The notes beneath the pieces were generated by a model. It was given only the letters and a program-made list of their open reading frames with translations, had not been told where the DNA came from and did not search any database. Shown here in pieces: positions 1 through 46,776 of a stretch of DNA of 46,776 bases (positions are counted from its first letter, which is position 1; the number at the start of each line of letters is the position of its first letter). The position numbers were made by a program, and so were the translations under genes. Source of the stretch: Actinomycetes bacterium (GTDB lineage: Bacteria > Actinomycetota > Actinomycetes > JAHEKZ01); NCBI GenBank assembly GCA_024644345.1, contig JAHELE010000008.1:1-46776 (forward strand), in the 5' to 3' direction.

Positions 1-10
1 GCTTCCCGCC

Positions 11-706
11 GTGTCCGACTACGTCTACCCACCGGTGGTCGCCGCCACCCTGACAGCCTTCAAGGCACTCGGGCTCCGCCTCCGTGTCGAAGGCGGCGAC
101 CATGTTCCGTTGTCCGGCCCGGCTGTGATGGCGTCCAACCACGTGAGCCACCTCGACTTCATCTTCGTCGGTCTCGGTGCGCGTCAGTCCCACCGGTATG
201 TGCGCTTCATGGCCAAGGAGCCGATCTTCGCCCACCGCGTCGCTGGGCCACTCATGCGCGGCATGCATCACATCTCGGTCGACCGTGAGGCCGGGATGCA
301 GAGCTTTCGTGACGCTCTTGCGGCGCTGAAGGCCGGTGAGGTGGTCGGACTGTTTCCCGAGGCGACCATCAGTCGTTCCTTTGAGCCCAAGGAGTTCAAG
401 ACCGGAGCTGAGCGCCTGGCCAAGGCGAGCAAGGCTCCGCTGATCCCCGTCGCCGTTTGGGGTAGCCAGCGGCTGTGGACCTATGACGAGAACTCGAGCC
501 TGAAACAACGCAAGGTGCCGGTGAGTGTCTACGTGGGAGAGCCGATCGAGGCCACCCTGCGGGGCGAGGCGGCGGCGGCGGAGCTGCGTTCACAGGTCAT
601 CGCACTGGTGCATCGGGCCCAGGATGAGTACCCGAGCGACGGAACGGGCCAGTGGTGGCAGCCGGAACGGCTCGGGGGAACCGCTCCGGCTGCACCGAAG
701 GACTGA
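11..706 (+). CDS. 1-acyl-sn-glycerol-3-phosphate acyltransferase family (PlsC-like)
   Basis: A 231-residue protein that probably transfers an acyl group to lysophosphatidic acid or a related acceptor at the inner face of the membrane. The catalytic H-x4-D motif is visible as NHVSHLD near residues 41-47, and the acceptor-binding FPEG motif appears as FPEA (FPEATISRSF) near residue 115. The last position of FPEG is thus Ala, as in some actinobacterial homologues. The GTG start at 11 is the first available, but the window begins ten bases upstream, so a longer N-terminus cannot be fully excluded. The gene is convergent with the efflux pump gene, with six bases between the stops. Confidence 0.85.
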   Translation: MSDYVYPPVVAATLTAFKALGLRLRVEGGDHVPLSGPAVMASNHVSHLDFIFVGLGARQSHRYVRFMAKEPIFAHRVAGPLMRGMHHISVDREAGMQSFRDALAALKAGEVVGLFPEATISRSFEPKEFKTGAERLAKASKAPLIPVAVWGSQRLWTYDENSSLKQRKVPVSVYVGEPIEATLRGEAAAAELRSQVIALVHRAQDEYPSDGTGQWWQPERLGGTAPAAPKD

Positions 707-712
707 CCAGCT

Positions 713-2239
713 CTAGTGCGCGCCGCCGATCGGGCCGGCGTGCGCTGCCTCTTCCTTGCTCACCTTGATGGCGAAGAGTGTGATGAAGAATGCCACGACC
801 GCCAAGCCAGCAGAGACCTGGAATGCGGCCGTCCACCCGTCGACGGTGGCGGTGACCTCCGCCCCCGCAAGCTGTTCGGGGGTGAGGTCGGTCCCCGACC
901 GTCCGAAGTCACTCATCGTGCTCGCGAAGACGGTAGCGAACACCGTGGTCAGAGCCGCCAGGCCGATCGATCCGCCGATCTGCTGGGTCGTGTTGAGGAC
1001 ACCGGAAGCAATGCCGGCGTCGCTCTCGTCGATCTGTGACACCGCAGCCAGGGTCAACGGCATGAAGGTGAACCCGAGGCCGAGCGCGAAGACCACCATC
1101 GGACCCAGCAGTCCGCCGACGTAGGTGGAGTCGGGCTGGATCTGCGCGAGCCAGAACATGCCGGCCGCCGTCATCGCAGTGCCAAGAAGTGCGAAGGGTT
1201 TGGCACCAAACCGGGTAATGAACTGCGACGCCACCCCGGCCGAGATGATGATGCAGATGCTGACCGGTACGAAGGCGAAGCCCGCTTTGATGGGGCTGTA
1301 CCCGAGGATCCCTTGGACGAACTGGGTCAGGTAGAAGAACATCCCGAACATAGCCGCACCGATGATGAGCATGATGCCGTAGGCACCAGCCCGGTTGCGG
1401 TTCTCGAGGATCCGCAACGGCATGAGCGCGTGCCTGCTCCGGGCCTCGATCAGCACGAAGATGACGAGCAGCACGATCGAGGTACCCAGGAGAGCGAGGT
1501 TGCGCGTGTCCGTCCAGGCCTCGGAGGCGCCAAGCTCACCCACACTGGTCGCCACCTCGGTCAACGCGTAGACCAGAAGCCCGAGGCCCAATGTCGCGCT
1601 GATTGCCCCTGGAAGGTCGAACTTGCCTGTGTGGCGCTCGGTCTCGGTGAGAGCACGGGGTGCAACGAGGGCGATGAAGATGCCGATCGGGACGTTGACG
1701 AACATGACCCAGCGCCAGTCGATCTCGGTGAGGAAGCCACCGAGGATGAGCCCCACTGCTGCGCCGGCTCCGGACATAGCGGCGTAGACGCCCATGGCAC
1801 GGTTTCGCTCTTTGCCCTCAGGAAACTCGGTTGCGATCAGGGACAGAGCAGTCGGAGCCGCAATTGCTGCTCCGAGGCCCTGAATGGCGCGGAAGACCAA
1901 CAGTGACGCCTCACTCCACGCAAACCCACCGCCGAGTGAGCCGAGAGTGAACAGCAGGATGCCGAAGATGAAGACCCGGCGTCGGCCGAGGATGTCACCG
2001 GCGCGTCCGCCCAGCAAGAGGAATCCACCGAACGCGAGGGTGTATGCCGTCAACACCCATTGAAGGTTGGTCGGTGTGAACCCGAGGTCTTTCTGGATGC
2101 TCGGTAGCGCAATGTTCACGATGGTGGCGTCGAGCACCACCATCAGCTGTGCGGTGCAGATCACGACGAGCGCGAGCGCCAGGTTCTTCGGGGCATGCGC
2201 GTGCTCTTCGGTACCGACCGTCTTGTCGGGGCTGGACAT
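713..2239 (-). CDS. MFS transporter, DHA2 (EmrB/QacA) 14-TM drug:H+ antiporter family
   Basis: A 508-residue integral membrane protein, the usual size for 14-helix DHA2 exporters. Visible family marks are the TM1 motif LDATIVNIALPSI, motif A as GGRAGDILGRRRVF and antiporter motif C as GAGAAVGLILGG. It probably exports a hydrophobic or cationic compound using the proton gradient. I start it at the ATG at 2239, preceded by GAGGAG, rather than at the ORF-track start at 2320. The extra 27 residues would overlap the upstream tetR end and carry no membrane character. It lies 38 bases after the TetR gene on the same strand, so the pair is an operon and the substrate probably overlaps the TetR ligand. 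Confidence 0.9.
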   Translation of the reverse strand: MSSPDKTVGTEEHAHAPKNLALALVVICTAQLMVVLDATIVNIALPSIQKDLGFTPTNLQWVLTAYTLAFGGFLLLGGRAGDILGRRRVFIFGILLFTLGSLGGGFAWSEASLLVFRAIQGLGAAIAAPTALSLIATEFPEGKERNRAMGVYAAMSGAGAAVGLILGGFLTEIDWRWVMFVNVPIGIFIALVAPRALTETERHTGKFDLPGAISATLGLGLLVYALTEVATSVGELGASEAWTDTRNLALLGTSIVLLVIFVLIEARSRHALMPLRILENRNRAGAYGIMLIIGAAMFGMFFYLTQFVQGILGYSPIKAGFAFVPVSICIIISAGVASQFITRFGAKPFALLGTAMTAAGMFWLAQIQPDSTYVGGLLGPMVVFALGLGFTFMPLTLAAVSQIDESDAGIASGVLNTTQQIGGSIGLAALTTVFATVFASTMSDFGRSGTDLTPEQLAGAEVTATVDGWTAAFQVSAGLAVVAFFITLFAIKVSKEEAAHAGPIGGAH

Positions 2240-2277
2240 GAAACTCCTCAGGGTGGGTGTGGGGGAGCGAATGAGGT

Positions 2278-2889
2278 CTAGGGGCGCTGGGCTACCGATC
2301 CGGTCAGGAGCGGCAGCCACACCTCGTCGACCAGCCGGGTGAGGTAGTGCTCATCGACCGTCTCTGAGGTGAAGAGATGGCGAAAGATCAGCATGGCCGG
2401 GGCGGCGTCCACGAGGAACTGGGTATCAGCGGCCTGTGACACCTCACCGCGGATCTGTGCGCGGCCGATGATGTCCAGCGCGGCCGAGCGCTTGGCCTCA
2501 ACCACCTGCTCGTAGAAGGCGGTCGCCAGCTCGGCGTCCGACGCGCAGGCCGACACCATGCCGCGCATGACGCACAGCTGGTCGTCGGCGGAGTGGGGTT
2601 GCGTCCCCTTCAGAAGGGCAAGCAGGTCGTCGCGCAGCCGCCCGGTGTCGGGAAGTTCGGCCTCGGCATCCCCGCGCATCTGCCGGATGGCGGCGACGAC
2701 CAGCTCGGCCTTGTTCGGCCAGTGGCGGTAGAGCGTCGCCTTGCTCGCACCCGCACGCTTGGCGACGGCGTCCATGGTCATGCGGTCGTAGCCGACCTCC
2801 TGGAGCTCGCCGAGCGTGGCGTCGAGGATCTCGTTGTGCCGCACGACGTCGGACCGTCGGAGGCGTGCGGCGACGGCTTGCGGTGTCAT
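2278..2889 (-). CDS. TetR/AcrR-family transcriptional repressor (local regulator of the efflux gene)
   Basis: A 203-residue one-component regulator. The N-terminal helix-turn-helix is clear (ILDATLGELQEVGYDRMTMDAVAKRAG followed by SKATLYRHWPNKAELV, about residues 17-60). The C-terminal part resembles the TetR_C_11-type ligand domain. The ATG at 2889 is chosen because GGAGGG sits just upstream; the ORF-track extension to 2967 would run through the promoter and operator. It is the first gene of an operon with the DHA2 pump. A perfect 21-bp palindrome at the predicted transcription start suggests autorepression relieved by a pump substrate, which is inference from arrangement. Confidence 0.92.
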   Translation of the reverse strand: MTPQAVAARLRRSDVVRHNEILDATLGELQEVGYDRMTMDAVAKRAGASKATLYRHWPNKAELVVAAIRQMRGDAEAELPDTGRLRDDLLALLKGTQPHSADDQLCVMRGMVSACASDAELATAFYEQVVEAKRSAALDIIGRAQIRGEVSQAADTQFLVDAAPAMLIFRHLFTSETVDEHYLTRLVDEVWLPLLTGSVAQRP

Positions 2890-2911
2890 GCCACCCTCCT
2901 CGTGGTCAAAG

Positions 2912-2932
2912 GAAACGAAACCGTTTCGTTTC
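2912..2932. promoter_or_regulatory. Perfect 21-bp palindromic operator of the tetR-MFS operon
   Basis: Two 10-bp arms, GAAACGAAAC and its exact complement, are separated by a single C. It begins 22 bases upstream of the tetR start codon and falls on the predicted +1 of the minus-strand promoter. This is the expected position for a TetR repressor that blocks initiation. Confidence 0.85.
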
Positions 2933-2938
2933 GCCGTG

Positions 2939-2967
2939 AATCTAGCCGGGTGAACCGAGTGCGTCAA
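2939..2967 (-). promoter_or_regulatory. Sigma-70-type promoter of the tetR-MFS operon
   Basis: Read on the minus strand: -35 TTGACG (2967-2962), a 17-base spacer, and -10 TAGATT (2944-2939). Predicted transcription starts near 2932, at the edge of the palindromic operator. Both hexamers match consensus at five and four positions. Confidence 0.75.
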
Positions 2968-2991
2968 CCCGGCCCGTCCGCATGGGCCGGG
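2968..2991. other. Strong GC hairpin upstream of the amidohydrolase gene
   Basis: Perfect 8-bp arms CCCGGCCC and GGGCCGGG with an 8-base loop. It lies 17 bases before the ATG of the amidohydrolase gene and just beside the -35 box of the divergent tetR promoter. There is no T-run, so a simple intrinsic terminator is not supported. Confidence 0.5.
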
Positions 2992-3008
2992 CTGGTTGAC
3001 TGACGCGC

Positions 3009-4661
3009 ATGGCGGATGCAGATGTGGTCTTTGTCGGCGGTCGGGTCTTCAGCGGGCAGGGGCGCCCCCCGGAACAGGCAGCGGTGGCGGTTCAGGGCGG
3101 CCGGATTGTTGCAGTGGGGTCTGACGACGACGTCCGGGCGCTGGTCGGTCCGAGCACCGAGGTGGTTGGTATCGACGGTGGACTGCTCACACCGGGCTTT
3201 CAGGATGCCCACGTGCATCCGGTCTACGGCGGCACCCAGATGTCGCAGTGCGACCTGCACGACATCGTGACCTCCGACGAGAGCGTCGCGGCCGTGGCCG
3301 GCTACGCGGCTGCCAACCCTGACCTCCCGTGGGTGCTCGGTGGCGGATGGTCCATGGAGGCGTTCCCCGGGGGAACGCCGACCAAAGAGCTCCTCGACGC
3401 CGTGGTACCAGACCGCCCGGTCTTCCTGCCGAACCGAGACGGACACAGCGGCTGGGTGAACTCTGCGGCGCTGGCCGTAGCCGGGATAACGCGGGACACC
3501 CCAGAACCCGGCGATGGGCGGATCGAGCGGAACTCCGAGGGCGAGCCGACCGGCTGCTTGCACGAAGGCGCGATGGCCCTGGTCAGCCACCTGGTCCCGC
3601 CACCGACCGATGCCGACTACGACCGCGCGCTCGACGTTGCTCAGCAGTACCTGTTCTCGCTCGGCATCACCGGGTGGCAGGACGCCATTGTGGGTGAGGT
3701 GAACGGACGTCCCGACAACCTCCAGGCCTACATGCGCGGCGACGCCGACGGCCGGCTGAAGGCGCGCGTCGTCGGAGCGCTGTGGTGGGATCGCGCGCGT
3801 GGCCTTGAGCAGGTACCCGAGCACGTCACCCGTCGCCGGGAGGGTACGGGCACGCGCTTTCGCGCCACCAGCATCAAGATCATGCAGGACGGCGTTGCTG
3901 AGAACTTCACGGGAGCCATGACGTCCCCCTACCTGGACGCGTGTGGCTGCCAGACGGCAAATGCTGGCCTCTCCTTCGTCGACCCTGCTGTGCTTCGGGA
4001 GGCCGTCGTCGCACTCGATGCCGAGGGTTTCCAGGTGCACTTCCACGTGATCGGCGACCGGGCAGCCCGCGAGGCACTCGACAGCATCGAGGCGGCGCGC
4101 AAGGCCAACGGCATGAACGACCTGCGTCATCATCTCGCGCACATCCAAGTCATCCATCCCGACGACATCCCTCGGTTCGCTGCGCTCGCGGTCGGTGCCA
4201 ACATGCAGCCGCTGTGGGCGTGTCACGAGCCGCAGATGGACGAGCTGACCATTCCCTACCTCGGAGAACCTCGATGGCGGTGGCAGTACCCGTTCGGTGC
4301 CCTTGAACGGGCCGGCGCACGACTGGTCGGTGGGAGCGACTGGTCGGTGAGTAGCCCTGACGTGCTCTGGGGGTCGCACGTGGCCGTCACCCGCAGGCCG
4401 CCACCCGACGGTGACGACCACTCCGCGAAGGAGCCGTTTCTGCCCGAGCAGGCAATCACCCTCGAGTCAGCGCTCACCGCGTACACGCAGGGATCGGCAT
4501 GGGTCAACCACCTCGACGACGTCGCCGGAACCGTTGAGGTCGGGAAGTACGCCGATCTCACCCTGCTCGATCGCGACCCGTTTGCTGGCGATCCCAACGA
4601 CATCGGCACCACCAAGGTCGCCCAGACATTCATCGAAGGCGAACGGGTCTTCGCCAGGTAG
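3009..4661 (+). CDS. YtcJ-like metal-dependent amidohydrolase
   Basis: A 550-residue amidohydrolase-superfamily protein, the usual length of the YtcJ/N-substituted formamide deformylase-like group. Metal-site features are DAHVHP (about residue 67), HFHVIGD (about 345), HLAHIQ (about 372) and GSDWSVSSPD near 440. It probably hydrolyses a C-N bond in a small cyclic or acyl amide; the substrate cannot be told from sequence. The ATG at 3009 has no clear Shine-Dalgarno sequence. It is divergent from the tetR-pump operon and ends exactly where the convergent Nudix gene ends (4661/4662), so no terminator separates them. Confidence 0.88.
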   Translation: MADADVVFVGGRVFSGQGRPPEQAAVAVQGGRIVAVGSDDDVRALVGPSTEVVGIDGGLLTPGFQDAHVHPVYGGTQMSQCDLHDIVTSDESVAAVAGYAAANPDLPWVLGGGWSMEAFPGGTPTKELLDAVVPDRPVFLPNRDGHSGWVNSAALAVAGITRDTPEPGDGRIERNSEGEPTGCLHEGAMALVSHLVPPPTDADYDRALDVAQQYLFSLGITGWQDAIVGEVNGRPDNLQAYMRGDADGRLKARVVGALWWDRARGLEQVPEHVTRRREGTGTRFRATSIKIMQDGVAENFTGAMTSPYLDACGCQTANAGLSFVDPAVLREAVVALDAEGFQVHFHVIGDRAAREALDSIEAARKANGMNDLRHHLAHIQVIHPDDIPRFAALAVGANMQPLWACHEPQMDELTIPYLGEPRWRWQYPFGALERAGARLVGGSDWSVSSPDVLWGSHVAVTRRPPPDGDDHSAKEPFLPEQAITLESALTAYTQGSAWVNHLDDVAGTVEVGKYADLTLLDRDPFAGDPNDIGTTKVAQTFIEGERVFAR

Positions 4662-5510
4662 TCATGGGCCCAGCAGGTCGAGCAGCCAGCTGGCGCCGCG
4701 GACGTCGATGGCGTTGCCGATCTGGCCAGCACGGTGCCTGAGCTCGCGGTCGCTGGTCACGACCACCACACGTCGGCCAAGGCCCGACAGCGTCTGGGCC
4801 GTCGCTACGACGGCGTCGTCCCCGGACGCCTGTGCCGTCACCGTCTCGACCGGCCGGGGGAGCACTGCTGCGCGCGCGGCACCCTCGACAACGACTTGGA
4901 TGGCCGACACCACACCGGACATCTGGTCGTCGTGCAGCGTGGTGGACATCAACGGACGCAGCCGCTCACCCAGCCGTTCGGTGGCACCGGCCCGGTCCTT
5001 CCACCAGCCGTCGGGAACCGACCCCACGACGTTGGCCGCGTCGACGACCAGGGCGAGCGGGTCAAGCCGGGCGCGTGGCCAGGTGTGGCCGAAGCCGGGG
5101 TGCAGCGTCAGCTGGTCGACCCGATCGACCCTGACCCAGTCGAGTTCGGCCGACTCCTCGTTGGGCACCGTGTCGAGCGCGGCCACGCAGTCGCCGTACA
5201 CGGTGGTGTAGCTCCAGCCACCGTGGTCGTCAACGAAGGTGTGACGGACCCGGACCTGGGCGGCATCGATCTCGGTCTCCTCGACGGCCTCGCGCAAGGC
5301 CGCCTCCTGCACCGACTCATGGCTGTCGCGGGCTCCCCCTGGCAGTCCCCAGGTTCCCCCGTGGTGGCACCAGTCGGCGCGGTGCTGAAGGAGGACGCGC
5401 AAGGTGCCATCGGCGTCTACGGTGTGCAGCAGCAACCCGGCGGCTCCCTGCAGCCCCCAGTGGCGATGTCCGAGCTGGCACTCGACCCATCCGTTTCCAT
5501 CGCGGTCCAT
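4662..5510 (-). CDS. Nudix hydrolase fused to a PIN/NYN (YacP)-like domain
   Basis: A 282-residue protein with two parts. The N-terminal half has a full Nudix box at residues 59-81 (G-x5-E, then REAVEETEI), with Glu in place of the last Gly, as often seen. The C-terminal half, from about residue 152, reads LVVDAANVVGS, then SGDDAVV near 231 and VVTSDREL near 254. That spacing of Asp residues in a Rossmann-like fold is typical of NYN/YacP nuclease-like domains. The first half should cleave a nucleoside diphosphate linked to another group. The role of the second half is inferred only. It is a single gene, convergent with the amidohydrolase. Confidence 0.82.
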   Translation of the reverse strand: MDRDGNGWVECQLGHRHWGLQGAAGLLLHTVDADGTLRVLLQHRADWCHHGGTWGLPGGARDSHESVQEAALREAVEETEIDAAQVRVRHTFVDDHGGWSYTTVYGDCVAALDTVPNEESAELDWVRVDRVDQLTLHPGFGHTWPRARLDPLALVVDAANVVGSVPDGWWKDRAGATERLGERLRPLMSTTLHDDQMSGVVSAIQVVVEGAARAAVLPRPVETVTAQASGDDAVVATAQTLSGLGRRVVVVTSDRELRHRAGQIGNAIDVRGASWLLDLLGP

Positions 5511-5602
5511 AGCTACTGGCTACCACGCGAACGTCTGCCGGACCATGTGACGCGACCCGATCCTTCTCTGAGATCAACACATGGTGGTCGCGATCGTGGC
5601 CG

Positions 5603-6193
5603 TCAAGTGAGCAGCTCGCGCTCGACGACCCCGCGTAGCGCCGCCCTCAGCCGCCACCGGTTCTCGAGTGAGGGCTGCAGCAGCACCTGCAGTCCGAGCC
5701 CGTCGAACAGGCCGGCGAAGCGCAAAGCGAAGTCGGCCGGGTCGATATCGAGTGAGAACTGCCCCTGCCGTTGCCCATTGCGCACGATGGTGTCGATCAT
5801 CCCCACCCAGCGTGTGTAGATCTCGTGGTTGCGGGCTCGCAGCTCGTCTCGTCGGCGCGCCTCGTTCCAGAACTCCAACCAGATCGACCACTCGTCAGCC
5901 ACGTCGGCGTCCGGAATCTGCAGGTCGATCAGCCGGAGCAGCTGCTCGCGTGGTTCGCTGAGGGCCACCAGCTCGGCGCGGTGGCGTGCGTGCGAGCGTT
6001 CGGACGCGTGCTGCAGCGCGGCGTCCAGCACGTCGACCTTGGTGGGGAAGTAGTAGTGCACGGTTCCGGTGCTGGTGCCGGCCCGTTTGGCGATGTCGGA
6101 GACGCGCGCCGAGGCGTAGCCGCGCTCCACCACGACGGCCACCGCCGCGTCGAGGATCGCCCGACGGCGGTCGTCTTCGGAGGCTGCGGCCAT
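5603..6193 (-). CDS. TetR-family repressor, divergent from the acyl-CoA catabolic operon
   Basis: A 196-residue regulator. The helix-turn-helix covers about residues 10-55 (ILDAAVAVVVERGYASARVSDIAKRAG, then TGTVHYYFPTKVDVLDAAL). The C-terminal half resembles BetI-like ligand domains (WLEFWNEARR). The ORF track begins at 6202, but a TAGAAT -10 box covers 6201-6206, leaving exactly seven bases before the ATG at 6193. I therefore call a leaderless start there. Its own operator lies between -35 and -10. It should repress itself and the divergent six-gene operon, probably with an acyl-CoA as inducer, as known for several TetR regulators of acyl-CoA dehydrogenase genes. Confidence 0.88.
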   Translation of the reverse strand: MAAASEDDRRRAILDAAVAVVVERGYASARVSDIAKRAGTSTGTVHYYFPTKVDVLDAALQHASERSHARHRAELVALSEPREQLLRLIDLQIPDADVADEWSIWLEFWNEARRRDELRARNHEIYTRWVGMIDTIVRNGQRQGQFSLDIDPADFALRFAGLFDGLGLQVLLQPSLENRWRLRAALRGVVERELLT

Positions 6194-6200
6194 GACCGAC

Positions 6201-6230
6201 ATTCTAACTGACTCGTCAGTTGAACCTCAA
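6201..6230 (-). promoter_or_regulatory. Promoter of the tetR gene at 5603-6193
   Basis: Minus strand: -35 TTGAGG (6230-6225), 18-base spacer, -10 TAGAAT (6206-6201). The -10 lies seven bases from the ATG at 6193, which fits a leaderless transcript. The spacer holds the operator palindrome. Confidence 0.75.
6206..6221. promoter_or_regulatory. TetR operator 1
   Basis: Perfect inverted repeat AACTGAC-TC-GTCAGTT, located between the -35 and -10 boxes of the tetR promoter. The core TGAC-N2-GTCA is shared with operator 2, 62 bases away. Confidence 0.85.
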
Positions 6231-6279
6231 CATGTAGTGCTATAGCCGTTCTATCAGGTGAAATGGTGTTTGAAGAGAG

Positions 6280-6309
6280 TTGACTGACGCGTCAGATAGT
6301 CGGCATAGT
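6280..6309 (+). promoter_or_regulatory. Promoter of the acyl-CoA dehydrogenase operon
   Basis: -35 TTGACT (6280-6285), 18-base spacer, -10 CATAGT (6304-6309). The operator palindrome at 6284-6295 overlaps the -35 and spacer. Confidence 0.6.
6284..6295. promoter_or_regulatory. TetR operator 2
   Basis: Perfect 12-bp palindrome CTGACGCGTCAG with the same TGAC-N2-GTCA core as operator 1. Its position in the operon promoter implies that one repressor controls both directions. Confidence 0.82.
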
Positions 6310-6334
6310 GGGCACTCTCACCCGTGGAGGACCG

Positions 6335-7525
6335 ATGCTGCGCGACCTGCCGACCGAACTGCTGCCACTCACCGACGAGCAGCAGGCGATCGTCGAGCTC
6401 ACCCGCTCGTTCGCCGAGCGTGAGATCCGGCCGATCGCCCGCGAGGTCGATGAGGCCGACATCGAGACCCCCTGGGGGATCTGGCGCAAGGCCGCCGAGA
6501 TCGGACTGACCGGCTTCATGCTCCCCGAGGAGTACGGCGGTGGCGGCTTCACCGACACCTTCAGCCAGTGCCTGGTGCAGGAAGAGCTCTGCGCCGGCGA
6601 CCCGGGGATCGGCAACCTGGTCGCCTCCAACGGGTTCTTCGCCCACCCCGTCATGGAGCTCGGGACACCGGAGCAGAAGGAGCGCTGGCTGACGCCACTG
6701 GCCCGGACGGACACTCCGATGACGTCTTTGGCCGTCACCGAGCCCGAGGTGGGATCAGACTCTGCGGCGATGACCACAAAGGCGGTACGCGTCGACGGTG
6801 GGTACCGACTCACCGGGCAGAAGACCTGGATCAGCAACGGTGGGTCGGCTGACTTCTACGTCGTCTTCGCCAAGACCGACCCAAGCCTGCGCTCGAAGGG
6901 TGTCACCGCCTTCATGATGCGCAAGGGCGTCGACGGTCTCACCTTCGGCAAGCCGATGAGGAAGATGGGGCAGCGTGCACTCGTCAACACCGAGCTCTTC
7001 CTCGATGACGTCTTCGTTCCCGATGAGGACCGACTGGGCGATGAGGGTCAGGGTTTCTACGGGCTGATGCACACCTTCGATGCCTCGCGCGCCATCCTGG
7101 GGGCGGCCGCCACCGGGGCCGCGCGGGCGGCGACAGAGTACGCGCTGGAGTACGCCCAGCAGCGCAGCCAGTTCGGCAAGCCCATCATCGAGCACCAGGC
7201 CGTGGCGTTCCGGCTGGCCGACATGGCAACCCGGGTCGAGACAGCGCGGCTGTTGGTCTGGAGAGCCGCCAAGCGCCTGGACGCCGGGCTCGACTCCGCA
7301 GCGATCTGCGCCCAGGCCAAGCTCGTGGCGTCAGAGGCAGCGATGTTCTGCACCTGGGGGGCTGTCCAGACGCTCGGTGGGTGGGGATACTCACGCGAGT
7401 TCCTGGTGGAGAAGTGGATGCGCGACGCCAAGCTCGAGGAGATCGAAGAAGGAACCTCAGACATTCAGCGACTCATCATCTCTCGCAGGCTCGCTGCCTC
7501 GCCGACGATCGGAGCACTGTCATGA
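6335..7525 (+). CDS. Acyl-CoA dehydrogenase (first of two in the operon)
   Basis: A 396-residue FAD-dependent enzyme of the SCAD/glutaryl-type fold that introduces an alpha,beta double bond into an acyl-CoA. Visible features are the FAD/substrate motif VTEPEVGSD (about residue 135), a C-terminal FAD-binding stretch QTLGGWGYSREFLVEKW, and EEGTSDIQRLI with the likely catalytic Glu. The ATG at 6335 is preceded by GGAGG; the ORF-track GTG at 6308 overlaps the -10 box and is rejected. It is the first gene of the operon and overlaps the next gene by four bases (ATGA). Substrate unknown; the context suggests a branched or unsaturated acyl-CoA. Confidence 0.92.
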   Translation: MLRDLPTELLPLTDEQQAIVELTRSFAEREIRPIAREVDEADIETPWGIWRKAAEIGLTGFMLPEEYGGGGFTDTFSQCLVQEELCAGDPGIGNLVASNGFFAHPVMELGTPEQKERWLTPLARTDTPMTSLAVTEPEVGSDSAAMTTKAVRVDGGYRLTGQKTWISNGGSADFYVVFAKTDPSLRSKGVTAFMMRKGVDGLTFGKPMRKMGQRALVNTELFLDDVFVPDEDRLGDEGQGFYGLMHTFDASRAILGAAATGAARAATEYALEYAQQRSQFGKPIIEHQAVAFRLADMATRVETARLLVWRAAKRLDAGLDSAAICAQAKLVASEAAMFCTWGAVQTLGGWGYSREFLVEKWMRDAKLEEIEEGTSDIQRLIISRRLAASPTIGALS

Positions 7526-8343
7526 CACAGAGCCTCAGTACGAGTGCCGTCGACCCGCAGCAATTCGCAGGTCAGGTGGCGATCGTCACCGGGGGTGGGA
7601 GCGGGATCGGACTGGGCATCGCTCACCGGCTGGCCGCCGGTGGCGCGCGCCTTGCGCTCATCGGCCGCAACCCAGACAAGCTGGCCAAGGCGGCGTCGGA
7701 GATCACCGCCGAGAGGATCACGACGCACTCACTCGATGTCCGCGACCACGAGGCCGTCGAGCTCGCTTTCAGTGCCATCGCCGACGAGTTCGGCGGTGTT
7801 CACATGCTGGTGAACAACGCCGCGGGCAACTTCGTCGTCCCCGCGGAGGAGATGAGTCCCAACGGTTTCAAGGCCGTGGTCGACATTGTGCTCAACGGCA
7901 GCTTCTACTGCTCACGAGCGTTTGCGCGCATCGTCAAGGAGCAGGACACCGGAGGCTCGATCCTCAACGTGATTGCCACCTATGCATGGACTGGGCACCC
8001 GGGCGTGGTGCACAGCGCCGCCGCAAAGGCAGGGGTTCAGGCCATGACCCGGACGCTTGCGGTCGAGTGGGCCAGGTTCGGGATCAGAATCAACTGCATC
8101 GCTCCTGGTCCGACCGAGACCGAGGGTGCTGGTGCTGCCCTGTGGCCAACTGAGCAAGACCGGATCAGCCTCACCAACTCCGTCCCGCTCAAGCGCTTCA
8201 CGACACCGGAAGAAGTCGCGACATCGGCTGCGTACCTTCTCTCGGACGACGCGGCCTATGTCACTGGCGACACGCTCGTTGTCGATGGCGGCCAGTGGCT
8301 CGGCAAGCAGGTGTACGGCTTCTCGGCCTCACCGTCATGGTGA
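7522..8343 (+). CDS. SDR oxidoreductase, 2,4-dienoyl-CoA reductase-like
   Basis: A 273-residue short-chain dehydrogenase. The cofactor motif TGGGSGIGLG sits near residues 22-31 and NNAAG near 98-102. The usual YxxxK is replaced by HSAAAK, while a Tyr occurs earlier in ATYAWTG. The same Tyr...Ser-x3-Lys spacing is known in mitochondrial 2,4-dienoyl-CoA reductase, so I place it in the DECR/FadH-like SDR group. It would reduce an unsaturated acyl-CoA with NADPH. The start at 7522 overlaps the previous stop; the ORF-track extension to 7381 is out-of-frame coding of the previous gene. Translation is probably coupled. Confidence 0.85.
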   Translation: MTQSLSTSAVDPQQFAGQVAIVTGGGSGIGLGIAHRLAAGGARLALIGRNPDKLAKAASEITAERITTHSLDVRDHEAVELAFSAIADEFGGVHMLVNNAAGNFVVPAEEMSPNGFKAVVDIVLNGSFYCSRAFARIVKEQDTGGSILNVIATYAWTGHPGVVHSAAAKAGVQAMTRTLAVEWARFGIRINCIAPGPTETEGAGAALWPTEQDRISLTNSVPLKRFTTPEEVATSAAYLLSDDAAYVTGDTLVVDGGQWLGKQVYGFSASPSW

Positions 8344-9974
8344 CCGCATCGACCCGTCTCACTGATGTGACGGGGGGCGAGGTGGTGGTGGCTGCGCTTG
8401 CTGCGCACGACGTGCGTGTGGTCTTCGGCATCCCTGGCACGCACAACTTGTCGGTCTTTGACGCGCTGACCCGCTACGGCATCCGAACCGTCGCGACCAC
8501 CCACGAGCAAGGGGCGGGCTACGCCGCCGACGGCTACGCACGCACATCCGGGCGTCCAGGTGTGGCGGTGGTCACCAGTGGCCCGGCGGTGTACAACGCA
8601 GCGACCGCGGTGGCGCAGGCCTACTCCGACTCCATCCCGATGTTGTTGGTCAGCCCCGGCATGCCGCGCACGTTGCCGACCGGTGGGCCCGGCTCGGGTT
8701 ACCTGCATGAGGCGAAGGACCAGTCCGGCGCCATGGACCGAATCGCCGCGCGATGCATCACGCCGACGACTCACCAGCAGATTGCTGACGCCGTGGCCGA
8801 GGCCTTCACGTTCTTCAACGCTGGACGTCCACGCCCGATTCACCTCGAAGTGCCTCTCGACCTGCTTGACGAGGTCGGCGAAGCACACCTGGTCAGGGCA
8901 GAGCCCCGGCCGAGTCTGGCGGCCGCACCGGGCGATATCGAGAAGGCGGTGCAGCTTCTCGCGTCTGCTGCACGACCGATGATCATCGCCGGTGGAGGCG
9001 CCAATCGTTCCGGAGCCGAGCTGTTGGCCGTAGCGGAGTCCCTCGGTGCCCCCATCGCCACGACCATCAACGGGACGGGTGCCATCGACAGCGATCACCC
9101 GCTGTCGCTGGGTGCGCGCTTGGGTACGCCGTCGGTCGTCGCCGCGGCCGACGATGCGGACGTGCTTCTCGTGGTGGGCGCGGAGCTCGGAAACTCCGAC
9201 ATGTGGCAGGGAATGTTGGCACCTCGCGGTCACGTCGTCCGTGTCGACATCGACGTGGAGATGGCGGCGGTGAACATCGAAGCCGACACGATGCTGGTGG
9301 GCGACGCCTTGACCGTCCTGTCGCAGATGCAGAGTGCTCTCGCTGAACGCGGCCACGACGCTCGAGGCACCTCACCCCGTGTCGAAGAGCTTCGATCGGC
9401 TGCCGTTGCCGAGGCGTCCGCCGCTGGTGCGCGCTGGCGTCCGTGGATCGATGCGATCGACGTCGGACGCGGGCCGGATGCCGTGGTCGTCACCGACAAC
9501 GCCATGTCGGTCTACTTCGGCACGATTGGTGTGCTGCCGATGCATCGGGCGGGCAGCTTTCACTTTCCGACCGGCTTCGGCACCCTCGGGTTCACCGTCC
9601 CGGTCGCGGTGGGCTCTGCGCTCGCAGCACCCGACCGCCAGATCGTGGGGATCAGCGGGGACGGCGGGTTGCTGTTCACCGCCACCGAGCTCGCGGTCGC
9701 TGCCGCGGAGCAGCTTGCGATGGCCATCGTCGTCTTCGACAACAGCGGCTACGGAGAGATCAGGGCCGAGATGCTCGAGCGGGACGAGAAGCCGACGGCA
9801 GTCGACGCACCGCCACGCGACCTTGTGCTGCTCGCTCAGGCTCTCGGTGCCCGGGGTTTGCGGGTCGACTCGCCCCACCAGCTGGTCGAAGAGCTACGTC
9901 GCTCGGCGTCCTACCCGGGTCCGTCGGTCCTGGTCGTCTCCGAACCTGCTCCTCCGGAAGGATCACCGCGGTGA
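8337..9974 (+). CDS. ThDP-dependent enzyme, acetolactate synthase / 2-ketoacid decarboxylase-like
   Basis: A 545-residue enzyme with the three-domain POX/AHAS layout. The N-terminal Pyr domain has GIPGTHN and the catalytic Glu in THEQGAGYAADGYAR (Glu57). A middle Rossmann-like domain includes IIAGGGANRSGAELL. The C-terminal PP domain has the ThDP motif from GDGG (about 439) to DNSGYGE (about 470). It is probably not the biosynthetic AHAS: no small subunit is adjacent and the neighbours are catabolic. Members such as AruI decarboxylate amino-acid-derived 2-oxo acids, which fits the dehydrogenase next door. ATG at 8337 overlaps the SDR stop by seven bases; GTG at 8340 is an alternative. Confidence 0.85.
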   Translation: MVTASTRLTDVTGGEVVVAALAAHDVRVVFGIPGTHNLSVFDALTRYGIRTVATTHEQGAGYAADGYARTSGRPGVAVVTSGPAVYNAATAVAQAYSDSIPMLLVSPGMPRTLPTGGPGSGYLHEAKDQSGAMDRIAARCITPTTHQQIADAVAEAFTFFNAGRPRPIHLEVPLDLLDEVGEAHLVRAEPRPSLAAAPGDIEKAVQLLASAARPMIIAGGGANRSGAELLAVAESLGAPIATTINGTGAIDSDHPLSLGARLGTPSVVAAADDADVLLVVGAELGNSDMWQGMLAPRGHVVRVDIDVEMAAVNIEADTMLVGDALTVLSQMQSALAERGHDARGTSPRVEELRSAAVAEASAAGARWRPWIDAIDVGRGPDAVVVTDNAMSVYFGTIGVLPMHRAGSFHFPTGFGTLGFTVPVAVGSALAAPDRQIVGISGDGGLLFTATELAVAAAEQLAMAIVVFDNSGYGEIRAEMLERDEKPTAVDAPPRDLVLLAQALGARGLRVDSPHQLVEELRRSASYPGPSVLVVSEPAPPEGSPR

Positions 9975-11179
9975 GCGCACACCACTCCTACCTCGAGCTG
10001 ACCTGGACCGACGAGGTCACGGGCATCAAGGGCTACGTCGTGATCGACACCCTGAGCCGCGGTGTAGCCGGTGGGGGCCTCCGCATGCGTGATGGCGTCA
10101 CCTTGGACGAGGTGCGCGACCTCGCACAGGCGATGACCCTGAAAGAGGCAGTCGTCTACTCGCCGGGGGATCGGTACATCCCGCTCGGCGGTGCGAAGGG
10201 TGGCATCGACTGTGACCCCTACGACCCGAGGTCCCGTGAGGTGCTCGGTCGGTTCGGCCGGGCCATGAAGCCGCTGATCGAGGCGCTCTTCGCCACGGGA
10301 GAAGACTTCGGCGTTCGCCAGGACGTGATCGACGAGGTCTTCGCCGAGGAAGGCATCCGCTCGTCGGCCGAGTCGGCTCTCGCCCTGGTCGACGACGGAG
10401 CCGATGCCGCATACGAGCGGCTCAAGGCGGCCTTCTCCCAGTCAGTCGACGGGATCGGCCTCGGTGAGCTGGTCGGCGGCTACGGCGTCGCTGAGACCGC
10501 GCTTGCGGCGCTGGCGTTCCGAGGTTGCGACATCCGCTCCTCAACCGCCGTCATCCAGGGGTTCGGCTCGATGGGAGGCGCGACGGCGCGCTACCTCGCG
10601 GCCGCAGGCGTGCGGGTTGTCGGCATCTCAGACCGCGAGGGGTTCGTCTACAACCCACGCGGTCTTGACGTCGAGCAGCTGCTGGCCACCCGCGATGTGT
10701 TCGGGGTCATCGACCGGTCTGTTCTCAGGGCAGACGACGAGATTCGCCCGGCTGATGACTGGATCGGCATCGAGACGGACGTCCTCGTTCCGGCTGCCAT
10801 GTCGTACGTCATTGACTCCGGCAACGTGGGTCAGGTGCGCGCCGGCGTCATCTGTGAGGCGGCGAACGTGGCGACCCTCCCGGACGCTGAGGCCGAGCTC
10901 GGTAGGCGCGGCGTGACGATCGTCCCTGACTTCGTGGCCAACGTCGGAACGAACGCGTGGTGGTGGTGGATCGCGTTCGCCGACATCGAGCCGAGTGCGG
11001 ACAGCTCCTTCGCCAAGATCAGCAGCGTTCTGCGCCCCCTCACCCGCGAGCTGCTCGAACGGGCCCGTCGAGATGGGGTCTCGTCCCGTGAGGCTGCCAA
11101 GCTGATCTCAGAGGAGAAGCGTGCTCTCGTGGCCGAGCACTACCCCACCTCGGTCAAGTCAGCCGCGGTGGTGCGCTGA
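9971..11179 (+). CDS. Glu/Leu/Phe/Val dehydrogenase family amino-acid dehydrogenase
   Basis: A 402-residue NAD(P)-dependent oxidative deaminase. The N-terminal domain has the substrate and catalytic lysines in MTLKEA and PLGGAKGGIDCDP (about residues 55-80). The C-terminal nucleotide domain has the dinucleotide motif QGFGSMGG (about 196-203), CEAANVATLPDAE, and FVANVGTNAWWWW. It should convert an L-amino acid to a 2-oxo acid and ammonia. GTG at 9971 overlaps the ThDP enzyme stop (GTGA). The ORF-track version from 9443 includes a long wrong-frame extension. Adjacency to the ThDP enzyme suggests the 2-oxo acid is handed on for decarboxylation; this is inference. Confidence 0.88.
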   Translation: MSAHHSYLELTWTDEVTGIKGYVVIDTLSRGVAGGGLRMRDGVTLDEVRDLAQAMTLKEAVVYSPGDRYIPLGGAKGGIDCDPYDPRSREVLGRFGRAMKPLIEALFATGEDFGVRQDVIDEVFAEEGIRSSAESALALVDDGADAAYERLKAAFSQSVDGIGLGELVGGYGVAETALAALAFRGCDIRSSTAVIQGFGSMGGATARYLAAAGVRVVGISDREGFVYNPRGLDVEQLLATRDVFGVIDRSVLRADDEIRPADDWIGIETDVLVPAAMSYVIDSGNVGQVRAGVICEAANVATLPDAEAELGRRGVTIVPDFVANVGTNAWWWWIAFADIEPSADSSFAKISSVLRPLTRELLERARRDGVSSREAAKLISEEKRALVAEHYPTSVKSAAVVR

Positions 11180-13278
11180 TGTCGACATCGGGCGATGCCG
11201 ATCGACTCATCGAACGGCATGCCGCGCTGGAGGCTCTGTTCGCTCCCACGAGCGTTGCCGTGATCGGAGCGAGTGACGACATCCGCAAGTGGGGCAACTG
11301 GCTGGCCAAGGGGGCGCTGGCCGGACCGGTACCGGTCCATCTCGTCAATGCCAGGGCGGATGTCGTGCTGGGCCTGCCGGCAGTGCCTTCTCTGGTCGGG
11401 GCGGGGCTGAGCGCAGACCTTGCCGTCGTCGCCGTACCCGCGGCGGCCTTCGAGTCAGCCGTCGACGACGCCTTGGCGGCCGGCGCCAGAGCCATCGTGG
11501 GCATCAGCGCTGGGCTTGGCGAGTCGGGTGCTGAGGGGCAGGCCCGCGAGCGCGCGGTGGTCGAGCGTGTACGCGCGGCCGGCGCAGTGCTTCTGGGGCC
11601 GAACTGCTTGGGGGTGTTCGACGCCTCGTCCGGACTGTCCTTGACGTCCAACCCGCTGCCGCTCGGTGATGTCGCGTTCATCTCGCAGAGTGGAAATCTT
11701 TCGCTCGAGCTGGCGCAGCTGCTGTCCGACCACGGCCTCGGGTTCTCCCGGTTCGCCAGCTTGGGCAACCAGGCCCACCTGGATGCCGCTGATCTCGTCG
11801 AGGCGAGCGCTTCCCATGACGGCACCGACGTCATCGCGGTCTACTGCGAAGACTTCCGCGACGGCCGACGCTTCGCGCAGGTGGCACTGGACGCCCGGCG
11901 CCGCGGCAAGTCGGTCGTCCTGCTGACGGTCGGCGCGAGTGAGGCGTCGGCTCGGCAGGCGTCCTCGCACACGGCGTCATTGGTGTCCCCGTCCGACGTG
12001 GTGGATGCCGCCTGCGCGGCCGGTGGGATCGTGCGCGTGAACACGCCCTCGCAGATGGCCGACGCGATTGCGTTGCTTCGCAAGAACCCGGCCGCCTCCG
12101 GCCGGCGAGTTGCGATCATCACCGATGGAGGGGGACACGCGTCGATCGCCGCCGACGTCGCCGAGTCCGTAGACCTCGAGGTTGTGCACTTCTCGGCTGG
12201 TCTGGCGTCGACGGTGGCGGCCGAGCTTCCCGCTGCCGCTACCAGCGTGAACCCGATCGACGTGGCAGGTGGCGGGGAGCAGGATCTCTCGTGCTTCGGC
12301 AGGATCACCTCGTCGGTCCTGGCCAGCGGCGAGGTGGACGCCATGGTGGTCAGTGGCTACTTCGGTGGCTACGGACAGTACGGTCCGGCGCTGGCCGAGC
12401 TGGAGGTGCAGACCGCGACCGCCCTCGCGGCGGCCGTGGGTGCGCACGGCCGGCCCTTGCTGGTGCACTCGATGTTTCCGCAGAGCCCGGCGGCGACAGA
12501 GCTCCGTGCACACGGGGTGCCGGTCTACCGGACGATCGAGGGCGCCATCGGCGCGCTCAGCGAGACCGCGGGCGTCGGCCCTGCCACCCTCGAGCCGCTC
12601 CCCGATCCAGAGCCGCCGCTGGAGGGTTTCGGCTACTGGGAGGTCCGGTCAGCGTTGATGGATGCCGGCGTGGCGTTCCCCGAGGCCCATCTCGTGTCGA
12701 CACTTGATGAGTTCGAGCGTGTGGTGCCGGTTGTGACGTACCCGGTGGTGCTCAAGGCCATGGGTCTGCTGCACAAGACCGACGTCGGCGGCGTCCGGCT
12801 GGGGATCGCTGACGCCGATGAGCTGCGCGCTGAGTACGGCGCGATGGTCGAGCGGTTGGCTCCACCGGCGGTCACCATCGAGCAGATGGTCGACACGGGG
12901 GCTGGGGTTGAGCTGATCGTCGGCGTGCGACGTGATGAGAGGTTCGGGCCGGTCGCGATGGTTGGTGGTGGGGGGATCCTCACCGAGGTGCTCGACGATG
13001 TCGCCACGTCCCTGGCGCCGATGGATGCCGACAGGGCGCTGCAGCTGCTGACGTCCCTGCGGTCGTCGGCCCTGCTCCATGGTGTCCGCGGCCGACCTGC
13101 GGTCGACCTGCAGGCGGTCGCTGAGCAAGTGGCCGCGATCACTCGCTTCGCCTCCGCCCACCCCGAGATCAAAGACTTCGAGGTCAACCCACTGCTCGCT
13201 ACCGCGAATGGTGCGGTAGCGCTCGATGCACGAGCGATCGCCATCGGCGACGTCGACCATCACATCAAGGAGACATAG
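11179..13278 (+). CDS. ADP-forming acyl-CoA synthetase (acetate-CoA ligase family)
   Basis: A 699-residue fused alpha-beta protein. Order of parts: CoA-binding domain (SVAVIGASDD near residue 20), succinyl-CoA-ligase-like domains (FISQSGNLSLELAQLL near 165; ITDGGGHASIAAD near 315), and an ATP-grasp beta domain from about 480 (YPVVLKAMGLLHKTDVGGV, EVNPLL near 675). Such enzymes interconvert acyl-CoA plus ADP and acid plus ATP, so it could activate an acid or harvest ATP from the pathway's end product. The start shares one base with the previous stop (TGATG). There is no GNAT domain, so it is not a Pat-type acetyltransferase. Confidence 0.88.
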   Translation: MSTSGDADRLIERHAALEALFAPTSVAVIGASDDIRKWGNWLAKGALAGPVPVHLVNARADVVLGLPAVPSLVGAGLSADLAVVAVPAAAFESAVDDALAAGARAIVGISAGLGESGAEGQARERAVVERVRAAGAVLLGPNCLGVFDASSGLSLTSNPLPLGDVAFISQSGNLSLELAQLLSDHGLGFSRFASLGNQAHLDAADLVEASASHDGTDVIAVYCEDFRDGRRFAQVALDARRRGKSVVLLTVGASEASARQASSHTASLVSPSDVVDAACAAGGIVRVNTPSQMADAIALLRKNPAASGRRVAIITDGGGHASIAADVAESVDLEVVHFSAGLASTVAAELPAAATSVNPIDVAGGGEQDLSCFGRITSSVLASGEVDAMVVSGYFGGYGQYGPALAELEVQTATALAAAVGAHGRPLLVHSMFPQSPAATELRAHGVPVYRTIEGAIGALSETAGVGPATLEPLPDPEPPLEGFGYWEVRSALMDAGVAFPEAHLVSTLDEFERVVPVVTYPVVLKAMGLLHKTDVGGVRLGIADADELRAEYGAMVERLAPPAVTIEQMVDTGAGVELIVGVRRDERFGPVAMVGGGGILTEVLDDVATSLAPMDADRALQLLTSLRSSALLHGVRGRPAVDLQAVAEQVAAITRFASAHPEIKDFEVNPLLATANGAVALDARAIAIGDVDHHIKET

Positions 13279-13284
13279 CCGGTC

Positions 13285-14463
13285 ATGGACTTCAGCTACA
13301 CCCCTGAGCAGCAGCACCTGATGGCTCGGGTTCGTGAGCTCGCCACCTTCATCGAGCCATTTGAGCTCGAGTGTGAGATGAACAACGGGCTCACAGACCA
13401 GGCGCACACATCGATCCGCCAAGCTGTGCTCGACGCTGGCCTGCAGGCGGTCAACATGCCCAAGGAGTGGGGCGGTGCCGGGCTCAGCACCATGGAGCAG
13501 ATCCTGTACCACGAGGGTCTGGGTCGGTTGACGAACGCACTGTGGGACACGGTGTGGCGGCCGGCCAATGCGCTGAAGGCGTGCACGCCTGAACAGCGTG
13601 AGCGATACCTGCTGCCAGGCATCCGCGGCGAACGACGAGACGCCATCGCCGTCACCGAGGAGCACGCCGGCTCCGACCCGCTGGCCATGACCACCACCGC
13701 CAAACGCGAGGGTGATCGCTACGTGATCAACGGTGAGAAGTGGTTCGTCACCGTCGGAGACGTGGCTGACTTCATCCTGACGTTGGCCTGGGTGGATGAC
13801 CGGCCGACGCTCTTTATCGTCGATCGCGACACGCCGGGGCTATCGGTCAAACGCACTCCCAAGTACACCCACACATTTGTGTACGAACACCCCGAGTTCG
13901 TCTACGACAACGTCGAGGTGGGCCAGGGGCAGATCCTGGGCGAGATCGGTCAGGGCTACGACCTGATCCGCGACTGGTTCGTCGAAGAGCGACTGATGAT
14001 CGGGGCGCGGACGGTAGGAGCGGCCACCCGCGCGATCGAGGAGTCAGTCGACTTCGCCACCGGTCGTATCCAGGGCGGTGGTCCGTTGGTCACGCACCAG
14101 CTGATCCAGGCGATGCTGGCCGACATGATCGTCGACACCACCGGTGCCCGCACGCTGGTCTACCAGGTGGGCTGCGAGATCGACGCGGGTCAGCTCGACC
14201 GCAAGACCCTGCACGCCAAGGCCGCGGTCGTGAAGCTGGCCGCGTCCGAGGCAGCAGGTCGGGTGGTCGACCGAGCCGTCCAGATCCACGGAGGGCGCGG
14301 CTACATGCGCGACTTCGCCGTCGAGCGCCTGTACCGCGAGCTGCGGGTCGACCGTGTGTGGGAGGGCACCTCTGAGATCCAGCGCCTGATCATCGGCAAC
14401 GAGATCGCCAAGCGAGGAGTCGCCGGACTGCTGACGTTCCCCAGCCAGGAGCCCGCCGCCTGA
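13285..14463 (+). CDS. Acyl-CoA dehydrogenase (second of the operon)
   Basis: A 392-residue FAD enzyme. Visible marks are the N-terminal YTPEQQHLMARVRELA helix, VTEEHAGSDPLAM near residue 130, IHGGRGYMRDFAVERLYRE near 335, and VWEGTSEIQRLIIG with the catalytic Glu near 360. It is clearly divergent from the first dehydrogenase in the operon, so the two probably act on different acyl-CoAs rather than being redundant copies. ATG at 13285 follows AAGGAGA and lies six bases after the previous stop. It is the last gene of the unit, convergent with the thioesterase gene seven bases away. Confidence 0.9.
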   Translation: MDFSYTPEQQHLMARVRELATFIEPFELECEMNNGLTDQAHTSIRQAVLDAGLQAVNMPKEWGGAGLSTMEQILYHEGLGRLTNALWDTVWRPANALKACTPEQRERYLLPGIRGERRDAIAVTEEHAGSDPLAMTTTAKREGDRYVINGEKWFVTVGDVADFILTLAWVDDRPTLFIVDRDTPGLSVKRTPKYTHTFVYEHPEFVYDNVEVGQGQILGEIGQGYDLIRDWFVEERLMIGARTVGAATRAIEESVDFATGRIQGGGPLVTHQLIQAMLADMIVDTTGARTLVYQVGCEIDAGQLDRKTLHAKAAVVKLAASEAAGRVVDRAVQIHGGRGYMRDFAVERLYRELRVDRVWEGTSEIQRLIIGNEIAKRGVAGLLTFPSQEPAA

Positions 14464-14470
14464 CCTGGGC

Positions 14471-14884
14471 TCAGAAGGCGATGCCGGCGGCTTCGTCGGC
14501 TTCGAGCGCGCCTTCGATCAGCGCGATCTCGTCAGTGGTGAGTGGACGCGAGCGGCCAGTGGCGGTGTCGCGGGGGACTACGACGGCCCCGCCCTCGGCG
14601 GCCAGTGACCCGTCCGGCTTCAGGACGACCTCACGACTGCGGACACTTGACCTGCCGAAGCCCACCACGCGACTGCGGACCGTCACCTCGCCGTCGTCCT
14701 GGGTCACCTCGTTGCGGAAGTCGATGTCGACATGGGCAAGGACGAAGTCGAGTGCTTCGGGGCCGAACAGCGCGACCATGACGTTGTCGCGTGCCTCTTC
14801 GAAGTAGTTGAGGTAAACGGCGTTGTTCACGTGCTGGTAGGCGTCCATGTCTGCCCACCGCACCCGAATAGTGACCTGTTCCAT
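14471..14884 (-). CDS. Acyl-CoA thioesterase, 4-hydroxybenzoyl-CoA thioesterase (hot-dog) family
   Basis: A 137-residue single hot-dog protein, the usual size. The active-site motif appears as WADMDAYQHVNNAVYLNYFEEAR (about residues 10-32) with Asp14, His18 and Asn20. It hydrolyses an acyl-CoA thioester in the cytosol. I start at ATG 14884 (upstream AAGG); the 29-residue ORF-track extension overlaps the upstream methyltransferase gene. It follows that gene by ten bases on the same strand and is probably cotranscribed with it. It is convergent with the catabolic operon, so a joint role with it is possible but not shown. Confidence 0.88.
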   Translation of the reverse strand: MEQVTIRVRWADMDAYQHVNNAVYLNYFEEARDNVMVALFGPEALDFVLAHVDIDFRNEVTQDDGEVTVRSRVVGFGRSSVRSREVVLKPDGSLAAEGGAVVVPRDTATGRSRPLTTDEIALIEGALEADEAAGIAF

Positions 14885-14894
14885 CCGGGTGACC

Positions 14895-15806
14895 TTACTG
14901 GGCGAGCTGTACAGCCATCGCCGAGATGTCGCTGGGGGTGACCCGACAGCAGCCCCCGACCAGACGAGCACCTTCGGCGGTCCAGCGGCCGACGGGGAAG
15001 ACCGCAGCGGACTCTGCGCTCACCCACGCGCGGTTGGCGGCGTCCCATCCCTCACCGCTGTTTGGGTAGATCACCACGGGCTTGCCCGACAGCGCTGCCG
15101 TCGCTACCGCCTCGGTGGCGTCGCTGGGTGTGGAGCAGTTGACCCCGAACGCGAACACCTCGTCGACATCGTTGACCATGGTGGCGATGTCGACCAGAGG
15201 CTCACCTGATCTCGTGCGTGATCCTTCGATCGACACCGACACCCAGGAGTCGATTCCCGTGCCGTCGATCTCTGTCAGCACGGCCTCGACCTCGTACGCG
15301 TTCGGCAAGGTCTCGAAGGCCAGGACGTCGGCCCCGGCACTGGCCAAGATCTCGAGTCTGGGACGGTGGAAGTCCCTCAGCTCGCCGACGCTGAGCCCGT
15401 ACCGGCCGTGATACTCCGAGCCATCGGCGAGCATGGCCCCATAGGGGCCGAGCGAGGCGGCCACCCAGGTGGGGCGGCCGGACACCTCGGTTGCGGCTTC
15501 GCGGGCCAGGGACACACCTCTGCGCATGAGCTCGACGGTGTCTGCTCGCTCGATTCCGTGCGCCGCGAACCCGTCGAACGTTGCTTGGTAGGTCGCGGTC
15601 GTTGCCACCTCTGCTCCGGCAGCGAAGAAGGCGCGATGCGCGTCCACGATCGCAGCAGGTTGGTCGATCAGCATCTGTGCTGACCACAGATCACCGGAGA
15701 TGTCGTGACCGAGCAGCTCAAGCGTCGTGGCGAGCCCACCGTCGATCAGAACGGGGCGACGCATGAGCGTCTGTCTCAGCGACGTGGCCGGTACGAGGGA
15801 GGACAT
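14895..15806 (-). CDS. mmuM: Homocysteine S-methyltransferase family protein
   Basis: A 303-residue (beta/alpha)8 methyltransferase of the MmuM/Hcy-binding type. LIDGGLATTLE lies near residue 19, TATYQAT near 69, and the zinc cysteines are in GVNCS (about 223) and VGGCCRV (about 286). It moves a methyl group from S-methylmethionine or S-adenosylmethionine to homocysteine, giving methionine. The family is known to act without cobalamin or folate. I choose ATG 15806; a longer start at 15887 adds a low-complexity, Arg-rich tail that overlaps the upstream gene. I see no SAM riboswitch in the 40-base gap upstream. Confidence 0.85.
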   Translation of the reverse strand: MSSLVPATSLRQTLMRRPVLIDGGLATTLELLGHDISGDLWSAQMLIDQPAAIVDAHRAFFAAGAEVATTATYQATFDGFAAHGIERADTVELMRRGVSLAREAATEVSGRPTWVAASLGPYGAMLADGSEYHGRYGLSVGELRDFHRPRLEILASAGADVLAFETLPNAYEVEAVLTEIDGTGIDSWVSVSIEGSRTRSGEPLVDIATMVNDVDEVFAFGVNCSTPSDATEAVATAALSGKPVVIYPNSGEGWDAANRAWVSAESAAVFPVGRWTAEGARLVGGCCRVTPSDISAMAVQLAQ

Positions 15807-15846
15807 CTGCTCAGGATAGGGATCCCCATTCAGACCCTCGGATGCG

Positions 15847-16908
15847 CTAGTCGCGGGTCTGACTCGCCTCGTAGTCCGCCTGTGCACTGTCGTAGATGCG
15901 CTGCAGAGTGGGGTCGGTGTGTCGCCCGGTGGCGCGGGACGCGCGGTAGGCGGCGGCTTGGGCGGCCCGCTCGGCCAACCGTTCCTCGACCTGGTCGGAA
16001 TGGTCGGGGTAGTCAGCTAGGACGAAAGAGGGAAGCGCGTCTCGAATGCGTCTGGCGACGTCGACGGTGCGGACCACCTTGCCGGCAGCGGTGCTGCTCT
16101 CCGCGGTGTACTCCCACCACACGTGGATGGCGTCGCCTGCGATGGTGACGGCTGCGTCCGCGGGAACGTGGTCGAGCACGAGCGCGGTGACGTGCGGAGC
16201 GAGGACGTCGGAGGCGAATCGGCTGTCGGCCGAGTGCACCGAGTGGCGCACTGCGAAGGCCATCGACTCGGTGTCCCAGCTGGTTCCCGGATCGTCGATG
16301 CCGCGCCGACTGTTGGGAAGGATCGCCAGTTCTGGCAACCAGCTTCCGGGGAGCTGGGCCATGCCTCCGGCCCATCGGCGCACCCCCGCATCGGGGGAAC
16401 GGAACGGTCGAGGACCGTTCGGCGGAAGGGTGCTGTTGTCCGAAGGTGAGGCGTTGCTGGCACGTCCGACCGCGTCACCGATGGCGTCGGCGGCAGCCCG
16501 CGAGAGCCCCGCGGCCAGTGTGCTCAGCAATCCGTCCGTCATGGAGGACGACGCGAGCAGAGAGCTGCCACCCAGCAGCTCGCCCTCGCCGTCGACGTCC
16601 CCGAGGGGAAGCGACGGAGGCGGCGCGGTCTGGGTCAGGACGGCGACCCCATCGGCGATGGAGTCGTCAGGGCCGCTCGTGCTCGCACACCACAACACCG
16701 AGCGACGCGAACCCTTGTCGTCCCCGAGCCGCCACGCATGCAGATTTGGCAGGGCCGCCGCCGTCCGGATCACGGCGGAGTGTGCCCATAGGTCGACCAG
16801 TGGTTTGGCCGCTGTCCACTCACCGGTCCAGCACGGGGAGTCATCGGGCGGGTACATGGGCATCCCTGGGTCGTGAGCGCGGGTCCTGGTGGAATCTCGA
16901 CAGGTCAA
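15847..16908 (-). CDS. Hypothetical actinobacterial protein, about 353 residues
   Basis: I do not recognise the family with confidence. The N-terminal part is rich in Trp and Pro (CWTGEWTAAKPLVDLWAHS). The middle is Ser/Gly/Ala-rich and probably flexible. The C-terminal part contains VHSADSRFASDVLAPHVTALVLDH and a WWEYTAES strand, a layout seen in actinobacterial cytosolic proteins that carry an F-x4-D-x-R-F-A-x-D-V-L pattern. It ends in an Ala/Arg helix. No signal peptide or membrane segment is evident. The TTG at 16908 follows AAGGAG with a five-base gap; ATG 16863 is an alternative. It is divergent from the PIG-L gene and upstream of mmuM by 40 bases. Confidence 0.7.
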   Translation of the reverse strand: MTCRDSTRTRAHDPGMPMYPPDDSPCWTGEWTAAKPLVDLWAHSAVIRTAAALPNLHAWRLGDDKGSRRSVLWCASTSGPDDSIADGVAVLTQTAPPPSLPLGDVDGEGELLGGSSLLASSSMTDGLLSTLAAGLSRAAADAIGDAVGRASNASPSDNSTLPPNGPRPFRSPDAGVRRWAGGMAQLPGSWLPELAILPNSRRGIDDPGTSWDTESMAFAVRHSVHSADSRFASDVLAPHVTALVLDHVPADAAVTIAGDAIHVWWEYTAESSTAAGKVVRTVDVARRIRDALPSFVLADYPDHSDQVEERLAERAAQAAAYRASRATGRHTDPTLQRIYDSAQADYEASQTRD

Positions 16909-16966
16909 GGCGGCTCCTTGACGGTCGACTGTCGCAGGGGCGATGGCCGGGGGGTACCTTCGAGCG

Positions 16967-17698
16967 ATGAGTGTGGCGCCAGGCGAGGACCTCGGGACGG
17001 TACTGGGGGTGTGGGCACACCCTGACGACGAGGCCTATCTGTCGTCCGGGCTGATGGCGCAGGCAGCCGCGGCGGGCTCACGGGTCGTCTGCGTCACCGC
17101 GACTCGAGGCGAGGGCGGCTCGCTCGACCCCGAGAGGTGGCCGCCACAGACGCTCGGCGAGGTGCGTACCGGTGAGCTGCAGAGATGCTTGTCCATGTTG
17201 GGGGTCCAGGAGCACGTCTTTCTCGACCTGCCGGACGTGGACTGGCACACCCCGTTGGACGACGTGGGTGCCGAAGAAGTGGCCTCGATCATGGCCGAGG
17301 TGGGTCCTGACACCGTTCTCACCTTCGGGCCTGACGGCATGACCAACCATGAGGGCCACAAGTCGGTGAGTGGGTGGGCGACCGACGCTTTCCATCGTCA
17401 CGCACCGATCGGTGCCCGCCTCTTCTACGCCGTGCAGTCGACCACCTGGGGTCGGGAGTTCCTGCCTTCGCTCCGGGAGCTTGGTGCTTTCCGAGAAGGT
17501 GCAGAGCCTCCCGTCTTGCCCGATGAGGAAATCGATCTTGATCTGGTCCTCACCGGCGATTTGCTCGAGCTGAAAGTGGCGGCGATCCGTGAGCACGAAA
17601 GCCAGGTCGCGGGGCTCATCACGGCGTTCGGTGAGACCGAATGGGCCCGGGCGATGGCTCGTGAGTCGTTCCGACTGGCCGAGTCGAGGACCGAATGA
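16967..17698 (+). CDS. PIG-L family N-acetylglucosaminyl de-N-acetylase-like hydrolase
   Basis: A 243-residue zinc-dependent deacetylase-like protein. The metal motif AHPDDE is at residues 17-22, TRGEGGS near 46-52, and the H-x3-H part appears as NHEGHKSVSGW near 126. Related actinobacterial enzymes include MshB and Mca, which act on mycothiol and its precursor. This copy is not clearly either of them, so I leave the substrate open. A TACCTT -10-like box sits six bases before ATG 16967, which supports a leaderless start over the ORF-track ATG at 16943. It overlaps the next gene by four bases. Confidence 0.82.
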   Translation: MSVAPGEDLGTVLGVWAHPDDEAYLSSGLMAQAAAAGSRVVCVTATRGEGGSLDPERWPPQTLGEVRTGELQRCLSMLGVQEHVFLDLPDVDWHTPLDDVGAEEVASIMAEVGPDTVLTFGPDGMTNHEGHKSVSGWATDAFHRHAPIGARLFYAVQSTTWGREFLPSLRELGAFREGAEPPVLPDEEIDLDLVLTGDLLELKVAAIREHESQVAGLITAFGETEWARAMARESFRLAESRTE

Positions 17699-18417
17699 GC
17701 GGATGGTTCGGACTGCTCGGCTCCGGTGAGTTCCAGTCGTGGTCGCATGAGGTGGACACCTGGCTTCTGGAGCGGGTCACGGGCGACGGGCGGGTGTTGG
17801 TGCTGCCCACGGCGTCGGCCCCCGAAGGAGACGAGATCTTCAGCGGTTGGGCCGAGACTGGACTGCGTCATTTCTCCGAGGCCGGCGTCGAGGCCGAGGC
17901 GCTCGACGTCCGCGACCGGACCGACGCAGACGACGCAGCGATTGCCGAACGCGTCGTCGGGGCCTCGATCGTCTACTTCTCCGGCGGCAACCCCGCGTAC
18001 CTGGCGACCTCGCTGAGAAACACCGCGCTGTGGCGCGCCATCCTCGGCGGCCTGGACCGGGGGATGGGCTACATCGGGTGCAGTGCGGGCATGGCGTCTC
18101 TGGGCAGCAAGGCTCCCGACAGCAGTGCCGACAGCTTCTCGCCGGAGCTGTGGCGACAGGGGCTTGAGCTGTTCCCTCGCGCGTGGCTTGGACCTCACTG
18201 GGACATGCTCGACCGATTCGCACCTGGCCTGGTCGACCACATGACGCGTTCAGTCCCGGGCGATGAGCACCTTGTCGGGGTAGATGAACAGACGGCGATG
18301 GTCGGCGATGGTGACCGATGGCACGTCATGGGTCGCGGAAGCGTCCACGTCCGGGTGGGGGACTCGTGGGAGCTTCATCGCTCGCCGGACGCTCTCACGC
18401 TGCCGCTCTTCACCTAA
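17695..18417 (+). CDS. Type 1 glutamine amidotransferase-like / peptidase S51-like hydrolase
   Basis: A 240-residue protein with the nucleophile elbow IGCSAGM at Ser130 and FSGGNPAYL near residue 95, as in the peptidase E/cyanophycinase group. A candidate His is in LGPHWDML near residue 167. It would be a cytosolic serine hydrolase acting on Asp-containing peptides or a related bond; the substrate is unknown. The ATG overlaps the PIG-L stop (ATGA), so the two are translated together. No membrane segment or signal peptide is seen. Confidence 0.78.
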   Translation: MSGWFGLLGSGEFQSWSHEVDTWLLERVTGDGRVLVLPTASAPEGDEIFSGWAETGLRHFSEAGVEAEALDVRDRTDADDAAIAERVVGASIVYFSGGNPAYLATSLRNTALWRAILGGLDRGMGYIGCSAGMASLGSKAPDSSADSFSPELWRQGLELFPRAWLGPHWDMLDRFAPGLVDHMTRSVPGDEHLVGVDEQTAMVGDGDRWHVMGRGSVHVRVGDSWELHRSPDALTLPLFT

Positions 18418-18428
18418 GCGGCACGCCG

Positions 18429-18500
18429 TGCCCCCGGCAGGATTCGAACCTGCGCACACGGCTCCGGAGGCCGATGCTCTATCCCCTGAGCTACGGGGGC
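18429..18500 (-). tRNA. tRNA-Arg (anticodon CCG)
   Basis: Read on the minus strand, the 72-base sequence folds into a cloverleaf: acceptor stem GCCCCCG/CGGGGGC with discriminator A, D arm GCTC/GAGC, anticodon loop CTCCGGA giving CCG, and T arm GCAGG-TTCGAAT-CCTGC. CCA is not encoded. The bottom pair of the anticodon stem is a T-T mismatch. CCG reads the CGG arginine codon, common in this GC-rich genome. Confidence 0.96.
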
Positions 18501-18512
18501 GGGGACCTCGGG

Positions 18513-18518
18513 AGGCTA
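18513..18518 (-). promoter_or_regulatory. Candidate -10 box of tRNA-Arg
   Basis: TAGCCT on the minus strand, 12 bases upstream of the mature tRNA 5' end. No convincing -35 is visible. Confidence 0.4.
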
Positions 18519-18604
18519 TCAGCGGGGGTGGCCGGCAGCCCGCGCGGCCCGACGCGCCAACGAATGCGATGGCGCTGCGTCCGAGCACGCGGTAGGCAGG
18601 ACCC

Positions 18605-19378
18605 ATGGACGCGTCTGGTGGTGCCGCCCCGGCTGTGCGCGAGCTCAGACAGGGAGCGGATCTGCTGGGTCGGTATCACCGGTTCGACGCTGAGCCGCCG
18701 GTCGCCGAGCTCTTCGAGCCTGCCGGTGATCTGGGCAGGGTCGTCGACGCGATTCTGTCCGATCTAGCGGGATGGAGCCTCACAACCACTGACGACGCCC
18801 TGGCTGAGGCACTGGTCGGCAGGGGAGCGGTTCCGACGCGCCACTTTGCGCTGATGTCACGAGACCTTCGGACGTGGGCCCCCACGCAAGAGGACGCGGC
18901 GATGCCTCCCTGGTTGGACATCAGGCACTTCGGCCCGAGCGACGAGGTCCCACGTGGCGTCATCGAGCTGGTGAGGGCCGCGTATCCACCAGGTCACCCC
19001 GATGTAGAGCTCGGCGGCGACGACGACATCGTGCACGATATTCGACGCGCCCAGGGCGGTGATCGGCTCGGCCCGCTGATGGATATGAGCGCCCTGGTCT
19101 TCGATCAGGAACGCCTGGTCGGCCTGGTACTGGTCAACAGGGTGCCGGGGGAGCCACCGGTCGGTGGGCCCTGGATCACCGATGTGTGCCGCGATCCCGA
19201 TCGCCGGTACGCGGGCCTCGGGCGCTCGTTGCTGACGGGGGTCATCCGTGCGTGTGTGGAGGGCGGAGAGCCCGCGCTGTCGTTGGCTGTCACCGAGGGC
19301 AATCCTGCCCGGCTGGTCTACGAGTCCCTGGGTTTTTCGGTGGTCGCCGTCACACGCAAGGTTCGGATCCCCGACTGA
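18605..19378 (+). CDS. GNAT family N-acetyltransferase
   Basis: A 257-residue protein. The C-terminal third is a GNAT fold: DVCRDPDRRYAGLGRSLLTGVI carries the acetyl-CoA pyrophosphate loop (R-x2-G-x-G, near residue 205), followed by AVTEGNPARLVYESLGF, typical of motif B. The N-terminal half is less conserved and may be a degenerate GNAT repeat, since paired domains of this length are common. The acceptor substrate is unknown. ATG 18605 has GCAGGA close upstream. The gene stands alone between tRNA-Arg and the DUF3105 gene. Confidence 0.85.
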   Translation: MDASGGAAPAVRELRQGADLLGRYHRFDAEPPVAELFEPAGDLGRVVDAILSDLAGWSLTTTDDALAEALVGRGAVPTRHFALMSRDLRTWAPTQEDAAMPPWLDIRHFGPSDEVPRGVIELVRAAYPPGHPDVELGGDDDIVHDIRRAQGGDRLGPLMDMSALVFDQERLVGLVLVNRVPGEPPVGGPWITDVCRDPDRRYAGLGRSLLTGVIRACVEGGEPALSLAVTEGNPARLVYESLGFSVVAVTRKVRIPD

Positions 19379-19406
19379 CGATGCGGCGTTCTCACGGCAC
19401 TCGGTC

Positions 19407-19412
19407 TACAGT
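19407..19412 (+). promoter_or_regulatory. Candidate -10 box of the first DUF3105 gene
   Basis: TACAGT, 32 bases before the ATG at 19445. No clear -35 hexamer is found at the expected distance. Confidence 0.4.
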
Positions 19413-19444
19413 CTGAAGACACGAATCCGACTTCGGGAGTGCCT

Positions 19445-20050
19445 ATGGGGTCCAACGCCCAGCGTCGCCGCAAGGAGCGCGAGCAGAAGGTCGCGCAGAT
19501 GCGTCGCGACGACAGCTCCCGGTCGCGAAGGTCGAACACGCTGGTGACGATCGGTCTGGTGGCGGCGGTAGTCATCGCGGTGGGAGGGGTGTTCTGGGCA
19601 GTGCAGGCCGGCACCGAGGACCCGACGCCCGGCGCGCTGGACGAGGTCCAGACGTTCTCCTACGACGCGGGCAAGCACACCACTGACAACGAGCCGGTGG
19701 ACTACGCCGAGTCACCCCCGGTCGGTGGTGAGCACGATCCGACGTGGGAGACGTGCGGCTTCTCTGACGACGAGCTCGACCAGGAGAAAGCCGTGCACTC
19801 GATGGAGCACGGGGCGGTCTGGATCACGTACGACCCGGCATTGGCCGCCGAGGAGGTCCAGACCCTCAAGGGTCGGCTGAGCGAGAACTACACCCTGCTC
19901 TCGCCCTATCCGGATCTCGGGGCTCCTGTGGTGGCATCGGCGTGGAACACCCAGCTCATACTCGATGGAGTCGACGATCCCCGGCTGGACGACTTCGTGA
20001 CCGAGTACCGCCAAGGCCAGCAGACGCCTGAACCGGGGGCGGCCTGCTGA
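19445..20050 (+). CDS. DUF3105 protein with N-terminal membrane anchor
   Basis: A 201-residue protein. The first 30 residues are strongly basic (NAQRRRKEREQK), followed by one membrane segment (TLVTIGLVAAVVIAVGGVFWAV), so the rest should lie outside the cytoplasm. The external domain has the DUF3105 signature: SPPVGGEHDP, AVHSMEHGAVWITY, SPYPD and QTPEPGAAC. The conserved His and Cys residues could bind metal, but the function is unknown. ATG 19445 has GGGAG five bases upstream. A paralogue lies at 22685-23227. Confidence 0.82.
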   Translation: MGSNAQRRRKEREQKVAQMRRDDSSRSRRSNTLVTIGLVAAVVIAVGGVFWAVQAGTEDPTPGALDEVQTFSYDAGKHTTDNEPVDYAESPPVGGEHDPTWETCGFSDDELDQEKAVHSMEHGAVWITYDPALAAEEVQTLKGRLSENYTLLSPYPDLGAPVVASAWNTQLILDGVDDPRLDDFVTEYRQGQQTPEPGAAC

Positions 20051-20092
20051 GGCCGGTCACCGCCCGGTCCACGCCACTCCCGGGTGGCCGAT

Positions 20093-20116
20093 TTCACTGA
20101 ACGGTCGACCAGTGAA
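20093..20116. promoter_or_regulatory. Inverted repeat upstream of the flavoprotein gene
   Basis: Perfect arms TTCACTG and CAGTGAA around a 10-base spacer. It ends just before TAAGAC (20118-20123), a weak -10-like sequence, so it sits where a regulator of the downstream gene could bind. No regulator gene is adjacent. Confidence 0.45.
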
Positions 20117-20139
20117 GTAAGACATGGCAGGCTGCAGCC

Positions 20140-22653
20140 ATGTCTCTCGACTTCGCTGATATCAACCCAGCCGCCGCCAAGGCCGCGGACAGCCAGACCG
20201 GTTCTGACCTTCCGACCCGAGCGCAGTACGTCGTCGTCGGTGGAGGCGTGATCGGAACATCGATCGCCTACCACCTGGCCACGATGGGCGCTACCGACGT
20301 CGTACTGCTCGAACGCAAGCAGCTGACGTCCGGCACCACCTGGCACGCCGCTGGCGAGGTGGTCTCCGGCGGGGCGTCCGAAGACCCGCTCTGGATGGCG
20401 CGGTACTCGCGCGACCTGTACACCCGGCTCGAGGCCGAGACCGGTCTGTCCACTGGGTTCAAGGACGTCGGCTATCTCCAGCTGGCGACCACAGAGCGGC
20501 GAGACGAGGCCTACCGCCGCGAGACGGCGTACATGCGCTCCACCGGGGTGGATAAGCGGATCCTCACGCCCGAAGAGATTCTCGACATTGTCCCGATGAT
20601 GAAGGTCGACGACATCATCCACGGCTTCTGGACGCCGGACGAGGGTCGCGCGAACCCGGTCGACGTCACGATGTCGATGGCCAAGGGCGCGAAGATGAAG
20701 GGCGCGCAGATCTTCGAAGAGACCGAGGTCATCGACTTCGTCGTGAAGGACAACCGCATCGTGGGCGTCGTCACGGAGCGCGGCTCGATCGAGTGCGAGA
20801 AGGTCGTGCTGGCCTCTGGTCTCTGGGGGCGCGAGCTCGCGGCGAAGGCCGGAGTGACAGTGCCTCTTCAGGCGGCTGAGCACTACTACCTGCTCACCGA
20901 GCCGATCGACGGCGTCACCCCCGAGAACGTCCCGGTCATCGAAGACCCTGAGGCATACGGGTACTACCGCGAAGAGGGCGGCGGCCTGCTCGTCGGGATG
21001 TTCGAGCCAGTGGGTGCAGCCTGGTCGCTCGACGGAACGCCGAAGGAGTCCGCGTTCGCTGTTCTGCCTCCTGACTGGGACCGGCTGTCTCCCTTCCTCG
21101 AGAAGGCCATGCAGCGGTTCCCGGCTCTCGAGGACGCCGGTATCCGCACGCTCTTCTGCGGTCCCGAGAGCTTCACTGACGACATCTCGCCGATGCTCGG
21201 CGAGTCGCCAGAGGTGGACGGTCTCTATCTTGCCTGCGGTCTGAACTCGGTAGGAATCTTGATGGGCGGTGGCCTCGGGCACGTGATGGCCCAGTGGCTG
21301 ATCGAGGAGTACCCGCCGATCGACCTCACCGAGGTGGGCGTCGACCGGACGCACGAGTTCCAGGCCACGCGCCAGTTCCGCAAGGAGCGCACGGTCGAGC
21401 GGCTCGGCTTCCTGCTCAACGATCTGTCCTGGCCGAACGCCATGCCGAAGCAGGCTCGCAACGTCAGACGCGGTCCGTTCCACGACCAGCACGTCGCGGA
21501 CGGGGCTTACCTGGTGGCGAGCAATGGATGGGAGTACCCCGAGTTCTTCGCGGGGCCCGGATCAACTCCCACTGTGGAGTGGGGCTTCAAGCGCGGCCTG
21601 GCCTTCGAGCGGACCGGTGTCGAACACCTGAACGCGCGCGAGAACGTCGGCGCCATCGACATGACCATGATGTCGAACTACCTGGTGCAGGGCCCGCATG
21701 CGATGCAGGTCCTGAACCGGGTGTGCGCCAACAACATCGACACCGAAGTCGGCCGCGTGGTGTACACGCAGTGGCTCGACGAGCGCGGCGGCATCATCGC
21801 CGATGTCACGGTGACGCGTCAGGCATCGGATCAGTTCCTGGTGATCAGTGCCGACAACGTCCACCGCCGCCTTCCTGCGTGGATCAGGCGAAATACCGGT
21901 GAAGGAGAGTTCCTCACAGTCACCGATGTCACCAGCGGCCTCGCGCTGCTGACGGTGCAGGGACCGAAGTCACGAGAGCTGCTGCAACGGCTCAGTCCCA
22001 ACGACTGGTCGAACGAGGCCTTCCCCTTCCTCACCGCCCAAAAGATCGAGCTGGGCTACACGCCACTGTGGGCGCTGCGCGTCACCTACGTCGGCGAGCT
22101 CGGCTGGGACCTGCTCATCCCCACGGAGTTCGGTGCCACGCTGTACGACCAGCTGAAGGAAGCCGGGTCAGACCTGGGGTTCATGCCGACCGGCGTCGGC
22201 GCGCTCTCGACGATGCGCATGGAGAAGTCGTACCGCGACATGGGGCACGACATCGACTCCACCGACACGCCGCTCGAGGCGGGTCTTGGTTTCGCTGTGG
22301 CGTGGGACAAGCCAGGCGGATTCGTCGGCCGCGAGGCTCTGCTCAAGCAGAAGGAGGCCGGGCCGTTGAAGAAGCGACTGGTCAACGTGCTGCTCGAGAC
22401 TCCCGACCACGACCTCATCGGTGCTGAGCCGATCTTCATGGACGGGGTACCACTCGGCTCGCTGCGGGTCGGCGCCTTCGGCTACACGCTGGGGGCCGCA
22501 TGTGGCATCGCCGACATCGAACGCGAGGAAGGCTTCACCGCCGCCGACATCAACGCGGGCAGCTTCGAGGTCGACATCGGGGGAACGCGAGTGCCGGTCA
22601 AGGCGTCCCTCAAGCCGCTCTTCGACGCCGACAGGAGCCGCCCGCTGTCCTGA
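20140..22653 (+). CDS. FAD-dependent dimethylglycine/sarcosine dehydrogenase-like protein with GcvT domain
   Basis: An 837-residue two-part enzyme. The N-terminal DAO domain has VVVGGGVIGTSIAYHLA (FAD motif near residue 33) and SGTTWHAAGE, whose His69 matches the site of covalent FAD attachment known in dimethylglycine and sarcosine dehydrogenases. A linker domain follows to about 430. The C-terminal half is GcvT-like, which in this family binds tetrahydrofolate and takes up the released one-carbon unit. It probably demethylates a methylated glycine or a related amine. It lies between two DUF3105 genes on the same strand, with a palindrome upstream. Confidence 0.9.
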   Translation: MSLDFADINPAAAKAADSQTGSDLPTRAQYVVVGGGVIGTSIAYHLATMGATDVVLLERKQLTSGTTWHAAGEVVSGGASEDPLWMARYSRDLYTRLEAETGLSTGFKDVGYLQLATTERRDEAYRRETAYMRSTGVDKRILTPEEILDIVPMMKVDDIIHGFWTPDEGRANPVDVTMSMAKGAKMKGAQIFEETEVIDFVVKDNRIVGVVTERGSIECEKVVLASGLWGRELAAKAGVTVPLQAAEHYYLLTEPIDGVTPENVPVIEDPEAYGYYREEGGGLLVGMFEPVGAAWSLDGTPKESAFAVLPPDWDRLSPFLEKAMQRFPALEDAGIRTLFCGPESFTDDISPMLGESPEVDGLYLACGLNSVGILMGGGLGHVMAQWLIEEYPPIDLTEVGVDRTHEFQATRQFRKERTVERLGFLLNDLSWPNAMPKQARNVRRGPFHDQHVADGAYLVASNGWEYPEFFAGPGSTPTVEWGFKRGLAFERTGVEHLNARENVGAIDMTMMSNYLVQGPHAMQVLNRVCANNIDTEVGRVVYTQWLDERGGIIADVTVTRQASDQFLVISADNVHRRLPAWIRRNTGEGEFLTVTDVTSGLALLTVQGPKSRELLQRLSPNDWSNEAFPFLTAQKIELGYTPLWALRVTYVGELGWDLLIPTEFGATLYDQLKEAGSDLGFMPTGVGALSTMRMEKSYRDMGHDIDSTDTPLEAGLGFAVAWDKPGGFVGREALLKQKEAGPLKKRLVNVLLETPDHDLIGAEPIFMDGVPLGSLRVGAFGYTLGAACGIADIEREEGFTAADINAGSFEVDIGGTRVPVKASLKPLFDADRSRPLS

Positions 22654-22684
22654 TCACGGGGCGGCGCATGGTTCCATCGTGGGT

Positions 22685-23227
22685 ATGAGATCTCGAGCGA
22701 TGGTGGCGCAGGTAGGCACGGCTGTTGCACTTTTGGTCTTGGCAGCCGGCTGCGCGTCACCGAGCCCGACGGCCGAGCCTAGCGACGGTGGGATCGAGGG
22801 GGTCCAGACCTACGGCGACCTCACCCGCGATCACACCAAGGAGGCCGTCGACTACCAACAGAGCCCACCGGTCGGCGGCGACCACGACCCCGAATGGATC
22901 GACTGCACCGGGTCGGTCTATGACCAGGAGCTCCGTAACGAAAACGCAGTCCACTCGCTCGAGCACGGGGCCGTGTGGGTCACCTACTCCGACGCGGCCA
23001 GCCAGGACGACATCGACGCACTGGCCGCCAAGGTCGACGGTCAGCCCTACTCGTTCATGAGCCCCTACCCCGATCAAGGGTCGCCGATCGTGCTCACGGG
23101 CTGGGGAGTCCAGCTGTCGGTTGATGATGTGTCCGACAGCCGGATCGATGAGTTCCTCACCACGTACCGGTCGGGACCGCAGACACCGGAGCCGGGGGCC
23201 ACCTGCGAATCGGGGACCATGCCGTGA
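22685..23227 (+). CDS. DUF3105 lipoprotein
   Basis: A 180-residue protein with a lipoprotein signal peptide: hydrophobic stretch VGTAVALLVL followed by lipobox LAAGC at about residues 19-23. The mature part has the same DUF3105 blocks as the gene at 19445 (SPPVGGDHDP, AVHSLEHGAVWVTY, SPYPD, QTPEPGATC), so it is a clear paralogue anchored by lipid rather than a membrane helix. Start ATG 22685 is chosen because it gives the signal peptide; the ORF-track start at 22421 is wrong-frame sequence within the flavoprotein gene. It overlaps the DUF305 gene by four bases. Confidence 0.85.
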   Translation: MRSRAMVAQVGTAVALLVLAAGCASPSPTAEPSDGGIEGVQTYGDLTRDHTKEAVDYQQSPPVGGDHDPEWIDCTGSVYDQELRNENAVHSLEHGAVWVTYSDAASQDDIDALAAKVDGQPYSFMSPYPDQGSPIVLTGWGVQLSVDDVSDSRIDEFLTTYRSGPQTPEPGATCESGTMP

Positions 23228-23820
23228 GAGCGGTCACGGTGGCTGTGGCGTCAGTTGCCGCGCTCATCCTGGGCGCTGTTCTCGGTGCCGTGCTGCTCGG
23301 TGGTGACAGCGAACCGGGTGACCAGTCACCCGAGGCCGGGTTTGCACGAGACATGTCGGTGCACCACGCGCAGGCGGTGGAGATGGCGTTCCTGCTGCGT
23401 GACAGCACCAACGATCCAGAGCTTCAGACGCTCGCCTACGACATCATCAACACCCAACGTGCCCAGATCGGGATGTTCAGTGGCTGGCTGCAGCAGTGGG
23501 AGCTGCCGCAGACGTCGGTACGGCCGCCGATGGAGTGGAGCGACCACAACCACGGGGGAGGCGACGTCACGTCCTACGACGATATGCCGGGGATGGCGTC
23601 TGACGATCAGCTCGATCAACTGCGCCGCGCCAAGGGAACCGAAGCAGAGATTCTCTTCCTGGAGCTGATGATCGCCCACCACCAGGGCGGCGTCGAGATG
23701 GCGGAGGCGGTGCTGCCGCTGACCGACCGGGCCGAGGTCAGGTACCTGGCCGACACGATCGTGGCAGGACAGCAGGCCGAGATCTCCGCCATGGAAGAGA
23801 TGCTCGCCGCCCGCGCCTAG
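23224..23820 (+). CDS. DUF305 exported protein
   Basis: A 198-residue protein with an N-terminal hydrophobic segment (VTVAVASVAALILGAVLGAVLL) that acts as an anchor or uncleaved signal. Two DUF305 repeats follow: MSVHHAQAVEMA (His47, His48) and LMIAHHQGGVEMAE near residue 150. Members of this ferritin-like helical family carry paired His and Met residues that suggest metal, possibly copper, binding; that role is not shown here. GTG 23224 overlaps the DUF3105 stop (GTGA), so the two are coexpressed. Confidence 0.85.
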   Translation: MRAVTVAVASVAALILGAVLGAVLLGGDSEPGDQSPEAGFARDMSVHHAQAVEMAFLLRDSTNDPELQTLAYDIINTQRAQIGMFSGWLQQWELPQTSVRPPMEWSDHNHGGGDVTSYDDMPGMASDDQLDQLRRAKGTEAEILFLELMIAHHQGGVEMAEAVLPLTDRAEVRYLADTIVAGQQAEISAMEEMLAARA

Positions 23821-23824
23821 CCCC

Positions 23825-23934
23825 CCCGCCGAGTGCACACCTGGTGGACGTTTTCCCACGTCGAGTGCACAGCTGGTTGTCGCCACATGTGCACTCGACG
23901 TCGATTTGCGTCACTCAGGTGTGCACTCGGCGGG
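23825..23934. repeat. Nested palindromic intergenic repeat (REP/BIME-like)
   Basis: Outer perfect 19-bp arms at 23825-23843 and 23916-23934, and inner perfect 14-bp arms at 23858-23871 and 23888-23901. All four arms share the core CGAGTGCACA in alternating orientation. It fills the 130-base space between two convergent genes. It could fold into a long hairpin and end transcription from both sides, but there is no T-run. Confidence 0.85.
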
Positions 23935-23950
23935 ACTGGGTGGCGCTGGG

Positions 23951-25339
23951 TCAGTGACCGGTGAGCAGGCCCATGGCTCGGTCGAGCAGTCGGGCGGGCC
24001 GACCGGTCTGCTGTTCACGTCGGTCAATCCACTCGGCCAGGTGGAAGCCCGCGTTGATACCGACGAACCGGAACGGCTCAGGCTCGAACGGGCGTGATTC
24101 CCGGCCGACCCAGGGAAGGGTGGTGAGGTCGCTGTCGGTGTCGGTGATCAGGTCGGCCAGTGTCCGACCGGCGAGGTTGGTCAAGGTGACGCCGTCGCCG
24201 GCATACCCGCCGGCAGTGGCGAACCCGGTGTCCCGGTCGAAGCGCACCGAGGGAAACCAGTCACGGGGGACGCCCAGAACTCCGCCCCAGCGGTGGGTCA
24301 CGGCCACGTCGTGCAGCGCGGGGAAGAGCTCGACCAAGGTGCGCCGAAGCGCATCGTGGACGCCGCGGGGGTGTTCGTAGGAAGGGTCGATCCGTGACCC
24401 CCAGTGGTAGGGAGCGCCCCGGCCGCCGAGGGCGATCCGGCCATCTGCTGTGCGTTGGGCATAGATGATGAAGCGCCGCTCGTCATTGAGGGTCTCGCGA
24501 TCCCGCCACCCGATTTCGTCCCAGAGCACGTCGGGAAGGGGCTCGGTCGCCATCATCAACGAATAGATGGGGACCAGCGCGCGTGGGTACTGCGGAAGGC
24601 TTGCCGTATAGCCCTCCAGGGCCCGCACCACGACCTCGGCCCTGACGTCCCCACGGACTGTTCGCACGATTCCCGGCTCGATCGCGGTGACCTCTGTGCC
24701 TTCGAACACCGTGACGCCGAGGCGTTCAACGGCCGTGGCCAGACCGCGCACCATTCGGGCGGGATGAATGGCAGCGCAGTGCGGTGTGTACAAGCCGCCG
24801 AACACGCGGTCTGCGGTGACCCGGGCTCTGGCCTCGCTCCGATCCAGCAGCATGAGGTCGTCTTCGGTGTGCTCCCATGCACGGGCGTGCGCCAGTTCTT
24901 CGTTCAAGCGCTCCCACTGCACTGGCGAGGTGGCGACCCGGAGGTAGCCACCCTTGGCGAAGTGGCCGTCGATCCCCTCCTTGGCAGCCACCGTGCCGAC
25001 TTCATCGATGCTCTCGTTGGCGGCTCGTTGGAACCGGAGGGCCTGATCCCTGGACGACTCACGGGCGATCTGCTCCCAGCTCGCCGGAAGGAAAGCTGAC
25101 GCCCAACCACCGTTGCGGCCCGATGCGCCGAATCCGGCGAACTCCTTTTCGAGCACCACCACCCTGATGGAGGGATCACGTTTCGCGAGGTAGTAGGCCG
25201 TCCACAGTCCAGTGAACCCTCCGCCCACAATCGCGATGTCCGCGTCGAGGTTGCCAGGGAGTGGTGGACGCAGTGACGCGAGATCACCGGTCGGGAGCGA
25301 GTCGTGCCAGTAAGAGATCGAGCGTCGAGCGGTGTCCAT
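23951..25339 (-). CDS. DAO-type FAD-dependent amine/amino-acid oxidoreductase
   Basis: A 462-residue flavoprotein. The FAD-binding motif IAIVGGGFTGLWTAYYLA lies near residues 33-50, followed by EKEFAGFGASGRNGGWAS, typical of PuuB-like gamma-glutamylputrescine oxidases and other DAO enzymes. A C-terminal glycine-rich motif is seen in ATAGGYAGDGVTLTNLAG near residue 395. It should oxidise a primary or secondary amine to an imine; the substrate is unknown. ATG 25339 has GGGGAG upstream. It faces a TetR gene across a 45-base region holding two promoters and one operator. Confidence 0.87.
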   Translation of the reverse strand: MDTARRSISYWHDSLPTGDLASLRPPLPGNLDADIAIVGGGFTGLWTAYYLAKRDPSIRVVVLEKEFAGFGASGRNGGWASAFLPASWEQIARESSRDQALRFQRAANESIDEVGTVAAKEGIDGHFAKGGYLRVATSPVQWERLNEELAHARAWEHTEDDLMLLDRSEARARVTADRVFGGLYTPHCAAIHPARMVRGLATAVERLGVTVFEGTEVTAIEPGIVRTVRGDVRAEVVVRALEGYTASLPQYPRALVPIYSLMMATEPLPDVLWDEIGWRDRETLNDERRFIIYAQRTADGRIALGGRGAPYHWGSRIDPSYEHPRGVHDALRRTLVELFPALHDVAVTHRWGGVLGVPRDWFPSVRFDRDTGFATAGGYAGDGVTLTNLAGRTLADLITDTDSDLTTLPWVGRESRPFEPEPFRFVGINAGFHLAEWIDRREQQTGRPARLLDRAMGLLTGH

Positions 25340-25349
25340 GGGCTCCCCA

Positions 25350-25377
25350 TTGTTTCCGTATGTGCATACGGTATAAC
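25350..25377 (+). promoter_or_regulatory. Promoter of the tetR-EamA operon
   Basis: -35 TTGTTT (25350-25355), 16-base spacer, -10 TATAAC (25372-25377). The spacer is exactly the operator palindrome. Confidence 0.65.
25356..25371. promoter_or_regulatory. Shared operator between the DAO gene and tetR
   Basis: Perfect inverted repeat CCGTATG-TG-CATACGG. It fills the spacer of the rightward promoter and overlaps the -10 and start site of the leftward promoter, so one bound dimer would block both. Confidence 0.8.
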
Positions 25378-25398
25378 GGGAGGCATGACCGAGGTCAA
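25370..25398 (-). promoter_or_regulatory. Promoter of the DAO-type oxidoreductase gene
   Basis: Minus strand: -35 TTGACC (25398-25393), 17-base spacer, -10 TATACC (25375-25370). The -35 lies inside the first codons of the divergent tetR gene, and the two -10 boxes overlap. Confidence 0.65.
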
Positions 25399-26005
25399 GC
25401 GCAAGGGGCGTCCACCAGCTCACGACAGGGCCGAGCTGCTGCGGCAGGCCAAAGCCGTCGCAGTCGAGAGGGGCTTTGACGCACTCCGGTTCACTGACGT
25501 GGCCGAGGCGACAGGCGTTCCGGTGAGCTCGCTGCAGTACGCATTCGGCACGCGCGACGATCTCGTCCGCGAGGTGTTGCGGGCCGGCGTGGCCGAAGAG
25601 CTGCGAAGGATGCAGCTGGCTGTCGAGCACGAGCTCGATCCGTGGAAGCGCATCGAGAAGTACATCCGTCTAGGGATCTCGATCGACGACGACAGACGCC
25701 GCGAGGGGTGGTTGCTCTGGATTGAATACTGGCGCGCTGCTTCGCGAGACGAGGTGTTGCGGGAGGAGTCTGCCGCCGTGGCGCGCCAGTGGCGCCAACT
25801 CGTGAGACGCGCAGTCGACGACGGGGTGACGATCGGACGTTTCACGATCGACGGAACGGCCCAGGACGCTGCGGCATCGCTGGTTGCTCTGGTGGATGGG
25901 TTGTCGTTGCAGGTGGAGCTGGGTGATGACCGCATGAGGTCTGCCCGGGCGACCCGAGCGGCTATGCGATCGGCCCGTCGCATCCTGGGAACGCGCGCAG
26001 CATGA
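25385..26005 (+). CDS. TetR-family regulator of the DAO/EamA locus
   Basis: A 206-residue regulator. The helix-turn-helix occupies about residues 14-58 (AVAVERGFDALRFTDVAEATG, then SLQYAFGTRDDLV). The C-terminal ligand domain has WLLWIEYWRAASRDE, similar to BetI-like repressors. ATG 25385 follows GGGAGG; the ORF-track start at 25304 would run backwards through the promoters. It overlaps the EamA gene by four bases and is divergent from the oxidoreductase, so it probably controls oxidation and transport of one compound. Confidence 0.9.
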   Translation: MTEVKRKGRPPAHDRAELLRQAKAVAVERGFDALRFTDVAEATGVPVSSLQYAFGTRDDLVREVLRAGVAEELRRMQLAVEHELDPWKRIEKYIRLGISIDDDRRREGWLLWIEYWRAASRDEVLREESAAVARQWRQLVRRAVDDGVTIGRFTIDGTAQDAAASLVALVDGLSLQVELGDDRMRSARATRAAMRSARRILGTRAA

Positions 26006-26841
26006 CGGCCATCTTCCTGGCGCTCGGATCGTCCATCGCCTTCGGGCTCACCGACTTCCTCGGGGGTCTTGCGGCGCGTCGTGCGCACATCTTCCTGCTG
26101 GGCTCGCTGACCCAACCGTTTGGGCTTGTGGTGCTTCTGCTCGTCGCCCCGCTGGTGGGGGGAAGCATGAGCGCCGATGTCTGGCTGTGGGGAGCGGTGT
26201 CCGGACTGGGCGGCGCCTTTGCCTATGTGTTCCTGTTCCGTGCCCTGGCGATGGGGCCGATGAGCGTGGCCTCGCCGATCTCCGCCCTGGTTGCCGTCGT
26301 CCTCCCCGTCCTGGCCGGTGTCGCGTTCGGCGAGCGCCTCCCCGTACTTGGATGGGTGGGAATCGCTGTCGGCATGGTCGCTGTGTTCATGGTTTCCCAG
26401 GTGCACGAGGACGCTCCACACCCGGTCTCCTCCCAGGTCCTCCTGCTCTCGTTCGGCGCGGGGGTCTTCATCTCGGTCTTCCTGGTGGCACTCGAGAGGG
26501 CGCCTGCAGACAGTGGCCTCTGGCCGCTGGTAGTCGTCCGGATCGTGACGTCGGTGCTTCTGCTCTCGGCGGCGGTGGCGTCGAGGGTGGTGTCGCGCCC
26601 GGCCCGCGACGTAGCGGTTCTGGCGATCGTCTCGACGTTGCTGGACGTCACCGCTACCGCCATGTTCATGCTGGCAACGCGCGAGGGCCTGCTCACGGTC
26701 GTGGCCGTGATCACGGCGCTGTACCCGGCGGCCACCGTGGTCATGGCCCGGATTGTGCTCAAGGAGCACCTGCAGGCCCTGCAGCGCTATGGGCTCGGGC
26801 TTGCCGCGGTCTCCGTGGCGGTTCTCGCGTCTGTGGCCTGA
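26002..26841 (+). CDS. EamA/DMT-superfamily transporter
   Basis: A 279-residue membrane protein with about ten hydrophobic segments in two halves, the EamA repeat layout. The ends of the halves show the expected patterns, for example ASPISALVAVVLPVLAGVAFGERL (helices 4-5) and ITALYPAATVVMARIVLKEHL near residue 245. DMT proteins usually export metabolites such as amino acids. The start overlaps the TetR stop (ATGA). Together with the divergent DAO enzyme this suggests that the exported compound is a substrate or product of that enzyme; this is inference. Confidence 0.86.
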   Translation: MTAIFLALGSSIAFGLTDFLGGLAARRAHIFLLGSLTQPFGLVVLLLVAPLVGGSMSADVWLWGAVSGLGGAFAYVFLFRALAMGPMSVASPISALVAVVLPVLAGVAFGERLPVLGWVGIAVGMVAVFMVSQVHEDAPHPVSSQVLLLSFGAGVFISVFLVALERAPADSGLWPLVVVRIVTSVLLLSAAVASRVVSRPARDVAVLAIVSTLLDVTATAMFMLATREGLLTVVAVITALYPAATVVMARIVLKEHLQALQRYGLGLAAVSVAVLASVA

Positions 26842-26875
26842 AGGTCAGCCCCTACCGCGCCGAAAGGTAGGTGTG

Positions 26876-27283
26876 ATGGGACAGATGGGACAAAGCCTGG
26901 GCCGGGTGATGGTCGTCGACGACTCGGCGACGATCCGAGAGCTGATCGCGCTCAACCTCGGCCTCGAGGGATACGACGTGCAGACCGCGTCCGACGGTGA
27001 GGAGTGCCTGCGCCTGCTGGGCGAGGTTGCCGAGGGCAGGGCTCCCGCGCCGCAGCTGCTCTGTCTCGACGTCGTGATGCCTGGTCTGGACGGCGTCGAG
27101 CTCACCGCCAAGCTCAAAGCCACGCCATCGATGGCCGCCATCCCAATCTTGATCATCAGCGCGTCGGCGCAGCGCCGCGACTTCGAGCTCGCGCAGGGGG
27201 CGGGTGCCGACGGGTATCTGACCAAGCCTTTTGATCCCGATGAGCTGCTGGCCCAGGTAGAACGGCTGATCGCCGCAGGCTGA
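26876..27283 (+). CDS. Single-domain response regulator (receiver domain only)
   Basis: A 135-residue CheY-like protein. All receiver residues are present: acidic pair Asp15-Asp16 in VVDDS, phospho-acceptor Asp65 in LCLDVVMPG, Ser95 in IISAS, and Lys117 in TKPF. No output domain follows and no histidine kinase gene is nearby. It would pass on a phosphoryl signal by protein contact. The ATG at 26876 is chosen over the ORF-track start at 26753, which lies within the EamA gene. It precedes a DoxX-like gene by 18 bases. Confidence 0.87.
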   Translation: MGQMGQSLGRVMVVDDSATIRELIALNLGLEGYDVQTASDGEECLRLLGEVAEGRAPAPQLLCLDVVMPGLDGVELTAKLKATPSMAAIPILIISASAQRRDFELAQGAGADGYLTKPFDPDELLAQVERLIAAG

Positions 27284-27301
27284 TCTGAGAGGATCCCCGG
27301 C

Positions 27302-27658
27302 GTGGAACTGCTCGCGGTCGGACTGTCGCTCCTGCTCACCCTGCTCGCTGTGATCATCGGCATGGCCAAGGTGCAGCACCTCCCTGCCTCGCTGGAGGTA
27401 CGCGACCGGGCGAAGATCGCCCCCCTGCTCTGGACGATCTGGGGCTGGCTGGAGCTGGTCGCAGCCGGGTTTCTCGTCGTGGGGATCTTTGCGGCACACG
27501 AGGCCGCCATCGCGGCTGCCTGTGTGCTCGGCCTCTCCTTCGTGCTGCTCGCCGCCACTCAGCTGGAGAGAGGCCAACCCGTCGCCGCGGCTCTGCCGGC
27601 GTTGGTGCTGTCGGCTCTCGCCGTGGGCACCGTGGCTGCCGTCGTCGCCGCCGGCTGA
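27302..27658 (+). CDS. DoxX-like small membrane protein
   Basis: A 118-residue protein with four predicted membrane helices. KVQHLPASLEVRDRAKIAPLLWTIWGWLE between helices 1 and 2 matches the DoxX-like pattern common in Actinobacteria. Function unknown; some DoxX proteins are linked to redox homeostasis. GTG 27302 follows GAGAGGA with an eight-base gap. It is likely cotranscribed with the receiver-domain gene just upstream, and argS begins 43 bases downstream. Confidence 0.72.
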   Translation: MELLAVGLSLLLTLLAVIIGMAKVQHLPASLEVRDRAKIAPLLWTIWGWLELVAAGFLVVGIFAAHEAAIAAACVLGLSFVLLAATQLERGQPVAAALPALVLSALAVGTVAAVVAAG

Positions 27659-27688
27659 GGGGCTCGATCGCTTCGCCGCTCGCGTCAC

Positions 27689-27694
27689 TACCCT
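27689..27694 (+). promoter_or_regulatory. -10 box of argS (leaderless transcript)
   Basis: TACCCT followed by six bases and the GTG at 27701. This TANNNT-N6-start spacing is typical of leaderless actinobacterial genes and favours GTG 27701 over GTG 27695. Confidence 0.6.
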
Positions 27695-27700
27695 GTGGGG

Positions 27701-29368
27701 GTGACCCCCGCAGAACTGTCCTCAGCGCTTGCCTCCGTGCTGGATGCTGCGTTGGCGTCGGGCGAGCTGGACGTCCCGGCCGACAAGAAGCCGACCACCA
27801 TCGTTGTCGAGCGTCCGCGGTCGGCTGAGCACGGCGACTACGCCACGAACGTAGCGTTGCAGTTGGCGAAGGCGGCGGGACGCCCGCCACGCGAGATCGC
27901 CTCGATACTGGCGCGACGCGTGGCTGAGCTGCCCGGAGTCGCATCGGTTGACATCGCCGGACCAGGCTTCCTGAACATCACCTTGGAGACGGCGGCGCAG
28001 GGTGAACTTGCTCGCTCGATCGTCAACGCCGGGGAGAAATATGGACGCGTGACCTCGATGACAGGTCAGCGAGTGAACCTAGAGTTCATCAGCGCCAATC
28101 CGAACGGACCCCTGCATCTTGGCCACACCCGATGGGCGGCCGTCGGCGACGCGATGGCCCGCGTTCTCGAGGCCGCCGGCGCCGATGTGGTGCGCGAGTT
28201 CTACATCAACGACCGTGGCGTCCAGATGGACCGTTTCGGAGAGTCCTTGCGCGAGGCAGCGAATGGCCGACCCGCGCCAGAGGACGGCTACCACGGCGGC
28301 TATATCACTGACCTTGCCGCCGCCATCATCTCCGAGCACCCCGACTACCTCGAACGAGCCGACGACGAACAGCTCGTTGCCTTCCGGGAGGCGGGGTATG
28401 CCCGTCAGCTCAAGCAGCAGCAAGATGTTCTCGCTCTCTTCCGTACCACCTTCGACGTCTGGTACTCAGAGCGTTCGCTCCACGAGTCTGGCGCCGTCGA
28501 GAGGGGACTTGCCCGCTTGCGCGACAAGGGCCATGTCTTCGAGTCGGACGATGCCGTGTGGCTCAGGACTACGGACTTCGACGACGACAAGGACCGGGTG
28601 CTCGTCAAGAGTGACGGCGAGACCACGTACTTCGCGTCAGACGCGGCGTACTACGTCGACAAACGCTCGCGCGGGTTCGACATCAACATCTACTTGCTGG
28701 GGGCCGATCACCACGGATACGTGAACCGGCTCCGGGCTATCGCAGCCTGTGCCGGAGACGACCCCGACGTGGCGATCGAGGTGTTGATCGGCCAGCTGGT
28801 CAAGATGTACCGCGGCGGTGATGAGATCCGGCTCTCCAAGCGGAAGGGCGACATCGTCTCTCTCGAAGATCTGGTGGACGAGGTCGGCGTCGACGCGGCT
28901 CGCTACACACTGTGTCGGTACCCGGTCGACTCGCCTTTGACCCTCGATCTCGACCTCTTGGTCAAGCAGACGAACGACAACCCGGTCTTCTACGTGCAGT
29001 ACGCCCACGCACGCATCTCGTCGCTGCTCAGGAACGCGGCGGATCTAGGAATCGCGGTCGACGTGGATACTTTCGACCCAGCATTGTTGACGCACGACCG
29101 CGAAGGCGCCCTGCTCGGTGTTCTGGGCGAGTTCCCTCGGGTTGTTGCGAGCGCTGCCGAGCTGCGTGAGCCGCATCGGGTAGCGCGTTACCTCGAGGAG
29201 CTCGCGACCGCCTACCACAAGTTCTACGACGCGTGTCGGGTCCTGCCGCGCGGAGACGAGGTGGCTACGCCAACGCATGCCGCACGCTTGGTGCTGTGCG
29301 CAGCCACCCGTCAGGTGCTGGCGAATGGCCTCGATCTGCTGGGCGTCTCGGCTCCGGAGCGGATGTAG
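27701..29368 (+). CDS. argS: Arginyl-tRNA synthetase
   Basis: A 555-residue class I synthetase that charges tRNA-Arg. An N-terminal tRNA-binding domain is followed by [17 protein letters not shown], with the HIGH-type motif at residues 139-142. A KMSKS-like loop reads LSKRKGD near Lys380, and the C-terminal DALR anticodon domain begins near [12 protein letters not shown] with [13 protein letters not shown]. The chain ends in LGVSAPERM, normal for ArgS. I prefer GTG 27701 for its leaderless -10 spacing; GTG 27695, used in the ORF track, adds two residues. It heads the argS-lysA-hom-thr-rho block. Confidence 0.96.
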
Positions 29369-29391
29369 CGACAGCCGTACCTTCGTTCGGA

Positions 29392-29397
29392 TACGTT
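29392..29397 (+). promoter_or_regulatory. Candidate -10 box before a leader ORF
   Basis: TACGTT, followed by exactly six bases and the ATG at 29404. It would give a leaderless transcript starting with the 18-codon ORF. Confidence 0.45.
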
Positions 29398-29403
29398 CGC
29401 TGT

Positions 29404-29460
29404 ATGGGGATGAAGGATGAGACCGGGACCATTCGGCTGCAGGGGGTTGATGGGAGGTAG
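29404..29460 (+). CDS. Possible 18-residue leaderless leader ORF
   Basis: ATG to TAG, beginning MGMKDETGTIRL. It starts six bases after a TACGTT -10 box, and its last codons contain the GGGAGG ribosome site of the next gene, so the two could be coupled. No homologue is recognised. It may be only a chance ORF at the 5' end of the transcript. Confidence 0.3.
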   Translation: MGMKDETGTIRLQGVDGR

Positions 29461-29462
29461 CA

Positions 29463-29846
29463 GTGGCCCAGGAGCACTTCGACGATGTCTTCCGCCATCT
29501 GAGGGCGATCCTTAAGCCCTACGAGCCTGCCATGGAGGTCATCTCCGACACCGCCACCGACTTCGGTCTGCAGACCCATTGGCGCAGGCACAAGGACGGA
29601 TACCCTGGGTACTTTGCCGGCGTGAGGGTCGGCAAGCGCTACGTCAGCTATCACTTGATGCCTCTCTACGCTTTTCCTGACCTGCTCAATGATCTGAGCC
29701 CGGAGTTACGGATGCGTATGCAGGGCAAGAGCTGCTTCAACTTCACCAGAAGCGACGACGGCTTGTTCGAGGAGCTGGACGCTCTGACGCGACGTGGTTA
29801 CGAGATGTTCGAAGCGAACGGACTTCTGGAGAACTCCCATGGCTGA
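29463..29846 (+). CDS. Hypothetical protein, about 127 residues
   Basis: A small soluble protein. RVGKRYVSYHLMPLYAFPDLLNDLSPELR and MQGKSCFNFTR suggest a compact fold like that of DUF1801-type proteins, but I cannot confirm the family. There is no signal peptide or membrane segment. GTG 29463 has GGGAGG six bases upstream. It overlaps the start of the LapA-domain gene by eight bases, so the two are coexpressed. Confidence 0.72.
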   Translation: MAQEHFDDVFRHLRAILKPYEPAMEVISDTATDFGLQTHWRRHKDGYPGYFAGVRVGKRYVSYHLMPLYAFPDLLNDLSPELRMRMQGKSCFNFTRSDDGLFEELDALTRRGYEMFEANGLLENSHG

Positions 29847-30090
29847 GTCGGGTCGAAACTTCAGGGTGACCCCATCCCTGGTGCTCTGGTCGCTGTTGGC
29901 GGTTCTCGCCGTCATCCTGGTGGCCCAGAACTCGTCGGACACGACCATCCAGGTCTTGGGCTGGACGATTCAGGCGCCGCTCTTCGTCGTCATCGTCCTG
30001 GCGATGCTGGCCGGCTGGGGCCTGGGGCTTCTCGGCTCTCAGGCATGGTCGTGGCGGCGTCGGCGTACCGACGGCCGAGATTCCGACTAG
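29839..30090 (+). CDS. LapA-domain (DUF1049) small membrane protein
   Basis: An 83-residue protein with two membrane helices: LVLWSLLAVLAVILVAQN and APLFVVIVLAMLAGWGLGLL. The AQN motif after helix 1 and the glycine-rich second helix match the LapA/DUF1049 pattern, known in E. coli from a lipopolysaccharide assembly partner. In a Gram-positive cell the role is unknown. It ends in a basic WRRRR tail. ATG 29839 is inside the end of the previous gene; the ORF-track start at 29794 is too early. Confidence 0.75.
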   Translation: MAESGRNFRVTPSLVLWSLLAVLAVILVAQNSSDTTIQVLGWTIQAPLFVVIVLAMLAGWGLGLLGSQAWSWRRRRTDGRDSD

Positions 30091-30129
30091 TCAGAAGACG
30101 CCGCCCCCTCGGGTCTGCACGCCGCGCAC

Positions 30130-30135
30130 TACCCT
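30130..30135 (+). promoter_or_regulatory. Candidate -10 box of lysA
   Basis: TACCCT, 30 bases upstream of the lysA ATG and before the AGAAGGAG ribosome site. No convincing -35 hexamer. Confidence 0.4.
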
Positions 30136-30165
30136 CGACGACTTGCCCCGAGAAGGAGTACGACC

Positions 30166-31566
30166 ATGCGCGCTCACCCGGCCGGTCCCCGTCACGGCGA
30201 CCTCGTCGCTGATGCGTTGCCGGCTGCGCCGCCCGCCGACCTCAACGCCCTGAGCAGCCATGTCTGGCCGGCGGGGATGGTGCGGACACCGTCAGGTGGC
30301 ATGAGCCTGCACGGTCAGTCGGTGTCAGAGCTGGCGAGGATGCACGGCACGCCGCTCTTCCTGCTCGACGAGGACGACTTTCGTGGCCGCTCACGCGAGT
30401 ACGCGGCCTCCTTTTCCGGAACGGACGTCTACTACGCCAGCAAGGCGTTCACCTCTGTTGCGCTGCTCCGGTGGGTTGCTGAGGAGGGACTGGGGCTCGA
30501 TGTCGCGACCGGCGGAGAGCTGGCGGTCGCCGAGCGTGCGCAGTTTCCGATGGACCGCGTGCTCTTCCACGGCAACAACAAGTCCGTCGACGAGCTGGCC
30601 ATCGCTGTCCGGCTGGGTGTGGGTCGGGTCGTCATCGACTCGACGGAGGAGATCCGCCGCCTCGCGCGCTGTGCCGAGGAGGCTGGTGTCCGCCAGCAGG
30701 TGCTCGTGCGGGTGACGGTGGGCGTCGAGGCGCACACGCATGAGTTCATCGCCACCGCTCACGAGGACCAGAAGTTTGGGTTCTCCCTGGCTTCAGGAGC
30801 GGCGTCCCGTGCGATCGAGCTCGTGCTGATGCAACCTTCACTCGAGCTGGTGGGTGTGCACTCGCATATCGGCTCACAGATCTTCGACACGTCCGGCTTT
30901 GAGGTGGCTGCGCACCGAGCGGTTGAGCTGCTGGCCGCCGTCCGCTCGCGTCACGGCATTGAGCTGCCCGAGCTCAATCTCGGTGGGGGCTTAGGGATCG
31001 CGTACGTGGACTCCGACGACCCGGCGGCTACTGAGGAGGTCGCTGGCAGTCTGCTGGCGATCGTCGAGCGCGAGTGCCGGGCGTACGAGCTGTCCGTACC
31101 GCGACTGGCCGTGGAACCCGGCCGAGCACTGGTCGGTCCCAGCATGGTGACGGTCTACGAGGTGGGAACGGTCAAACGGGTGGCCTTGGACGCCGGCGCC
31201 TCGCGAACCTACGTGAGTGTGGATGGTGGCATGAGTGACAACCCGCGCACCGCGCTGTACGACGCCGACTACACCGTGGTCGTGGCTGACCGGCACTCTG
31301 ATGCTGCACCGATGTTGGGTCGCGTCGTCGGCAAGCACTGCGAGAGCGGTGACATCGTCGTGCGGGATGCCTGGCTTCCGGACGACGTACGAGCTGATGA
31401 CCTGCTGGCGGTTGCGGCGACCGGTGCCTACTGCCGATCCATGTCGTCGACCTACAACCTGCTGGGCCGACCCCCGGTGGTCGCCGTCTCGTCCGGCCGC
31501 TCTCCGCAGGTGCTGCTGCGTCGCGAGACGATCGACGACCTCCTCGCCCTCGATACCGGCGCCTGA
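30166..31566 (+). CDS. lysA: Diaminopimelate decarboxylase
   Basis: A 466-residue PLP enzyme catalysing the last step of lysine synthesis, meso-diaminopimelate to L-lysine. The PLP lysine is Lys93 in YYASKAF. HGNNKS, GVHSHIGSQIFD and LNLGGGLGI (phosphate-binding) follow in order, and EPGRALVGPS and HCESGDIVVRDAWLP mark the C-terminal beta domain that completes the active site. ATG 30166 follows AGAAGGAG. It lies upstream of hom-thrC-thrB, grouping the lysine and threonine branches of the aspartate pathway. Confidence 0.96.
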   Translation: MRAHPAGPRHGDLVADALPAAPPADLNALSSHVWPAGMVRTPSGGMSLHGQSVSELARMHGTPLFLLDEDDFRGRSREYAASFSGTDVYYASKAFTSVALLRWVAEEGLGLDVATGGELAVAERAQFPMDRVLFHGNNKSVDELAIAVRLGVGRVVIDSTEEIRRLARCAEEAGVRQQVLVRVTVGVEAHTHEFIATAHEDQKFGFSLASGAASRAIELVLMQPSLELVGVHSHIGSQIFDTSGFEVAAHRAVELLAAVRSRHGIELPELNLGGGLGIAYVDSDDPAATEEVAGSLLAIVERECRAYELSVPRLAVEPGRALVGPSMVTVYEVGTVKRVALDAGASRTYVSVDGGMSDNPRTALYDADYTVVVADRHSDAAPMLGRVVGKHCESGDIVVRDAWLPDDVRADDLLAVAATGAYCRSMSSTYNLLGRPPVVAVSSGRSPQVLLRRETIDDLLALDTGA

Positions 31567-31595
31567 GAGCTGTCGGGCGTGTTGCTGGCTGGTTC

Positions 31596-31601
31596 TAGGC
31601 T
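31596..31601 (+). promoter_or_regulatory. -10 box of the VOC-family gene (leaderless)
   Basis: TAGGCT followed by six bases and the ATG at 31608, the spacing of a leaderless start. No clear Shine-Dalgarno sequence lies upstream of the gene. Confidence 0.5.
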
Positions 31602-31607
31602 GGTGCC

Positions 31608-31991
31608 ATGCGCGTATCCGTGGTGCTCGACTGCCAGGACCCCGATGCTCTGACGCCTTTCTGGGAGGCGGCCCTCGGCTATCGGCTCGTCGACCAGGCC
31701 GACGGCTACCGGATCCTGGCGCCGCTCGAGGGCGAACCACCGGGTCCGGTGCTGATCCTGCAGCCGGTGCCAGAGGAACGTCTGGGCAAGAATCGGATGC
31801 ATCTCGATGTCCACGCGGACAGTGCCAGAGACCATATCCGGCTCCTCGAGTCGATGGGCGGGCGTCAGCTGGGGGCTCCGATCGCCGCCTACGGTGTCGA
31901 ATGGCAGACCATGGCAGACCCCGAGGGCCATGAGTTCTGTGTGGTCGCGCATGGGAGGCTTGACCCCGACCTACCCGAGGGCGACGCCTAG
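31608..31991 (+). CDS. VOC-superfamily (glyoxalase-like) protein
   Basis: A 127-residue protein with the paired beta-alpha-beta-beta-beta units of the VOC fold: VVLDCQDPDALTPFWEAALGY at the start, NRMHLDVHADSARDHIRLLESMGG in the middle, and WQTMADPEGHEFCVVAHG at the end. The H-L-D and final E positions are those that bind a metal in active members. Substrate unknown. It is inserted between lysA and hom on the same strand. The -10 box six bases upstream suggests its own leaderless transcript. Confidence 0.82.
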   Translation: MRVSVVLDCQDPDALTPFWEAALGYRLVDQADGYRILAPLEGEPPGPVLILQPVPEERLGKNRMHLDVHADSARDHIRLLESMGGRQLGAPIAAYGVEWQTMADPEGHEFCVVAHGRLDPDLPEGDA

Positions 31992-32041
31992 CCGCTCGGG
32001 AGCTCTGGCCCGCCGCCGGAGTTGACCGACCGGGAGGACCG

Positions 32042-33337
32042 ATGGGGGCCAAGCCGCTCAAGGTGGCATTGCTGGGGGCCGGTGTCGTCGGCTCCGAGGT
32101 CGCCCGCCTGCTGGTCGAGCAGTCCGACGACCTGGCCGCGCGCGTCGGCGCTCCCCTGGAGCTTGTGGGTGTGGGGGTCCGATCGGTGGCAACCGATCGC
32201 GGCCGATGGATCGACCCATCGTTGGTCACGGACGACCTGCAGCAGCTGGTCACCGGTCGCAGCGCTGACATCGTGGTCGAGCTCATGGGCGGGATCGAAC
32301 CAGCTCGCACGCTCATCCTGGACGCCTTCGCCGCCGGCGCCAGCGTGATCACGGGGAACAAGGCCCTGCTCGCCCAGCACGGTGCCGAGCTGCACGAAGC
32401 CTGTGATGCTGCCGGGCTCGATCTCTATTTCGAGGCCAGCGTTGCCGGCGCGATCCCCTTGCTGCGACCGTTGCGCGAGTCCTTGGCCGGCGACCGCGTC
32501 CAGCGGGTGCTGGGCATCGTGAACGGCACCACGAACTACATCTTGACCCGTATGGACGAGAGCGGTGCCTCCTACGACGACGCCCTCGCCGAGGCACAAG
32601 AGCTCGGTTATGCCGAGAAGCCCGATCCATCGGCAGACGTCGAGGGACACGACGCTGCCGCCAAGGCCGCCATCATCGCCGGCCTGGCCTTTCACTCGCG
32701 GGTCACCATCGACGATGTCTACTGCGAGGGCATCTCGTCGATCACCTCCTCCGATGTGGCTGCAGCCAGGGCCGCCGGCTACGTCGTGAAGCTTCTTGCG
32801 GTGGCCGAGCGTTCGGCAGACGGGCGTGGTATCAGCGTGCGGGTGCATCCGGCGATGGTGTCGCGACAACATCCGCTTGCCGCGGTGCGTGAGGCCTACA
32901 ACGCCGTGTTCGTCGAGTCGGACGCCGCGGGCCAGCTGATGTTCTATGGTCCTGGCGCCGGTGGCGCGCCGACGGCATCTGCTGTGGTCGGCGACATCGT
33001 GGCCGTCGCGCGAAACCGGATGAGCGGGGGACACGGGCCCCGGGAGTCGACGTATGCGGCGTTGCCGGTGCTCCCCGTTGATGTTTCGCTGACCCGGTAC
33101 TACATCGCCATGGATCTGACCGACAAGGCGGGTGTTCTTGCATCGGTTGCTGCCGTCTTCGCCGAGCACGACGTGAGCATCGAGACGCTCCGGCAAGAGG
33201 GGCACGGTGACGACGCCAGCCTTGAGATCGTCACTCATGACGCCTTGGAAAGCGCCCTTGCCGAGACGTGCGCGAGTCTGCGAGGGCTCGACTCGGTTCG
33301 TCAGATCACCTCGATCATGCGAGTGGTGGGAGAATGA
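32042..33337 (+). CDS. hom: Homoserine dehydrogenase
   Basis: A 431-residue enzyme reducing aspartate semialdehyde to homoserine, the branch point for threonine and methionine. The nucleotide motif [12 protein letters not shown] is at residues 10-21, the catalytic lysine is Lys107 in GNKALLA, and [11 protein letters not shown] and [12 protein letters not shown] follow. A C-terminal ACT domain ([21 protein letters not shown], from about 350) is the usual site of threonine feedback control. ATG 32042 has GGGAGGA upstream. It overlaps thrC by four bases. Confidence 0.96.
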
Positions 33338-34416
33338 GCGGTGTGCTGAGCCAGACGACCCGTCAGTGGCGGGGGATCATCGACGAGTACCGCGAGCGGC
33401 TGCCGGTCACCGACGCCACCCCGGTCATCTCGCTGCGCGAGGGCGGCACTCCACTGGTGCGTGCCAACGTGGTCTCCGAACGCACTGGCTGCGAGGTCTG
33501 GCTGAAGGTCGAGGGCGCGAACCCGACTGGCTCGTTCAAGGACCGCGGTATGACCATGGCCATCTCCAAAGCGGCTGAGGACGGCGCCCAGGCGGTGATC
33601 TGCGCCTCCACCGGCAACACCAGCGCGAGCGCGGCGGCCTACGCCGTACGTGCCGGCATGGTCTGCGCCGTTCTGGTGCCTCAAGGAAAGATTGCCCTCG
33701 GCAAGCTGAGCCAGGCGCTTGCCCACGGTGCCCGCCTCCTGCAGGTGGACGGCAACTTCGACGACTGCCTGAACCTGGCCCGCGACTTGTCCGAGCAGTA
33801 CCCGGTCGCTCTTGTCAACAGCGTGAACCCGGCTCGGATCGAAGGACAGAAGACGGCGGCCTTCGAGATCGTCGACCAGCTCGGCGATGCCCCCGACATC
33901 CATGCCTTACCCGTCGGGAACGCAGGCAACATCACGGCGTACTGGCGGGGATACCGCGAGTACGCCGACGACGCCGTGAGCTCGCAGCGTCCGAGGATGT
34001 GGGGATTCCAGGCGGCCGGCGCGGCCCCGATCGTGCGCGGTGAGATCGTGCCCAAGCCGTCGACGGTCGCCACGGCGATCCGGATCGGCAACCCGGCCTC
34101 GTGGCAGTACGCACTCGAGGCGCGCGACGATTCCGGCGGTCTGATCGACGCAGTCACCGACCGCGAGATCTTGGCGGCATACCGACTGCTCGCCTCGCGG
34201 GAGGGTGTGTTCGTCGAACCGGCCTCTGCGTCCGGCGTCGCCGGGTTGCTGAAGAAGAAGGATGAGGGCCTGCTCGACTCCGGCCAGACCGTGGTCTGCA
34301 CGGTCACCGGACACGGCTTGAAGGATCCCGACTGGGCTATCGCCGGCGCTCCGCAGCCAGTGACCGTCGCGGCCGACCCGCATGCCGCAGCTTCGCTGTT
34401 GGGGCTGGCCAAGTAG
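33334..34416 (+). CDS. thrC: Threonine synthase
   Basis: A 360-residue fold-type II PLP enzyme converting O-phosphohomoserine to threonine. The PLP lysine is Lys69 in [10 protein letters not shown], with [15 protein letters not shown] as the substrate loop (about 90-104) and [12 protein letters not shown] as the phosphate-binding turn. [12 protein letters not shown] and [15 protein letters not shown] lie near the end. This is the short actinobacterial form without the N-terminal extension of the plant and E. coli types. The start at 33334 overlaps hom; the ORF-track start at 33268 is within hom. Confidence 0.96.
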
Positions 34417-35327
34417 TGGCGGCTCCGATGTTTCGGGCGGCCACGCTCCGCGTCCGCGTTCCAGCGACGAGCGCCAACCTCGGCCCCGGGTACGACACCT
34501 TCGGCCTGGCTCTTTCGCTGTACGACGAGATCGTGGTCCGGGTGGGTGAGGACGGGTTGGATCTCGACGTGGCCGGGGAAGGGTCCGACAAGGTCCGTAA
34601 GGACTCGCGCAACCTTGTCGTCAAGGCCATGAACAACGCGTTCGACCGGATGGGCGGTCGCCCCCGTGGCCTCGAGGTGCGTTGCTTGAACCGCGTACCT
34701 CAGGGTAGGGGCCTGGGGTCGTCGTCGGCGGCGATCATCGGTGGTCTGGCCGCCGCCCGTGCTCTGACAGTCGGGGGTGATGAGCGGCTGGACGACGAGA
34801 AGCTGCTGGCGGTGGCAACCGAGATGGAAGGGCACCCAGACAACGTGGCGGCAACGTTGTACGGAGGATTCACCATGGCGTGGACCGACGGGGGAGAGGT
34901 TGGGGTGCTCCGAGCCATGCCGCACGCGGACCTGCTGCCGGTCGCTTTCATTCCGGGGACCGAGCTGCGCACCGTCAAGGCCCGCAAGGCGCTACCCGAC
35001 TCGGTGCCGCACGGTGACGCCGCTCTCAACAGCGCACGGGCCGCCTTGCTGGGTCGAGCCGTCACTGATCGACCCGACCTGCTGATGGTGGCCACCGAAG
35101 ACTTCCTGCACCAGGAGTACCGGCGACCGGTGATGCCGCGTTCGTTGGCGCTTCTCGATGAGCTGCGGGCTGCGGGTGTTCCGGCAGTCGTATCGGGCGC
35201 CGGACCCACCGTCCTGGCGCTGACTGATCGCGCCCACGCCCCCGAGATTGCCGAGCAGACACGTCGTGGTTGGCGCACCGAGATCCTCGAGGCCGATCGA
35301 CAGGGTGTCCAGATCCTCTCGCTGTGA
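34416..35327 (+). CDS. thrB: Homoserine kinase
   Basis: A 303-residue GHMP kinase that phosphorylates homoserine for threonine synthase. Visible motifs are PATSANLGPGYDTFGLAL near residue 16, the ATP-binding GRGLGSSSAAIIGGL near 100, and the C-terminal AVVSGAGPTVLALTD. The GTG at 34416 shares its first base with the thrC stop. ATG 34428 (MFRAATLRV) is an alternative. It is the last gene of the hom-thrC-thrB operon; the rho leader follows. Confidence 0.95.
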   Translation: MAAPMFRAATLRVRVPATSANLGPGYDTFGLALSLYDEIVVRVGEDGLDLDVAGEGSDKVRKDSRNLVVKAMNNAFDRMGGRPRGLEVRCLNRVPQGRGLGSSSAAIIGGLAAARALTVGGDERLDDEKLLAVATEMEGHPDNVAATLYGGFTMAWTDGGEVGVLRAMPHADLLPVAFIPGTELRTVKARKALPDSVPHGDAALNSARAALLGRAVTDRPDLLMVATEDFLHQEYRRPVMPRSLALLDELRAAGVPAVVSGAGPTVLALTDRAHAPEIAEQTRRGWRTEILEADRQGVQILSL

Positions 35328-35663
35328 CGTTGTCGTGATCGAATGTGATGAAATCGTTGGGCTTTGCTTCAGGTGACACGGCGACACGCCGACACCGATG
35401 GTGACCCCCAGGAACATCGGGGCGACGCGAGGTGTTACGGTGGCAGCACACCGGGTATCCCGAGTGTCTTCCTCATTCCAGATTCTGATTAACGCTTGAT
35501 GGCACACAGCCTGAAGGCTCAGCTACTGGGATTCCTTCACTCCGGTACCGGCTCCGCCGGCCTCTCTGGCCCCGGCGTTGCATGACCTCCCGACGCGGAA
35601 CAGTGCGTGGGGAATCCCTCCGGCGTCATTTCGGACGCACGGACCATTGTGGAAGGACATCGC
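35328..35663 (+). other. Non-coding 336-base thrB-rho region (rho leader)
   Basis: This is the longest stretch without an annotated protein gene. It holds a small hairpin near the thrB end (CGGCG-ACA-CGCCG at 35379-35391, with outer GGTG/CACC pairs), a possible -10 TACGGT at 35436-35441, a 28-codon ORF at 35499-35585, a hairpin at 35508-35519 (AGCCT/AGGCT) and a longer GC hairpin at 35555-35577 (CGCCGG/CCGGCG). The rho ribosome site follows. The length suggests post-transcriptional control of rho. Confidence 0.55.
35499..35585 (+). CDS. Possible 28-residue rho leader peptide
   Basis: ATG at 35499 to TGA at 35583-35585, beginning MAHSLKAQLLGF and ending in a Gly/Ser/Ala-rich part. An in-frame TAA lies eight bases upstream, so it is not the tail of a longer ORF. 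Both leader hairpins lie inside it, as expected if translation controls folding. No good Shine-Dalgarno sequence is seen. E. coli has an unrelated rho leader peptide (rhoL), so the arrangement has a parallel. Confidence 0.4.
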   Translation: MAHSLKAQLLGFLHSGTGSAGLSGPGVA

Positions 35664-37406
35664 GTGAGCGACACCACCGACACCATGCCAGCCACCGAGG
35701 GCGCATCCGCCCGTCGTAAGGGCCCGGCCCTGTCCGGCATGGTTCTGGCTGAGCTGCAGACCGTTGCGTCTGGGCTCGGCATCACTGGCACCACCCGGAT
35801 GCGCAAGGGTGAGCTGATCGAGGCGATTCGCGAGAAGCAGGGGCAGTCAGCCCCGGCCCGCTCGACCTCCAGCCGCACCGCATCCCGCGACACCGAGCAG
35901 AAGAACGGTGACGCCCCCCAGACGACCACCGAGGCGAGCGCCGCGGCATCATCAGATGCCGAGCCAGCCCAACGGTCCACCAGAACGCGCAACCGCTCCG
36001 GTGCCGACGAGGCCAAGAACGACCGGGCGCCCAAGAGCGGCCAGCCCGAGAAGAACCGCGACCGGCAGGACCGGAACGACAAGAACGACCGGCAGGACCG
36101 GAACGACAAGAACGACCGGCAGGACCGGAACGACCGTGAGGGGTACGAGGGCGGCCGGAGCAGCCGTCGTCGGCGTCGCGGTCGCGACCGCGACCGGTAC
36201 CGCGACCGTGGAGGTCGTGAGCGATTCGGCGAAGCAGAACCACAGGTCGGTCCCGATGACGTTCTGGTTCCCGTGGCCGGCATCGTCGACGTCCTCGACA
36301 GTTATGCCTTCGTCCGTACCTCCGGCTACCTGCCCGGCTCGAACGACGTCTACATCTCGCTGTCCCAGGTGCGCCGCTACGGCCTACGCCGTGGTGACGC
36401 GGTGACAGGGGCCGTCCGTCAGCCGAAAGAGGGCGAGCGACGCGAGAAGTTCAACGCGTTGGTGCGCCTCGACACGATCAACGGGGCGGAACCGGATGCG
36501 GCGAAGGAGCGTCCCGACTTCAGCAAGCTGACGCCTCTGTACCCGCAGGACCGACTGCGCCTGGAGACCGAGACCGGGCTGCTCACCACGCGAGTGATCG
36601 ACCTGGTGGCCCCGATCGGTAAGGGCCAGCGTGGGCTCATCGTCTCGCCGCCCAAGGCCGGAAAGACCATGGTGCTGCAGGCGATCGCCAACGCGATCAC
36701 GACGAACAATCCTGAAGTTCACCTCATGGTGGTTCTCGTCGACGAGCGTCCTGAAGAGGTCACCGACATGCAGCGCACGGTGAAGGGCGAGGTCATTGCC
36801 TCGACCTTCGACCGTCCGGCCGATGACCACACGACGGTCGCCGAGCTGGCCATCGAACGTGCCAAGCGTCTGGTCGAGCTTGGTCACGATGTCGTCATTC
36901 TGCTCGACTCGATGACGCGCCTCGGCCGCGCCTACAACCTGTCGGCGCCTGCGTCCGGACGCATCCTGTCCGGTGGTGTCGACTCCTCAGCCCTGTACCC
37001 ACCGAAGCGCTTCTTCGGGGCAGCCCGCAACATCGAGGACGGCGGCTCGTTGACCATCTTGGCGACCGCCCTGGTCGAAACCGGGTCGAAGATGGACGAG
37101 GTCATCTTCGAGGAGTTCAAGGGCACCGGAAACATGGAGCTCAAGCTCGACCGCAGACTCGCTGACAAGCGGGTGTTCCCGGCCGTCGACGTCGACGCGT
37201 CCGGAACCCGTAAGGAAGAGCTGCTCCTGGCGTCCGATGAGCTCAAGGTGGTCTGGAGCCTGCGCCGAGTGCTGCATGCCCTCGAGTCGCAGCAGGCCCT
37301 CGAGCTGCTGCTGTCCAAGCTGAAAGAGACAACGAGCAACACCGAGTTCCTGCTCCAGGTCCAGAAGACCACACCGGGAGCGATGCTCAGTGAGGACGCC
37401 GACTAG
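35664..37406 (+). CDS. rho: Transcription termination factor Rho (actinobacterial, with insertion)
   Basis: A 580-residue hexameric RNA-dependent ATPase that ends transcription at C-rich sites. The N-terminal SAP-like Rho_N domain ([24 protein letters not shown]) is split from the RNA-binding domain by a disordered, Arg/Asn/Asp/Gln-rich insertion of about 130 residues, typical of actinobacterial Rho. The primary RNA-binding domain starts near [16 protein letters not shown]. The Walker A motif SPPKAGKTM has Lys334, followed by [11 protein letters not shown] and [15 protein letters not shown] 35664 has GGAAGGA upstream; the ORF-track start at 35607 adds 19 residues without support. Confidence 0.95.
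36060..36134 (+). repeat. Perfect 27-nt tandem repeat inside rho
   Basis: Two full identical units of 27 bases (36060-36086, 36087-36113) and a third identical for its first 21 bases. Each codes for DRQDRNDKN. The units are identical even at third codon positions, which points to recent duplication by slippage. It lies within the disordered insertion of Rho. Confidence 0.92.
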
Positions 37407-37458
37407 CTCCACCTGCGAGGCCTGGCCGGCGGGGGAATGGTGTCGGCCCGGGCCGCGT

Positions 37459-37488
37459 TTGGGTGGACGCCACTGCCAGTGGCACAAT
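37459..37488 (+). promoter_or_regulatory. Promoter of rpmE
   Basis: -35 TTGGGT (37459-37464), 18-base spacer, -10 CACAAT (37483-37488), 71 bases before the rpmE start codon. Confidence 0.55.
37469..37483. promoter_or_regulatory. Palindrome within the rpmE promoter spacer
   Basis: Perfect 15-bp palindrome, GCCACTG-C-CAGTGGC, between the -35 and -10 boxes. It does not resemble a Zur box. It is a candidate operator. Confidence 0.5.
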
Positions 37489-37559
37489 CTCTGTCGGATC
37501 CGGTTCACGGCGTGGTCATTCTCGATCGAGTCGACCCGGATCCCTGATGAGGAGAATCC

Positions 37560-37766
37560 ATGAAGCCCGATATTCACCCCACCTACGTTCCGACCGAGGT
37601 CACGTGTACCTGCGGCGAGACCTTCGTCACGCGCAGCACGGCTGAGAACGGATCGATCCACGCCGAGACCTGCTCGAAGTGCCACCCGTTCTACACCGGC
37701 AAGCAGCGCATCCTCGACACCGGCGGCCGGGTCGCCCGCTTCGAGAAGCGGTACGGCAAGAAGTAG
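37560..37766 (+). CDS. rpmE: Ribosomal protein L31 (zinc-binding, C+ form)
   Basis: A 68-residue large-subunit protein. Four Cys residues in TCTCGE and CSKCHPF form the zinc site of the C+ (type A) form; genomes with this copy often also carry a zinc-free C- form used in zinc shortage. The end, [28 protein letters not shown], is typical. ATG 37560 has GAGGAGA upstream. It has its own promoter between rho and prfA. Confidence 0.97.
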
Positions 37767-37776
37767 CGTCACGATC

Positions 37777-37804
37777 GACGCCGTGGGCCATGGCCTGCGG
37801 CGTC
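37777..37804 (+). terminator. Hairpin after rpmE, possible terminator
   Basis: Seven-bp stem GACGCCG/CGGCGTC enclosing an inner GGCCATGGCC palindrome, followed by GTCGTCGTTT. It begins ten bases after the rpmE stop. The short T-run makes it a weak terminator or attenuator. Confidence 0.4.
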
Positions 37805-37840
37805 GTCGTCGTTTGTGCCCCCCCACCTCCAGGAGAGCCG

Positions 37841-38914
37841 ATGTTCGACCAGGTTGAAGCGCTGGTCGACGAGTACGCCGACCTGGAACGGCAGCTCGCC
37901 GACCCGAGCGTCCACGCCGATGCCGGACGTGCTCGCACCTTGGGGCGTCGCTATGCCGAACTGGGTCCGATCGTGTCGACCTACCAGCGCTGGCGCGAGC
38001 TCGGAGGCGACGCCGACGCCGCCCGTGAGCTGGCTGGCGAGGACGCTGCCTTCGCGGACGAGGCCGGCCGGCTTGATGACGAGCGCGCCCTGGTCGGTGA
38101 GCAGCTCGCCGCTCTGCTGGTGCCCCGCGACCCGGCCGACGACAAGGACGTCATCCTCGAGGTCAAGGCAGGCGAGGGGGGCGACGAGTCGGCGCTCTTC
38201 GCGGGCGACCTGCTGCGCATGTACCTCCGGTTCGCCGAGCGCCAGGGTTGGAAGGCTGAGGTCCTGGATGCGCAGGAGTCCGATCTCGGCGGCTACAAGG
38301 ATGTGTCGGTCGCGATCAAGGCAAAGGGTTCGGTTGCGCCAGGGGCGGGCGTCTGGGCCAACCTGAAGTACGAGGGTGGCGTCCACCGCGTCCAGCGGGT
38401 GCCGGTGACCGAGAGTCAAGGGCGGATCCACACCAGCGCAGCCGGTGTGCTCGTGCTGCCCGAGGCGGAGGACGTCGAGGTAGACGTGGATCCCAATGAT
38501 CTCCGGATCGACGTCTACCGCAGCAGCGGTCCGGGCGGGCAGAGCGTCAACACCACTGACTCAGCAGTGCGGATCACGCATCTGCCGACGGGCATCGTGG
38601 TCAGCTGTCAGAACGAGAAGTCGCAGCTGCAGAACCGTGAGCAGGCGCTGCGTATTCTTCGCGCGCGCCTGCTGGCGGCTAAGCAGGAAGAGGCCGATCG
38701 CGAGGCGTCCGAGGCGCGCCGATCCCAGGTACGGACCGTTGACCGGTCAGAGCGCATCCGCACGTACAACTTTGCCGAGAACCGAATCTCTGACCATCGA
38801 GTCGGGTTCAAGGCGTACAACCTCGATCAGGTGCTCGATGGCGACCTCACCGCAGTCGTCGACGCCTGTAAGCGAGCCGATCGCGAGGCAGAGCTGTCAG
38901 GAGGTGCGGGGTGA
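37841..38914 (+). CDS. prfA: Peptide chain release factor 1
   Basis: A 357-residue class I release factor reading UAA and UAG. The GGQ motif ([10 protein letters not shown]) is at residues 232-234 and triggers peptide release. The codon-recognition tripeptide region is [13 protein letters not shown] near residue 187, with Pro-Val-Thr in place of the common Pro-Ala-Thr. ATG 37841 follows AGGAGAG. Its stop overlaps prmC, which methylates the GGQ glutamine of this very protein. Confidence 0.97.
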
Positions 38915-39792
38915 AGGTGATGGCCACTCGACCCGGCTCCTCCTCACGGGGGCGACAGCTCCGAGATGCCCTGCACTCGGCTCAGCAGCGACTCGAGGCC
39001 TCGGGGGTCGCGTCTCCCCGGGGCGACGCTGAGCTACTGGCCGCCCATCTGCTGGGGGTTGGTAGGTCTGAGCTGTGGCGCCATCTGGAATCACCGGTTC
39101 CCGCGGGTTTCGACGATCTGGTTGCCGGTCGGTCCGATCGGATCCCCCTGCAGCACTTGACGGGTTGGGCCTACTTCCGGACGGTTGCCCTGGCGGTCGG
39201 ACCAGGCGTGTTCTCGCCGCGGCCCGAGACCGAGGTTGTCGTCGGTCGGGCGCTCGAGCTTCTGGGCGACAGCGATCCGGTCGAACCGACGGTGATCGAC
39301 CTGTGCGCCGGTTCCGGCGCTATCGCCGCTGCCCTTTCGGTGGAGGCCCCCGCGGCCCAGGTGCATGCTGTCGAGCGCGACCCCGGTGCCGGCCCCTGGC
39401 TGGTTCGGAACGCTGACGTTCACGGTTTCACCGCGCACCTGGCAGATATCGACGGCTGTCTGCCGGAGCTCGACGCGGCCGCCGACCTGGTCGTGGCCAA
39501 CCCGCCCTACATCCCCGAGGGATCAGTCCCGCGCGATCCGGAGGTAGCACGCTTCGACCCTGCCGTTGCCCTGTACTCAGGAGCAGACGGGCTCGAACAC
39601 ACGCGCCTGGTCGAGCGCGCCGCCGCTCGGCTCCTGCGTCCTGGGGGATGGGTCGTGGTCGAGCACGGGGATCAGCAGGGGCAGTCGGTTCCGGCGATCT
39701 TCGCCGACCAGGATGTGTGGACCGACGTGGCAGACCACGTGGATCTGGCTGGCCGCGATCGATACGTCACGGCTCGGCGTGCGGTGAACTGA
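38911..39792 (+). CDS. prmC: Release factor glutamine N5-methyltransferase
   Basis: A 293-residue SAM-dependent methyltransferase (formerly hemK) that modifies the glutamine of GGQ in release factors. A helical N-terminal domain is followed by the SAM motif [15 protein letters not shown] (about 128-142) and the substrate motif NPPY at residues 197-200. GTG 38911 has GGAGG seven bases upstream and overlaps the prfA stop; ATG 38920 is an alternative. It shares one base with the next gene. Confidence 0.95.
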
Positions 39793-40442
39793 TGCCTCGC
39801 TTCCGCTGCGCGCGTGAGGACGAGCGCCGCCGTGGAATTGACCGGGCCATCGCGGCCGCCGGTCGTCACCAGCTGGTCGTGTTTGCGACTGAGACCTCCT
39901 ACGCCGTGGCCTGCGACGCCTTCTCGCCGGTCGGCGTCGAGCGGCTCAACGCGGCCAAGGGTCGTGTCGCCGCCGACGCCCTCCCGGTCATGGTGGGGTC
40001 GGTGAAGGCTGCACGCGCCTTGATCGGAACGCTGTCACGTCAGGGAGAGGCGCTGATCGAGGGTTTCTGGCCCGGTCCCCTCACCGCCGTCTGCGACCAG
40101 CAGTCGACGCTGCACTGGGACATCGGTGGTGACGGCCGACTTGTTGCCGTTCGGATGCCGCTGCATCCCGTCGCGCTTGCGGTGCTGCAGGGAGTGGGAC
40201 CCATGGCGGTCGTGGCAGCCAACCGTGTCGGCGAAGCCGTTCCTCGTACCTGTGACGATGCCGAGGCCCAGCTGGGCTCGACGGTGTCGGTGTACCTGGA
40301 CGCGGGCTCCCTACCTGAGGGCCCGCCGTCCACGGTCGTCGACCTGACCGATCGAGAGCCCAGGCTGCTGCGTGCCGGCGCCTTTCCCAGCATCCTGCTT
40401 CGCGAGGTCGCACCCGACCTGGTCGACGAGGAGCAGCAATGA
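39792..40442 (+). CDS. Sua5/YciO/YrdC family threonylcarbamoyl-AMP synthase-like protein
   Basis: A 216-residue TsaC-type protein, expected to make threonylcarbamoyl-AMP for t6A at position 37 of ANN-reading tRNAs. The fold is supported by TETSYAVACDAFSP, NAAKGR (the K-x-R motif, about residues 53-57), FWPGPLTAVC and VAVRMPLHPVAL. The S-S-A-N motif that helps bind ATP is altered to VAANRVGE, and TVYGLA is altered to TSYAVA, so this copy is more divergent than usual. The position next to prmC is normal for actinobacterial TsaC. ATG 39792 overlaps the prmC stop by one base. Confidence 0.82.
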   Translation: MPRFRCAREDERRRGIDRAIAAAGRHQLVVFATETSYAVACDAFSPVGVERLNAAKGRVAADALPVMVGSVKAARALIGTLSRQGEALIEGFWPGPLTAVCDQQSTLHWDIGGDGRLVAVRMPLHPVALAVLQGVGPMAVVAANRVGEAVPRTCDDAEAQLGSTVSVYLDAGSLPEGPPSTVVDLTDREPRLLRAGAFPSILLREVAPDLVDEEQQ

Positions 40443-41044
40443 GCACGTCCGGTGTGCACGTCCTGGCCGTCTGCACCGGAAACATCTGCCGGTCCCCGAT
40501 GATGGAACGCATCCTGCGTGACGGGTTCGCCCGACACGGCGCAGGCGACCTCTTCAGCGTGACGAGCGCCGGAACGTGGGCCCAGCCCGGTGAGCCGATG
40601 CAGCCGTTTGCCGAGGCGACTCTGGTCGAACGGGGCCTGGACCCGTCCGGTTTTGGCTCGCAGCGGGTGACCGAGCAGGCGATCCAGTCGGCAGACCTGG
40701 TGCTGACCGCGACTTTGGAGCACCGCAGCGTCGTCGTCGGGCTGGTCCCTGGCGCCGTCCGGCAAACGTTCACGTTGCTGGAGTTGGCTCGGGTCGCCCT
40801 CGCCGTTCCGCCAGCGCCGGTCCTCAAGGACGGGTCGCGTGCCGATGAAGTCCGACGGGCGATCGCGTGGGCGGCCCAGATGCGTGGCGCCACCGCACGG
40901 TCTGCCGAGGACACGGACGATCTCGAGGACCCCCTTGGGGCACCCCAGGACGTCTACCGGGCCAGGGCGGCCCAGATCACTGCCGCAGTAGACCAGGTCG
41001 TTCCATTTCTGATCGGGGCAGAGCCGGGTCGCGAGTCTGGCTAG
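40439..41044 (+). CDS. Low-molecular-weight protein-tyrosine phosphatase
   Basis: A 201-residue phosphatase. The C-x5-R loop is CTGNICRSPM with Cys12 and Arg18 at the N-terminus, as in all LMW-PTPs. The general-acid region is probably DDLEDPLGAPQDVY near residue 160. The protein is longer than the usual 150-160 residues, mostly through an insertion around ELARVALAVPPAPVLKDGSR. Such enzymes often regulate capsule or cell-wall sugar polymer export, which fits the WecA-type gene nearby. The start overlaps the previous stop. Confidence 0.9.
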   Translation: MSTSGVHVLAVCTGNICRSPMMERILRDGFARHGAGDLFSVTSAGTWAQPGEPMQPFAEATLVERGLDPSGFGSQRVTEQAIQSADLVLTATLEHRSVVVGLVPGAVRQTFTLLELARVALAVPPAPVLKDGSRADEVRRAIAWAAQMRGATARSAEDTDDLEDPLGAPQDVYRARAAQITAAVDQVVPFLIGAEPGRESG

Positions 41045-41047
41045 AGT
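41042..41047 (+). promoter_or_regulatory. Candidate -10 box of glyA
   Basis: TAGAGT, 46 bases before the glyA ATG and right after the phosphatase stop region. No clear -35. Confidence 0.4.
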
Positions 41048-41092
41048 GAACCGCGTTGTCCGACGCACGCCGGCCGTTCGCGGGAGATCAGC

Positions 41093-42382
41093 ATGAGCAG
41101 CACGCAGTACTGGGGCCCGAACTTCGACGCCCTGCAAGAGACCGACCCGGAGATCGCTGCTGTCGTCCTCGACGAGCTCGACCGTCTCCGCAGTGGGCTA
41201 CAGCTCATCGCCAGCGAGAACTTCACCTCACCGGCGGTTCTTGCGGCGACCGGTTCGACCCTGTCGAACAAGTACGCCGAGGGGTATCCGGGACGCCGCT
41301 ACTACGGCGGCTGCGCGGATGTGGATATCGCCGAGGAGATCGGCATCGCCCGGGCCAAGGAGCTCTTCGGCGCCGACCATGCCAACCTGCAACCGCACTC
41401 GGGGGCTTCGGCCAACCTGGCGGTGTACGCGGCCCTGCTCAAGCCGGGCGACACCGTTCTGGCCATGGACCTCAAGCACGGCGGACACCTCACCCACGGA
41501 TCCCCGGTCAACTTCTCTGGCCAGTGGTTCACCAATGTCTCCTACGGCGTGTCTGAAGGCTCGGAGACCATCGACTACGACCACGTGCGCGCACAGGCGC
41601 GTGAGCACCGCCCGAAGATGATCATCGCCGGAGCCACGGCCTACCCGCGGCTGATCGACTTCGCGGCCTTCCGTGAGATCGCCGACGAGGTGGGCGCCTA
41701 CCTGATGGTCGACGCGGCGCACTTCATCGGCCTCGTCGCGGGAAAGGCGATTCCGTCGCCAGTGCCCTACGCCGACGTCGTGTCGTTCACCACGCACAAG
41801 GTGCTCCGAGGCCCACGTGGCGGAATGATCCTGTGCCGCGATGAGCTCGCGGCAAAGATCGACAAGGCTGTTTTCCCCTTCCTGCAGGGCGGGCCGCTGA
41901 TGCACGTCGTCGCTGCCAAGGCAGTGGCGTTGAAGGAGGCGGCATCACCTGAGTACCAGGAGTACGCCCGGCAGGTGATCGCCAATGCGCAGGCGCTCGT
42001 CGAGGGTCTTGCCGAAGACGGCATGCGTGCGGTGTCGGGTGGCACCGACACCCATCTGGCGCTGATCGACCTTCGCGCCGTTGGCGTGACAGGTCGCGAC
42101 GCCGAAACACGCTGTGACGCCGCCCGAATCACCTTGAACAAGAACGCCATCCCGTTCGACCCCGAGAAGCCCATGGTCGCGTCCGGGATACGGGTGGGTA
42201 CACCCTCGGTCACGACCCAGGGCATGGGCGGCGAGCAGATGAAGGACGTCGCGGCGTTGATCGGTCGCGCCGTCCGCGCCGACGTCGACACCGACTCAGG
42301 ACGCGCCGAGATCGAGCAGGTGGCCGACGAGGTCTCGGCCCTGGTCTCGAAGTTCCCCGCGTACCCCGACCCTTCGGCGTAG
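41093..42382 (+). CDS. glyA: Serine hydroxymethyltransferase
   Basis: A 429-residue PLP enzyme that interconverts serine plus tetrahydrofolate and glycine plus methylene-tetrahydrofolate, the main source of one-carbon units. [18 protein letters not shown] lies near residue 42, YYGGC near 66, HSGASANL near 103, and the PLP lysine is Lys236 in [16 protein letters not shown] 41093 has GGGAG upstream. I found no glycine-riboswitch-like structure in the short upstream region. Confidence 0.97.
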
Positions 42383-42391
42383 CCTGCCGAG

Positions 42392-42409
42392 CGGGGCTGT
42401 CCGGCCCCG
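42392..42409 (+). other. Hairpin between glyA and the glycosyltransferase gene
   Basis: Perfect 6-bp stem CGGGGC/GCCCCG with loop TGTCCG. There is no T-run, and it sits just before the purine-rich ribosome site of the next gene, so it may affect that gene's translation rather than end glyA transcription. Confidence 0.35.
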
Positions 42410-42430
42410 AAGAAGAAGAGGGGCTGTGCC

Positions 42431-43519
42431 GTGCGCGAGTACCTGCTGGTTCTGCTCGCAGCAGCCGCGGTCACTTACGCCACGGTGCCAGTCGTCCGCT
42501 GGTACGCCGTGCGGTGGAACGTGATGGCAGAGATCCGCGACCGCGATGTGCATGACGTTCCCATCCCACGGCTGGGCGGCGTCGCCATGTACCTCGGATT
42601 CCTCACCGGCATGCTGGTCGCCAGCCGGCTGGGTTTCGTGTCGGCGGTGTTCACCGAGTCCCGGGACGCCTGGGCCGTCATCGCGGGCGGAACGCTGATC
42701 TTCCTGGTCGGGGTGGTCGACGACATCTGGGGACTCGATGCCCTGACCAAGGCGGCCGGCCAGATCATCGCTGCCGGTGTCATGGTGCTGCTGGGTGTTC
42801 AGCTGCTCTGGCTGCCGTTCAACGGAGTGACGGTGCTGCCCTACAACGCCAGCGTCATCTTGACGGTGCTTCTCGTCGTCGTGACGGTGAACGCGATCAA
42901 CTTCGTCGATGGGCTGGACGGCCTGGCCGCCGGAATCATCGGCATCGGATCGCTGGGGTTCTTCGCCTTCGCCTACCTGCTCTCGGTCGACAGCGGCATC
43001 GACCGGGCCACGACGGCGGCGCTCCTGTCGACCGTGCTCGCCGGGATCTGTGCCGGCTTCCTGCCACACAACTTCAACCCGGCCCGCATCTTCATGGGTG
43101 ACTCCGGCTCGATGCTGGCCGGCCTGCTGCTCTCGGCGTCCGTGATCACCCTCACCGGCAAGATCGACCCCTACTCGGTCGATGATGCGGCGCTGCTTCC
43201 CGCTCTGATGCCGCTCCTGCTGCCATTTGCGGTGCTGGCCGTTCCGCTGATCGACCTCCTGCTGGCCGTCGTGCGGCGGACCCGGGCGAGACGGTCACCC
43301 TTTGCGCCCGACAAGCAGCATCTGCACCATCGTCTTCTCGAGATTGGACACAGTCAGCGTCAGGCAGTCCTGGTCATGTACCTCTGGGCAGCCGCTCTGG
43401 CGCTGGGTGCCGCCGTCGCCGCTCATGTCAGTGTCCGGGCCGGGCTGCTGACCAGCGCGGGCATCGCGTTCCTGGCGGTGGTCGCCACCCGCAGTCCGCG
43501 CCGGGCGTCGTCGTCGTGA
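42431..43519 (+). CDS. wecA: Undecaprenyl-phosphate glycosyl-1-phosphate transferase (WecA/TagO/MraY superfamily)
   Basis: A 362-residue enzyme with about ten membrane helices. Family motifs are RLGGVAMYLGF, VVDDIWGLD (metal-binding Asp pair near residue 97), NFVDGLDGLAAG (near 157), RIFMGDSGSMLAG (near 220) and the HLHHRLLEIGH motif near 300. It moves a sugar-1-phosphate, probably GlcNAc, onto undecaprenyl phosphate to begin a cell-wall polymer. The position upstream of atp genes is typical for Actinobacteria. GTG 42431 has GAGGGG upstream. It overlaps the next gene by four bases. Confidence 0.92.
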   Translation: MREYLLVLLAAAAVTYATVPVVRWYAVRWNVMAEIRDRDVHDVPIPRLGGVAMYLGFLTGMLVASRLGFVSAVFTESRDAWAVIAGGTLIFLVGVVDDIWGLDALTKAAGQIIAAGVMVLLGVQLLWLPFNGVTVLPYNASVILTVLLVVVTVNAINFVDGLDGLAAGIIGIGSLGFFAFAYLLSVDSGIDRATTAALLSTVLAGICAGFLPHNFNPARIFMGDSGSMLAGLLLSASVITLTGKIDPYSVDDAALLPALMPLLLPFAVLAVPLIDLLLAVVRRTRARRSPFAPDKQHLHHRLLEIGHSQRQAVLVMYLWAAALALGAAVAAHVSVRAGLLTSAGIAFLAVVATRSPRRASSS

Positions 43520-43968
43520 CACAGCGGCCGGCCGCTCTTCGCGAGCTCCCGGGGCGGTACTTCTGGCGGGCCGCCTGGCCGACGCTGGTCGCCATCGCTG
43601 TCGCGGTGGTGCCGGCCCAGGTGACGGACGGCGCCGGGGCGTCGGCCGGGGTGGTTGTCGGTGGTGCGATCGTGCTGGCCTTCTTCGGGCTCGACCTGCT
43701 TGTGATGCGGATCACCACCGGGTGGGAGCCAGCTACCACCTTCCTGGTGGTGATGTTCGAGTACCTCGGCAAGATCATCGCCCTGGCCGTCGCCCTCGCC
43801 GCTCTCCGTGGCCAGGACGCCGTGGACAGCTGGTGGGTGGGGATCGGGGTGGCCGTCTCGGCGGTCGTCTTCCTGGTGGCGCTGGTCGTGGCCTACCTAC
43901 GGATTCCCACGTTTGTCGTCGAACCGGCCGATCCGGGCCCGCCACGCAACGACTCGCACTCGACGTGA
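43516..43968 (+). CDS. AtpI-like membrane protein upstream of atp operon
   Basis: A 150-residue protein with four hydrophobic segments (PTLVAIAVAVVPAQV, AGVVVGGAIVLAFFGLDLL, TTFLVVMFEYLGKIIALAVALAAL and IGVAVSAVVFLVALVVAYL). The layout matches the poorly conserved ATP synthase protein I found before atpB in Actinobacteria, so it probably helps assemble the c ring or import Mg. Sequence alone is weak evidence; position carries most of the call. GTG 43516 overlaps the wecA stop. It ends 72 bases before the AtpZ-like gene. Confidence 0.72.
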   Translation: MTQRPAALRELPGRYFWRAAWPTLVAIAVAVVPAQVTDGAGASAGVVVGGAIVLAFFGLDLLVMRITTGWEPATTFLVVMFEYLGKIIALAVALAALRGQDAVDSWWVGIGVAVSAVVFLVALVVAYLRIPTFVVEPADPGPPRNDSHST

Positions 43969-43999
43969 TCAGCCTCACCCTGCGACCCCCCGGCCTCAG

Positions 44000-44030
44000 T
44001 TGGTGCTGGGCTCCGCCCGACTGCTAGGGT
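44000..44030 (+). promoter_or_regulatory. Promoter of the atpZ-atpB... operon
   Basis: -35 TTGGTG (44000-44005), 19-base spacer, -10 TAGGGT (44025-44030). Transcripts would begin only a few bases before the ATG at 44041, so atpZ may be nearly leaderless. Confidence 0.5.
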
Positions 44031-44040
44031 CCGGAAACCG

Positions 44041-44313
44041 ATGGGCCAGGATGAACGCCCGCATTCGGCGCGACACGACGCCGCGGCGGACACAGGCGCT
44101 TGGGACATCGTCGCCTACTTGCTCTCCGGGATGTTGCTCTGGGGTGGCGCCGGGTGGCTGCTCGACCGATGGCTGGGCCTACGGCTCTTCCTTCCGATCG
44201 GGCTGCTGTTCGGAACCGGGCTCGCGCTCTATCTCATCTTTGTGAGGTACGGACGCGCCCCGGAGCCGCCTGCCGAGTTGCCTGACGGAGAACCCGACGG
44301 CTCGAGCCGCTGA
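44041..44313 (+). CDS. AtpZ/AtpI-family small protein
   Basis: A 90-residue protein with two membrane helices: IVAYLLSGMLLWGGAGWLLDRWLG and LFLPIGLLFGTGLALYLIFVRYG. The G-x3-G-x3-D pattern in helix 1 is the AtpZ/AtpI signature. AtpZ is known in Bacillus-type operons to aid magnesium uptake or assembly of the ATP synthase. It is the second AtpI-like gene in a row. No Shine-Dalgarno sequence precedes ATG 44041; the promoter -10 is 10 bases upstream. It lies 12 bases before atpB. Confidence 0.8.
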   Translation: MGQDERPHSARHDAAADTGAWDIVAYLLSGMLLWGGAGWLLDRWLGLRLFLPIGLLFGTGLALYLIFVRYGRAPEPPAELPDGEPDGSSR

Positions 44314-44325
44314 AAGGAGCCTTCG

Positions 44326-45117
44326 TTGAGCCTGGTGGTGCTCGCCGAAGAAGGAGAGGGGTACACCCCTCCCGGATCGGGTGACTTCAAACTTCCTCCA
44401 CTCGTCGACAATCTCGAGTGGTTCACCAAGCCCTACCTGATGGCGTTGGTCTCGGTCGGGATCCTGGTCGCGCTGTTCTACTTCGCCGCTCGCCGACCCC
44501 AGCTGGTACCGAGCCGTCTGCAGTTCGCCGGTGAAGGCATCTACGGCTTCGTTCGTCGCGACCTCGCCCGCGACATCATCGGTTCAAACGACTTCTTGAA
44601 GTTCTTGCCGCTGATCTTCTCGCTCTTCATCTTCATCGCCCTGAACAACGTCTTCGGGATCATCCCGTTCATCCAGTTCCCCACGATGTCGCTGATCGGG
44701 TTCCCGATCGCGCTGACCTTGATCGTGTGGATCACCTACAACTGGGTGGGCATGCGGCGCCAAGGCGTCGTCGGCTACTTCAAGAACATGATGTTCCCAC
44801 CCGGTGTACCCAGCTGGGTCTACATCCTGCTGGCGCCGCTCGAGCTGGTCTCCACGGTGTTCGTTCGCCCGCTCACACTCTCACTTCGTCTCTTCGCGAA
44901 CATGTTCGCTGGTCACCTGCTGCTGATCGTCTTCATCCTCGGCGGCGAGTACATGCTGGTCGAGGGCGAAGGCGTGGTGAAGGTGCTGAGCATCGGTGCC
45001 TTCGCGATGGGCATCGTCATGACGTTCTTCGAGCTCTTGGTCCAGCTCCTGCAGGCTTACATCTTTGCTCTGCTCACCGCCCTGTACATCGCTGGAGCGA
45101 TGAGTGAAGAGCACTAA
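44326..45117 (+). CDS. atpB: ATP synthase F0 subunit a
   Basis: A 263-residue membrane protein that forms the proton half-channels next to the c ring. The essential Arg188 is in LTLSLRLFANMFAGHLLL, followed by the conserved ELLVQLLQAYIFALLTALYI helix. Start is TTG at 44326, with AAAGGAG seven bases upstream; a later ATG would remove the first helix region. It belongs to the atp operon with atpE 42 bases downstream. Confidence 0.96.
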   Translation: MSLVVLAEEGEGYTPPGSGDFKLPPLVDNLEWFTKPYLMALVSVGILVALFYFAARRPQLVPSRLQFAGEGIYGFVRRDLARDIIGSNDFLKFLPLIFSLFIFIALNNVFGIIPFIQFPTMSLIGFPIALTLIVWITYNWVGMRRQGVVGYFKNMMFPPGVPSWVYILLAPLELVSTVFVRPLTLSLRLFANMFAGHLLLIVFILGGEYMLVEGEGVVKVLSIGAFAMGIVMTFFELLVQLLQAYIFALLTALYIAGAMSEEH

Positions 45118-45159
45118 TCGGACGGCGCACCCCGCGCTCGCCATCGAAAGGATCAGGTA

Positions 45160-45363
45160 ATGGAAGGCACGCTCAACGCGGTCGGTTATGGCCTCGCCGC
45201 GATCGGCCCCGGTATCGGCGTCGGTCTCATCTTCGCTGCATACATCCAGGGTGTCGCGCGTCAGCCCGAGGCTCGCTCGGTGCTGCAGCCGATCGCCTTC
45301 CTGGGCTTCGCCCTGGCAGAGGCACTTGCCCTGTTCGGTCTGGTCCTCGCGTTCGTTCTCTGA
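45160..45363 (+). CDS. atpE: ATP synthase F0 subunit c
   Basis: A 67-residue hairpin of two helices that forms the rotor ring. The ion-binding carboxylate is Glu54 in [12 protein letters not shown]. The polar loop ARQPE (residues 33-37) contacts the F1 central stalk. Helix 1 contains IGPGIGVG. The N-terminus is a little shorter than the E. coli protein (79). ATG 45160 has AAAGGA upstream. The set of residues fits a proton rather than a sodium rotor, judged by the lack of a Gln/Ser sodium signature. Confidence 0.97.
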
Positions 45364-45394
45364 CGCATCCAGACCACTGACGAACGGATAGCTC

Positions 45395-45946
45395 ATGGAC
45401 ACGCTGCTCGTGGTGAGAGCCGCCGGCGAAGACCCCAACCCGCTGGTCCCGCATGTTGCGGAGATCATCGTGGGGCTGATCGCCTTCGGCATCCTCTACT
45501 ACTTCGTCGCCAAGTTCGTCGTTCCTCGGTTCGAGAAGGCTTTCGCCGAACGCACCGAGGCGATCGAGGGCGGCCTGGCCAAGGCCGAGGTCGCCCAGGC
45601 CCAGGCTGCGGCCGCGCTGGAGCAGTACCAGGCGCAGCTGGCTGACGCACGTGGTGAGGCTGGCCAGATCCGCGAGGAGGCCCGCGCCCAGGGTGCGGCG
45701 ATCCTCGCAGAGATGCGCCAGCAGGCCCAGGCTGAGTCAGATCGTCTGGTCGCCGGCGCGCAGGCGCAGATCGAGGCGGAGCGAGCTGCTGCGGTTGCAT
45801 CGCTGCACGCCGAGGTCGGCACCTTGGCGAGCGAGCTGGCCGAGAAGATCGTCGGCGAATCGCTGTCCGACGACGAGCGGCAGCAGCGCGTCATCGACCG
45901 GTTCATCGCCGACCTCGAGAACCAGCCCTCCGGGCGGGCCACCTGA
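45395..45946 (+). CDS. atpF: ATP synthase F0 subunit b
   Basis: A 183-residue stator protein. One N-terminal membrane helix (PHVAEIIVGLIAFGILYYFVAKFVVPRF) is followed by a long Ala/Glu/Gln-rich coiled coil (AEVAQAQAAAALEQYQAQLADARGEAGQIREEAR) that bridges the a subunit and F1. The ribosome site before ATG 45395 is weak. It shares one base with atpH. This is a simple b subunit, not the b-delta fusion found in mycobacteria. Confidence 0.95.
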   Translation: MDTLLVVRAAGEDPNPLVPHVAEIIVGLIAFGILYYFVAKFVVPRFEKAFAERTEAIEGGLAKAEVAQAQAAAALEQYQAQLADARGEAGQIREEARAQGAAILAEMRQQAQAESDRLVAGAQAQIEAERAAAVASLHAEVGTLASELAEKIVGESLSDDERQQRVIDRFIADLENQPSGRAT

Positions 45947-46776
45947 TGCAGGGAGCCAGCCGCGAGTCGCTGTCAGCCGCCACCGAGCGGCTCGACACGT
46001 TGCTCGCATCTCCGATCACCGAGGCCGGTGACGTGGTGGAGCGAGCCACGCACTGGGTTGGTCGGTTCATGCCCTCGGTGGCCCAGCGCGTCGAGGCAGT
46101 CCTGCCGATCGCTGGACCACTTGGCGTCGGTGATGCGCTCTTCGCGGTCGGCTCGGTGCTCGATGCGCAGCCCTCGCTTCGAAGCGCCCTCACCGATCCC
46201 GCACGTAGCGGGGACGACAAGGCGGCGCTGGCCGCCAGTTTGCTCACCGGCAAGGTGCCCGACCAGGTCGTCGACCTCGTGTCGTCGATGGTGCGGTCCC
46301 GCTGGTCCGGGCCAGGTGACCTCGCGGACGCGATGGCTCAGCTGGGGGTTGAGGCGGTACTGGTCTCGGCACAACGCCACGACCGGCTCGACGAGGTGCA
46401 GGACGACCTGTTCCGGTTCTCCCGTGTGGTGGCCGGTCAGCCAGAGCTGCGTCTGGCGCTGACCGACCGTGCGTTGCCGGTTGACCGCAAGTCCGACCTG
46501 CTCACCGAGCTGCTCAGGGAGAAGACCTCGATCGAGGCCGCCCGACTCATCGACCACGCCGTCACGGAGCCGCGAGGGCGGCTGTTCGAGACCAACATGG
46601 ATCGGCTCACGGCGGCGGCCGCGGCGCGGCGGCAGCGCCAGGTGGCCACTGTCACCTCAGCTGTAGCCCTCAACGACGCGCAGCGAGACCGACTGGCGGC
46701 CGCACTCGCGGCGCAGCTCGGCTTCGACGTCCAACTCAACGTCGTCATCGATCCAGAGGTCGTCGGAGGGCTGCGG
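45946..46776 (+). CDS. atpH: ATP synthase F1 subunit delta (partial, runs off window)
   Basis: Not in the ORF track because the stop lies beyond the window, but the frame is open from ATG 45946 to 46776 (277 codons). The C-terminal part TVTSAVALNDAQRDRLAAAL, then FDVQLNVVIDPEVVGGLR, matches the delta/OSCP end, where the V-D-P-x-x-x-GG motif is typical. It joins the stator to the top of F1. It is already longer than the about 180 residues of E. coli delta, consistent with the extended actinobacterial form. The start shares one base with the atpF stop. Confidence 0.93.
   Translation, partial: MQGASRESLSAATERLDTLLASPITEAGDVVERATHWVGRFMPSVAQRVEAVLPIAGPLGVGDALFAVGSVLDAQPSLRSALTDPARSGDDKAALAASLLTGKVPDQVVDLVSSMVRSRWSGPGDLADAMAQLGVEAVLVSAQRHDRLDEVQDDLFRFSRVVAGQPELRLALTDRALPVDRKSDLLTELLREKTSIEAARLIDHAVTEPRGRLFETNMDRLTAAAAARRQRQVATVTSAVALNDAQRDRLAAALAAQLGFDVQLNVVIDPEVVGGLR

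Follow-up and report, generated by a model that had tools for sequence, protein, structure and literature searches.

The window, i.e. the whole 46,776-base stretch of DNA analysed here, lies on contig C9 of a metagenome-assembled genome (MAG; 2.9 Mb, 93% complete). It carries a six-gene operon with the following features:

5603-6202, minus strand: TetR-family regulator with a BetI-type C-terminal domain, divergent from the operon
6208-6219: putative TetR operator 1, palindrome CTGACTCGTCAG, kept in sister locus L027
6284-6295: putative TetR operator 2, palindrome CTGACGCGTCAG, kept in L027
6335-7525, plus strand: ACAD1, acyl-CoA dehydrogenase, a core gene, with an invariant LEE-[IL]-EEGTSD stretch at the catalytic base
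7522-8343, plus strand: SDR of the 2,4-dienoyl-CoA reductase (DECR) type, with S-x-x-x-K replacing Y-x-x-x-K and an NNAAGNF stretch
8337-9974, plus strand: AruI-like ThDP enzyme of the 5-guanidino-2-oxopentanoate decarboxylase subfamily PRK07524
9971-11179, plus strand: AADH, presumably an NAD(P)-dependent amino-acid dehydrogenase of the Glu/Leu/Phe/Val fold, in the TNAWWWW-motif clade
11179-13278, plus strand: ACD, NDP-forming acyl-CoA synthetase whose alpha and beta parts are fused
13285-14463, plus strand: ACAD2, another acyl-CoA dehydrogenase, which accompanies the core in the window's genus alone
14471-14971, opposite strand: 4HBT thioesterase-like gene, next after ACAD2

The gene coordinates confirm the tight packing given in a preliminary description of this DNA (overlaps of 1-7 bases and a last gap of 6): the overlaps are 4 (ACAD1/SDR), 7 (SDR/ThDP), 4 (ThDP/AADH) and 1 (AADH/ACD) bases, and 6 bases separate ACD from ACAD2. 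The ThDP gene may start at ATG 8337 or at GTG 8340, the latter reducing its overlap with the SDR gene to 4 bases, and AADH starts with GTG. Pfam and NCBIfam agree on all six gene families, as originally assigned.

The 132-base gap between TetR and ACAD1 contains two copies of CTGACNNGTCAG, at 6208 and 6284. Since these are the only copies in the window (2 observed against 0.07 expected; two copies in none of 100 shuffles), and both are retained in L027, TetR is likely to control the operon. The single transcription unit proposed earlier is supported, with the regulation by TetR deduced from the divergent gene and the two palindromes. The TetRs of distant sister clusters are 39-42% identical to that of the window. 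A common operator was sought in these distant relatives and not found, and most of them lack even the looser TGACNNGTCA.

Conservation and partners of the operon

AADH and ThDP gene neighbourhoods were gathered from searches over more than 1000 genomes. ACAD1, ACD, the ThDP enzyme and AADH occur together in 25 distinct genomes, including that of the window, from at least six families and two classes, a recurrence greater than chance would explain. This number comprises 25 four-gene loci, of which L039 and L151 apparently belong to one assembly, plus genome G658, whose cluster extends across L100 and L169. Among the carriers are Nanopelagicales-type MAGs, Nocardioidaceae, family f17 (apparently Pseudonocardiaceae), two Streptomyces plasmids and G267, a genome from outside the window's class. 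Seven loci, that of the window among them, have an SDR orthologue, with about 60% identity in those from other genera; most core-bearing clusters lack it. ACAD2 adjoins the core in the window's genus only, so that the co-occurrence expected of all six families holds for a four-gene core, with ACAD2 outside the conserved gene set. We regard the operon as real, conserved and presumably functional in catabolism.

In a tree of 78 AADHs, every ThDP-linked member falls into one 67-member clade marked by the W-rich motif TNAWWWW, outside which lie ten rows and one outgroup row. Many Streptomyces-like chromosomes carry a WWWW-clade AADH without the other operon genes, implying that the partnership has been lost or that the role differs there.

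The sister clusters contain additional genes, as follows:

L071: GABA/polyamine-type ABC transporter, ACAD1, ACD, SDR, ThDP, AADH, aldehyde dehydrogenase (ALDH), 2-hydroxyacid dehydrogenase, EamA, TetR
L150: TetR, GABA/polyamine-type ABC transporter, ACAD1, ACD, SDR, ThDP, AADH, ALDH, EamA
L169/L100 (one genome): GABA/polyamine-type transporter, ACAD1, ACD, SDR, ThDP, ALDH, 2-hydroxyacid dehydrogenase, EamA, TetR, Lys/Arg/Orn-type ABC transporter, dimethylargininase, AADH
L039: TetR, Lys/Arg/Orn-type ABC transporter, dimethylargininase, ACAD1, ACD, ThDP, AADH, EamA
Two Streptomyces plasmids: ACAD1, ThDP, SDR, ACD, with a SolA-like oxidase gene and AADH in divergent orientation

The dimethylargininases of L039 and L100 score 376.1 and 374.5 bits, above the cut-off of 340, and in L039 the gene lies directly 5' of ACAD1, beside the Lys/Arg/Orn-type binding protein. 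Both genomes belong to one family and are the only ones with this linkage; the window's own genome encodes just weakly similar proteins. The binding protein of the GABA/polyamine-type transporter near ACAD1 has as its nearest solved relatives 4eq7, deposited as polyamine-binding, and a GABA-sensor protein. In family f17 an amidohydrolase belongs to the cluster, and its relative on a Streptomyces plasmid is nearest to the L-arginine carboxypeptidase Cc2672 (3mtw). GabT, a possible cluster member, adjoins the ThDP-AADH pair in freshwater MAGs; at L031 it is accompanied by an aminobutyraldehyde dehydrogenase 6 kb away. The DXR, RseP and IspG genes adjoining some clusters were set aside as housekeeping genes.

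Two further functions were sought. No enoyl-CoA hydratase lies within a cluster in nine genomes, leaving full beta-oxidation without support in those clusters. With two ureohydrolases of the window's own genome as queries, no match was obtained in the 25 loci L146-L170; three ureohydrolases are encoded in that genome outside the operon.

The lack of an ALDH in the window's operon had been taken as a hint of other ThDP chemistry, an argument that loses its force in view of the ALDH genes beside ThDP or AADH in L071, L150 and L100/L169, whose best-scoring model is aminobutyraldehyde dehydrogenase. The window's genome gives 14 ALDH matches, and its contig C103 bears a polyamine/GABA island including two aminobutyraldehyde-dehydrogenase-type genes; plausibly, the ALDH is supplied from elsewhere in the genome. 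No ALDH would be needed if the ThDP enzyme transferred the acyl anion formed from a 2-oxo acid to an acceptor, or split a 2-hydroxyacyl-CoA, and solved relatives at comparable scores do include acetolactate synthases and 2-hydroxyacyl-CoA lyases. However, the family model with the highest score describes a decarboxylase that produces an aldehyde, and with ALDH clustered in relatives and abundant in the window's genome we consider such chemistry improbable.

Active-site motifs and the type of substrate

The ThDP enzyme has three TPP_enzyme domains, the catalytic Glu (HEQGAG) and the GDG...N cofactor motif. Its best model, NCBIfam PRK07524, gives 450.6 bits, below the curated cut-off of 500, whereas the orthologues in L097 and L071 pass it (533.7 and 528.6 bits), and the enzyme on the two Streptomyces plasmids is annotated as 5-guanidino-2-oxopentanoate decarboxylase. 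On sequence, we class it with AruI, a 2-ketoarginine decarboxylase. A GYGEI stretch is nearly invariant among 59 related ThDP sequences. Its counterpart in benzoylformate decarboxylase, TYGALRWF, belongs to the substrate pocket, and acidic residues there would suit a basic side chain. Since GYGEI also occurs in AruI-like proteins without AADH linkage (L067, L068), it appears to be a feature of the subfamily. The characterised AruI-like enzyme IlvB1 of S. meliloti acts on basic 2-oxo acids, is promiscuous, and prefers the ornithine-derived 5-amino-2-oxopentanoate sevenfold (PMC7268258). Therefore, the AruI label leaves the substrate unfixed: though probably a basic amino acid, it need not be arginine.

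AADH contains the Pfam ELFV N and C domains. Its predicted model (mean pLDDT 90.8) has the glutamate dehydrogenase (GDH) fold, with GDHs as the nearest solved folds (TM about 0.65-0.78 against many of them). The fold and the catalytic Lys and Asp motifs are common to AADH and the hexameric GDH family, but AADH has an insertion before GGAKGG, a pocket helix rewritten as TNAWWWW, and Gly at the substrate Lys, as GPAKGG aligns with GVAGGG. The last change implies that the Lys binding the side-chain carboxylate in GDH is gone.

ACAD1 has the N, middle and C domains of acyl-CoA dehydrogenases and its catalytic Glu at the EGTS position. KLEE[IL]EEGTSD is invariant across 27 ACAD1 sequences, placing an acidic cluster around the catalytic residue. 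The residue preceding the latter is Glu, compared with G, G, Y, V and W in paralogues of the same genome and W in ACAD2; in MCAD this position is occupied by Tyr375, which adjoins the acyl chain. ACD shows CoA-binding, Succ_CoA_lig and ATP-grasp_5 domains. The dienoyl-CoA-reductase-like nature of the SDR, noted earlier, is borne out by alignments to 1w6u and 7ucw, which show Ser-x-x-x-Lys for Tyr-x-x-x-Lys, NNAAGNF and an active-site Tyr, although its NCBIfam score (306.7) is under the cut-off of 318. These motifs match mitochondrial DECR (1w6u), making a hydroxyacyl-CoA dehydrogenase role unlikely, and six further loci keep the DECR residues.

Branched, aromatic or alicyclic amino acids, suggested initially as substrates, could be degraded by decarboxylation, CoA activation and dehydrogenation. 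The Glu/Leu/Phe/Val dehydrogenase fold of AADH and the distant similarity of ACAD1 to cyclohexane-1-carbonyl-CoA dehydrogenase models are in line with this. Nevertheless, the solved structures nearest to AADH are glutamate rather than leucine or phenylalanine dehydrogenases, and ACAD1 has the canonical base motif (EEGTS), unlike isovaleryl-CoA dehydrogenase, in which the catalytic base is at a shifted position. Moreover, the AruI-type decarboxylase, the arginine- and GABA-type partners and the acidic ACAD1 site indicate a basic substrate, so that we hold these substrates to be very improbable.

A candidate route for basic amino acids

What the sequences show directly is which gene families are present, their order and conservation, their partners and the motifs at the active sites; from these we deduce all reactions and the substrate. 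A basic substrate is suggested by the AruI-type decarboxylase, the dimethylargininase, the Lys/Arg/Orn-type and GABA-type binding proteins, the arginine-carboxypeptidase-type hydrolase and the acidic ACAD1 site. We give about an even chance to the operon catabolising a basic amino acid, most likely one of the guanidino type: arginine, a methylated form of it or a citrulline-like compound. Oxidative deamination by AADH would yield the 2-oxo acid (2-ketoarginine, for instance), which the AruI-like enzyme would decarboxylate to an aldehyde with an omega-guanidino (or ureido) group. An aldehyde dehydrogenase, whose gene lies within the operon in relatives but outside it in the window's genome, would yield the acid, e.g. 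4-guanidinobutyrate. ACD could then form the CoA ester at the expense of one ATP, converted to ADP, and ACAD1 the 2-enoyl-CoA. Later CoA steps may be carried out by the SDR, together with ACAD2 in the window's genus; the steps after ACAD1 are the least certain part. The order of deamination, decarboxylation and CoA processing proposed at the outset is supported.

The arginine-type reading is favoured by the ThDP orthologues passing PRK07524, the plasmid annotations and the action of IlvB1 on basic 2-oxo acids. Also in its favour are the dimethylargininase with its Lys/Arg/Orn-type binding protein, the polyamine/GABA-type binding protein, the Cc2672-like amidohydrolase, the clustered ALDH, and GabT with aminobutyraldehyde dehydrogenase at L031. 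Within the proteins, the Gly of AADH at the GDH Lys, its W-rich pocket stretch, the Glu of ACAD1 and GYGEI point the same way, as do the three ureohydrolases and the polyamine/GABA island of the genome. It is weakened by the sub-threshold score of the window's ThDP enzyme, the occurrence of dimethylargininase in two genomes of one family, the lack of a clustered enoyl-CoA hydratase, the ornithine-type preference of the AruI relative and the WWWW-clade AADHs standing alone on Streptomyces-like chromosomes. Furthermore, it is hard to see what a DECR-type SDR would do with a C4 guanidino acid.

While the dimethylargininase argues for a guanidino substrate, the SDR argues for a C5 acid, as would arise from a lysine-type (C6) substrate such as lysine, N6-methylated lysine or homoarginine. 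Decarboxylation would give a C5 omega-substituted acid and ACAD1 its 2-enoyl-CoA; elimination of the omega group would leave 2,4-pentadienoyl-CoA, which the SDR would reduce into ordinary beta-oxidation. This scheme accounts for the DECR residues. The Lys/Arg/Orn-type binding protein and the arginine carboxypeptidase type could also handle lysine, a neighbouring GabT could act on 5-aminovalerate, and a distant AADH (35%) adjoins an L-piperidine-6-carboxylate dehydrogenase and a DAO-type oxidase. The 5-aminovalerate route of Clostridium viride involves a pentadienoyl-CoA. The likeness to this fermentation is one of logic only, in that a dienoyl-CoA step would account for an SDR beside an acyl-CoA dehydrogenase; C. 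viride is an anaerobe with no known amino-acid dehydrogenase or ThDP enzyme in the route. Its passage from 5-aminovalerate through 5-hydroxyvalerate to homocrotonyl-CoA, for which a 5-hydroxyvaleryl-CoA dehydratase is cited (PMC8473912), offers the analogy. However, a lysine-type substrate leaves the dimethylargininase without a role, the SDR is missing from most core-bearing clusters, and the decarboxylase subfamily is named after the arginine-derived 2-oxo acid. We consider a substrate of this type less likely than an arginine-type one, but still a serious candidate.

Returning to the arginine-type reading, the upper half would be known chemistry with an unusual first enzyme. The arginine oxidase/dehydrogenase pathway proceeds via 2-ketoarginine to 4-guanidinobutyrate (PMC2242806). 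The transaminase and oxidase/dehydrogenase pathways (AruH-AruI-KauB-GbuA of P. aeruginosa; P. putida; cyanobacteria) share with the proposed route the formation of a 2-oxo acid, AruI-type decarboxylation, and the omega-guanidino aldehyde and acid. They start with a transaminase or flavin oxidase, whereas the operon has a Glu/Leu/Phe/Val-type dehydrogenase; here, in addition, the acid is apparently CoA-activated and dehydrogenated, and a ureohydrolase was not found in the clusters tested. Degradation of gamma-butyrobetaine runs via CoA esters with an aldehyde dehydrogenase, a CoA synthetase and an acyl-CoA dehydrogenase. The logic is shared, an aldehyde-derived 4-substituted butyrate being CoA-activated and then desaturated, but the operon's route would begin at an amino acid, its synthetase is of the NDP-forming type, and no hydratase is linked to it.

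We found no catabolic guanidinobutyryl-CoA pathway in the open-access literature searched, where guanidinobutyryl-CoA figures mainly in work on polyketide starter units, and no described pathway there combining methylarginine, homoarginine, trimethyllysine or butyrobetaine with the operon's enzymes. The earlier statement that no described pathway has this gene set applies to the CoA-dependent lower half; the upper half would follow the known arginine route. More specifically, and only tentatively, it is possible that these genes constitute a widespread actinobacterial arginine/methylarginine pathway, in which a GDH-fold arginine dehydrogenase and an AruI-type decarboxylase would feed a 4-guanidinobutyryl-CoA ligase and dehydrogenase, bypassing guanidinobutyrase.

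If the operon does serve basic amino acids as proposed, Actinobacteria from freshwater MAGs to Streptomyces plasmids would have in common a hitherto unrecognised way of using them, perhaps covering methylated arginines freed from proteins. Functions would be provided for vaguely labelled enzymes (Glu/Leu/Phe/Val dehydrogenase, acetate-CoA ligase family, acyl-CoA dehydrogenase), including a GDH-fold dehydrogenase acting on a basic amino acid, and the use of carbon from 4-guanidinobutyrate or a similar acid through CoA esters would be explained.

Surroundings of the operon and related genes in the same genome

An amidohydrolase-like gene lies upstream of the operon, and matched no NCBIfam model:
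window 3009-4661, amidohydrolase-like gene, 550 aa

The sister locus (L027) retains this gene, adjoining NUDIX and TetR genes. Elsewhere in the genome, contig C97 (L079, 4199-7383) carries an acyl-CoA dehydrogenase and an NDP-forming CoA synthetase, composing a second pair that resembles ACAD2-ACD, and contig C103 carries an island:
C103:44000-82000 (L075, L076), polyamine/GABA island

The island comprises a Pot-like ABC transporter, two aminobutyraldehyde dehydrogenases and an agmatinase-like gene, together with GabT, a CoA-acylating semialdehyde dehydrogenase and a carboxynorspermidine-synthase-like gene.

ThDP and AADH relatives in other genomes

In several clusters of the apparently pseudonocardiaceal family f17 (L163, L164, L165, L166, L168), the ThDP match is split into two separated pieces, possibly owing to a divergent middle part of the protein.

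Streptomyces-like genomes (L044-L050, L105-L106, L109-L114) encode a chromosomal amino-acid dehydrogenase (AADH) of the TNAWWWW-marked clade, several adjoining a metallo-beta-lactamase-like gene, TetR and a GDSL lipase; ThDP, ACAD1 and ACD are usually missing beside them. A more distant relative was also found:
L055 (genome G128) 7444-10933, stretch with a distant AADH relative, 35%

Since this relative is flanked by L-piperidine-6-carboxylate dehydrogenase and a DAO-type oxidase, a lysine/2-aminoadipate role is suggested for this branch.

Follow-up and report, generated by a model that had tools for sequence, protein, structure and literature searches.

How is the level of Rho set in Actinomycetota, where the factor can be essential, as it is in Mycobacterium tuberculosis? 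A partial literature search turned up no account, and the locus studied here raises the question directly. In the window (the whole 46,776-nt stretch of DNA that was analysed), the + strand carries hom-thrC-thrB-rho-rpmE-prfA, with thrC, thrB, rho and rpmE assigned by NCBIfam and hom and prfA recognized in translation. Between the end of thrB at 35327 and the GTG start codon of rho lie 336 nt. The first-pass annotation had drawn attention to a 28-codon open reading frame (ORF) with two hairpins in this gap, and had proposed that translation of the ORF, or the hairpins, couples Rho level to termination in the leader. Comparison with related genomes leads us to read 35328-35663 as the rho promoter followed by an untranslated, conserved and structured 5′-UTR of about 215 nt, whose structure has good support and from which the eye-catching ORF distracts.

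The lineage itself needed correction. The first-pass annotation had named the Nocardioidaceae for comparison, but the window's order comprises, in the genome set compared, four genomes of a single genus, and the genome therefore does not belong to that family. In the Rho tree, too, the Nocardioidaceae rows lie apart from the window, which branches off early among Actinomycetes in an unresolved position and has its shortest path to a Frankiaceae MAG. Two ordinary features of the neighborhood can be recorded here. The N-terminal region of Rho has an NDRQDRNDK-type repetitive stretch (encoded at 36040-36110), which falls inside the low-complexity N-terminal extension usual in actinobacterial Rho. 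Upstream of rpmE lies an L31-Actinobacteria ribosomal-protein leader (RF03158, 37494-37543), which is likewise present in two of the other loci (L040 and L044).

Table 1. Positions in the window and conservation of the features in and next to the rho leader (SD, Shine-Dalgarno)
Feature	Position	Strand	Conservation
Predicted rho promoter, -10 TACGGT (TANNNT, 35436-35441)	35411-35441	+	strongly conserved in four congeners
P1 hairpin, predicted transcript 5′ end, ACACCGGG-TAT-CCCG(A)GTGT	35448-35467	+	paired 4/4, variation in loop only
P2 long-range stem, ATTCCAG 35475-35481 / CTGGGAT 35526-35532	35475-35532	+	paired 4/4
P2 extra pairs CTG/CAG, part of P2	35485-35487 with 35520-35522	+	
28-codon ORF, judged incidental	35499-35585	+	start and stop missing in 3/3 congeners; 2/3 frameshifted
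Anti-SD element TCCTTC, 5′ arm of P3, directly after P2	35533-35538	+	invariant in four leaders
P4 hairpin CGCCGG...CCGGCG	35555-35577	+	paired 4/4; in one genome, G-C replaced by A-U (compensatory)
P5 hairpin TCCCGACGC...GCGTGGGGA	35588-35613	+	91.7% of cells paired; two pairs changed on both sides
P6 hairpin TCCGGCGTC...GACGCACGGA, just 5′ of SD	35619-35643	+	97% of cells paired; no double-sided change
rho SD GAAGGA, 3′ arm of P3	35652-35657	+	invariant in four congeners
P7, TCGC-GTGA-GCGA, rho GTG start codon in loop	35660-35671	+	invariant
rho, transcription termination factor (TIGR00767, E = 2e-198), GTG start at 35664	35664-37406	+	

The 28-codon ORF

The ORF is present as it had been described, running for 28 codons from an ATG (35499-35501) to a TGA (35583-35585), with an in-frame TAA upstream (35490-35492) and two hairpins inside it, AGCC-TGAA-GGCT (35508-35519) and the stem listed as P4; an in-frame TTG at 35496 is a possible alternative start. 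In the leader alignment, the closest relative, at 91% identity, reads ACG where the window has ATG and CGA where it has TGA, and the other two congeners lack both the start and the stop codon, so that the position of the TGA reads CGA, CCA or CTA across the three. A 1-nt insertion (CCGG-T-CTCC) inside the ORF shifts the frame in two of the three congeners, and there is a 33-nt indel in its 5′ part, where one of the two more divergent congeners has an extra 33 nt. The aligned congeners thus keep neither start codon nor frame, the outcome named in advance as refuting the idea that translation of this ORF controls Rho level. No closed ORF is common to all four leaders; an 11-codon GTG ORF occurs in two of the four genomes and is interrupted by a TAA in a third.

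These observations bear on a model in which a 28-codon leader peptide is translated and the ribosome controls the downstream hairpins, and hence Rho-dependent termination in the leader. The ORF on which this model depends does exist in the window, but Markov shuffling of the 215-nt leader yields a closed ORF of 28 codons or more in 52% of cases, a leader ORF conserved with its start and stop, as a uORF attenuator would have, was not found across the three aligned congeners, and no uORF is common to all leaders of either Streptomyces (31 leaders) or Streptosporangiales-type genomes. Taken with the lost codons and shifted frames, this makes the model extremely improbable, and we judge the ORF to be a chance feature that is not conserved. 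The best uORF seen elsewhere, of 49-50 codons in 15 of 18 Streptosporangiales-type leaders, was rejected: its codon-phase entropy is flat (0.74/0.85/0.78) and its frames are broken.

Predicted promoter and RNA fold of the leader

The predicted -10 element lies directly 5′ of hairpin P1. The promoter pattern has a single occurrence in the window, against 0.20 expected, and its -10 reads TACGGT or TAAGGT in three relatives. The same DNA also matches GGAAC-N18-GTT, a sigmaR/ECF-like pattern (35411-35436), with GTT changed to GAT in congener G002 and GGAAC to GGGAC in congener G003. From this position, we infer that transcription starts near 35447, which would give a leader of ~215 nt.

A consensus fold was computed with RNAalifold on four leaders, those of the window and three congeners. 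It scores z = -7.4 on noncoding columns and -5.4 on all columns, and 0/300 column shuffles reach it; these shuffles preserve conservation classes, not dinucleotides. Folds of single sequences beat shuffles only modestly (z from -1.6 to -3.7). Within the named helices 98.1% of cells are paired, as against 32-48% when the partners are slid by 1-3 columns. Four base pairs have changed on both sides, which in a sample of four sequences is suggestive rather than overwhelming as support for the structure. Compensatory changes thus accompany a fold that exceeds its shuffles, as in a conserved structured cis-regulatory leader, although only four sequences are compared.

The helices differ in the kind of support that they receive. 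In P2, a C-G pair is replaced by U-A in both G002 and G003, a switch that separates the two halves of the genus, and two further changes are one-sided; the stem encloses a length-variable segment in which the start of the 28-codon ORF sits. P4 and P6 are each paired across the alignment as listed in Table 1, and each is of low probability in two of the four single-sequence folds. P1 and the helix between the anti-SD element and the SD never vary, and therefore neither carries covariation evidence; the same holds for the invariant P7. The end of the leader that contains P1 folds better than expected, with z = -3.3 for the first 40 alignment columns (1/300 shuffles). Regarding the two hairpins noted within the ORF, the suggestion that they matter survives in half: the leader is a conserved folded RNA to which the second hairpin belongs, with its one compensatory change, whereas the first is not conserved.

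P1 could also be viewed differently, as a GC-rich hairpin that lies 120 nt past the thrB stop, is followed by CUUCCUC, and with its neighbors terminates the thr operon, rho then being transcribed from a promoter further downstream. However, P1 has no U-tract, and the interval 35250-35750 contains no terminator-like site, nor an intrinsic terminator that alternates with an anti-terminator. Promoter-like DNA abuts the hairpin both here and in Streptomyces and Streptosporangiales-type genomes, and conservation runs on through the leader. We consider this arrangement very unlikely and retain P1 as the predicted 5′ end of the rho leader.

A further predicted pairing joins the internal UCCUUC to the SD. 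When the fold excludes the final 20 nt of aligned coding sequence, this pairing has a probability of 0.73-0.96 across the four leaders, and the SD is unpaired with a probability of about 0.2; when those 20 nt are included, the range widens to 0.21-0.96, the window itself falling to 0.21.

How the leader might limit Rho synthesis

We propose that the leader RNA would open with the stable hairpin P1 and then fold through the long-range P2, and that in the resulting closed form the UCCUUC would pair with the SD, so that low translation of rho would be the default state. The leader is predicted to be untranslated, and it is rich in C between P2 and P5, so it could load Rho itself; excess Rho would therefore terminate its own transcript there, a negative feedback. 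The default occlusion of the SD draws on conserved structure, and the proposed self-termination by Rho on known biology; coupling of the leader to Rho level is plausible. We think that the conserved leader RNA probably holds down Rho production, and we put at about even the chance that it does so as a structured untranslated leader that hides the SD and exposes C-rich RNA to Rho, that is, by autoregulation.

Several observations bear on the Rho-dependent half of this proposal. The leader is long, as in Rho-autoregulated rho leaders, with a 336-nt gap of which about 215 nt follow the predicted start. A C-over-G patch at 35517-35596 is in the top 3% of 80-mers in the window, and the C-richness of the whole leader is mild, at the 13% level against a background of the window only. 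Against the proposal, only four related leaders are available.

The main rival is that the leader acts solely on translation or mRNA stability, through SD occlusion and P1 protecting the 5′ end, and that Rho takes no part; the balance may then be set by a trans-acting protein, a small RNA or temperature. The anti-SD helix and P1 are the leader's most invariant elements, and the evidence for Rho loading is weak, both of which suit this explanation. On the other side, Rho is known to regulate its own gene through termination in both E. coli and B. subtilis, and C-over-G leaders recur (32/38 other rho leaders, a count that ignores kinship). We regard a purely translational or stability role as possible, if somewhat unlikely. 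In M. tuberculosis, incomplete transcripts are not globally lengthened by Rho depletion (PMC10937400), and caution is therefore needed in assuming Rho attenuation in Actinomycetota.

Other rho leaders and known systems

In 38 rho loci from other lineages, thrB and rho are separated by 123-527 nt. Two groups were examined, Streptomyces (31 leaders) and a Streptosporangiales-type group (22 leaders, assigned because they resemble named loci of the order). In both, a hairpin of the form GCACC...GGUGC or GCAC...GUGC directly follows the promoter; in Streptomyces it covaries, for example GCACC/GGUGC versus GCAAC/GUUGC. Whole-leader folding beats shuffles in Streptomyces (z = -3.7) and in the Streptosporangiales-type group (z = -3.2), with 0/60 shuffles reaching it in each. 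The window shares with these groups a common layout of promoter, 5′ hairpin, structured leader and SD hairpin. Sequence and structure searches do not extend this likeness: a covariance model built on the first 101 nt (the P1-P2 part) has matches in the four congeners only, among 41 sources, and scans of other rho loci with profiles and covariance models found nothing outside the window's order. Since the P1-P2 model matches no other rho locus, the likeness is one of layout, and homology is not demonstrated. Weak DNA matches in distant genomes were also discarded, four of five not being near rho and the fifth being merely the conserved rho start.

It is tempting, if doubtful, to view actinomycete rho genes as sharing an unnamed class of autoregulatory leader that senses Rho level, its sequence diverged by order and its layout kept, with the window as an order-specific version. 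The layout of this speculative class would be a promoter-proximal hairpin, a structured untranslated leader, and an SD held in a hairpin or under an internal anti-SD.

Two further features of these loci deserve mention. In many Actinomycetes (rho start regions L006-L080), a small hairpin holds the rho SD in its loop or stem, examples being GGG-AAGGA-CCC, GTGGG-AAGGA-CCTCAC and GAGGGGG-AAGGA-TCCTTC (e.g. loci L044, L025, L020); the two arms of one hairpin pair better with each other than arms exchanged among loci do (0/2000), a statistic that ignores kinship. Separately, GGAAT-N18/19-GTT occurs in the rho promoters of 31/31 Streptomyces leaders (L117-L135, L159-L170) and 22/22 Streptosporangiales-type leaders (L137-L158), against a chance expectation of about 4% per leader. 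We take this pattern to be the consensus of sigmaR, the thiol-stress ECF factor, and rho in these two groups may be under oxidative-stress sigma control; for S. coelicolor rho, we found no literature on putative sigmaR control.

Within Actinomycetota, no report of rho leader control was found in a partial literature search, and an earlier description is possible. Among the closest points of comparison are mycobacterial attenuators, which are also hairpin leaders ahead of a regulated gene. Those of ilvB1 and whiB7 depend on uORFs, the ilvB1 uORF being conserved across mycobacteria and its attenuator having an intrinsic terminator (PMC13236596); in contrast, the rho leader here has neither a conserved uORF nor an intrinsic terminator. 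Like L31-Actinobacteria (RF03158), it is a structured leader that precedes a housekeeping gene and is limited to an order or phylum, but it matches no Rfam family in sequence or structure, with no covariance-model hit at the gathering threshold or at E up to 1. Autoregulatory rho leaders are already a known kind; here, the structure is secure and the mechanism is what we infer. A leader RNA that is conserved and carries a predicted SD lock offers a specific, mutable target, and its Streptomyces counterparts open the idea to testing in laboratory strains.

The E. coli rho leader (rhoL region) is long and autoregulated by Rho. The leader described here resembles it in being long and in the negative feedback that Rho is proposed to exert on its own transcript, and differs in having no conserved leader peptide and in its predicted conserved RNA fold and anti-SD, a comparison that draws on the literature and on general knowledge. 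In B. subtilis, rho is reportedly under autogenous regulation (a 1999 study by Ingham et al.); there, as is proposed here, Rho lowers its own expression, and the likeness concerns regulation.
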